Shown here: in pieces, positions 1 through 37,208 of the stretch | How positions within the stretch are numbered: position 1 is the stretch's first letter | Layout of the letters: every line of letters starts with the position of its first letter | From: Chloroflexota bacterium | GTDB taxonomy: Bacteria; Chloroflexota; Limnocylindria; Limnocylindrales; CSP1-4 | NCBI GenBank assembly: GCA_003171065.1 | Contig: PMXQ01000110.1 | Coordinates: forward strand, 1-37,208 | Direction: 5' to 3' | Length of the DNA stretch: 37,208 bases | Program-made: the position numbers and the translations under genes | Notes under the pieces: generated by a model | The model's database searches: none | Seen by the model: only the letters and a program-made list of their open reading frames with translations | What the model was told of the DNA's origin: nothing

Positions 1-45
1 TCGCCGTCGCAGTGACATCTCGCGTGTCACGACGTCCGGCCCCCG

Positions 46-795
46 TCAGGCCGAGGGCGTGGCCGAGCCCGTTTCGATCGCCGCGGGCTCCGATTCGGCC
101 GCCGCAACGACCGCGGAAGCTGCAGGTGCCACGGCCGAAGGCTCCGCGGCAGCCTCACCCGGCTTGGCCGGGCGGCTCGGTCTGGCCGCGCCACCTGTGG
201 AACCGGCCGCCCTGGTGCGACCGGCGGGCTTGCCGGCAGGTCCACCGGTAGAGGCGGACTTGGACGCGCGCGCGGTGGGCGCCCCTCCGCCCTGGGAGAC
301 GGCTATCCCCACCGCTTGGGCTTCCTCGGCACCGAGAGTCGTCTCCGACTGGCCGTCGAACACGGCCTTCGCGTACACCCGAGTACCGGTGCGGGAGTGG
401 AGGCTCGTGACCACGAAGCCGTCGTTGTTGGCGTCGAGGATCGCCAGCGCGAAGCTCTGGTTGCCGCCCGTATCATCGAACGGGTTGAAGCGCACGAGGC
501 CGAGCCGGCCGAAATGCAGCCGCGCCCCACCCTCGAGCATTGCAGTCCGGGCGATCAATTCGTCCAGGTCGTGGGCCACGTGCACTACCGTGTCCAGGTG
601 CGTTGCCAGCACACCTTCAAGACTCTGACCGTCGGCGCCCTGCGTCAGGTCGTCCAGGCGCTCGCTCAGCAGGGCAATCCTTCGCGACTGGACGTAGAGC
701 ATGAGGATCATCAGGAGCAGGACGACGCATCCGACGACGATGACGGCGCCTATGACGCCCAGATGCGTGGACACGAAGTTGTTGAGTTGCGACAC
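46..795 (-). CDS. DUF4446 family membrane-anchored protein
   Basis: The 249-residue product has one strongly hydrophobic N-terminal segment (about residues 10-35, containing VIGAVIVVGCVVLLLMILML). A coiled-coil-like stretch with the pattern SRRIALLSERLDDL follows, then a compact domain around FGRLGLVRFNPFDDTGG and SFALAILDANNDGFV. That domain is the DUF4446 signature as I know the family; its function is not established. The last 85 or so residues are a low-complexity Ala/Pro/Gly/Ser tail. I chose the GTG at 795 rather than the ORF-track start at 834 because GGAGGT lies 4 nt upstream and the protein then begins just before the membrane segment. The gene is divergent from the small membrane protein at 936. 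The product is probably a single-pass inner-membrane protein with a cytoplasmic domain. Confidence 0.8.
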   Translation of the reverse strand: MSQLNNFVSTHLGVIGAVIVVGCVVLLLMILMLYVQSRRIALLSERLDDLTQGADGQSLEGVLATHLDTVVHVAHDLDELIARTAMLEGGARLHFGRLGLVRFNPFDDTGGNQSFALAILDANNDGFVVTSLHSRTGTRVYAKAVFDGQSETTLGAEEAQAVGIAVSQGGGAPTARASKSASTGGPAGKPAGRTRAAGSTGGAARPSRPAKPGEAAAEPSAVAPAASAVVAAAESEPAAIETGSATPSA

Positions 796-820
796 GTTGA
801 CCTCCACTCGGCTCGGGGCG

Positions 821-826
821 AGTCTA
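821..826 (-). promoter_or_regulatory. Candidate -10 box for the DUF4446 gene
   Basis: On the minus strand the hexamer TAGACT lies about 25 nt before the GTG start, leaving a short leader that contains the GGAGGT ribosome-binding site. No convincing -35 is visible. This is inference from position only. Confidence 0.25.
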
Positions 827-889
827 CCAGCCACGACCGCAGCACGGCTCGTGGACTCTCAAGCCCCTCGCCGAGGTCGGTCGGGATGC

Positions 890-895
890 TATGCT
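890..895 (+). promoter_or_regulatory. Candidate -10 box for the small membrane protein at 936
   Basis: TATGCT would start transcription near 902, giving a leader of about 34 nt with GGAGG at 919-923. The same hexamer occurs in front of the FAD/Fe-S oxidoreductase gene at 23157. No clear -35 is visible. Confidence 0.3.
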
Positions 896-935
896 CGACA
901 GGCCATCGAACGATTACCGGAGGCCCCTCACTAAC

Positions 936-1328
936 ATGGCCAAGCGCACCCGCGGCTCGAATCGTCCCGGCCAGCGGCACCAAGACCGACATTCTCCGGC
1001 TCGGCAGCAGCCGCGGCCCGCGAGTCGACCCAGCCAGGGCCTTTCGGCGGCTGAGGAAGCGCGCGCAGCCGATCTCGAATCTCAGATCGTGGCCCAGGAA
1101 CGCGCCGCTCAGCAGACCGCCGGGCGCTCGCGCGACCGTTCGCCCGTTGCCGACTTCGGACCCGCCGGACGACCCCGAGGTCAGAGCCCGCTGGCAGTCC
1201 GCGCGGCCGAGGAATACGGCTACGTGAGCCGTGACGTCCGCCGAATCGTGCGGGTCGGCGGCACCATGGTCGGAATCCTGGCCGTCTTCGTCGTCCTGAT
1301 CGACCTCCTGCACGTCATCCAGCTCTGA
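936..1328 (+). CDS. Small hypothetical protein with C-terminal membrane segment
   Basis: This 130-residue protein has a very basic, Arg/Gln/Pro-rich N-terminal half (starting MAKRTRGSNRPG) that is probably disordered. A short helical stretch (SAAEEARAADLESQIVAQER) sits within it. The C-terminus is a single hydrophobic segment, about residues 108-127 (GTMVGILAVFVVLIDLLHVI). Sequence alone assigns no function. The layout suggests a tail-anchored cytoplasmic protein. I chose the ATG at 936 over the ORF-track ATG at 891 because GGAGG lies upstream and the added N-terminal residues look non-coding. It is convergent with the sensor kinase gene, whose stop lies 36 bases away. Confidence 0.7.
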   Translation: MAKRTRGSNRPGQRHQDRHSPARQQPRPASRPSQGLSAAEEARAADLESQIVAQERAAQQTAGRSRDRSPVADFGPAGRPRGQSPLAVRAAEEYGYVSRDVRRIVRVGGTMVGILAVFVVLIDLLHVIQL

Positions 1329-1364
1329 CGACGCTCTGACGCCCCGTTTACTCGGCCTCCCGGG

Positions 1365-3794
1365 TCAGCCTGGCTTGGTCGCGCTACCCGAGACCCCGTC
1401 CCTTCGACCGTCGCCCGCGCGCGAAGCGGACCGATCCAGCGCCCGGCGCACGGCCTCGGCCAACTGACGGGCGTCGAACGGCTTGGCCAGCACGGCCCCC
1501 GCGGCCACCGCTCCGCTGATCTGCCCTTCGCGGTCGCGTGGATAGCCGGACATGAACAGCACGGGCAGGCCCGGCCGGCGACCGGTGAGAACCGCGGCGA
1601 TCGTAGGCCCGTCGAGCTCGGGCATCACGACATCCGAGAGCAGCAGATCCAGCGAGGCTCCGAGCGCGGTCGCCTCATCCACGGCCCCCCTGGGGCCGGT
1701 CGCCACGACTCGATAGCCTTCGGCCTCGAGCGCCCGCTTGCAGAAGTCGCGCACCGCCGGCTCATCCTCGACCAGCAGGACCGTTTCATTACCGCGTCGC
1801 GACGATCCCGTCGGGATGGCTTCCGCCGCCGAGGCGATGCCTTCGCTCAGCGGCAGGTTTACCTGGAAGCAGGACCCGACTCCGACCTCCGACTGGACGT
1901 GGATGTGGCCGCCCATTTGCTCGACTATGCCGTAAACGGTGGCCAGGCCCAGTCCCGTGCCATGTCCCAGGTTCTTGGTCGTGAAGAAAGGCTCGAAGAT
2001 CCGGTCCATCACGTCCATCGCCATCCCGAAGCCCGTGTCGACTATCTCGATGCGGGCCCAGGACGGGCCGGGCCGTCCGGTCCCGCTCGCCGGATCCGGG
2101 GGGAGCAGGCCGGTGTTCAGCCTCAGCTCGCCGCCGCTCGGCATCGCGTCGCGGGCGTTGACGACCAGATTCATCACCACCTGATCCAGCTGGCTCGGAT
2201 CAGTTTCCACGAAGCCGAGGCGCTGATCCAGCGTCACCTCGAACTCGATGTCTTCGCCCAGGAGGCGGCGCAACATCGGGACGAGGGCGCCGATTCGGTC
2301 GTTCAGCTCGATCCTTTCGACGGCCCGGGGGGCGCGCCTGCCGAATGCCAGTAGCTGTGCGGTGAGCTCCGTTCCCCGCGCGCCGGCCCGCCTGATCTCC
2401 CGGACGTCGGCCGCCCGTTCATCGCCTTCGAGAGCCGCCACGAGGATGTCGGCGTAGCCGTTGACGACCGTGAGCAGGTTGTTGAAGTCATGGGCAACCC
2501 CGCCCGCCAGTCGGCCCAGGGCCTCCATCTTGGAGGCCTGGCGGAGCTGGTCCTCGAGCTCCTTTGACGCGGTGATGTCCTCGGCCGTGGCAACCGCCAT
2601 GCTGGGCGTCCCATGCTGATCCCGCACGGCCGCCACATGGACGCGGGCCCAGATCACCGACCCGTCCTTGCGGACGTACCGCTTGACCAGCTCATAGCTG
2701 TCGACGCGCCCGGCGAACAGGTCGGCCAGGGCGCCGCGGCTGGCCTCTCGGTCGGCTTCATGCGTGTAATCGAACGCCGAGGCCTTCGCCAGTTCGCTCT
2801 GTTCGTAGCCGAGCAGCCGGTGGAACGCCGCGTTGCTCTCCAGCGCTCGGCCTTCTTTGTCGATGAGCATCATTCCGATCGAGGAATCGTCGAATATGGC
2901 CCGCATGCGCGCCTGGCTCTCCGCCGTGGCGCTCTCGGCGGCAACTCGGTCGCTGATATCGCGGGTGATGACCTCCATGGCCGGACGGCCGCCGAAGACC
3001 ACCGGCTTGGCCGCCACCTCGACATCGAACTCGGTCCCGTCGCGGCGAAGGTGACGCTCTCGCGACGGCTCGACGGCGCCACCTTTCTGCAGGATCACGG
3101 CCACCCGCTCGCGGATGGCGTCTCTTTGGGACGGGGCGACGAAGTCCCACACGCCAAGCCCCAGCAGATCCGCCGGATCGCCGCTGCCGTAGAGACTGGC
3201 CGCAGCGCGGTTGGCGAACACGATGCGACCGTCCTGGTGGACTGCGACGGACTCCGGGAGCAGGTCGAGAAGGGTCTCGTGGCGAGCCTCAGTCTCGGCA
3301 AATGCCCGCGCCGCGCGTTTGCCGCGCGTCGTTTCCGATCCCGTGGCCATGATGAACGCGATCGCTTCTGTAGATGCGACGAGCTCCGCCGTCCAGGCGA
3401 TGCGGGCTTTGCGGCCGTCCTTGCGAACCCACTGCGAGAAGAACGAGACCCTGCGCTCCTCACCCGAAACCAGGCGCTCCAGGGCCACCTGGGCCTCGAC
3501 GCGGAACCTGGGCCGAAGCCGCATGAAATCCAGGAGCGCCCTGCCGGATACCTCGGCGAAAGGAATTCCCGAGCTTTCCTCGCAGCGGCGGTTCCACAGC
3601 AACAGGGAGCCATCGGTCCGCGCCACGACGACCAGCGAATCGACGGCATCAACGATCGCCCTGAGCGTTGCGACGTTTCGGGGCGTCAAGCCCGCCGCGG
3701 CATCGTCGACGCCGGACGGCCCGGAAGGCGCGGAGGACCCTGACGGCGCGGAGGACGCGGAGCGGTCGCTTGGGCGAGAGTTCGGGATCGGCAT
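1365..3794 (-). CDS. Soluble hybrid sensor histidine kinase with three PAS domains and a receiver
   Basis: The 809-residue protein has no membrane segment. It carries three PAS domains (about 40-160, 170-285 and 290-415), each followed by the typical kinase-linker wording. A HisKA dimerisation domain has the H-box AHDFNN (His435). The HATPase domain shows [10 protein letters not shown] (N box), DTGFGM (G1), FEPFFTTK (F) and [11 protein letters not shown] (G2). A C-terminal receiver (about 670-790) has VLLVEDEP, the phosphoacceptor aspartate in [14 protein letters not shown] (Asp721), the Ser of MSGYP and the Lys of AKPF. All catalytic residues are present, so it should autophosphorylate and pass phosphate to its own receiver. 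The signal and the final target are unknown. No dedicated response regulator or HPt gene is adjacent. The AHDFNN H-box is typical of NtrB-like, HPK4-type cytosolic kinases. Confidence 0.93.
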
Positions 3795-3803
3795 GCCAGT
3801 TCC

Positions 3804-3809
3804 ACTCTA
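3804..3809 (-). promoter_or_regulatory. Candidate -10 box giving a near-leaderless kinase mRNA
   Basis: On the minus strand TAGAGT lies 9 nt before the ATG of the sensor kinase, so the mRNA leader would be only 2-3 nt. No Shine-Dalgarno sequence is evident. The box is one half of a 72-bp divergent intergenic region shared with rarA. Confidence 0.35.
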
Positions 3810-3854
3810 CCCCGGCGGGTGGCATGTCCACCAGCCGAATGGCCCAGCGGCGAG

Positions 3855-3860
3855 TAGCAT
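3855..3860 (+). promoter_or_regulatory. Candidate -10 box for leaderless rarA transcription
   Basis: TAGCAT ends exactly 6 nt before the ATG at 3867, which would place the transcription start at the start codon. No Shine-Dalgarno sequence is visible. The same geometry occurs at 23145 and 33737. Confidence 0.4.
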
Positions 3861-3866
3861 CCAGTC

Positions 3867-5363
3867 ATGGTCACCCGCCGCCCCGGCAGAACCGCCTCTG
3901 CGAGCCAGCAGCCGATCTTCGCACCTCCACCGGACCGCCAGCCGCTGGCCGCCCGGATGCGGCCGCGCACCCTGGACGAGGTCGTCGGCCACGGCCAGCT
4001 GATCGGCGAGCGCGGAGCCTTGCGGCGCGCCGTCGAGCGCGGTCGCCTCGGCTCCATCCTCCTGTGGGGGCCGCCCGGAAGCGGCAAGACCAGCCTGGCC
4101 CGCGTGCTGGCCGATGCCGTCGACGCTCAACTGGTGACGATCTCGGCCGTGATGAGCGGCGTTGCCGAGGTGCGCGCCCTCGTCGTCGAGGCGCGTGATC
4201 GGCTTGCCCTCAACGGCCGCCAGACGATCCTTTTCATCGACGAGATACATCGCTTCAACAAGGCCCAGCAGGACGCGCTGCTGCCTCATGTCGAAGAAGG
4301 GACCGTCACCCTCGTGGGCGCCACCACTGAGAACCCGTACTTCGAGGTGAACTCGGCGCTGCTCTCGCGCCTGCGGGTCTATCGCCTGGAACCCCTGACC
4401 GACCAGGAGGTGGCCACAGTGGTCAGGCGTGCCCTCGCGGACGAGGAACACGGGCTGGCCGGCGGCCTGGGGCCGGCAGGTGGCGTGTCAGTCGGGGAGG
4501 AGGCCTTCGAGCACCTGGTCAGCCTCTCCGCGGGAGACGCCCGACAGGCTCTGAACGTCCTCGAAGGCGCGGTGTCGATCGCGGAGGCCGAGGGTTCTCG
4601 TGACGAGCTGGGCCACGTCGCGCCCAGGCTGGCCGACGTGGAGGCGGCTGCCCAGCAGCGCGTGCTCTCCTACGATCGAGCCGGCGACGGCCACTTCGAC
4701 ACCGTCAGCGCCTTCATCAAGAGCATCCGCGGCAACGACCCCGACGCCGCCCTGTACTGGCTGGCCGCCATGATCGCCGCCGGAGAGGATCCCCGCTTCA
4801 TCGCCCGTCGCCTGATCATCTCCGCCTCCGAGGACGTTGGTCTGGCCGACCCGCGCGCCCTCGAGATCGCCGTCGCCGCTGCTGCGGCCCTCGACTGGGT
4901 CGGACTTCCGGAGGCTCAATACGCCCTGGCTCAGGCGACCGTGTTCCTGGCCGCGACCGCAAAGAGCAACGCCGCGGGTCGCGCCTACTTCGCCGCGATG
5001 GACGACGTTCTGGGCCGCGGATCGCTGCCCGTGCCGGCGCACCTGCGCTCGAGCGGGCCCGGCCGGCGCAACTACCGCTACCCGCACGACTACGCCGGCG
5101 ACGATGTGACGCAACAGTACCTCCCCAGCGAGCTGGCCGATCGCCGCTACTACTTCCCCGGCGACGAGGGCGCGGAGAGCAAGATCCGCGAACGGTTCGA
5201 GCGGCTGCGCCAGGCTCGTCGCGATCCGCCCACGCGCAAGCGCCCCGTCGATGGACAGCCGCAGGGGGATCCGATGGCTACGGGGTCTGAAGGGATGCGC
5301 CGTCGGCAGGAGAGCCTGCGCGAGCTGGCCGACGAGCAGCGCCGGGACGCCGGCGGGAAGTGA
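3867..5363 (+). CDS. rarA: Replication-associated recombination protein A (AAA+ ATPase)
   Basis: The product is 498 residues, slightly longer than the roughly 440-450 residues usual for RarA/MgsA/WRNIP1 proteins. Walker A is GPPGSGKT (Lys74), Walker B is [15 protein letters not shown], and sensor I is [12 protein letters not shown] with the LLSRLRV arginine motif after it. The C-terminal part carries the family wording [36 protein letters not shown] and YRYPHDYAG. RarA acts as a tetrameric ATPase at stalled replication forks and single-strand gaps, together with SSB. The extra length is a charged C-terminal tail (about residues 440-498) that may be disordered. The start is the ATG that sits 6 nt after a -10-like box, with no Shine-Dalgarno. 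It stands alone and is divergent from the kinase. Confidence 0.96.
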
Positions 5364-5874
5364 TCGGCCGCCGATATCGGTCATCGACGCGGCTGGCCCA
5401 GAGCCGCCCCCGGCGAGTGGTGCAGCCGCATACCGGATAGATCGCCGTACCTACCCGTCTGCCTGCCCCGCCCAACTGATTACCTCATCTGAGGTATTGC
5501 GATTGGATGAGGCCGAGTCAGAGTCTCCGCTGGGAGTCGCGAAGGCGACCGGGTTGAGACCCCAGGCACTCCGTGAAGCGCTCCGGCAGGACCAGATCTC
5601 CAGCACGGCGCTTGAGACGTTGAGCAGCTCCACGGGATGCAACGAATCTGACACGGCCGGCACGGTGCAGCCGGTACAGATTCCGACCGGCCAGCCGAAT
5701 ACTCCGATGCGTCCCTTCCGATTACTGGGGAGCGCAATGTCTCGTGCGCACGCTGTCGCACCCGATGGTGCGAACGTTCCGTATCGGGGACCCGCGCAAG
5801 CTGCGAGGACCGCCACCCCAAGAGTGGCGAGCCGCCCGCGGCGGCCCTCGGAATTCTGCTATGTCGAACGCGCG
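5364..5874 (+). other. Gene-poor interval between rarA and a small hypothetical gene
   Basis: About 510 bases lie here. Open frames exist on both strands, including the track ORF 5251..6144, but their translations are compositionally unlike protein and resemble no family I know. The one distinct structure is a perfect palindrome (see 5481-5496). One frame contains a phrase resembling a helix-turn-helix (GVAKATGLRPQALREAL), which could be a decayed regulator, but I cannot support a gene. Confidence 0.4.
5481..5496. repeat. Perfect inverted repeat, operator-like
   Basis: TACCTCA-TC-TGAGGTA is a 7-bp perfect inverted repeat with a 2-bp centre, sitting in the gene-poor interval after rarA. Its size suits a dimeric regulator site, but no promoter or regulator gene can be tied to it. 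Confidence 0.35.
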
Positions 5875-6144
5875 ATGCTGCTCTGGCCCCGGCTCGATCG
5901 GGCCAAGCTGCGCAAGGTCGCCGACAGCCCCGCCCGGATCGCCGAGATGGTCGAACGACGGACCTCGCAGCCGTACGAGGTGATCCTGGCGATGCTGACC
6001 AGGCAGACCGACGCGTTGATCTCCCCGACCGAAGCGACCTCCGGCTTCGATTCAGGTCGCTCCGAGGCCGCCCGAATGTCCCTGCGCATCGTCCGCAGCG
6101 AGGAAGGCGCACAGATCGAGATTCAGGACTTGCTGCCTGCGTAG
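5875..6144 (+). CDS. Small hypothetical protein
   Basis: This is the 3' third of the long track ORF 5251..6144 and the only part that reads like protein. It would encode 89 residues starting MLLWPRLDRAKLRKVADSP, with an amphipathic helical stretch (ARIAEMVERRTSQPYEVILAML) and a C-terminal piece rich in charged and beta-forming residues (MSLRIVRSEEGAQIEIQDLL). I do not recognise a domain. No good Shine-Dalgarno precedes the ATG, so the start is uncertain. Composition changes sharply compared with the upstream part of the same frame, which supports a real short gene here. It precedes the VapBC pair, which lies on the opposite strand. Confidence 0.4.
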   Translation: MLLWPRLDRAKLRKVADSPARIAEMVERRTSQPYEVILAMLTRQTDALISPTEATSGFDSGRSEAARMSLRIVRSEEGAQIEIQDLLPA

Positions 6145-6354
6145 CTCGGACCCACTGTCTTCCCGGCGCCGGTTCCCAATCTCGCGGCCTGTTCGACGCG
6201 GTTGCCGCGTCCGGGCACGGCAGAGCCGGTCGCCAGAACCTGCCTCAGGAGCTCATCTCGGGTGGATCTGCGTGGTTGCTGGCGATCCGGCTCTACGTCT
6301 GAGGCGTCGGGGTCGACCGGCCCGACTTGAGCCTCGGCCGGCGACGGCGGTGCG

Positions 6355-6768
6355 TCAGGGCTCCAGGTCCAACGCCCGGACGTGTCGCGTCTGGAAGATG
6401 GCGATCGGCCGGCGGTCGAAGGCGGCAACGCGGGTGATGCCCAGGCGCTCGGCCGTGGCGACCAGAACGGCATCCGTAAGGCGGGGCCGGTACTCCATCG
6501 TCTCGCGGAGCAGTTCCGCGGCTCGTGCCAGGTCGGCCTGAGTCGGGGCCACCACCCGCACCGCGCCGCTCTGGATCGACTCGAGCAGCGCCAGCGTCGC
6601 CCGCAGCCCCAGTTCGCGCTGCAGAAGCAGGTCCACCTCGCCCAGCGTCAGCGCCCCGATCATGAGCGGCTCGTTGACCCGTCCGAACCAGGCCAGCGCG
6701 GCGCGATGATTGAGGTCCGACTGGTCGGCCGCGGCCAGGATCGCGCTCGAGTCGAGAAGGATGACCAT
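6355..6768 (-). CDS. vapC: PIN-domain ribonuclease toxin, VapC family
   Basis: The 137-residue protein is the usual length for VapC toxins. The PIN acidic residues are in place: Asp6 in LLDSSAIL, Glu in TLGEVDLLL (about residue 44), Asp in LTDAVLVATAER (about 98) and Asp in AAFDRRPI (about 116). PIN toxins of this family are Mg2+-dependent endoribonucleases, often cutting tRNA or rRNA, and are held inactive by a cognate antitoxin. The start codon follows the vapB stop by 3 nt (TGA GCC ATG), and GGAG lies inside the end of vapB, so translation is probably coupled. The particular RNA target cannot be read from sequence. Confidence 0.88.
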   Translation of the reverse strand: MVILLDSSAILAAADQSDLNHRAALAWFGRVNEPLMIGALTLGEVDLLLQRELGLRATLALLESIQSGAVRVVAPTQADLARAAELLRETMEYRPRLTDAVLVATAERLGITRVAAFDRRPIAIFQTRHVRALDLEP

Positions 6769-6771
6769 GGC

Positions 6772-7023
6772 TCAGGTCTCCTCCGGCCGGGGCCGCTGGC
6801 CGGCCTCTCGACGCGCAATCCCGCGCCCATCGAGCGAAAGCCGCCCGTGGTCACTCCGCCCGACGGCCAGAAACGGCAGATCTGGCGTGGTGTCGTTCGT
6901 CTCGAGATGCGCCTCCAGGGCGGCCGCGATCACCGACGTCTTCGTCACGCCCGTCCGAGCCGCGAAACGATCGAGCCGCTCCAGCAGGTCGGAGTCTATC
7001 AGAATCGTCGTCCGCTTCAACAT
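6772..7023 (-). CDS. vapB: Ribbon-helix-helix antitoxin, VapB-type
   Basis: This 83-residue protein begins MLKRTTILIDSDLLERLDRFA and continues RTGVTKTSVIAAALEAHL. That pattern is a ribbon-helix-helix DNA-binding domain: a short beta strand, helix A, turn and helix B. The remaining 40 or so residues form a polar, probably disordered tail that would wrap the VapC toxin. The stop is 3 nt before vapC, which is the standard antitoxin-toxin order. The ATG follows a -10-like box by about 9 nt with no Shine-Dalgarno, so the mRNA may be nearly leaderless. An inverted repeat overlapping the start codon is a good candidate for autoregulation by the VapBC complex. Confidence 0.85.
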   Translation of the reverse strand: MLKRTTILIDSDLLERLDRFAARTGVTKTSVIAAALEAHLETNDTTPDLPFLAVGRSDHGRLSLDGRGIARREAGQRPRPEET

Positions 7024-7035
7024 ATGCGGTCATAT
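7022..7035. promoter_or_regulatory. Candidate VapBC operator palindrome
   Basis: ATATG-CGGT-CATAT, with 5-bp arms and a 4-bp spacer, overlaps the vapB start codon and abuts the -10 box. Ribbon-helix-helix antitoxins normally repress their own promoter at such sites, so this is the likely operator. Confidence 0.4.
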
Positions 7036-7060
7036 ATACCACACTGGCACAAGCCGGCAA
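7033..7060 (-). promoter_or_regulatory. Candidate vapBC promoter
   Basis: On the minus strand TTGCCG (7055-7060) and TATATA (7033-7038) are separated by 16 bp, a good sigma-70-like pair in otherwise GC-rich DNA. Transcription would begin within a few bases of the vapB ATG. Confidence 0.5.
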
Positions 7061-7111
7061 CGCCTCGTAGCATCCGCCCGTCGTCCTGCTTTCCCGCATG
7101 AGGTGGAACCC

Positions 7112-8278
7112 GTGAACCGCTTCGAGGCCAACCTGCGCATTCCCGGCCCCACGTCGCTCCCGGACGCCGTCCGAGAGGCTGGCGCTCGCCAGATGGTCAA
7201 CCATCGGGGTCCGGAGTTTGCCGTCCTCCAGAACAGCATCATCGCCCGCCTGAAGACCTTCTATAAGACCCAGAACGACGTCCTCATCGTCACCGCGGCC
7301 GGCACCGGCGGGCTTGAGTCGGCGATCGTCAGCTTCCTCTCCCCCGGCGACAAGGTCCTGGCAGTCACCATCGGCACCTTCGGCGATCGCTTCGCCAAGA
7401 TCGCCTCCACCTACGGCGCGGACGTCACCAGGCTCGCCTTCGAGTTGGGCAAGGCCGCCGCGCCGGAGAAGGTCCGCGAGGCCCTCAAGGCCGGTGGCCC
7501 GTGGAAGGCCGTCCTGATGACCCAGAACGAGACCTCCACCGCTGTCACCAACCCGATCGAAGCGCTGGCGAAGGTCGCCCACGAAGAGGCGCCCGACGCC
7601 CTGATCCTCGTCGACGCGATCTCGGGGCTGGGCGCCGTCCCGTTCGAGACGGATGCGTGGGGCCTGGACGTCGTCGTCAGCGGCTCGCAGAAGGCCTGGA
7701 TGGTCGCCCCCGGCCTCAGCTTCGTGGCCGTCTCGCCGCGCGCCTGGGAAGCGGCCGCAGTGGCGAAGATGCCCAAGTTCTACTTCGATCTGCTCGCCCA
7801 CAAGACCAGCGCCGAGGCGGGACAGACTCCGTGGACCCCGGCCGTGGCGGTGATGTTCCAGCTCGACGTCGCCCTCCAGTTGATGGAGCAGGAGACGCTG
7901 GCCGAGATCTGGAAGCGCCACGCCGCCGTGGGCGCGGCGGTTCGCGCCGGCCTGCAGACCCTCGGCTTCAAGCTCCTGGCGGACCCGAAGTACGCCTCGG
8001 ATACGGTCACCGGCGCCTGGATACCCGAGGACCTCGACTGGAAGGCTTTCAACGGCAAGCTCCGCAAGTACGGCCTCATCGTTGCCGGCGGCCAGGGCGC
8101 ACTCAAGGGCAAGATCTTCCGAATCGGGCACCTCGGCCACGTCACGATCCCGAACATCCTGAACGCGATGGCGGTCCTCGAGCAGACGCTCATCGAGCTC
8201 GATCGACCCGTCACTCCTGGCGCGGCCGTGGCCGCCGCCCAGGTCGCCGCCCTCAAGTCCCTCGGCCTGGCCAGGTAA
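7112..8278 (+). CDS. Class V PLP-dependent aminotransferase, probably the serine-pathway aminotransferase
   Basis: The 388-residue protein is a fold-type I, class V aminotransferase of the alanine-glyoxylate/serine-pyruvate type. The Schiff-base lysine is Lys194 in SGSQKAWMVAPGLS, and the aspartate that binds the PLP ring nitrogen is Asp168 in VDAISGLG. The N-terminal PGPT motif and the TAAGTGGLESA phosphate-binding turn are typical. It lies 10 bases before serA, so I infer that it converts 3-phosphohydroxypyruvate plus glutamate to phosphoserine, replacing a classical SerC. Alanine- or serine-glyoxylate transamination is the alternative. I chose the GTG at 7112, preceded by GAGGTGG, over the track start at 6710, whose extra residues are antisense to vapBC. 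Confidence 0.88.
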   Translation: MNRFEANLRIPGPTSLPDAVREAGARQMVNHRGPEFAVLQNSIIARLKTFYKTQNDVLIVTAAGTGGLESAIVSFLSPGDKVLAVTIGTFGDRFAKIASTYGADVTRLAFELGKAAAPEKVREALKAGGPWKAVLMTQNETSTAVTNPIEALAKVAHEEAPDALILVDAISGLGAVPFETDAWGLDVVVSGSQKAWMVAPGLSFVAVSPRAWEAAAVAKMPKFYFDLLAHKTSAEAGQTPWTPAVAVMFQLDVALQLMEQETLAEIWKRHAAVGAAVRAGLQTLGFKLLADPKYASDTVTGAWIPEDLDWKAFNGKLRKYGLIVAGGQGALKGKIFRIGHLGHVTIPNILNAMAVLEQTLIELDRPVTPGAAVAAAQVAALKSLGLAR

Positions 8279-8288
8279 GGAGCATCAG

Positions 8289-9872
8289 ATGAAGATTCTC
8301 GTTGCGGAGCCTCTGGCCAAGCAGGGCATCGAGATCCTGCGGGCCCATCACGAGGTCGACGAGAAGATCGGCCTCTCGCCGGAAGAGCTCGCCGCCATCA
8401 TCGGCGAGTACGACGCCCTCCTGGTTCGCAGCCAGGTCAAGGTCACGGCCGAGATACTGGCCCACGCCACGCGCATGATCGTGATCGGCCGGGCCGGAGT
8501 CGGTGTCGACAACGTCGACCTCGAGGCCGCCACCAAGGCCGGCATCGTCGTCGTCAACGCCCCGACCGGCAACACCATCTCGGCTGCCGAGCAGACGATC
8601 GCCCTGATGCTGGCGCTCGCCCGCAAGACCGCGGCCGCAGACGCGTCGATGCGAAGGGGCGAATGGAAGCGGAGCTCCTTCACCGGCGTCGAGCTGCGCG
8701 GCCGCACCCTCGGCATCATCGGCCTGGGCAAGATCGGCCAGGCTGTGGCCGACCGCGCCCGCGGCCTCGAGATGAACATCATCGGCTACGACCCCTTCGT
8801 AACCGCCGACCAGGCCGCCCTGCACGGCATCAACCTGGTCGACGTCGAAACGATCATCGAGAAGGCCGACGTCATCACCGTCCACGTACCGCTCAACAAG
8901 GCGACGCGCGGGATGATCGGGCCCGATCAGATCGCCAAGCTCAAGCCGGGCGTGATGCTCGTCAACGTTGCTCGTGGCGGCGTCTACGATGAGGCCGCGG
9001 TCGCTGCCGGCCTCGTCGAGGGCAAGATCACCGGCGCCGCGTTCGACGTCTACGAGACCGAGCCCCCGGTTGACTCGCCCCTCCTGACCGCACCGAACAC
9101 GGTTCTGACCCCGCACCTCGGCGCTCTCACGGCCGAGGCCCAGCTGCGCGTGGCGGAGGAAGCCTGCGAGCAGGTCATCGACGTGCTGGCCGGCCGATCG
9201 GCCCGCTACGCGGTCAACGCCCCGCTGCTCACCCCCGAGACGGCGCGCGCGATCGCCCCGTATCTGCCTCTTACCGAGACGCTCGGGCGCATTGGCGCTC
9301 AGTACTTCCGCAGCGCGGTGAAGGCCCTCACCGTGGACGTGGCCGGCGATCTGGCCAACTACGACGCTTCCCAGCTCACCGCGGCCGCTCTCCGGGGCAT
9401 CCTCGAGAACGCCACGAGCGAGCGAGTCAACCTCATCAACGCCGGCTTCCTGGCCAAGAGCCGGGGCCTGACGGTGAACGAGCGCAAGACCAACGACGCC
9501 GGCACGTTCGCGTCGCTGGTGACGCTGACACTCGAAGGCGACACCGGCAAGGCCGTTGTGGCCGGCACGATCGCCAACGGAGAGCCACGCCTGGTCCGGA
9601 TCGACGACAACTGGCTGGACATGGCGCCGACGCCGCTGATGCTCGTCACGCGCCATCAGGACAAGCCTGGCACCATGGGCCGCATCGGACTAATGCTCGG
9701 CGAGGCGGACGTGAACATCAGCGCGATGCATCTGGCGCGGACCGCGGCCAGGCAGGACGCCCTGATGCTTCTAGCCGTCGACGACGAGGTCCCCGACGCC
9801 GTAGCCGCGGCGATCCGGAACCACCCGGCGGTCCTCGACGTGTGGGTCATCCGGGCCGCCACCGACCGTTGA
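8289..9872 (+). CDS. serA: D-3-phosphoglycerate dehydrogenase (long form with ASB and ACT domains)
   Basis: The 527-residue length matches the long (type I) PHGDH found in actinobacteria, cyanobacteria and mammals. The Rossmann motif is GIIGLGKIG (about residue 145). The catalytic set is Arg in NVARGGVYDE, Glu in VYETEPP and His in TPHLGALT. After the catalytic part come an intervening allosteric substrate-binding domain (about 320-450) and a C-terminal ACT domain starting at MLVTRHQDKPGTMG. ACT domains of SerA bind serine for feedback inhibition, so this step is probably end-product controlled. AAGGAG sits 6 bases before the ATG. It is the middle gene of the serine operon, and the next gene overlaps its stop codon. 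Confidence 0.97.
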   Translation: MKILVAEPLAKQGIEILRAHHEVDEKIGLSPEELAAIIGEYDALLVRSQVKVTAEILAHATRMIVIGRAGVGVDNVDLEAATKAGIVVVNAPTGNTISAAEQTIALMLALARKTAAADASMRRGEWKRSSFTGVELRGRTLGIIGLGKIGQAVADRARGLEMNIIGYDPFVTADQAALHGINLVDVETIIEKADVITVHVPLNKATRGMIGPDQIAKLKPGVMLVNVARGGVYDEAAVAAGLVEGKITGAAFDVYETEPPVDSPLLTAPNTVLTPHLGALTAEAQLRVAEEACEQVIDVLAGRSARYAVNAPLLTPETARAIAPYLPLTETLGRIGAQYFRSAVKALTVDVAGDLANYDASQLTAAALRGILENATSERVNLINAGFLAKSRGLTVNERKTNDAGTFASLVTLTLEGDTGKAVVAGTIANGEPRLVRIDDNWLDMAPTPLMLVTRHQDKPGTMGRIGLMLGEADVNISAMHLARTAARQDALMLLAVDDEVPDAVAAAIRNHPAVLDVWVIRAATDR

Positions 9873-10720
9873 ACTCCTCTCTGCGGGATGCGGAGCGGCC
9901 CTCAGGGGCCGCTCCGCTCATTCCCGACGGCCTCGAAGCGATCCTGATCCTCCTCCGACACGGCCAGACTCAGTTCATCGTCGACAAGCGCTTCCAGGGC
10001 CAGATGGAGGCGCCGCTGACTCGTCTGGGCGAGCGGCAGGCCGAGCTGGCCGGCGCGCGCCTGGCACACCCTCATGCGGCGCCGCCGTTGCCGATCCCCG
10101 ACACCGCACCCTTCGCCATCGTCCACTCCCCGTTGAGTCGGGCACTCCGCACCGCGGAGCTCGTAGCCGGGGCAATGGATGCCGCCGGCCGCGCCACTCC
10201 CCCACTCCGCCCCGATGCGGGCTTCCTGGAGATCGCCCAGGGTGAGTGGGAGGGACTCACAGACACGGAGATCACGGCCCGCTTCGGCGAGTCGCTGGCC
10301 GCGTGGCGGCGCTGGCCGACCCGCTTCCACGCCCCCGGCGGCGAGAGCCTCGAGCAGGTCCGGGCCCGCGTCGAAACGTCACTGGCAGTCGTCCTGGCGG
10401 AGCTGGCGGATGGGGCCCCTCGGGGCACACTGGATCGACACCAGGTCCTCGGCTATGAGGACGCAGCCCACGAGACCCCGCGCTGGTCGCTGATCGTCGG
10501 CCACGGCGGAGTCTTCCGAGTCGCCGTCTGCGCCCTTCTCGGCCTTCCGGCGACGCACTTCTGGAACTTCGACTTCGGCCTCGCTGCAATCGCGGTCGTC
10601 GAGATCCGGGCTGGTCGCGCGGTTCTGCGTGCGGTGAACCTGGACGAGCATCTCGGGCGGGAGGCCGGCGCCATTCCGGCCGAATCGCCGGCGAAGCGCT
10701 CCCAATCCGGCGCGATCTGA
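9869..10720 (+). CDS. Histidine phosphatase, candidate metal-independent phosphoserine phosphatase
   Basis: The protein is about 283 residues of the phosphoglycerate-mutase-like histidine phosphatase family. The catalytic motif is LILLRHGQTQF. It is followed by the family elements LTRLGERQAEL, HSPLSRALRTAE, EIAQGEWEGLT and the second catalytic His in IVGHGGVFR. Such enzymes serve as phosphoserine phosphatases in Hydrogenobacter, cyanobacteria and Chloroflexus. Position directly after the aminotransferase and serA makes that role likely here, since no HAD-type SerB is present. Other phosphomonoesterase or mutase activity is possible. The start is uncertain: TTG at 9869 overlaps the serA stop as TTGA, and GTG at 9842 is the alternative. 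The domain starts only around residue 26, so the N-terminus is longer than usual. Confidence 0.85.
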   Translation: MNSSLRDAERPSGAAPLIPDGLEAILILLRHGQTQFIVDKRFQGQMEAPLTRLGERQAELAGARLAHPHAAPPLPIPDTAPFAIVHSPLSRALRTAELVAGAMDAAGRATPPLRPDAGFLEIAQGEWEGLTDTEITARFGESLAAWRRWPTRFHAPGGESLEQVRARVETSLAVVLAELADGAPRGTLDRHQVLGYEDAAHETPRWSLIVGHGGVFRVAVCALLGLPATHFWNFDFGLAAIAVVEIRAGRAVLRAVNLDEHLGREAGAIPAESPAKRSQSGAI

Positions 10721-10785
10721 AGCCAGCGCCGGCCGGGTTCGTCGTCGGCGCCCCTGGGCCGGCCGTAGCGTTTCCGCCTCCGACT

Positions 10786-13227
10786 TCAGCTACGCCTGGC
10801 TCGGCCCTGCGGCGGTCGCTTGCGGCCGCGACCGAGGATGCGGAAGAAGAGCCGCAGCAGAGCCTGGCGAACCCGACGCTGGGCCGCGGCCAGAGAGATG
10901 AGCCGCTCTGTCGGCAGCTGCCTCCGGCCGTAGACGACCTCGACCTGCGCGGTCGCCACTTCGCCCAGCGGATCCCGCACCGTCGGCATCACGTCCGCCA
11001 GCATCCCCGCGTACTCATATACGGTCTGCGTTGGCCGCGGCGTGTAGCCAAGCCTGCTGGCCGCCCGGACGATGCGCCGGTACACCGTGTCGGGACTCTC
11101 CAGCCGGCGCGGCCGGCGCCGCCATACGACCAGCAGCGCCAGCAGAACCACGAGAAGGATCACGGCCGCAGACAGAATCAAGCCGGAGCCATTGTCAGTG
11201 GATCCGGGCAACGTCGAGCCTCCGGCGCCACGGTGCCGAGGCGGCACATCCGCGCCGTCCGGGCCGCCGGAGCTCAGCGGAGACGGCAACGGGGTCGGCG
11301 AAGCCGTGGCCGGGCTACCCACCGGGAGCTCGGTCGGCTGGCCAACCGAACCCCCGGTCGGATCGAATGGTATCCAACCGTAGCCCGGGAAATAGACCTC
11401 AACCCAGGAGTGGCGCTGCTGTCCTGTCACGTCGATCGCGCGACTCGCTTGCTCCACGGGCCCCGACAGATACCCCTCGACGTAGCGGGCGGGGAACCCA
11501 TCCATCCGCATCAACATCGTCATGGTGGTGGCGTATTGCTCGCAGAAGCCTCTCTTGAAAGTGGCGAAGCAATCGACCGTGGTGAGCGACTGGCACGCCA
11601 GGTCCGAGATGTTGGAGTCGTAGGTGAAGTTGTTTGGATCGCGCATGTACGCCTGAATGGCGTTCGCCGCGTCAAAGGGGTTTGTGAAGTGGCCCGTCTT
11701 TGGGTCGACGGCCACGCCATTGGCTTTCGCCCACGACTCGATCTGGCTCAGCAAGTCCTGCCCGGCTGCCCCCACCAGGGCCGCGCCTTGTGTGTACCGG
11801 GCCAGGAGCCCCGGCGGATAGTCCGTACTGGCCTGGCGGAGCCGCCACTCAGTCAGCCCGGCGCCCGTAAGGTCCAGGTTCGGCACCAAGGAGGTCACCG
11901 AGTAGCTCGTGGCATCGGTGGAGAACCAGACGACGTCGGACTCCGATGGCGGGCTCAGGACCAGGACGCGAGCGACCGGAACGGTCGCCGACACGGGCTC
12001 ATTGGCAACCACCAGATGCCTGAGCGACCTGTCGCGAACATTGACTGTGTACGTGACCGTGGTCCGACTCGACGTGCCTGCGTCGACTTGATCGAGCGTT
12101 CCGTCGTTCAGGCCATCACCAGGTTGCAGGGCACTCTGCGAACCTGCGCCCACCGCCCAGCCGGTCGACCGGAAGGTGTCGTAGGAGATCACGCGCCAGT
12201 GGGAGATAGGCGCTCCTTCCGGCATCTGGATGGTGAAGAGGATGCTGTTCGATGCGCTGAAAGACGACCCGATGACTGTCGAGCTTCCGAAATCGGCTCC
12301 CTGGCTGAAACGGCTCTGGCTCCCGGCAGGCAGATAGGCGCTGATCCATGTCGCCAGATCGTGGAAGTTGCCGCTGAACGCGAACCAGGCATTGGCCAGC
12401 GGCGCCGAGCTGGCAATCGTCGTCAGGATCAACGCCCCACAGATCGCCGCCGAAGCGAAACCGAGACCGTTCTGGAGTCGCGGCGCGTGGAGGTCGCCCC
12501 CACGCCAGACGCGATGCCGCTGCAAGCTCGTGCGCTCATCCGCGGCATGAGCTCCGAGTAGCAGCACCAGTGCGGCGGCGCTGAAGAGGACCAGGGCCGG
12601 GAACTGATCCTGCTCTGTGAGCGCCATGTTGGCAATCAGGATCACCGCCATCAGCAGAACGCCGTTGATGGCCCGGTGGTACCCAAAAACGTCATACGAA
12701 GCGGCCTGGGCGGTCCCCCAGACGACGATGCCGATGACCAGGCAAAAGTGCCCGTACTGGGTAGTGGCGATCTGGTGGCGCCAGGTCAGGTCGAGATAGG
12801 CCTGGGCCACGGAACTGGCGGTGGCCTGAAACCACCCCCCAAGGCCCGGCGTTGCGCCCGGCGTCAACGGGATCACCGAGCCCACGACCTCGATCAGAAC
12901 GAAAGCACCGACAGCCGCGCCCGTGACCTGGGCAATCCACGGCGCGACGTCGAGGCGGGAGCTTATGTAACCCCACAGGGCGGCCGCAACCCCAATCCAG
13001 ATGACGAAGCTCGTCAGGTCGTCTCGACCGAGGATCCAGCGAGCGTCGGCGATCGACCAGGCCGCCGTGCCGGCCATCAGCAACACCAGAACCAGGCTCA
13101 GCCAGCCCTCGTCCGGCCGCAACCGTTCCAGCAGTCTGCCCAAGGGGCCGGGCTCATCGAATCCACGATCCCAATCGCGTGGCCGCCAGTCGCCGGCCGG
13201 GTGCCGCTCCATCGAGCCGGCGGTCAT
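10786..13227 (-). CDS. Membrane-bound transglutaminase-like protein (TgpA/DUF3488 type) with DUF4129-like tail
   Basis: The 813-residue protein begins with about six transmembrane helices (WLSLVLVLLMAGTAAW through the ALVLFSAAALVLLLG region and ASAAICGALILTTIA). A large extracytoplasmic part follows, holding a transglutaminase-like domain with an intact triad: Cys562 in RGFCEQYA, His606 in QRHSWVEVYFPGYGW and Asp622 in PFDPTGG. After a Pro/Ser/Thr-rich linker, one more helix (LILSAAVILLVVLLALLVVW) leads to a cytoplasmic DUF4129-like domain. I chose the ATG at 13227 because it overlaps the stop of the upstream DUF58 gene as ATGA, which implies translational coupling; the track start at 13314 lies inside that gene. 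The family works with MoxR and DUF58 partners. The substrate is unknown, and protease or amidase activity is as likely as crosslinking. Confidence 0.92.
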   Translation of the reverse strand: MTAGSMERHPAGDWRPRDWDRGFDEPGPLGRLLERLRPDEGWLSLVLVLLMAGTAAWSIADARWILGRDDLTSFVIWIGVAAALWGYISSRLDVAPWIAQVTGAAVGAFVLIEVVGSVIPLTPGATPGLGGWFQATASSVAQAYLDLTWRHQIATTQYGHFCLVIGIVVWGTAQAASYDVFGYHRAINGVLLMAVILIANMALTEQDQFPALVLFSAAALVLLLGAHAADERTSLQRHRVWRGGDLHAPRLQNGLGFASAAICGALILTTIASSAPLANAWFAFSGNFHDLATWISAYLPAGSQSRFSQGADFGSSTVIGSSFSASNSILFTIQMPEGAPISHWRVISYDTFRSTGWAVGAGSQSALQPGDGLNDGTLDQVDAGTSSRTTVTYTVNVRDRSLRHLVVANEPVSATVPVARVLVLSPPSESDVVWFSTDATSYSVTSLVPNLDLTGAGLTEWRLRQASTDYPPGLLARYTQGAALVGAAGQDLLSQIESWAKANGVAVDPKTGHFTNPFDAANAIQAYMRDPNNFTYDSNISDLACQSLTTVDCFATFKRGFCEQYATTMTMLMRMDGFPARYVEGYLSGPVEQASRAIDVTGQQRHSWVEVYFPGYGWIPFDPTGGSVGQPTELPVGSPATASPTPLPSPLSSGGPDGADVPPRHRGAGGSTLPGSTDNGSGLILSAAVILLVVLLALLVVWRRRPRRLESPDTVYRRIVRAASRLGYTPRPTQTVYEYAGMLADVMPTVRDPLGEVATAQVEVVYGRRQLPTERLISLAAAQRRVRQALLRLFFRILGRGRKRPPQGRARRS

Positions 13228-14453
13228 GCCAGCACCGTCCCGAGATCGTCGCCGGCTGCAACCTTGCATGCCTTGAGATCGTATTCGGCCAGGGCAAAGC
13301 GAAGCGCCCGCCACTGCGCTGACTCGCCCGTCAGTGTGTCGCCCACGCCGCGACGTCCCCGTTGAGCGGCCCGCTCATAGCTGACCGCATCGACGGTCAC
13401 GACTACAGCGGCCACGCCTCTGCCCCGCAGCCCCGCCAACGCCCGGATCCACGATCGGTCCAGCGACGGCGTCACGACGACGGCAGTCATTCCGCGCCTC
13501 AAACGGGGCAGGCCTGCGAGCAGCACCTCGCCCAATGGAGTGCGCCCATCGCCGTCGACGGCAGCCATCAGCTGCATGATCTTCAGTCGCTGGCGCGGGC
13601 CCCGGTCTGCCGGGATCGAGACCAGCCGATGCCCGCTGGTCGTCACGCCTACGGCCCGATTCTCAATGATCGCGTCGTGGGCGATGGAGGCCGCCGCTCG
13701 GAGCGACTCCTCAACCGTCGAAAGGTCGCCCTCTCCGCCCTGCACCGCGGTCTCCAGGTCCACGAAGAGCCACACGTCGGCGGTCTGCTCCAGGTCGAAT
13801 TCCTTGACCTGAATCTCGCCCAAGCGAGCGGTGCTGCGCCAGTGGATCCGGTTGAAGCTGTCGCCCGGGGCGTACGGTCGGACAGTCGTGGCGAGCGGAG
13901 TCGTCTGGAGCGTCCGTTCCGGCGCTGAATGCGTGCCCTCGAGGTTCGCGTTCGGCAAACGCCATCGCGGCAGGGGCACCACGCGCGGAAACACGGTCAC
14001 GACCGTCGGCCGGCCCACCGTGGCAGCCGCTTCGAAGAAGCCGAACGGATCGCCCGTCCGCACGACCATCGGCTCGATTCGGTATGTGCCCCGCCTCGTC
14101 AGCGGCACGATCGCGACCCAGGATCGCTGAGCCCACGAGCGCAGGCCAAGCGCGCGGCCGGGAAGCGGCACCGGCAGATCCGTCGGGTTGTAGACCTCCA
14201 GCCACGGCTTGGGCAAACGGCTGGCGTTGGAGATGCTGTACGTGGTGCGGAGTTCGTCTCCAACGTGACCCTGGCGATGATCCACCCGATAGCCAGCCTC
14301 CAGATCCGCCAGGCCGAAGCGGGTAAGCACATAGCTGCCGCCTACGGCAAGAAGCCCAAGATAGACCACGTAGAAGAGGAACGGCAGCCCGGTCGAGAAC
14401 GCGGCGAGTACCAGAACCAGCGCCACGACCAGGAACTGGAGCCGCCGGATCAC
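13224..14453 (-). CDS. DUF58 domain protein, MoxR-associated
   Basis: The 409-residue protein starts with two adjacent membrane segments (LQFLVVALVLVLAAF and LPFLFYVVYLGLLAVGG). A beta-rich region with GTYRIEPMVVRTGDPFGFF follows, then the DUF58 signature VRPYAPGDSFNRIHWRSTAR. The C-terminal half is a von Willebrand A-like fold (DVWLFVDLET, then TAVVVTPSLDRSWI). DUF58 proteins are membrane partners of MoxR AAA+ ATPases in cell-envelope or macromolecular assembly functions. The gene sits 21 bases after moxR and overlaps the transglutaminase gene by 4 bases, so all three are one transcription unit. Confidence 0.93.
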   Translation of the reverse strand: MIRRLQFLVVALVLVLAAFSTGLPFLFYVVYLGLLAVGGSYVLTRFGLADLEAGYRVDHRQGHVGDELRTTYSISNASRLPKPWLEVYNPTDLPVPLPGRALGLRSWAQRSWVAIVPLTRRGTYRIEPMVVRTGDPFGFFEAAATVGRPTVVTVFPRVVPLPRWRLPNANLEGTHSAPERTLQTTPLATTVRPYAPGDSFNRIHWRSTARLGEIQVKEFDLEQTADVWLFVDLETAVQGGEGDLSTVEESLRAAASIAHDAIIENRAVGVTTSGHRLVSIPADRGPRQRLKIMQLMAAVDGDGRTPLGEVLLAGLPRLRRGMTAVVVTPSLDRSWIRALAGLRGRGVAAVVVTVDAVSYERAAQRGRRGVGDTLTGESAQWRALRFALAEYDLKACKVAAGDDLGTVLA

Positions 14454-14474
14454 GAGGCTTCGCCCTTCTCGAGG

Positions 14475-15506
14475 CTAGCGGGCGGGGCTGCCGCTCGCGC
14501 CCCTCTGGACTGCGGCCTTGCCATCCGGCGCCTCCGCCTTCTCTCCGCGGCGGGCGGAAGGAACAGCCAGGCTGGGATCCACGGCCACGCTGTCGAGCAG
14601 CTCGGCCACGACCTGGCGGGGGTCGATGTCGTGCATCGACGAGCTCGTCTTGATGATCAGGCGGTGAGCGAGGCAGGACTCGGCCAGAGTCTTGATGTCG
14701 TCCGGGATGACGTAGTCACGACCGGCCAGGGCTGCCAGCGCCTGGCCCGTGCGGTACAGGGCCAGCGAACCGCGCGGCGACGCGCCCAGGTAAACATCCG
14801 GGTGCGTGCGGGTGGCGTTGACCAGACGGACGATGTAGTCGGCCACGCTCGGATCGACGTAGATCTCGCGCACCCCCTTTTGGAGCTCGAGCAGTTTGTC
14901 GACCGACAGGACCTCCTTGAGATCCTCCAGGGGGTGGGTGATCTTCTGCTGGTCGAGGATCTTCTGCTCGTCGGCCGGGCTCGGGTAGCCCAGTCGGATG
15001 CGGAGCATGAAGCGATCGAGCTGAGCCTCCGGCAGGGCGAACGTGCCTTCGTATTCGATCGGATTCTGCGTGGCGATCACGAGAAACGGCTCCGGCATCG
15101 CGTACGTGGTGCCGTCGATCGTGGCCTGGTGCTCCTCCATGCATTCGAGGAGGGAAGACTGAGTCTTGGGCGTGGCACGGTTGATCTCGTCGGCCAGGAC
15201 GACCTGCGCCATGATCGGGCCCGGCCGGAACTCAAACTCCTGCGTCCGCTGGTTGTAGATCGAAAGGCCGGTTACGTCCGACGGCAGCAGATCCGGTGTG
15301 AACTGGACGCGCCGGAAGCTACAGCCGAGGCTGCGGGCCACGGCCTTCGCCAGCATCGTCTTGCCCGTACCCGGCACATCCTCGATCAGCAGATGGCCGC
15401 GGCACAGGAGTGCGACCAGGGTCAGGCGAACTTCGAGTCGCTTGCCGACGATCACGCGTTCGACGTTGGCCGCAACCATCTCGCCGGTCTCTTGAATGCT
15501 CGTCAT
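14475..15506 (-). CDS. MoxR-family AAA+ ATPase
   Basis: The 343-residue protein carries Walker [15 protein letters not shown], Walker [20 protein letters not shown], sensor [14 protein letters not shown] and the arginine finger region [12 protein letters not shown]. The lid domain has the MoxR wording [21 protein letters not shown]. MoxR proteins are chaperone-like ATPases that act on VWA-domain partners, here the DUF58 protein next door. A disordered tail of about 35 residues rich in Ala, Gly and Arg ends the protein. The start follows a GGGGGAG ribosome-binding site by about 10 nt. A TAGTAT box at 15611-15616 on the minus strand would give a leader of about 100 nt. Confidence 0.94.
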
Positions 15507-15880
15507 CTGTCTCGCTTCTCCCCCAGAGGTTGGCTGATGATCCGCGAGCGGGTCGCAGAGTCGGTTTCTCGGCCATGCCCCCGTCCAGGGTCATCTTCGA
15601 GGGACGCAACATACTACGCCGAGACGACCGGCCGCTGGCCCGTGTGACCGCAGCTGGTACACCCTGTGGTCGGCTCCCAGTCGGCTCGACATCGGCTCGA
15701 CACCGACTGCGCGTCACCCTCTCCTGGCAGCCTTGCGAATCGCCTTGCAGAAGACGGGACCTTCGGACTTGGTCACGAGTACGAGCAGGGCGGCTCACCG
15801 GGCGGGTGCAACGGCGTACCCTCCACCAACGGGCGTGCTGTTGGCAGCGCTCGGAGCCGGCAAAGGACATCGGAGCACAG
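15507..15880. other. Divergent intergenic region between moxR and the double zinc-ribbon gene
   Basis: These 374 bases hold the moxR leader with a candidate minus-strand -10 (TAGTAT, 15611-15616) and a perfect tandem 11-bp repeat, TCGGCTCGACA, at 15681-15702. The upstream leader of the plus-strand gene is also here, with GGAG at 15872-15875. The track frame from 15410 is open across it, but the translation is not protein-like. Confidence 0.4.
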
Positions 15881-17878
15881 ATGCGCGAACTCACCGACTC
15901 GTATTGCGAGCGGTGCGGCACCCGCTACACCTTCGGTCCGAGCCCCACCAAGGGGCCCACGCTGACCGGTGCGCGCCTCCTGGCGAAGGGTCTCAAGAAC
16001 TTCGTCATGACCGACGGGACGTCGATGAACGAGGCTATGGCCGCGGCTCGCATCGACGTCACGAAAGACGAGTCCTCGCGCGTGACCGAGGAGTTCCATC
16101 GGACCTTCAACTTCTGCATGACCTGTCGCCAGTACGCCTGCGACAAGTGCTGGAACGAGAACCAGGGCGCGTGCCTCTCCTGTGCTCCACTGTGGGACCA
16201 GAAGCCGGTCGCGCGCGAGGGCTATCTCATTGTCCGCACGCCGGTATCGCGCCAGGATCTCGGAGACACCGCGAAGGTGCGCTCGTTGGCGGATGTTGCG
16301 CCGGGGCCGGCCGGCCCTGCAGATGCTGTGCCGTGGCCTGACGAGGATCCGCTGCCCGCGCGGACCGCCCCTCGCCAGGGCGGTAATGGCCACCGCCCGC
16401 CGGAGGCGGCGCCGGGAATTCCGGTGGCGCAGACCACACCCATGCCGCCGATTCCGATGCTTGCGCCCACGGAGCCGCCTGAGCAGACGGAGCCGGTGGC
16501 GCGCCGGCCGCCCCAACCACGGCCGCAGCAGCCCCGCCAGCCCGCCAGAGTCTCGGAGGAAGAGCGGTCGGCGGCCCAGCAACTGCGGGCTCAGTCGCAA
16601 GCCTGGAAGGCGCATGACGACGACTGGAACCTCTGGCCGCTGAGCGACGAGCCTGCCAACGCCGAGATGACACTCACTCCCGAGGAGCTCCATCTCGTCC
16701 AGGCTCAGCTCAGCCGCGCTCCGTCGCCCGGCGAACCCAGTGACACGCCCACTCGGGCCGGAACCCCCGACGCGGAGGCATTTGCGCCGTCGCACACGCT
16801 GGCCGAGGACGCGGCTCGCGTCACCGAGCCAGGACCGGGCTACGGAACCGAGCCGGAACTGCCGGTCCACGGCGCCTGGGAGCCCGAGACACCGGCCCCG
16901 AGGAAGGCACCAGCGTCCGACTTCGACTTGCTGGGTTCGCTCCGACAGCCGATCGAGATACCGCAGCCGCATGTCGAGGCGGAGCCACACCACACGCCCG
17001 TCATCGGCCGCCTGCTGGGTCACCGCGCGCCGGCGGACGAAACTCCCCACAAGGCCGAGCGCAGCGCGCCCCGGACCGTCAAGACGCCCCGGCACATGAG
17101 CACGGAACCGATCACGCCGTGGCCGGTGGCGACGCGATGGGTCGACCGCCCGATCGAGCCTCACGACTGGTGGGCCGACGCCGTTGCCGCCCCGATCGAC
17201 CGGGAGGCGCCGCCCGAGACAGTCGCGGCCGAAACCCAGGAGCCCATCGAGGCCCAGGCGGTGATGGAGAGCTCCATCCCTGCGGCCTCCGCACCGATCG
17301 TCTTCACAACGCTCCAGCCCGAGCCCGAAATCAAGCTAGAGCCCGCGCCCGAGCCCGCGCCCGAGCCCGAAATCAAGCGAGAGCCCGCGCCCGAGCAGGC
17401 GGCGCCGGCCCAGCAACCGCTCTTCACCATGCTCCCGGTCTCCACCGACCGCTGGGCCGCAGCGAAACCCGACGTGCCCTCCCGCGCTCCGGTCGAATGG
17501 CCCGCCAGCGACCCAGTGGACCCCAAGCTGGCGCCACCAGCAACGCCGGTGACGCGACGTCCCGTGGAGCCTGCCCCCATCGCGGCCCAGGACACCGAGG
17601 AGCCCGCCCCGTGGCCGCCGATCGGCGCCAGCTGGCCCTCCCCGGCCAGCCCGGCGGCACCGTGGCCCCCTCCCCGCGCCGACGTCCCAGTCTCAGTCTT
17701 GGCCGCTGCCCGGGCCGAGCAGGCCGAGATGCCGGAGTCGCCTCTCGTGGCCGCCCTTTGGGCCGAGTCGGCTCAGCAGGTTCTGGACCGCGGCACCGTC
17801 CGCGTCTGCCACCACTGCGCGCTGCCGGTCTCGACTCAGGCCCGCTACTGCCGCCGCTGCGGTACACGGCAGGCCTGA
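15881..17878 (+). CDS. Large protein with zinc ribbons at both ends and a disordered middle
   Basis: The product is 665 residues. The N-terminus has a zinc-binding Cys pair (YCERCGTRYTFGP) and then a cysteine-rich knuckle, about residues 74-100 (FCMTCRQYACDKCW, ACLSCAP). The C-terminus ends in a classical zinc ribbon, CHHCALPVSTQARYCRRCGT. The roughly 500 residues between are Pro/Ala/Glu-rich and likely disordered, with scattered short hydrophobic or Trp motifs (DDDWNLWPLS, EPHDWWADAV) that may be docking sites. An imperfect in-frame repeat around PEPEIK lies near residue 485. There is no catalytic motif. The layout suggests a scaffold or adaptor, but I do not recognise a named family. The ATG at 15881 has GGAG 5 nt upstream, and the Cys motif begins eight residues later, so the longer track ORF is rejected. 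Confidence 0.75.
   Translation: MRELTDSYCERCGTRYTFGPSPTKGPTLTGARLLAKGLKNFVMTDGTSMNEAMAAARIDVTKDESSRVTEEFHRTFNFCMTCRQYACDKCWNENQGACLSCAPLWDQKPVAREGYLIVRTPVSRQDLGDTAKVRSLADVAPGPAGPADAVPWPDEDPLPARTAPRQGGNGHRPPEAAPGIPVAQTTPMPPIPMLAPTEPPEQTEPVARRPPQPRPQQPRQPARVSEEERSAAQQLRAQSQAWKAHDDDWNLWPLSDEPANAEMTLTPEELHLVQAQLSRAPSPGEPSDTPTRAGTPDAEAFAPSHTLAEDAARVTEPGPGYGTEPELPVHGAWEPETPAPRKAPASDFDLLGSLRQPIEIPQPHVEAEPHHTPVIGRLLGHRAPADETPHKAERSAPRTVKTPRHMSTEPITPWPVATRWVDRPIEPHDWWADAVAAPIDREAPPETVAAETQEPIEAQAVMESSIPAASAPIVFTTLQPEPEIKLEPAPEPAPEPEIKREPAPEQAAPAQQPLFTMLPVSTDRWAAAKPDVPSRAPVEWPASDPVDPKLAPPATPVTRRPVEPAPIAAQDTEEPAPWPPIGASWPSPASPAAPWPPPRADVPVSVLAAARAEQAEMPESPLVAALWAESAQQVLDRGTVRVCHHCALPVSTQARYCRRCGTRQA
17320..17399 (+). 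repeat. In-frame tandem repeat in the disordered linker
   Basis: Two copies of a block reading GAGCCCGAAATCAAGC plus GAGCCCGCGCCCGAGCCC-like units encode Pro-Glu-Ala-rich repeats (PEPEIK and EPAPEPAP). Slippage-prone DNA of this type often varies in length between strains. Confidence 0.6.
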
Positions 17879-17908
17879 GATCCGCGCCGCGCCAAGTTCG
17901 GGCCGCCG

Positions 17909-18151
17909 CTAGTCGTCGAGATCTTCGAACAACCCGGGCTGCAGATCCTCGCTGTGGACCGTGCCGTGCGGTCGCAGCAGCGACCGGACCTGGACCTTTC
18001 GCACGAAGCGCCGGTTGCCCAGCTTGATGCTCTGGAGCTTACCGGTCCGGGCCCACCGGCCGATCGTTCCGGACGTGAAGCGTACGTTCGAAGCCGCGAG
18101 CAAGTCAGCCGCCTCCGAGAGCGAGATCCAGTCGGTCGGTGGCTTCGACAT
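17909..18151 (-). CDS. Excisionase/MerR-type helix-turn-helix protein
   Basis: The 80-residue protein reads WISLSEAADLLAASNVRFTSGTIGRWARTGKLQSIKLGNRRFV. That is the winged helix-turn-helix pattern of the HTH_17/excisionase family: SEAADLL helix, a recognition helix around TIGRWARTG, and a short beta wing KLGNRRFV. The rest is an acidic tail (SEDLQPGLFEDLDD). Such small proteins bind DNA in recombination or transcription. Because it is the last gene of an operon with an FmdB-like and a zinc-ribbon protein, a regulatory role is more likely than phage excision. The ATG lies 3 nt after the upstream stop codon. Confidence 0.8.
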   Translation of the reverse strand: MSKPPTDWISLSEAADLLAASNVRFTSGTIGRWARTGKLQSIKLGNRRFVRKVQVRSLLRPHGTVHSEDLQPGLFEDLDD

Positions 18152-18154
18152 TGG

Positions 18155-18466
18155 TCAGTCCGAGTCCTTCTGTGCCGCTGCGCCGGACGACTCGCCCGAC
18201 GAACCGCCTGACGACTCGCCGGAACCTGAACCGGCATCCGAGGCAGCGCTCGACACGGGATCCTTTGTACCGGCTTTCGAAGGCTTGGCGGTGGCCCGTT
18301 CCTTGCGGGCCCAGCCGGTCCCCTTGAAGTGGACCGTGGGCACGCCGAAGGTCTTCTTCATCGGCGCGCCGCACAGGGGGCAGGCATCCGGGACGTGGCC
18401 GTGGAGGGCGTGCATGATCTCCATCTCGTGGCCGCAGCTTGTGCAGACGTAATCGTAGGTGGGCAA
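18155..18466 (-). CDS. FmdB-type zinc ribbon protein
   Basis: This 103-residue protein begins MPTYDYVCTSCGHEMEIMHAL and continues DACPLCGAPMKKTFGVPTVHFKGTGW. That is the FmdB/CxxC_CxxC_SSSS regulatory-type zinc ribbon, including the FxGxGW ending. The second half is a Ser/Gly-rich acidic tail of low complexity. FmdB was named from a putative regulator of formamidase genes, and the molecular role is not known. The start codon is TTG, supported by GGAGG 5 nt upstream and by the family's invariant MPTYxY beginning. Confidence 0.9.
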   Translation of the reverse strand: MPTYDYVCTSCGHEMEIMHALHGHVPDACPLCGAPMKKTFGVPTVHFKGTGWARKERATAKPSKAGTKDPVSSAASDAGSGSGESSGGSSGESSGAAAQKDSD

Positions 18467-18484
18467 GGGTCCCTCCAGGCGCCG

Positions 18485-19207
18485 CTAGCCGCGGGTCATG
18501 CGCATGCCGCACTTGGGACAGTAGAAAGCCCGCAAGTGCCCGGAGTTGAAGCCGCAATGCCCGCACACCAGGCCGTCCGCCTTGGTGCCGGTGACGGGTC
18601 GCTCCACGGACGCGACTCCCAGGGCCTGATGGTCGCCCGCGATGTTGCCGAACAGCCCGGCCAGGATTCGCGACGCATTCCGATCCGTGTCGCCGCGCAC
18701 GCCCTTCCCGCCCCAACCGACGACGGCGCGAACGATCATGTCGCCCGTCATCTCGTCCCAGTGCGACGCGACGCCGCCGACGATAGCGTTGTACTCCGGG
18801 TATCCGGAGGTGTCGAGCTCGCCATCCAGGAGCCCGCCCACGAACGTGTCGAAGGCCAGATCGATCGCGTCGACGGCCTCCAGCACCACGAGGGCGTGCC
18901 GCGTGACGGGTAGCCGCTTGCGGTGGTAGGTAAGCCACTCCGCGGCCTCGGGCATGCGAACGATGAACGGCGCCGCGCTGCCTAGCTCGACCGGGTATGG
19001 TTCGACGAGTTCCGGCTCGCCCTGCAGGTAGCCGTCGAGCATTCGCGCCAGCCGAGCGACGGCACCGGGACCCGTCTTGATGCGGACGCTCTCGCTGCTC
19101 TTCGCCGAATACGAGAGCTTCAGCGTGAAGTCCTGGGCGGGGACCTCTTCGACAGCTGGCGGTGTGTTGACCTGGGCGGGCTTCTTGGTCTTCCCGAAGA
19201 GCGGCAT
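18485..19207 (-). CDS. Zinc-ribbon domain protein of unknown function
   Basis: The 240-residue protein begins MPLFGKTKKPAQ, and its body reads like a compact alpha/beta domain. It ends in a zinc ribbon, CGHCGFNSGHLRAFYCPKCGMRM. A central region (TRHALVVLEAVDAIDLAFDTFV, then ASHWDEMTGDMIVRAVVGWGGKG) shows no catalytic motif I recognise. It is the first gene of a three-gene operon with the FmdB-like and HTH proteins. Its ATG has GAGG 7 nt upstream. A TAGGAT -10-like box at 19242-19247 (minus strand) would give a leader of about 30 nt. Two of the three operon products, and the large convergent neighbour, bind zinc, so a shared regulatory role is possible but unproven. Confidence 0.75.
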   Translation of the reverse strand: MPLFGKTKKPAQVNTPPAVEEVPAQDFTLKLSYSAKSSESVRIKTGPGAVARLARMLDGYLQGEPELVEPYPVELGSAAPFIVRMPEAAEWLTYHRKRLPVTRHALVVLEAVDAIDLAFDTFVGGLLDGELDTSGYPEYNAIVGGVASHWDEMTGDMIVRAVVGWGGKGVRGDTDRNASRILAGLFGNIAGDHQALGVASVERPVTGTKADGLVCGHCGFNSGHLRAFYCPKCGMRMTRG

Positions 19208-19373
19208 GGTCGTTCCTCGAAAGTGTGGCGAACCTGCACGTATCCTATCAGTGAGATGGGGCTGTCTGCGCCGGTACGGTCGCGTATATAAGTGGCGCCG
19301 AATGGGCCGTCACGGCTCTCACGAGCGGCGGCCTACGGGCGGCGGGCGGGTCACGGCGGCTTGGGGACCACAG

Positions 19374-22181
19374 CTAGCGGCTGACCCGTTCGGCGAGCCT
19401 CGCCACCAGCTCCTCCAGCTCGGCGGCTCGCGCTTTCGCGCCATCGACCACGACCGGCGGCGCCTTGGAGATGAATGCCTCATTGGTGAGCCTGGCGCGG
19501 ACGGCGGCAAGCAGCCCTTGCGCCTCGGCCAGCTCGCGTTCCAGGCGCGCGCGGTCGCGCTCGTCCTGGGCCTCGTCCCGGGCCGCCGGGCGGACCACTG
19601 CCTCGATCTCGCCGGCGATCACCGAGAGGCCGCCGGTCACTCCCCGTCGAACCGATTCGGGGCTCAGCTCGCGGCCGAGCGGCTTGGCGCGCGCAAGCCG
19701 CTCGATCGCCGGCCGGAGCGCCTCGAAGGTGGGCCCGAGCGACTCGGGCACGTAGATGTCCAGCGGCAGCCAGGCCGCCGGTTCGATGCGCGCCTCGGAC
19801 CTGGCGTTGCGCACCGCCCGCACCAGGTCGATCAGGGCGGCCACTTCCATTTCGGCGGCCGCGTCGGTGGCATCGGCATCGACGGTCGGCCAGTCGGCGA
19901 CGATCAGCAGGCTCGGATCCTGGGCCCCGTGGGGAAGCCGCTCCCAGATCGTCTCGGTCACGAAGGGCATGATCGGATGGAGCAGCCGCAGGTATGTATC
20001 CAGAACGTCAACCAGCGTCCACCAGGTGGCTTCGCGTTCGTCCGCGCCGAGGCGGTCGTCGCCGAGGCGGATCTTCGCCAGCTCCACGGCCCAGTCGCAG
20101 TACTCGTTCCAGATCGCCTCGTACAGGATCTGGCTGGCGTCACCGAACCCGTACAGGCTCATCGCCTCATCCACCGCGGCCACCGTCGCCGCAGCCCGCG
20201 AAAGGATCCAGCGGTCGGCCGGGCCCACCTTGTCGCGCGCGGGCAATTCCCTCGGCGCGCCCGCCGGAATCGAGGCCGGACGCGCGCCCAGGACGAACCG
20301 AGCCACGTTCCACAGCTTGTTTGTGAAGTTACGGGCGTTCTCGAGCTTCTCGGCGCCCAGGCGGGCATCGTTGCCGGGGGCCGTGCCGTTGACCAGGGCG
20401 AACCGCAGCGCGTCGGCGCCCACCTCCTCGATCGTCTCGAGCGGATCGACGGAGTTGCCCTTCGTCTTGGACATCTTCTGGCCGTACGGGTCGCGGATCA
20501 GGCCCGACAGGTAGACGGTGTGGAAGGGAGCCTCGCCGGTCAGGTGGATGCCCAGCATCATCATCCGGGCGACCCAGAAGAAGATGATGTCATAGGCGGT
20601 TTCCATGACCGAGCCCGGGTAGAAGCGCTCGAAGTCGCGCGTCTTCTCCGGCCAGCCGAGGGTCGAGAACGGCCACAGGCCCGAGCTGAACCAGGTGTCG
20701 AAGATGTCTTCGTCCTGGCGCAGCTCGGCGGCCGGACGAGCGCACACCTCGCACGCCGCCGGGCCGGCCGGGTCGGCCGTCACCGTCGTGTGGCCGTCCG
20801 GGCAGTACCAGGCCGGGATTCGGTGGCCCCACCACAGCTGGCGACTCACGTTCCAGTCGCGCATCCCGGTCATCCAGTGTTCCCAGACCTTGACGAAGCG
20901 CTCCGGCAGAATCTGCGTCCTGCCCGAGCGGGTCGCCTCCAGGGCGGCTGCCGCGAGCGGCGCGACGCGCACGAACCACTGCGTCTTGAGCCGAGGCTCC
21001 ACGATGTCATCGGAACGCTGGCAGCGGCCGAGCAGCATCTCGTGGGGCTTCGTCGATGCCAGGTCGCCGCGTGCTTGCAGGGCCTCCACGATCTGGCGGC
21101 GGGCCTCGTAGCGGTCCAGGCCGGCGAATTGCGCGCCGATCTCGTTGATCCGTGCGGCGTCGTCGAGGACGGTGATCATTGCCAGGCCGTGGCGCTTGCC
21201 GGTCTCGTAGTCGTCCTGGTCGTGGGCCGGGGTGATCTTGACCGCGCCGGTCCCGAAAGCCCGATCGACCACGGGGTCGGCGATGATCGGCACCGTGCGA
21301 TCGACGAACGGGATCATCGCCTCGCGTCCGATGAGCGCGGTGTAGCGTGGGTCGTCCGGATTGACCGCCACGGCCGTGTCGCCCAGGAGCGTCTCCGGGC
21401 GCGTGGTCGCCACCGCGATCCAGGCGTTGGGGTCGGGCGCGCCAGTCGCTTCGTCGATGAGGTGGTAGCGCATCGTCCAGAGGCTGCCCGTTGTTTCGTT
21501 GGGGATGACCTCCAGGTCTGAGACGCTCGTCCGACAGCCGGGGCACCAATGGATCAGGGCTTCGGTCCGGTAAGCCAGGCCTTCGCGATAGAGGCGCAGG
21601 AAGGCCTCGCGCACGGCTCGGGCGGAGACCTCGTCCATCGTGAAGCGCAGGCGGCTCATGTCGAGCGAGGCGCCGAGGCGGCGCTGCTGACTGAGGATCG
21701 TCTCGCGGGTCTCGCGGACGAACTCCCACATCGCCTCGAGATACTTCTCGCGGCCGAGGGTCTGTCGCGTCTCGCCCTTCCTGGCGAGCAGCTTGTCCAG
21801 CACGTATTGGGCCGCGATCGAGGCGTGGTCCAGGCCGGGCAGGAAGAGCGCCGGCCGACCCTGCATTCGGGCGTGCCGGGTCATCAAGTCCTCGACCGTG
21901 GAGCGCTGCGCGTGGCCCAGGTGCAGGGAGCCGGTCACGTTGGGCGGCGGCTGGATGATGACGAAGGGCGCCTTGCTCCAGTCGGCGCGCGAGCCCTTGC
22001 CGTCGGGGTTGAAGACGTCGGCGTCGAGCCAGCGCTGGTAGATGGCGTGCTCGACATCGGCCGGGCGATAGGCCTTCGCCAGCTCAGTCTCGCCGACCGC
22101 GCGGCCCCGGTCGGCCGCGCCGCCGCGATCGGCCGCGCCGCTGCTCGCCCCCGGCTTTCGCGTCTTCGCACCGTCCGACAT
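19374..22181 (-). CDS. valS: Valyl-tRNA synthetase
   Basis: The 935-residue class I synthetase carries the HIGH-type motif PPPNVTGSLHLGHA near the N-terminus and KMSKTKGN in the second half of the catalytic core. The inserted CP1 editing domain shows TTRPETLLGDTAVAVNP and FGTGAVKITPAHDQDD. The anticodon-binding domain follows (NKLWNVARFVL, WAVELAKIRL), and the end is the typical C-terminal coiled coil (RLERELAEAQGLLAAVRARLTNEAFISKAP). It charges tRNA-Val and edits mis-charged threonine. I chose the ATG at 22181, which has GGAG 6 nt upstream, over the track TTG at 22196. An Ala/Gly-rich stretch of about 25 residues precedes the domain. Expression is probably controlled by the T-box just upstream. 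Confidence 0.97.
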   Translation of the reverse strand: MSDGAKTRKPGASSGAADRGGAADRGRAVGETELAKAYRPADVEHAIYQRWLDADVFNPDGKGSRADWSKAPFVIIQPPPNVTGSLHLGHAQRSTVEDLMTRHARMQGRPALFLPGLDHASIAAQYVLDKLLARKGETRQTLGREKYLEAMWEFVRETRETILSQQRRLGASLDMSRLRFTMDEVSARAVREAFLRLYREGLAYRTEALIHWCPGCRTSVSDLEVIPNETTGSLWTMRYHLIDEATGAPDPNAWIAVATTRPETLLGDTAVAVNPDDPRYTALIGREAMIPFVDRTVPIIADPVVDRAFGTGAVKITPAHDQDDYETGKRHGLAMITVLDDAARINEIGAQFAGLDRYEARRQIVEALQARGDLASTKPHEMLLGRCQRSDDIVEPRLKTQWFVRVAPLAAAALEATRSGRTQILPERFVKVWEHWMTGMRDWNVSRQLWWGHRIPAWYCPDGHTTVTADPAGPAACEVCARPAAELRQDEDIFDTWFSSGLWPFSTLGWPEKTRDFERFYPGSVMETAYDIIFFWVARMMMLGIHLTGEAPFHTVYLSGLIRDPYGQKMSKTKGNSVDPLETIEEVGADALRFALVNGTAPGNDARLGAEKLENARNFTNKLWNVARFVLGARPASIPAGAPRELPARDKVGPADRWILSRAAATVAAVDEAMSLYGFGDASQILYEAIWNEYCDWAVELAKIRLGDDRLGADEREATWWTLVDVLDTYLRLLHPIMPFVTETIWERLPHGAQDPSLLIVADWPTVDADATDAAAEMEVAALIDLVRAVRNARSEARIEPAAWLPLDIYVPESLGPTFEALRPAIERLARAKPLGRELSPESVRRGVTGGLSVIAGEIEAVVRPAARDEAQDERDRARLERELAEAQGLLAAVRARLTNEAFISKAPPVVVDGAKARAAELEELVARLAERVSR

Positions 22182-22201
22182 CGCTCGCTCCGTCAATCAA
22201 G

Positions 22202-22232
22202 CGACCCGCTCGTCCAGCGGACGAACGGGTCG
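22202..22232 (-). terminator. T-box terminator hairpin (U tract weak)
   Basis: On the minus strand a 14-bp stem with one G-U pair (arms CGACCCGTTCGTCC and GGACGAGCGGGTCG, loop GCT) directly follows the T-box sequence and precedes the valS ribosome-binding site. The bases after it (CTTGATT) are only partly U-rich. It is the alternative partner of the antiterminator. Confidence 0.7.
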
Positions 22233-22449
22233 TGGTACCACCTGCTGGTTCGGCTTCGCCCGGCGCCGGTCATCCCGGCCGCCGTCACTGGCGATGCCCT
22301 CTCGGCGCGCTATCGGGCGCCTCCCGCACCGCTCACGAGCTACGTTCGCGCCGTTCCGACTGCGGGACTTTCAGCCTGCGCCCGTGGCGCGGGTCCCGCT
22401 CTCTGCTCGCCGGATGGCGGCGCTACTCCTCTCGGTCAACACCGTGAAG
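22202..22449 (-). promoter_or_regulatory. T-box riboswitch controlling valS, specifier GUA (Val)
   Basis: The leader carries the T-box sequence AGGTGGTACCACG at 22243-22231, immediately before the terminator hairpin. Stem I is readable. The S-turn AGTA (22427-22424) is followed by GCGCCG, which pairs with CGGCGC, and then comes GAAC and the specifier GTA (22343-22341). Inside, GCGGGAC pairs with GTCCCGC and an apical GCGCC/GGCGC helix closes the arm; AGAGAG supplies the bulge motif. Uncharged tRNA-Val reads the GUA codon and its free CCA end pairs with the T-box bulge, switching valS on when charging falls. The specifier matches the downstream gene, which is strong internal support. Confidence 0.9.
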
Positions 22450-22455
22450 GCGCCG

Positions 22456-22461
22456 ATCGTA
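22456..22461 (-). promoter_or_regulatory. Candidate extended -10 for the valS T-box transcript
   Basis: On the minus strand TGCTACGAT contains an extended -10 (TGn-TACGAT), and transcription would start near 22449, just before Stem I. No good -35 is visible, as is allowed for extended -10 promoters. Confidence 0.4.
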
Positions 22462-23144
22462 GCACAGGGGTTGTCACGACCCGGTGGGCGCGGGCGTGGG
22501 CTGGCTCGTTGGCGCTGGAATCACCGAAGACCGGGTCGTCGAAGGCGAAGGAGCCGCTGGGGGCGTTGGCGGCGGAGTGATCGTGGCCGCGGGCCGGAGC
22601 GATCCCTGAACGGCAGAGTGCCGGCGACACCGGTCCGGGCAATTCGCCCCGTTCTGCGGCTTCGGCGAGAAGCTCTCCTGTGTGGCGCTCCTTCGCCGCC
22701 AGCTCGGTGGCGAAGGCAGCGCGCATCTCCGGATCACCCCGACCTCGGTTTCGGCAAGATTCCCGCCGTGCGGTCGCTATTCAGGATCAGGCCCGGGTCG
22801 GGCGTGCCCCGGGGCCGCAACGAGCGCGCTTCTGGTGTCACACGCGGCCAGAACCGGCCGACAAGGAGCGCTCCGACCCCACCGGGCACCGATTCGCGCC
22901 CTCTCGTGCGCGCCGCGCCGGCGACACTTCTGCGTAACGCCAGCCACCTGGGAATGTAGCAGAAACGGGCCGGGCGCCGGAGCCCACGCAGTCGGCCCCG
23001 TCTCCAGGACCCAAGGGGCGGGCGGCTCGGGGCAATTCGCCGCTGCCGGGGCAGTTCGCCGCTGGCTGGGCAGTTCGGCGTCATAAGGGGCTTACGGTAG
23101 CGAGTGGCGGCGGGGCAGTTCCGACCCGCCCTCCCGCCGGCCGG
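22462..23144. other. Divergent interval between the valS T-box and the FAD/Fe-S gene
   Basis: I see no confident gene in these roughly 680 bases. On the minus strand one frame gives a helical start (MRAAFATELAAKERHTGELL, from 22726). A second frame gives a Pro/Ser/Thr-rich ending (ITPPPTPPAAPSPSTTR, stop at 22474) like the linkers of this organism's lipoproteins. The two could be pieces of a frameshifted gene. Degenerate GGGGCARTTCGCCGCTG repeats lie at 23029-23123. Confidence 0.35.
23029..23123 (+). repeat. Short degenerate repeats GGGGCARTTCGCCGCTG
   Basis: GGGGCAATTCGCCGCTGCC (23029), GGGGCAGTTCGCCGCTGGCT (23048) and GGGCAGTTCGGCGTC (23068) lie head to tail at 19-20 bp spacing, and GGGGCAGTTCCG follows at 23112. 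A related GGGCAATTCGCC occurs near 22628. They end 22 bp before the -10 of the next gene, so they may be regulator sites or simple repeats. Confidence 0.55.
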
Positions 23145-23150
23145 TATGCT
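23145..23150 (+). promoter_or_regulatory. Candidate -10 box for leaderless FAD/Fe-S oxidoreductase
   Basis: TATGCT ends 6 nt before the GTG start at 23157, placing the transcription start on the start codon. No Shine-Dalgarno sequence precedes the GTG. Confidence 0.4.
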
Positions 23151-23156
23151 GCGCCG

Positions 23157-26100
23157 GTGACGAACCCGACCGCTGCCGCCCGCAAGGTCACCGCCGAGCG
23201 TGAGTCTCTGGCGGCCGATCTGCGCGGCCACGTCCGCGGCGAGGTCCAGTTCACGCCGGGCGACCGCGCCCTGTACGCCACCGATTCGTCGAACTACCGC
23301 CAGCTTCCGATCGGCGTCGTGCGGCCGCTCGACATAGACGACCTGGCGGAAACGATCCGCGTCTGCCGCGACCACGACGCGCCGGTGACGATGCGCGGCG
23401 GCGGAACGAGCCTGGCCGGTCAGACCACGAACCGAGCCGTAGTGGTGGACGTCTCGCGCCACCTGAACCGCATCGTCGAGCTGGACCCTGGCCGGCGCGT
23501 CGCCCGCGTCGAGCCGGGCGTGATCCTCGACGACCTCCGCGCCGCCGCCGAACGGCACCACCTGACCTTCGGGCCGGACCCGGCCACGCACGACCGCTGC
23601 ACGCTGGGCGGGATGCTCGGCAACGACTCGTGCGGCGCCCACTCGATCATGGCGGGGCGCACGAGCGACAACGTCGAGTCCCTCGACGTGCTCACCTACG
23701 ACGGGCTGCGCCTGACGGTGGGCCGTACCGTGGACGAGGAACTGGAACGGATCTGCGCGGAGCAGGGTGCGCGGGGCGAGATCTACCGCTCCCTCCGCTC
23801 CCTCCGGGACCGCCACGGGGCGCTGATCCGCGAGCGCTACCCGAAGCTGCCGCGACTTGTCTCCGGCTTCCCGCTCGGGGCGTTGCTGCCGGAGAACGGC
23901 TTCGACGTCGCCCGTTCGCTGGTCGGGACGGAAGGCACCTGCGTCACCATCCTCGAGGCGACGGTTCGACTCGTGCCCAGCCCGCCCGGTCGAGCGCTGC
24001 TGGTTCTCGGGTTCCCCGACGTCTTCGAGGCGGCGGATCGAACGCCCGAGATCATGACGGCGGGACCGATCGGCCTCGAAGGGTTCGACGATCGACTGGT
24101 CGAAGCCTGCCGGCGCAAGGGCCTGAACCAGGCCGCGATCGCAGGGCTGCCGGAGGGCGGCGGCTGGCTGCTGGTCGAGTTCGGAGGCGAGACAGCCCGT
24201 GAAGCCGAATCGAAGGCGCGCCAGGCTGCCGGGCGTTTCGGCGGCAGCGGGTCGGCCCGCGTGGTCGTCGACGCGGCAAAGCAGGAGGCCCTCTGGACCC
24301 TGCGCGAATCCGCCGTGGGCGCCACGGCCGTGGTCCCCGGCAAGCCCTCCACGTATCCCGGCTGGGAGGATTCGGCCGTTCCGCCCGAGCGGCTGGGCGT
24401 TTACCTGCGCGAGCTCGACGCGCTGATCGGCCGGTTCGGGTTCGAACGCACCTTCTACGGCCACTTCGGCGACGGTTGCCTTCACCTGCGCACTGAATTC
24501 GACTTCCGAACGCCCGAGGGTCTGCGTGCCTTCCGCTCCTTCATCGAGCACGCGGCCGACCTGGTGGTGCGGCACGGCGGCTCACTCTCGGGCGAGCACG
24601 GCGATGGCCAGGCCCGGGCAGAGCTGCTGCCGCGCATGTTCGGGCCGGAGCTGGTCGCGGCCTTCCGGGAGTTCAAGTCGATCTGGGATCCGCAGGGGCG
24701 CATGAACCCGGGCAAGGTCGTCGATCCGCTGCCCCTGGACGCGGACCTGCGGCCGGCCCTCCTGCTCGCCAACCCCACGACGATCTTCGGCCTGCCCGAC
24801 GACGGCGGCTCGCTGGCCCGGGCGGTGGCGCGCTGCGTCGGCGTGGGCAAGTGCCGCCGCGAGTCGGGCGGGGCGATGTGCCCGACGTTCCAGGCCACGC
24901 ACGAGGAGCGCCACTCCACGCGCGGGCGGGCACGGTTGCTGTGGGAGATGCTCGAGGGCGAGGCGCTGACGGATCTGTGGCGCAGCGATGCCGTTCTCGA
25001 GGCCCTGGATCTGTGCATCGCCTGCAAGAGCTGCAAGAACGACTGCCCGGTCCAAGTGGACATCGCCACCTACAAGGCCGAGTTCATGGCCCATCACTAC
25101 GCCCACCGGTTGCGGCCGCGAGTTGCCTACTCGATGGGCCTGATCCACTGGTGGGCGCACCTGGCGCGGATCGCGCCGGGGCTGGCCAACTCGATCGGGG
25201 CGGCGCCGGGGATTGCGGGGCTGGCCAAGCTCGTCGCCGGTGTGGATGGGCGGCGGTCCTTGCCGCGGTTCGCCGGCCGGACATTCCGCCGCCAGCTCCC
25301 CGACGGAGTGGCGGACCTGGGCGGCGCGCGTGGGGCCGAGCGGCGGGTCGTTCTCTTCGCCGACACCTTCACCGAGGGCTTCGCGCCCTCGCAGGGGCTC
25401 GCGGCACTGCGGGTTCTTCAGGCTGCCGGCTTCTCGGTCGAGGTACCGCGGGCCGACCTGTGCTGCGGCCGCCCGCTCTACGACCGCGGCTTCCTGGGGC
25501 AGGCCCGGCGGTTGCTCGCCCAGATTCTCGATGCCTTCGAGCCGGAGCTGGACTCGGGCGTGTCGGTCGCGGTCCTGGAGCCATCGTGCGAGGCGGTTTT
25601 CCACGACGAGCTGGCGAACCTGTTCCCGGCCGACCCTCGCGCCCGGCGGCTGGACGAGATGACCGTGGGCCTCGGCGCGTTCGTAGCGGCGCACCCGCGC
25701 GAGTTCACCGCCGCGTTGCCCGGCCGGCTCGCGGCCCCGACCGTCCTCCACGGGCACTGCCACCAGAAGGCGACTGTAGGGATGGCGGCCGAAGAGGCGG
25801 CCCTGCGATCCATCGGCCTGGCGCCGGCCCAGCCGGAACCCGGTTGCTGCGGCATGGCCGGCGCTTTCGGGTTCGAGCGCGGCGAGCACTACGAGCTGTC
25901 GTTGAAGATCGGCGAGCGAGCACTCCTCCCGGCGGTTCGTGCCGCCGCTCCGGAAGCCCTGCTCGTCGCGGACGGTTTCAGCTGCCGCGAACAGATCACG
26001 CAGTCGGGCGGCCGGCGCGCCCTTCACCTCGCCGAGGTGCTGGAGATGGCACTGGCGCCTGCGACCGCGCCTGCCGGCGTCGGCCCCGGTCGACGAGGTG

Positions 26101-26159
26101 ACGGCGGGCCCTTGCCCATGCCTTCGGCGAATGCCACGATGGACGGTGGAAAGAGGTGA
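23157..26159 (+). CDS. Fused FAD-linked oxidase and Fe-S/CCG oxidoreductase (D-lactate/2-hydroxyacid dehydrogenase type)
   Basis: The 1000-residue protein fuses a GlcD/Dld-type flavin module to a GlpC/GlcF-type iron-sulfur module. The FAD-binding PCMH domain (about 50-230) has VTMRGGGTSLAGQTTN and LGGMLGNDSCGAHS. The FAD-oxidase C-terminal domain (about 290-520) has FYGHFGDGCLHLR and SGEHGDGQAR. Two Fe-S cluster regions follow, CVGVGKCRRESGGAMCP (about 560) and CIACKSCKNDCP (about 620), then two CCG domains with CCGRPL (about 768) and GCCGMAG (about 896). Members such as YdiJ and fused D-lactate dehydrogenases oxidise D-2-hydroxyacids and pass electrons to quinone or another carrier. The exact substrate is not evident. 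There is no signal peptide or membrane helix. A disordered tail of about 30 residues ends the protein. Confidence 0.93.
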   Translation: MTNPTAAARKVTAERESLAADLRGHVRGEVQFTPGDRALYATDSSNYRQLPIGVVRPLDIDDLAETIRVCRDHDAPVTMRGGGTSLAGQTTNRAVVVDVSRHLNRIVELDPGRRVARVEPGVILDDLRAAAERHHLTFGPDPATHDRCTLGGMLGNDSCGAHSIMAGRTSDNVESLDVLTYDGLRLTVGRTVDEELERICAEQGARGEIYRSLRSLRDRHGALIRERYPKLPRLVSGFPLGALLPENGFDVARSLVGTEGTCVTILEATVRLVPSPPGRALLVLGFPDVFEAADRTPEIMTAGPIGLEGFDDRLVEACRRKGLNQAAIAGLPEGGGWLLVEFGGETAREAESKARQAAGRFGGSGSARVVVDAAKQEALWTLRESAVGATAVVPGKPSTYPGWEDSAVPPERLGVYLRELDALIGRFGFERTFYGHFGDGCLHLRTEFDFRTPEGLRAFRSFIEHAADLVVRHGGSLSGEHGDGQARAELLPRMFGPELVAAFREFKSIWDPQGRMNPGKVVDPLPLDADLRPALLLANPTTIFGLPDDGGSLARAVARCVGVGKCRRESGGAMCPTFQATHEERHSTRGRARLLWEMLEGEALTDLWRSDAVLEALDLCIACKSCKNDCPVQVDIATYKAEFMAHHYAHRLRPRVAYSMGLIHWWAHLARIAPGLANSIGAAPGIAGLAKLVAGVDGRRSLPRFAGRTFRRQLPDGVADLGGARGAERRVVLFADTFTEGFAPSQGLAALRVLQAAGFSVEVPRADLCCGRPLYDRGFLGQARRLLAQILDAFEPELDSGVSVAVLEPSCEAVFHDELANLFPADPRARRLDEMTVGLGAFVAAHPREFTAALPGRLAAPTVLHGHCHQKATVGMAAEEAALRSIGLAPAQPEPGCCGMAGAFGFERGEHYELSLKIGERALLPAVRAAAPEALLVADGFSCREQITQSGGRRALHLAEVLEMALAPATAPAGVGPGRRGDGGPLPMPSANATMDGGKR

Positions 26160-26162
26160 GGC

Positions 26163-26546
26163 GTGGCCTACATCGAAGATGTCGTCGAGATGACCAAGCA
26201 CAACACGCTGTTCCGGAAGGTGCTTGCAACCGGCGCGCACAGCCAGATAGTCGCGATGAGCCTCGCGCCCGGAGAGGAGATCGGCGAAGAGGTTCACGCC
26301 GACGTCGACCAGGTCCTCGTCTTCGTGACCGGCGTCGGCGACGCCGTGATCGAGGGCAAGAAGACGCCGATCGGCCCGGGCTGGCTCGTGCAGGTGCCCG
26401 CCGGGGTGCGGCACAACTTCGTCAACACCGGGTCCCAGGATCTGCGCCTGTATACCGTCTACTCGCCGCCCGAGCACGCCCCGGGAACCGTTCATCGCAC
26501 CAAGGCGGACGCCGACGCCGCGGAGGCCGCCGAGCACGCCCACTGA
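26163..26546 (+). CDS. Cupin domain protein
   Basis: The 127-residue single-domain cupin reads MSLAPGEEIGEEVHADVDQVLVFVTGVGDAVI for the first cupin motif (His and Glu/Asp ligands) and GWLVQVPAGVRHNFVNTG for the second motif with its His. The likely metal ligands are the His of EVHAD and the His of VRHNF. Small cupins of this kind are isomerases, dioxygenases or sugar-binding proteins; the sequence does not decide. A GTG start with GAGGTGAGG upstream lies 3 nt after the oxidoreductase stop, so the two genes are co-transcribed and may share a substrate. An acidic/Ala tail ends the protein. Confidence 0.9.
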   Translation: MAYIEDVVEMTKHNTLFRKVLATGAHSQIVAMSLAPGEEIGEEVHADVDQVLVFVTGVGDAVIEGKKTPIGPGWLVQVPAGVRHNFVNTGSQDLRLYTVYSPPEHAPGTVHRTKADADAAEAAEHAH

Positions 26547-26809
26547 CGGCGCGATCGAGCCAACAGCTACGGCAAGCTGCAGATGTTCGACTGACTCGAA
26601 CGCGCTGCGCCGTTCAGATCCCTTACGCACGACCCGGAGGCCGGCTCTCGGCGCGCCAGCGGCGCCCCCCAAACGTTCTTCGTTATCTCGGCCTCGAATC
26701 CTCTCGCCCCGACCGATGCGACAGAGCGCCAGCGTGGGTGAGTGTGCGCATACCCAGAGGGGTGCCTGAGTCGACCCGGGTTGCCGGACTTGTGTTGGCT
26801 GCTACCAGC

Positions 26810-27781
26810 CTACGGCTGGTATAGCTCGGCCGAGGCGAGATACGTTCCTCGATCCTCGCCTCCGGCGATCAGGACGCGGCCGTCGGGGAGCAGCGTGGCG
26901 GTGGAGTAGTAACGACTGGTAGCCATCGAGCCGGTCGGGCCGAACGAGCCTGTCTTGGGGTCATACAGCTCGGCCGAGGCGAGAGGCGTTAATCCGTCGT
27001 GACCTCCGGCGATCAGGACGCGGCCGTCGGGGAGCAGCGTCGCGGTGTGCCAGAGGCGAGTGGTAGCCATCGAGCCGGTCGGACTGAACGAGCCTGTCTT
27101 GGGGTCATACAGCTCGGCCGAGGCGAGCGAGGCAGATTCGTTGAAGCCTCCGGCGATGAGGACGCGGCCATCGTGGAGCGCTGTGGCGGTGTGGCCTGTG
27201 CGAGTGGTTTTCATCGAGCCGGTCGGGCTGAACGAGCCTGTCTTGGGGTCATACAGCTCGGCCGAGGCGAGATACGTTGATTGGGCGTAGCCTCCGCCGA
27301 AGCCTCCGGCGATCAGGACTCGGCCGTCGGAGAGCAGGGTGGCGGTGTGGAACTCGCGAACGGTAGTCATCGAGCCGGTCGGACTGAACGAGCCTGTCTT
27401 GGGGTCATACAGCTCGGCCGAGGCGGTGTCAGTCGCGTCGTTGTCAACTCTGCCTCCGGCGATCAGGACGCGGCCGTCGGAGAGCAGGGTGGCGGTGTGG
27501 AACTCGCGAACGGTAGTCATCGAGCCGGTCGGACTGAAGCGCGGTGGCGGCGTGGGTGAAGCGGTGGGAGTCGGGGCAGGTGTCGGCGTGGGTGAAGCGG
27601 TGGGAGCCGGCTCGGGAGTCGGCGACGCGGTGGTGGACGGAGTGGGCCTATCTATCGGGCTCGGCGTTGCCGTCGCAGCGGCGCAGGCCGCCAGGCTCGC
27701 CCCGATCAACAGGACGGCCATCAGCCGCCCAACTCTGGCGTAGCTCCGGCGACCGCCGGAGGATCCTTTGACCTGGTTCAT
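26810..27781 (-). CDS. Kelch-repeat lipoprotein with five near-identical repeats
   Basis: The 323-residue protein starts with a lipoprotein signal (RLMAVLLIGASLAAC, lipobox Cys33) and then a Pro/Thr/Ser-rich linker (TPSTTASPTPEPAPTASPTP). Five kelch-type repeats of 48-52 residues follow, each of the form FSPTGSM..R..HTATLL.DGRVLIAGG...ASAELYDPKTGS. The motif has the double glycine and the Tyr/Trp positions of a beta-propeller blade. Five blades are fewer than the usual six or seven, so the fold may be open, oligomeric, or recently shortened. I chose the ATG at 27781 (GGGGGAG just upstream) over the track start at 28147. It is an exported, membrane-anchored protein, probably for binding; ligand unknown. 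Confidence 0.88.
   Translation of the reverse strand: MNQVKGSSGGRRSYARVGRLMAVLLIGASLAACAAATATPSPIDRPTPSTTASPTPEPAPTASPTPTPAPTPTASPTPPPRFSPTGSMTTVREFHTATLLSDGRVLIAGGRVDNDATDTASAELYDPKTGSFSPTGSMTTVREFHTATLLSDGRVLIAGGFGGGYAQSTYLASAELYDPKTGSFSPTGSMKTTRTGHTATALHDGRVLIAGGFNESASLASAELYDPKTGSFSPTGSMATTRLWHTATLLPDGRVLIAGGHDGLTPLASAELYDPKTGSFGPTGSMATSRYYSTATLLPDGRVLIAGGEDRGTYLASAELYQP
26815..27545 (-). repeat. Homogenised kelch DNA repeats
   Basis: The coding repeats remain almost identical at DNA level. A conserved core beginning CATCGAGCCGGTCGG recurs at 26924, 27068, 27212, 27368 and 27518, giving periods of 144, 144, 156 and 150 bp. This implies recent duplication or gene conversion rather than ancient blade divergence. 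Confidence 0.85.
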
Positions 27782-27790
27782 CTCTCCCCC

Positions 27791-27817
27791 AATCCGGCTC
27801 AGTTCCTGAACCGGATT
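27791..27817. repeat. Imperfect palindrome in the kelch gene leader
   Basis: AATCCGG-c-TCAG-ttc-CTGA-a-CCGGATT has 7-bp outer arms and matching inner arms. It lies only 10 bases upstream of the kelch start codon, so it could be an operator or an mRNA hairpin affecting initiation. Confidence 0.5.
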
Positions 27818-27904
27818 GAGACGCTGGCGACCGCCCGGCGGTGATGGCAAACGGGGCAGCGAAGGCTTGCGCCAGCCGAGCGTCGGGCCGGGCGCGATCC
27901 CACT

Positions 27905-27933
27905 GAGGGTCGGCAGGAAGGATGCCGACCCTC
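27905..27933 (-). terminator. Strong hairpin, possible attenuator or terminator
   Basis: An 11-bp perfect stem (arms GAGGGTCGGCA and TGCCGACCCTC) encloses a 7-nt loop. No U tract follows on either strand. It lies about 10 bases after the possible leader ORF and about 125 bases before the kelch start. Confidence 0.45.
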
Positions 27934-27942
27934 TGGGGGCCG

Positions 27943-27990
27943 TCACAGTCCTCGGTCGACCGATGGCAGCGGATCTTGCGGCGTGGCCAT
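27943..27990 (-). CDS. Possible 15-codon leader ORF
   Basis: On the minus strand GGGAGGTG lies 5 nt before an ATG that opens a 15-codon frame (MATPQDPLPSVDRGL) ending in TGA. The Shine-Dalgarno is among the strongest in the window, and the stop is followed within about 10 bases by the 11-bp hairpin. This resembles a leader-peptide attenuator, but no run of one regulatory codon is present, so it is only a candidate. Confidence 0.25.
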   Translation of the reverse strand: MATPQDPLPSVDRGL

Positions 27991-28174
27991 GGCAACACCT
28001 CCCTGTCGCGGATCTGGACCGAGGACCTCGTGCCACGATCCTGCGGGTCGGTCTCGCCACTGGCTCGCCGCGATCCCGGCGGCCGGGGTGTGGGCCGCGT
28101 GTCAGAGCCCCTATCTGGGATGATTCGCCACCGGGGGACGGGGCCACAGCGTGGGCCAGCGCACTGTCACCCGA

Positions 28175-28194
28175 GCTGCCAGTGGACTGGCAGC
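28175..28194. repeat. Perfect 8-bp hairpin
   Basis: GCTGCCAG-TGGA-CTGGCAGC lies in the clpX-kelch interval, and no U tract follows. It may be a structured part of an untranslated RNA or the end of the clp transcript. Confidence 0.35.
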
Positions 28195-28417
28195 CAGGCC
28201 CTCGTTCGATTCATGCGCCGGGCGACTACTATCCACGGTCGGCGCAAGTGGGGCCAGTCCGCGGGCACGCTCGCATACTCATCCGGGAGGGACCTGAGCG
28301 TGAGTCACCCTGTCGCTCCGTCGGCACGGGTCAGTGCCGGCCGCGGACCGAAGCCTGGATCTTGATACCAGTCGCCGGGTGAATCGATCGCAAGTCGAGG
28401 CGCGGCGGGCGAGCCTC

Positions 28418-28435
28418 GGCGGGCGCCGGCCCGCC
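28418..28435 (-). terminator. GC-rich hairpin directly after clpX
   Basis: On the minus strand GGCGGGC-CGGC-GCCCGCC begins 5 bases after the clpX stop. It lacks a U tract, so it may be a weak intrinsic terminator or an mRNA 3' stabiliser. Confidence 0.35.
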
Positions 28436-28440
28436 CCGCC

Positions 28441-29745
28441 CTACGCGGTCTGGCCGCGCTCCTCGAGGAGCTTCTGGTAGTTCGTCTCGTCGAAGCCCTC
28501 GTCCACCTGCGTCTTCGTGAGCAGGAGCGGCAGCCGGCCCTCGCGGATCGTCTCCTCGGTAATGATGCACTTGCGGATCTCGCCGTGATCCGGCACGTCG
28601 TACATCACCTCGAGCAGCGCCTCCTCGACAATCGAGCGCAGGGCGCGGGCGCCGGTCTTGCGGGTGATCGCGACCTCCGCGGCTGCTGTGAGCGCCGCCT
28701 CGGTGAAGACCAGGTCCACCTTGTCGAGCGACAGGAACTTCTGGAACTGGCGCGTGATCGCGTTCTTGGGCTCGGTCAGGACGCGGACCAGGTCGTCCGC
28801 GGTCAGCGACGAGAGCGTCACGACCACCGGCAGCCGGCCGACGAACTCGGGGATCAGGCCGTACTTGAGCAGGTCCTCCGGCATGAGACGCTCGAGGATT
28901 CGCTCCCGGTCGATCTCCGGCATGTGGTTCTCGGCGCCGAAGCCCATAGACCGCTTCCCGACCCGCTCTTCGACCAGCTTCTCCAGCCCGTCGAAAGCCC
29001 CGCCGCAGATGAACAGGATGTTCGTCGTGTCGATCTGGATGAAGTCCTGGTGAGGATGCTTGCGGCCGCCCTGGGGTGGTACGTTGGCGAGCGTCCCCTC
29101 GAGGATCTTGAGGAGCGCCTGCTGGACGCCCTCACCCGAGACGTCGCGGGTGATCGAGGGGTTGTCCGCCTTGCGGGCGATCTTGTCGATCTCGTCGATG
29201 TAGATGATGCCCCGTTGAGCCCGGGCGACGTCGAAATCGGCCGACTGGATGAGCCTCAGCAGGATGTTCTCGACGTCCTCACCGACGTAGCCGGCCTCGG
29301 TCAGCGAGGTGGCGTCGGCGATGCAGAACGGCACGTCCAGGATCTTGGCTAGGGTCTGGGCCAGGAGCGTCTTGCCCGATCCCGTCGGACCGACGAGGAG
29401 GATGTTCGACTTCTGCAGCTCGACGTCGTCGATCTGGTGACCGGCGTTGACCCGCTTGTAGTGGTTGTGCACGGCCACGGAGAGGACCTTCTTGGCCTTC
29501 TCCTGACTGATGACGTACTGGTCGAGGGCGGTCTTGATGCCCCGCGGGTTGGGCAGCTTGGCGACCTGCGGCTTGGCGCGCGGCGACTCGAGCATCTCCT
29601 CTTCGATGATTTCCTGGCAGAGGTTGATGCACTCGTCGCAGATGTAGACGCCCTGGCCCGCAATGAGCTTGCGAACCTGCTCCTGGCTCTTGCCGCAGAA
29701 ACTGCAGCGATATGGAACTTTGGGGCCGCTCTTGGTGGTCGTCAC
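28441..29745 (-). CDS. clpX: ATP-dependent Clp protease ATPase subunit ClpX
   Basis: The 434-residue protein begins with the ClpX zinc-binding domain, Cys14-x2-Cys17 and Cys36-x2-Cys39 ([18 protein letters not shown]). The AAA+ core has Walker [18 protein letters not shown], Walker [15 protein letters not shown], the [18 protein letters not shown] pore/linker region and sensor [11 protein letters not shown]. The ClpP-docking loop reads GFG (RSMGFGAE) where IGF is usual, so docking may use Met-Gly-Phe. It unfolds substrates and feeds them to ClpP. The start is GTG at 29745. It lies 29 bases after clpP on the same strand. Confidence 0.98.
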
Positions 29746-29774
29746 GCGCCCGGACCTGTCCTTTGCGTCTTAGC

Positions 29775-30455
29775 CTAGCCCCGGTCGAGTTCGGCCTCGG
29801 GAGGCTGCTGGCCTTCCTCGGTCTTGTCGACTCCGTCGGCGCCGCTCGCCGATTCGGTCAGTGCAGTCAGCGGCGATACAGTGGCGGAGTAGACAGCATC
29901 GATGATGCCATACTCCTTGGCCTCCGTTGGGGACATGAAGTAGTCCCTTGAGGTATCGGCAACGATCTTCTCGATCGGTTGTCCACAATGGCGGCTCAGA
30001 ATCTCGTGATTTGTGTTGACCAGAGTCTCCATCTCCTTGACCTGGATCATCACGTCCGGGGTGTTGCCCCGGAAGCCGCCGGACCCCTGGTGGATCATGA
30101 TCCGGCTGTGCGGCAGGGCGAAGCGCTTGGCGGGCGCGCCGGCGGCGAGCAGCACGGCCGCCATGCTGGCCGCCATGCCTATGCAGATCGTGCTCACAGG
30201 GGCACGGACGTACTGCATCGTGTCGTAGATCGCAAGACCGCTGGTGATGACCCCGCCGGGCGAGTTGATGTACAGGCTGATGTCCCGCTCCGGATCCTCG
30301 GCGTCGAGGAAGAGCAGCTGGGCGATGACCAGGTTCGCGACGTTGTCCTCGATGGTGTCGCCCAGGAAGATGATTCGCTCGCGCAGAAGGCGCGAGTAGA
30401 TGTCGTAGGCGCGCTCGCCACGGCTCGAGGACTCGATCACCATCGGCACGAGCAT
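29775..30455 (-). CDS. clpP: ATP-dependent Clp protease proteolytic subunit ClpP
   Basis: The 226-residue serine protease has the full triad: Ser97 in GMAASMAA, His122 in RIMIHQG and Asp171 in [27 protein letters not shown] is the canonical substrate-groove stretch. The usual length is 195-210 residues, and the extra part is a polar C-terminal tail ([20 protein letters not shown]) that looks disordered. It assembles into the tetradecameric chamber capped by ClpX. GAGGAG 8 nt before the ATG supports the start. The gene sits between tig and clpX, the conserved bacterial order. Confidence 0.98.
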
Positions 30456-30484
30456 CGAATCGTCTCCTCTTCGCTGGGTCGCGC

Positions 30485-31915
30485 TCAGGCGCCGGGCGCG
30501 CTGGCGGCCGGCCGCGTCAGGCTCTCAGGTGCGGTCATTCCGGCCGACGCGGCAGCCTCGACGGGCACAGTCTCGACAGTCGAACCTGGCCCGGCATCCT
30601 CGATGTGCCGCAGGCGCGGCGCCTCAGGGTGGGCCGTGAGCCATTCGTCCACGAGCTGTTCAACGGTCCGCGACTGCCGGATCGTGTTTCTGATGGAGTT
30701 TCGGCCGCGTTCGCTTTCGAAGAACTGGATCAGACTGCGATCGTTCGCATAGCGGGACCTCGCCTGGCCGACCTCTACCTCGACCTCGGCCTCCGAAACC
30801 TCAACGCCCTTGACCTTGGAGATCTCCGCGAGGGTCAGCAGGCTCTTCGCCCGCTTCTCGGCCTGAGGGCGGAACTCCGCCCGCGCCTCGGCATCGGTCT
30901 TGCCGGTCGCCTTGAAATACGCCTGATCGCTGATCCCCTGGCGAGCCAGGGCGGAGCGCATCTCGTCGCGCATGACCTCGACTTCCTGGTCGACCAGGAT
31001 GTCCGGCAGGTCGATGGTGGCGTTGGCCGCGGCGTAGTCGACGATCCGGTCGGCGAACTCATGACGGGCTCGATCGAGGGCGTTCTCCTCGAGGCGCTTG
31101 CGCAGCTCGACCTTGAGGTCGGCCAGGTCCTTGAATCGGCCCACGGATCGGGCGAACTCGTCGTCTGCTTCGGGCACGACCTTGCCGCGCAGCTCCTTCA
31201 GCTTCAGCTTGAAGTGCAGGTGCGCGCCGCGCATCCACTCGACCTGGAAGTTCTCCGGAATGTCGATGTCGAACTCGCGGTCTTCGCCCTTCCACATCCC
31301 GACGATGTGGTCTTCGAAGCCCGGGTACAGCCGGTTCTGGCCCAGAACGAGCGGCATCCGCTCAGAGGATCCGCCCGTGAACTTGGCGCCGTCCCGCGTG
31401 CCGTCGAACGCGACGATCACATAGTCGCCGTTCCCGGCGGCGCGGCCTTCCACCGGCTCGAGGTGGCCCTCGCCGTCGCGCAGATCGTCGACGACCTTCT
31501 CGACCATCGTCTCGTCGACGGGCTCAACCTCAGGCTTGAACGGGAAGTTCTCGAAGTCGCCGAGCTTGATCTCCGGCCGGACCTGCAAGGTCGCCTTGAA
31601 GATGACCGGCTTGCCCTCTTCGGCCTGGGTGACTTCGACCTCAGGAGAAGCCAGCGGCGCGATCTCCTGGTCGCGCACGGCCTCCCGCACGGCATTCTCG
31701 ACGAGGAGATCTACGGCTTCATCCATGACGGTGGAGGCACCTACCACTCGCTCCACGACCGCCCGCGGCGCCTTGCCAGGCCGGAATCCCGAAATGCGGT
31801 GCTGTTGCGAGAGGCGACGAGCGGCGTCGTCCAGCGAGCGGGTCAGGCGCTCGGCCGGGAGCTCGAACTCTATCTGGAGGCGGGATCTGGGAAGGGGGGT
31901 GTTGGTCGTCTGCAT
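30485..31915 (-). CDS. tig: Trigger factor, ribosome-associated chaperone/PPIase
   Basis: The 476-residue protein has the N-terminal ribosome-binding domain with the signature [13 protein letters not shown] (about 42-54). An FKBP-type PPIase domain follows (about 160-250, [12 protein letters not shown] and [20 protein letters not shown]), then the helical C-terminal chaperone arms. It binds nascent chains at the ribosome exit tunnel. A C-terminal extension of about 45 residues, rich in Ala, Pro and Glu, is probably disordered. It is first in the tig-clpP-clpX operon. A consensus TATAAT lies only 8 nt before the ATG, with no Shine-Dalgarno. Confidence 0.96.
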
Positions 31916-31923
31916 CGCGGGCG

Positions 31924-31929
31924 ATTATA
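31924..31929 (-). promoter_or_regulatory. Consensus -10 box for the tig-clpP-clpX operon
   Basis: TATAAT on the minus strand lies 8 nt before the tig ATG, giving a leader of one or two bases. No -35 match is visible; the spacer region is filled by a perfect palindrome. Confidence 0.5.
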
Positions 31930-31931
31930 GG

Positions 31932-31951
31932 GGCCGCGGCGGTCCGCGGCC
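31932..31951. promoter_or_regulatory. Perfect palindrome abutting the tig -10 box
   Basis: GGCCGCGG-CGGT-CCGCGGCC is an 8-bp perfect inverted repeat directly upstream of TATAAT, covering the promoter spacer. It could be a repressor operator for the chaperone/protease operon. Alternatively it is a terminator hairpin for the upstream PRC-barrel gene on the same strand. Confidence 0.45.
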
Positions 31952-32007
31952 GGGAGCGGAGGACGGGGTCCGGAGCCGGCGGGAGTGACGACGCCGTGCC
32001 CGCCGGG

Positions 32008-32370
32008 TCAGCGGTCCTTCTCTTTGACCCAGCCCACGTGCTTGCGCAGGAGCCCGACCATGCCCAGCTCGAACTGGCGCTCGTCGGTGTGCTCCGGCAG
32101 AGCGCCAAGCTCGCCGGCGCTGAGGGAGACATCGACGTGCGAGGCCGTCAAGGCGACCACGTCATCCGCCGACACGAAGACGCGTCGCCCCTTCCACTTG
32201 AGCTGCACGACGATGCCGTGGAAGATGTCCTCTTCGTGGGACCCCAGGAGGTCATACACAGTTCCGATCTGCTCGCCGTCCGAGCGCACCGGGGTGTTCT
32301 CCGGCACGGCGCGCCAGGCGATCGGCTGGTCCGTGTCGCCGTTGGCTTCGGACTTGGGTGGCGTGTCCAT
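32008..32370 (-). CDS. PRC-barrel-like small protein
   Basis: The 120-residue protein reads VRSDGEQIGTVYDLLGSHEEDIFHGIVVQLKWKGRRVFVSADDVVAL, the beta-barrel pattern of PRC-barrel/DUF2171-type domains (G..IG.V.D...V....V..D.V). A short helical end follows (RQFELGMVGLLRKHVGWVKEKDR). PRC-barrel domains occur in RNA-processing and photosynthetic assembly proteins, and stand-alone copies are functionally unknown. GGAG 8 nt upstream supports the ATG. It lies upstream of tig on the same strand, separated by a promoter-like region. Confidence 0.75.
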   Translation of the reverse strand: MDTPPKSEANGDTDQPIAWRAVPENTPVRSDGEQIGTVYDLLGSHEEDIFHGIVVQLKWKGRRVFVSADDVVALTASHVDVSLSAGELGALPEHTDERQFELGMVGLLRKHVGWVKEKDR

Positions 32371-32400
32371 CGTTGCTTCTCCTGACTTATCGAGCCGCCC

Positions 32401-33633
32401 TCACGCAGAGGGCGAGCTCGCGGGCAAGCTTGGGGACGGGCTCGCGGATGGCTTCGCCGACGCACTCGAGGATGGGCTCGGGGACGTCGGGACCATGCGA
32501 GCACCGACGATCTTGCAGATGTGGCGGACGATAGTGAAACCTTCGGGATTGAACGATTTGTCGTCCATCGTATAGACGGCGAGGATGTATGTCTCCGCGC
32601 CGACGGTGACGATCCCGGACGAGTTCATGACGTAGAGGTTGTCCGGTCCCAGGACCCAGCCGTCCTTCAGCGCGATCGTCGCCCCGGCGGGACTGCTGTC
32701 GCCGACCCCGACCCGCTGATCGGCCTGGATGTGCTCCATCAACTTGAGCGCCAGGGCGCGATCCGTCGCGTTCAGGATCTTCCCCTCATGCAGCAGCTCC
32801 AGCAGCGAAACCATCGCCGCGGGCGTGATCGTGCTAAAGCCCCAGCCGACGTGCGGGGTCTGCGGGGTCAGGCCGGAGATGCCGACCTTCTTCATGAACG
32901 CGTTGATCCCGGCCTGGTAGCCGATCTCCGTGTACAGCGCCGTCGCGGAATTGTTGTTCGAGTTCTCGATCATCGTCGTCAGCAGCGACAGCTCGGTGGC
33001 GTTGGGACCCCTCCCTTTCGCCTCGAGCTGAGTCAGCAGCGTTAGCATGATCGGCACTTTCATCGAGCTCGCGACGACGTACGGGCGGTCCGCGTTGTGG
33101 CCGTAGACCACGCCGCGAGTGACATCGAGCAGCTCGACCCCCACCCGGGTGCCGTAGTCGGTGAGGTAATCTGCCAGGCCCGTGTCGAGCGCGTCGAAGC
33201 TCGCCATGGCGCGGCCCGAGGGCTGGATCATCGTCAGCGCCGACGCCTCCACCCAGCCGGTCCCGTGCCGGCCAGGCGTCTGCCAGGTGACCTGGGCCCA
33301 GGCCTTGCCGTCAACCGTGGTTGACTTCAAGGTCAGCGTCAGCGGGAAGTTCGCCCCGAGATGGACCTGGGCGGCGCCCTCGTCACTCGCCGTCGCGTAC
33401 ACGGTCACCGACCCGCTCGTCCAGGCCTTCTGCGGGACAGGCGAGGGCGTGGGGGACGGGACGGGCGAAGGGGTGGGCGACGGAGTCGGCGACGACTGCG
33501 ACCCACTCGACTCGTTCGTCGACGTCGCGGGGCTGACCGAGCCCGAGGCCGACGACGCCGGCGGAGTCGAGCCGCCTCCGCAACCGAGCACCGCACATGC
33601 CAGGAGGCACACGAGCAGACGACGAATTGCCAC
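32401..33633 (-). CDS. Exported class A beta-lactamase-fold serine hydrolase (lipoprotein)
   Basis: The 410-residue protein starts with a lipoprotein signal (RRLLVCLLACAVLGC, Cys18). A long Ser/Thr/Pro linker follows, then a small beta domain (about 70-140, SVTVYATASDEGAAQVHLG to GTGWVEASAL) resembling SH3-like modules. The class A beta-lactamase/penicillin-binding fold follows with the SxxK nucleophile Ser189-Lys192 (ASSMKVPI), an SxN-like NSNNNSAT and KDGWV in place of KTG. The active-site set is thus present in relaxed form; peptidase or esterase activity on the envelope is as likely as antibiotic hydrolysis. The end is a Ser/Pro-rich tail. I chose the GTG at 33633, which has AGAGGTG 7 nt upstream, over the track start at 33981. 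Confidence 0.85.
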   Translation of the reverse strand: MAIRRLLVCLLACAVLGCGGGSTPPASSASGSVSPATSTNESSGSQSSPTPSPTPSPVPSPTPSPVPQKAWTSGSVTVYATASDEGAAQVHLGANFPLTLTLKSTTVDGKAWAQVTWQTPGRHGTGWVEASALTMIQPSGRAMASFDALDTGLADYLTDYGTRVGVELLDVTRGVVYGHNADRPYVVASSMKVPIMLTLLTQLEAKGRGPNATELSLLTTMIENSNNNSATALYTEIGYQAGINAFMKKVGISGLTPQTPHVGWGFSTITPAAMVSLLELLHEGKILNATDRALALKLMEHIQADQRVGVGDSSPAGATIALKDGWVLGPDNLYVMNSSGIVTVGAETYILAVYTMDDKSFNPEGFTIVRHICKIVGARMVPTSPSPSSSASAKPSASPSPSLPASSPSA

Positions 33634-33710
33634 AGTACGACACCTCTGGACGAGCCAGACCCCGACTCGACTGACTGCCGCCGACCGGTACGCGCCCCAG
33701 ATCATAGTCG

Positions 33711-33716
33711 ACGCCA
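33711..33716 (-). promoter_or_regulatory. Candidate -10 for the beta-lactamase-fold gene
   Basis: TATGAT on the minus strand lies about 77 bases before the GTG start, within the 115-bp divergent region shared with the CapA-type gene. No clear -35 is visible. Confidence 0.3.
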
Positions 33717-33736
33717 ACGCTCGGGACGGTACCTGC

Positions 33737-33742
33737 GACAAT
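33737..33742 (+). promoter_or_regulatory. Candidate -10 for leaderless CapA-type gene
   Basis: GACAAT ends exactly 6 nt before the ATG at 33749. No Shine-Dalgarno sequence is present, which fits a leaderless transcript as at rarA and the FAD/Fe-S gene. Confidence 0.35.
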
Positions 33743-33748
33743 CTGGGC

Positions 33749-35338
33749 ATGACACACCTGCGTCGATCCCTGCTGGCGTTGCTCGCCGTTCTCGCCATCG
33801 TTTCGGCGTGCGGCTCGAATCCGCCGAGCCCGCCGCCCAGCCAGGCCCCCAGCCCGACCTCGGCCGCGTCGCCGTTTGACGCTCCGACCGCCTCGCCGAC
33901 GCCGCAGTCCACGCCAAGTCCGACGGCAGCCCCGGCCGTTCCGATCGTTCCGGTCGCGGACTTTCGGACGATCGCGACCACGATCGATCAGGCCGGCGTC
34001 GCGGCCATCCTGGCCGGCACGAACAAGCAGTTCACGACGCTCGAGCTGGTGAGCGCCGACGCGGACGGCATCCTTGCGGCGCTCAGCCTGTCCCAACCGT
34101 CGGTCGCGAGCCGTCTCGTGCTCGCTCCGACCGCCGCGGTCCTGGAGGCCGACCTCGATGCCAAGGCGGCCCGCCTGGGCATCGTCCGCGCCACCGACGT
34201 GGGACCGAGCGTGCGAGCGCTGGGCTGGGGGGACGTGTCGCTCTTCGGCGTGTCTCGAGTCAAGAGCCTGGCGGACTGGCCGCTGCAGGCCAGCCTGCCG
34301 GCGACCGCCACCACAGCCGCGTTCAATCCGTCGGCGACCTGGACGATCGTCGCGGGCGGCGACGTGATGCTCGACCGCGGCGTGTACAAGGTGATCAAGC
34401 TCCAGGGCAAGGGCGTGGATTTCCCGTTCTCCGGCGGGACCGCCACGATCACCAGCCGCTACTGCTGCTCATCGTGGGACTGGGTGATGCCGCGCACGAA
34501 GGTCGATGACACGACCCAGGACGTGCGCGCCCTGACGTCGGGAGCTGACCTGTCGATGGTGAACCTGGAGGGTCCAGCCCCGACCAACTCCTCGTACCAC
34601 GCCACGGGAATGTCCTTCACATTCAATCAGGCGTTTCTCGCCGGGCTCCAGTACGCTGGGATCGATTGGGTCTCGCTTGCCAACAACCACATCCTCAACG
34701 CCGGCAGACAGGGCGTGGTCCAGACGATCGCGGCGCTTGACAAGCTCGGGATCGCCCACAGCGGCGCCGGCGCGAACATAACGGCGGCCCGGACTCCGGC
34801 CATCTTCAACATCGATGGCGTCAAGGTCGCGGTCCTCTCGTACGACGCGATCTCACCCGGCGAGGCCGCCACTGCGAAGTTACCCGGAACCGCCGAGCTC
34901 TCCGCCGGCACCGCCCCAGCCGACATCAAGGCAGCCAAGGCGGCCGGCGCCCAGGTCGTCATCGTCTACCCCCACTGGGGGATCGAATACAAGACCGGAC
35001 CGACCGCGGCTCAGAAGAGGCTGGCGCACCAGATGATCGACGCGGGCGCGGACATGATCATCGGCAACCATGCCCACTGGGCGGGGGCCATGGAGATATA
35101 CAAGGGCAAGCCGATCTGGTACGAGCTCGGCAACTTCGTGTTCGACCAGACATGGTCGGAGCAGACCGAAGAGGGGCTCGTGCTCGAGCTGACGTTCAGC
35201 GGCTCCACCCTCGTTCAGGCGTGGACGCATCCGACGATCATCCTCGATGGCGCCCAGCCGAATCTGCTGGATCCGGTGAGCGGCGAGGCCGTCATGAACC
35301 GCGTCTACACGGCCTCCGGGAAGCTGTTGCCCTGGTAA
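33749..35338 (+). CDS. CapA-family metallophosphatase-like lipoprotein
   Basis: The 529-residue protein begins MTHLRRSLLALLAVLAIVSAC, a lipoprotein signal with Cys21, followed by a Pro/Ser/Thr-rich linker. A short domain precedes the CapA (PGA_cap) core, which starts near residue 200. The core has VAGGDVMLDR, the MVNLEGP block, SLANNHILNAG, YPHWGIEY and IGNHAHW, then LGNFVFDQ: the metal-ligand pattern of the calcineurin-like/CapA fold. CapA proteins take part in poly-gamma-glutamate capsule synthesis, but many single CapA-type genes occur without CapB/CapC, as here, and their role is open. It is divergent from the beta-lactamase-fold gene. I chose the ATG at 33749 because the signal peptide starts there; the track ORF from 33182 is antisense to the neighbour. 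Confidence 0.9.
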   Translation: MTHLRRSLLALLAVLAIVSACGSNPPSPPPSQAPSPTSAASPFDAPTASPTPQSTPSPTAAPAVPIVPVADFRTIATTIDQAGVAAILAGTNKQFTTLELVSADADGILAALSLSQPSVASRLVLAPTAAVLEADLDAKAARLGIVRATDVGPSVRALGWGDVSLFGVSRVKSLADWPLQASLPATATTAAFNPSATWTIVAGGDVMLDRGVYKVIKLQGKGVDFPFSGGTATITSRYCCSSWDWVMPRTKVDDTTQDVRALTSGADLSMVNLEGPAPTNSSYHATGMSFTFNQAFLAGLQYAGIDWVSLANNHILNAGRQGVVQTIAALDKLGIAHSGAGANITAARTPAIFNIDGVKVAVLSYDAISPGEAATAKLPGTAELSAGTAPADIKAAKAAGAQVVIVYPHWGIEYKTGPTAAQKRLAHQMIDAGADMIIGNHAHWAGAMEIYKGKPIWYELGNFVFDQTWSEQTEEGLVLELTFSGSTLVQAWTHPTIILDGAQPNLLDPVSGEAVMNRVYTASGKLLPW

Positions 35339-35406
35339 ACGGGGCTCGGGGCGTAGAAACTCGCCCCGAATCGCAGACGGAAGCCCGGGGCTCGGCACAA
35401 ACACGG

Positions 35407-35463
35407 TGGTGGGCGAGGTCGGGGTCGAACCGACACGCCGCTTACGCGGCCACAACGGGGATG
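35407..35463 (-). tRNA. 3' fragment of a tRNA-Leu-type gene (probable attachment site)
   Basis: On the minus strand this piece has a CCA end with discriminator A and a 3' acceptor strand CTCGCCC. A perfect T arm follows (GTCGG-TTCGACC-CCGAC), then a long variable arm (GCCGC-GTAA-GCGGC), the pattern of leucine tRNAs, and finally TCCCC of an anticodon stem. No matching 5' acceptor strand (GGGCGAG) or D arm occurs in the next 80 bases, so the gene is cut off near the anticodon loop. A displaced tRNA 3' end is what remains at the far side of an element integrated into a tRNA gene. It is not a functional tRNA. Confidence 0.7.
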
Positions 35464-35717
35464 CTCTATCCGGCTCCTCGTGGCGGGCGATGCAGAATCG
35501 GCGCTGTTAGCGTGTGAGTCGGACCCCGAGTTAGGCCCAACTGGGGCACTGCGCCGTCTCGGCGTCTCGGACTGGCTCCGGCTTCGATGATGCACGCGCT
35601 GGCTTTGTACCTCATCCCGGTCCTAGGTGTCTGCGTTGTGGTCTGTCTCGCATACCTCCCGCGCCCGACGGGCCACCGTTCCGCCGTGGTTCGACTCACT
35701 GGCAAGGTGCGCGAGGT
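35464..35717. other. Element-end region between the tRNA fragment and the tail-fibre gene
   Basis: About 250 bases lie between the tRNA fragment and the stop of the tail-fibre-like gene. The only candidate is a 44-codon plus-strand frame with a membrane segment (see 35587). No integrase or excisionase gene fits here. Confidence 0.35.
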
Positions 35718-35721
35718 CTAG
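35587..35721 (+). CDS. Possible small single-pass membrane protein
   Basis: The frame encodes 44 residues: MMHALALYLIPVLGVCVVVC, then LAYLPRP and a basic tail. About 20 hydrophobic residues run together, followed by positive charges, the pattern of a small membrane protein. Its stop overlaps the end of the tail-fibre-like gene on the opposite strand. No clear Shine-Dalgarno is visible and the frame is too short for the ORF track, so this is tentative. Confidence 0.3.
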   Translation: MMHALALYLIPVLGVCVVVCLAYLPRPTGHRSAVVRLTGKVREV

Positions 35722-37208
35722 CCTACGACGCACCAGCGGGACACGTCGCCGTCATAGCGGACTAGGACGGTCCGTAGCGTCGTCAGTGAGAACGACGCCG
35801 CGCCGGGGCAGTACCACCGATTCGCGGCGGCGGATGAGGCGCTGTTGTGGGGCAGGGTGAGGGTCGAGCCGCTCGCATTGTTGAGTAGCTTCTCCTCGCC
35901 TTCGGACCCTGCCGCCATCCCGGTGATGGAATACGCGCCGGTTGAGGAGATCTTGACCGTGCGCGCGCCAGACAGGCCGGTTGGCGCCCAGTCGTTCACG
36001 GAGGCTGTCAGGCTCGGGGCGATGTACCCATACATCCGGAAGTTAGCGCCTCCGGATAGCTGCCCGTCCGAGTCGATGCCCCCGCCCGAGTTCGTAACGA
36101 TGTCGCCGCCGACCTGGAGTTCGCCGGATACGAAGGTCGGCCCGAGCGTGATCGCAACAGTCGGGTCGATTGAGCTGGACTCAGTACCGGGTGCCAGGCA
36201 GGCGAGCCCGAATCTGACCCAATTCGAGGCGCTATGGGTCGTCTGTTCCCACGCGGTCAATTCGACGCGGGCATATCGAGCGTTGAGCGGTGCACGCATC
36301 GCGGCGCCCGTGAAGATGCCCTCGGCCGTAGTCCCGCTAGGACAGGAGGGGCCAGCCGAGTCGGTCGAGGATATGAACCCGCCCCCGGCGGTGTACCACC
36401 TAACGGCTACGTCGGAGAATACGGCCCCTGCCGCTTGGTTCGACGCCGCCACTAGGAAGGTGTACAGGAGCGAACCGCCTTCGACCGGGACTAGGTCGGT
36501 CGTTATCGCGACGTTGTTTGAGGTGATGGTGCCCACGGCCGAAAAGGCGAACTGGACGTAGTTGCCACCCGGCCAGGACGTTGAGGCTACAACCGTAGCG
36601 GTGCCCGAGCCCGAGCTGCGCCAAGCCGTCCAGAATGGCAGGCCGGACGTTTCGCCGGTGGCGTCGGTGCGGCTCGTGCCCAAAGTCAGCGCCCCGGCAA
36701 CACTCTCACTCATCTGCGAGTTGTAGATACCTGAGTGGATGAAGTCCACCCAGGCGGCGCCGAAGCCCTGGGGTTCGAGCAGTGATCCGCCATAAGCGTC
36801 ATAGAGCGCGACGCCATAGGAGCCGTCAGGCAGATGACCCAAGATCGCCCGGACGAGAGTGCCGTCACTAACCTGGATACCGGAGGCTGATACCGTCGTG
36901 CTGGCGTTTCCTAGCACCACTCCCGATGGCACCGTTCCGCTGGACTGGTTCAGGATGATCTTGGCTCCGTCGATCAGGACGTTGCCACTCGCGTCCACAA
37001 TCTTGATGCCGTAGTCGGTGCCAATGTGGCCGAGGGTGGCACGCGCCCGCGTCCCATCGCTGACCTGGACGCCGTTGGCAGTTATCGTCGTGGACGAGTT
37101 GCCGAGGACCACGCCAGAGGGCACGGTGCCTGTTGATTGCGCCAACTGGATCTTCGAGCCATCAATGAGCGCATTCCCGCTGGCGTCCACGATCTTGATG
37201 CCGTAGTC
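35718..37208 (-). CDS. Phage tail-fibre-like protein, 5' end outside the window
   Basis: The frame is open to the window edge (it reads DYGIKIVDASGN from the last base), so the track start at 37190 is internal and the gene is partial; at least 496 residues are present. The visible N-terminal part has 64-residue repeats (YGIKIVDASGN.LIDG.KI, then GTVPSGVVLGN.STT). A beta-rich middle follows (FYPG-like jelly-roll composition, many Ser/Thr/Gly), and the C-terminus LTLPHNSASSAAANRWYCPG...RYDGDVSRW is the ending seen in phage tail fibre and tip proteins. It probably binds a receptor or forms part of a tail. Base composition is visibly lower in GC than the core genes, and it lies inside the putative integrated element. 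Confidence 0.7.
   Translation of the reverse strand, partial: DYGIKIVDASGNALIDGSKIQLAQSTGTVPSGVVLGNSSTTITANGVQVSDGTRARATLGHIGTDYGIKIVDASGNVLIDGAKIILNQSSGTVPSGVVLGNASTTVSASGIQVSDGTLVRAILGHLPDGSYGVALYDAYGGSLLEPQGFGAAWVDFIHSGIYNSQMSESVAGALTLGTSRTDATGETSGLPFWTAWRSSGSGTATVVASTSWPGGNYVQFAFSAVGTITSNNVAITTDLVPVEGGSLLYTFLVAASNQAAGAVFSDVAVRWYTAGGGFISSTDSAGPSCPSGTTAEGIFTGAAMRAPLNARYARVELTAWEQTTHSASNWVRFGLACLAPGTESSSIDPTVAITLGPTFVSGELQVGGDIVTNSGGGIDSDGQLSGGANFRMYGYIAPSLTASVNDWAPTGLSGARTVKISSTGAYSITGMAAGSEGEEKLLNNASGSTLTLPHNSASSAAANRWYCPGAASFSLTTLRTVLVRYDGDVSRWCVVG
36825..37208 (-). repeat. 192-bp tandem repeats in the tail-fibre gene
   Basis: TCTTGATGCCGTAGTC occurs at 37001 and again at 37193, a period of 192 bp (64 codons). 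The repeat continues past the window edge, so the copy number is unknown. Confidence 0.75.

Follow-up and report, generated by a model that had tools for sequence, protein, structure and literature searches.

Genetic elements that integrate at tRNA genes have been catalogued by where in the tRNA they recombine and by which part of the gene they displace. The Islander collection recognises three subsites only—the anticodon loop, the T loop and the T/acceptor junction—and contains 3760 islands with a 3′ tRNA fragment, set against 159 with a 5′ fragment (PMC4383910). Among phages, mycobacteriophages of the Omega/Baka and Gaia types integrate at tRNA-Leu(CAA), and the Omega type rebuilds the 3′ half of the gene (PMC10865867). 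Archaeal integrated plasmids of the pT26-2 family occupy tRNA-Ser and tRNA-Leu genes and have the variable loop inside the att repeat (PMC6972569). Our literature searches on variable-arm integration found no reported case.

Here we describe a temperate-phage-like element that, with a probability of roughly 93%, owes its position in the host's single tRNA-Leu(TAG) gene to a tyrosine integrase acting on a core in the variable arm. The host is probably a member of Chloroflexota related to the Limnocylindrales. The sequence analysed (the window) comprises bases 1–37208 of scaffold C10 (39,146 bp), which belongs to a 3.02-Mb metagenome-assembled genome (MAG; G000) that is 88% complete and consists of 151 contigs. 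The window ends at 37208, where the scaffold has a two-base NN gap (37209–37210). Features of the window and of contig C118, which carries the other end of the element, are listed in Table 1.

Table 1. Features at the two ends of the element; coordinates without a contig name refer to the window.
Feature	Position	Strand	Evidence or remark
capA-like host gene (PGA_cap)	33182..35338	+	ORF; last chromosomal gene before junction
Displaced 3′ 44 nt of tRNA-Leu(TAG)	35407..35450	-	100% identity to intact congener genes; no ARAGORN call
18-bp core common to both junctions, GCCGCGTAAGCGGCGTGT (variable arm and first T-stem bases)	35433..35450	-	Longest sequence common to the junctions on C118 and in the window
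Element-side attachment arm	35451..35541	-	Matches both G013 tRNA-Leu fragments (94% over 97 bp, 96% over 70 bp)
CACGCTAAC, candidate arm-type integrase site	35506..35514	-	Only 9-mer common to both element arms (window and C118)
Tail-fibre or tail-tip-like protein with DYGIKIVDASGN repeats	35718..37208	-	Open at right edge of window
Dam-type methylase	C118:248-772		Inside element
DnaB-like helicase	C118:2108-3541		Inside element
Second integrase	C118:11277-12233	Opposite to first integrase	Inside element
RES-domain gene	C118:12525-13208		Inside element
Tyrosine integrase	C118:14193-15143	-	PF00589, E 3.8e-25; phrog_1, E 2.6e-47
Intact tRNA-Leu(TAG)	C118:15232-15319	-	ARAGORN

Read on the minus strand from 35450 to 35407, the fragment GCCGCGTAAGCGGCGTGTCGGTTCGACCCCGACCTCGCCCACCA comprises the variable and T arms, the 3′ acceptor strand with its discriminator A, and the CCA end of tRNA-Leu(TAG), and holds neither the 5′ half nor any anticodon-arm sequence. 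A preliminary description of this DNA had recognised it as a tRNA-Leu end that lacks the 5′ half. ARAGORN called no tRNA anywhere in the window, which therefore lacks an intact tRNA gene. All 44 bp are identical to intact tRNA-Leu(TAG) genes of the congeners G002, G004 and G009 (E about 1e-15 to 1e-17), so the match is not due to chance. The preliminary description had expected about 57 bp (35407–35463) to be shared with an intact gene; this was too long, since the tRNA-derived part stops at 35450, positions 35451–35463 are element sequence, and only 18 bp are exact between the two junctions. The fragment is the original 3′ part of the host tRNA and forms the far attachment junction of the element. 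The true start of the adjacent capA-like gene probably lies inside the listed ORF. In the congener G019, the DNA is 88% identical along this gene, and the homologue matches PF09587 (2.3e-71) and adjoins an intact tRNA. A search of 33000–37208 against Rfam returned a single IRES match, which we judged to be chance. Also on the chromosomal side, at 26810–28147, lies a Kelch-repeat lipoprotein-like gene related to the Kelch genes that occupy the tRNA-Leu site in G013.

Within G000, the fragment matched only two places, itself and C118:15232–15275 (86% over 44 bp). The latter lies in the sole tRNA-Leu(TAG) gene found in the assembly. In G019 (locus L054), an intact tRNA-Leu(TAG) directly adjoins the capA-like gene, with nothing in between, and this stretch aligns unbroken to C118:15232–23942 (90.5% and 88.0%) and to window positions 30018–35450 (88.2%). 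The two alignments overlap in G019 by exactly 44 bp, the stretch duplicated in G000. Because the G019 empty site spans both contigs with this 44-bp overlap, C118 and C10 carry the two edges of one insertion. The comparison with a relative that lacks the element thus bears out the boundary proposed earlier. An intact tRNA-Leu and an integrase had been predicted beyond the right edge of the window; both exist, but on another contig, where the integrase gene begins 88 bp past the 3′ end of the tRNA. In an 11-member alignment, its residues R160, K184, H250, R253, W276 and Y285 are invariant. The lower G+C content noted for the element side also holds, if only modestly: values are 0.58–0.66 in C10:35500–39000 and mostly 0.62–0.68 in C118:1–14000, compared with mostly 0.66–0.73 in the chromosome flanks.

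The locus thereby combines a displaced tRNA fragment, a regenerated intact tRNA at the opposite end and an integrase beside the attachment site, and in a relative the site is empty. We put the element at 18.9 kb or more (15,231 + 3,696 bp), or at about 17 kb or more if the 1.9 kb past the scaffold gap are left out; its middle is unassembled and, with its two ends on different contigs, it is never seen whole. That fragmentation, in a MAG of 151 contigs, is what might favour a decayed tRNA pseudogene or an assembly artefact with no insertion involved. The exact 44-bp duplication, the integrase at the C118 junction and similar junctions in G013 speak against such an origin, and the empty-site alignment in G019 contradicts it, leaving it a negligible probability. 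A prophage boundary has in this way been confirmed from a fragmented genome, and two of its contigs have been joined.

The position of the crossover can be read from the two junctions. Their common core, GCCGCGTAAGCGGCGTGT, consists of the variable-arm hairpin GCCGC-GTAA-GCGGC and the first bases past the hairpin. From its 5′ half through the anticodon arm to the variable arm, the C118 tRNA agrees with the empty site; it then continues with an element-type T stem (GTGAG/CTCAC, still paired) in place of the GTCGG/CCGAC of the host. The host T stem is retained in the window fragment, whose similarity to the tRNA is lost upstream of the variable arm. Since the T stems differ between the junctions, the exchange fell 5′ of the differing T-stem bases, and the element does not belong to the T-loop or T/acceptor junction (subsite J) class. 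Nor does it fit the anticodon-loop (subsite A) class, to which the preliminary description had in effect assigned it, as the shared block is the variable arm with the first T-stem bases; before this block the window reads CCGTTGTG, where an anticodon-loop crossover would have left GGAGCTGGT. On sequence grounds, strand exchange is thus placed inside the 18-bp variable-arm core and not in the anticodon loop.

The same insertion could have arisen through an anticodon-loop crossover if the segment from the anticodon loop to the variable arm had since been lost from the window copy or mutated there. Relatives of the integrase do use the anticodon loop, in G020 at Arg(TCT), in G017 at Gly(TCC), in G026 at Met and in G064 at Gly, and the fragment left by one that sits at another tRNA-Leu(TAG) covers nt 1–40. 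However, in the window and in two tRNA-Leu fragments of G013, similarity to the tRNA stops at the same base and the next stretch of at least 64 bp is common to all three at 93–96%, so decay of the window copy is unlikely; moreover, the element half-site TGTGGCC beside the core is found again in the G020 junction. We consider this alternative very improbable and retain the variable-arm crossover.

The repeated 9-mer CACGCTAAC is a candidate arm-type integrase site, proposed from its recurrence in the two arms. As an exact 25-mer, the element arm was absent from IMG/VR. Weak matches to the arm (19–36 bp) in other genomes lay away from any tRNA, and we attributed them to chance. In G013 (locus L053, contig C217, 6409–9671), two Kelch-repeat genes lie between tRNA-Leu(TAG) and capA, and a tRNA-Leu 3′ fragment follows each of them. 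The first of these units contains a scaffold gap (7798–7799); the second, of about 1.76 kb, is gapless and, with both attachment arms but lacking an integrase, resembles a non-autonomous tandem element.

Integrase relatives were found in 54 of the 107 genomes of the host's bacterial family, and also in Chloroflexota and Actinomycetota generally. At 50 of 80 loci of relatives a tRNA gene lies 59–392 bp from the integrase start; at 32 of these loci the integrase faces the 3′ end of the tRNA and at the other 18 its 5′ end, and a nearby tRNA is always by the start of the integrase, never by its end. Where the far ends could be compared, the repeats overlap at the anticodon loop: 3′ repeats at Arg(TCT) in G020 (from nt 30, about 35 kb) and at Gly(TCC) in G017, 5′ repeats of nt 1–40 at Met in G026 (about 4.8 kb) and at Gly(TCC) in G064 (about 10 kb), and both kinds at Gly(TCC) in G110. 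The fragment at the other tRNA-Leu(TAG) (L206), which has a 5′-side integrase, likewise points to the anticodon loop. Set against the 159 and 3760 islands of Islander, this integrase family looks rich in 5′-end integration.

Several further arrangements were seen among these loci. In the window's own bacterial family, about 20 of 26 integrase relatives sit at a tRNA 5′ end. Far-end repeats of 39–40 bp, corresponding to tRNA nt 1–40, occur at L121/L150 (G026:C46:37236–42045), L153–L154 (G064:C59:13490–23527) and L155–L156 (G110:C55). At G110:C55:10323–40065, one tRNA-Gly(TCC) has fragments on either side of it, a 3′ one at a distance of about 1 kb and a 5′ one at about 28.6 kb. In G000 itself (C45:17687–19921), two integrase relatives, of which one is split into two pieces, read outward on either side of a tRNA-Gly(CCC); G013:C136:3763–6009 is arranged likewise.

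The closest integrase found to that of G000 is the one from G020, with 63% identity; the two are sisters in the tree (support 97/90). Common to their two targets is GCCnnnTAAGCGG, which falls in the anticodon arm of Arg(TCT) and in the variable arm of Leu(TAG). Among random 18-mers with a comparable base composition, about 0.1% reach a core match of 10 of 13 positions. By manual count, the Leu anticodon arm itself already matches the motif at 9 of 13 positions, so that the motif supports the variable-arm crossover without proving it; the proof lies in the junctions.

Beyond the junction, the window had been described as phage-tail-like, and the protein encoded there does match viral contigs: it is 57% identical over residues 1–494 to a protein of IMGVR_UViG_3300037049_000125, and a weaker relative in IMGVR_UViG_3300027742_000027 directly follows tape measure, Dit and minor tail genes, a viral context of the Caudoviricetes kind. 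It had no PHROG match and no Pfam match above the cut-off; a hit to CoV_M (15 bits, below the 27-bit cut-off) was dismissed. Right of the NN gap, C10 (37209–39146) is 100% identical over 1936 bp to IMGVR_UViG_3300037049_000125, in which the tail C-terminus is unlike that of the window and is followed by RecE, RecT and DnaB-like genes. Identity between this contig and the window tail gene falls from 98–100% to about 57% toward the C-terminus. Either the receptor-binding end is mosaic or the scaffold is chimeric, and the 1.9 kb beyond the gap may have been supplied by this element or by a co-occurring close relative in the same community.

Whether these genes make up a phage is a separate matter. 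A genomic island or satellite with a few phage genes would explain why searches of this MAG, which is 88% complete, gave no match to portal (PF04860), terminase (PF03354) or major capsid (PF05065), and in G013 the units bordered by the close attachment-site relative are short and carry Kelch-repeat genes alone. Against this, the element carries the tail-fibre-like gene, the DnaB-like helicase, a phage-type methylase and an HNH gene, the adjoining scaffold end is near-identical to a viral contig, and the middle of the element is unassembled. A search of G000 for a tape measure came back empty, and the C118 helicase had no relative in IMG/VR. An island or satellite is in our view unlikely, and the element is most likely a prophage, which may be whole. 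The second integrase leaves room for nested elements. At C118:12525–13811 (L064), the RES-domain gene has a weak helix-turn-helix ORF upstream, possibly a toxin-antitoxin pair inside the element.

As we reconstruct the insertion, the attachment site of the element would have carried a diverged copy of the 3′ part of the tRNA. Strand exchange within the 18-bp core then joined the host 5′ part to the element 3′ part, giving the intact, chimeric gene next to the integrase on C118, and stranded the host's own 3′ part at the opposite end, beside capA. The integrase on C118 presumably carried out this insertion, and excision may still be possible.

More broadly, we lean towards regarding the variable arm of class II tRNAs as a further integration subsite. 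On that reading, this integrase lineage treats tRNA hairpins as interchangeable cores—usually the anticodon arm—and the tRNA part that it replaces may be the 3′ or the 5′ one; within this genus, it would have switched in either direction between the anticodon arm of Arg(TCT) and the matching variable arm of Leu(TAG). The locus adds an integration point outside the three catalogued subsites of tRNA genes and suggests that an integrase can move to a new target tRNA if it recognises a similar hairpin in a different arm. The ends of such elements may be misplaced by tools that look only for anticodon-loop or T-loop repeats.

Compared with known systems, the element is of an ordinary kind and the new part is the position of the crossover. 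With the Islander anticodon-loop class it shares a tyrosine integrase beside a regenerated tRNA and a displaced 3′ fragment at the far end, but it differs in having crossed over within the variable arm, on a class II tRNA and outside the three subsites of that catalogue (PMC4383910). Like the Omega/Baka and Gaia mycobacteriophages, it has a phage integrase aimed at tRNA-Leu (PMC10865867); the attP regions of Baka and Gaia, near the integrase, both hold the anticodon-loop sequence TTCAAAA, and their core appears to lie in the anticodon loop, unlike that of the G000 element. The pT26-2 family also targets class II tRNAs, but its members are archaeal plasmids, for which the accessible portion of the article claims no variable-arm crossover (PMC6972569). 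The 35-kb element in tRNA-Arg(TCT) of G020, from the same genus, carries the closest integrase found and has the same kind of 3′ fragment, core motif and half-site; its core lies in the anticodon arm of tRNA-Arg, whereas that of the G000 element lies in the variable arm of tRNA-Leu.
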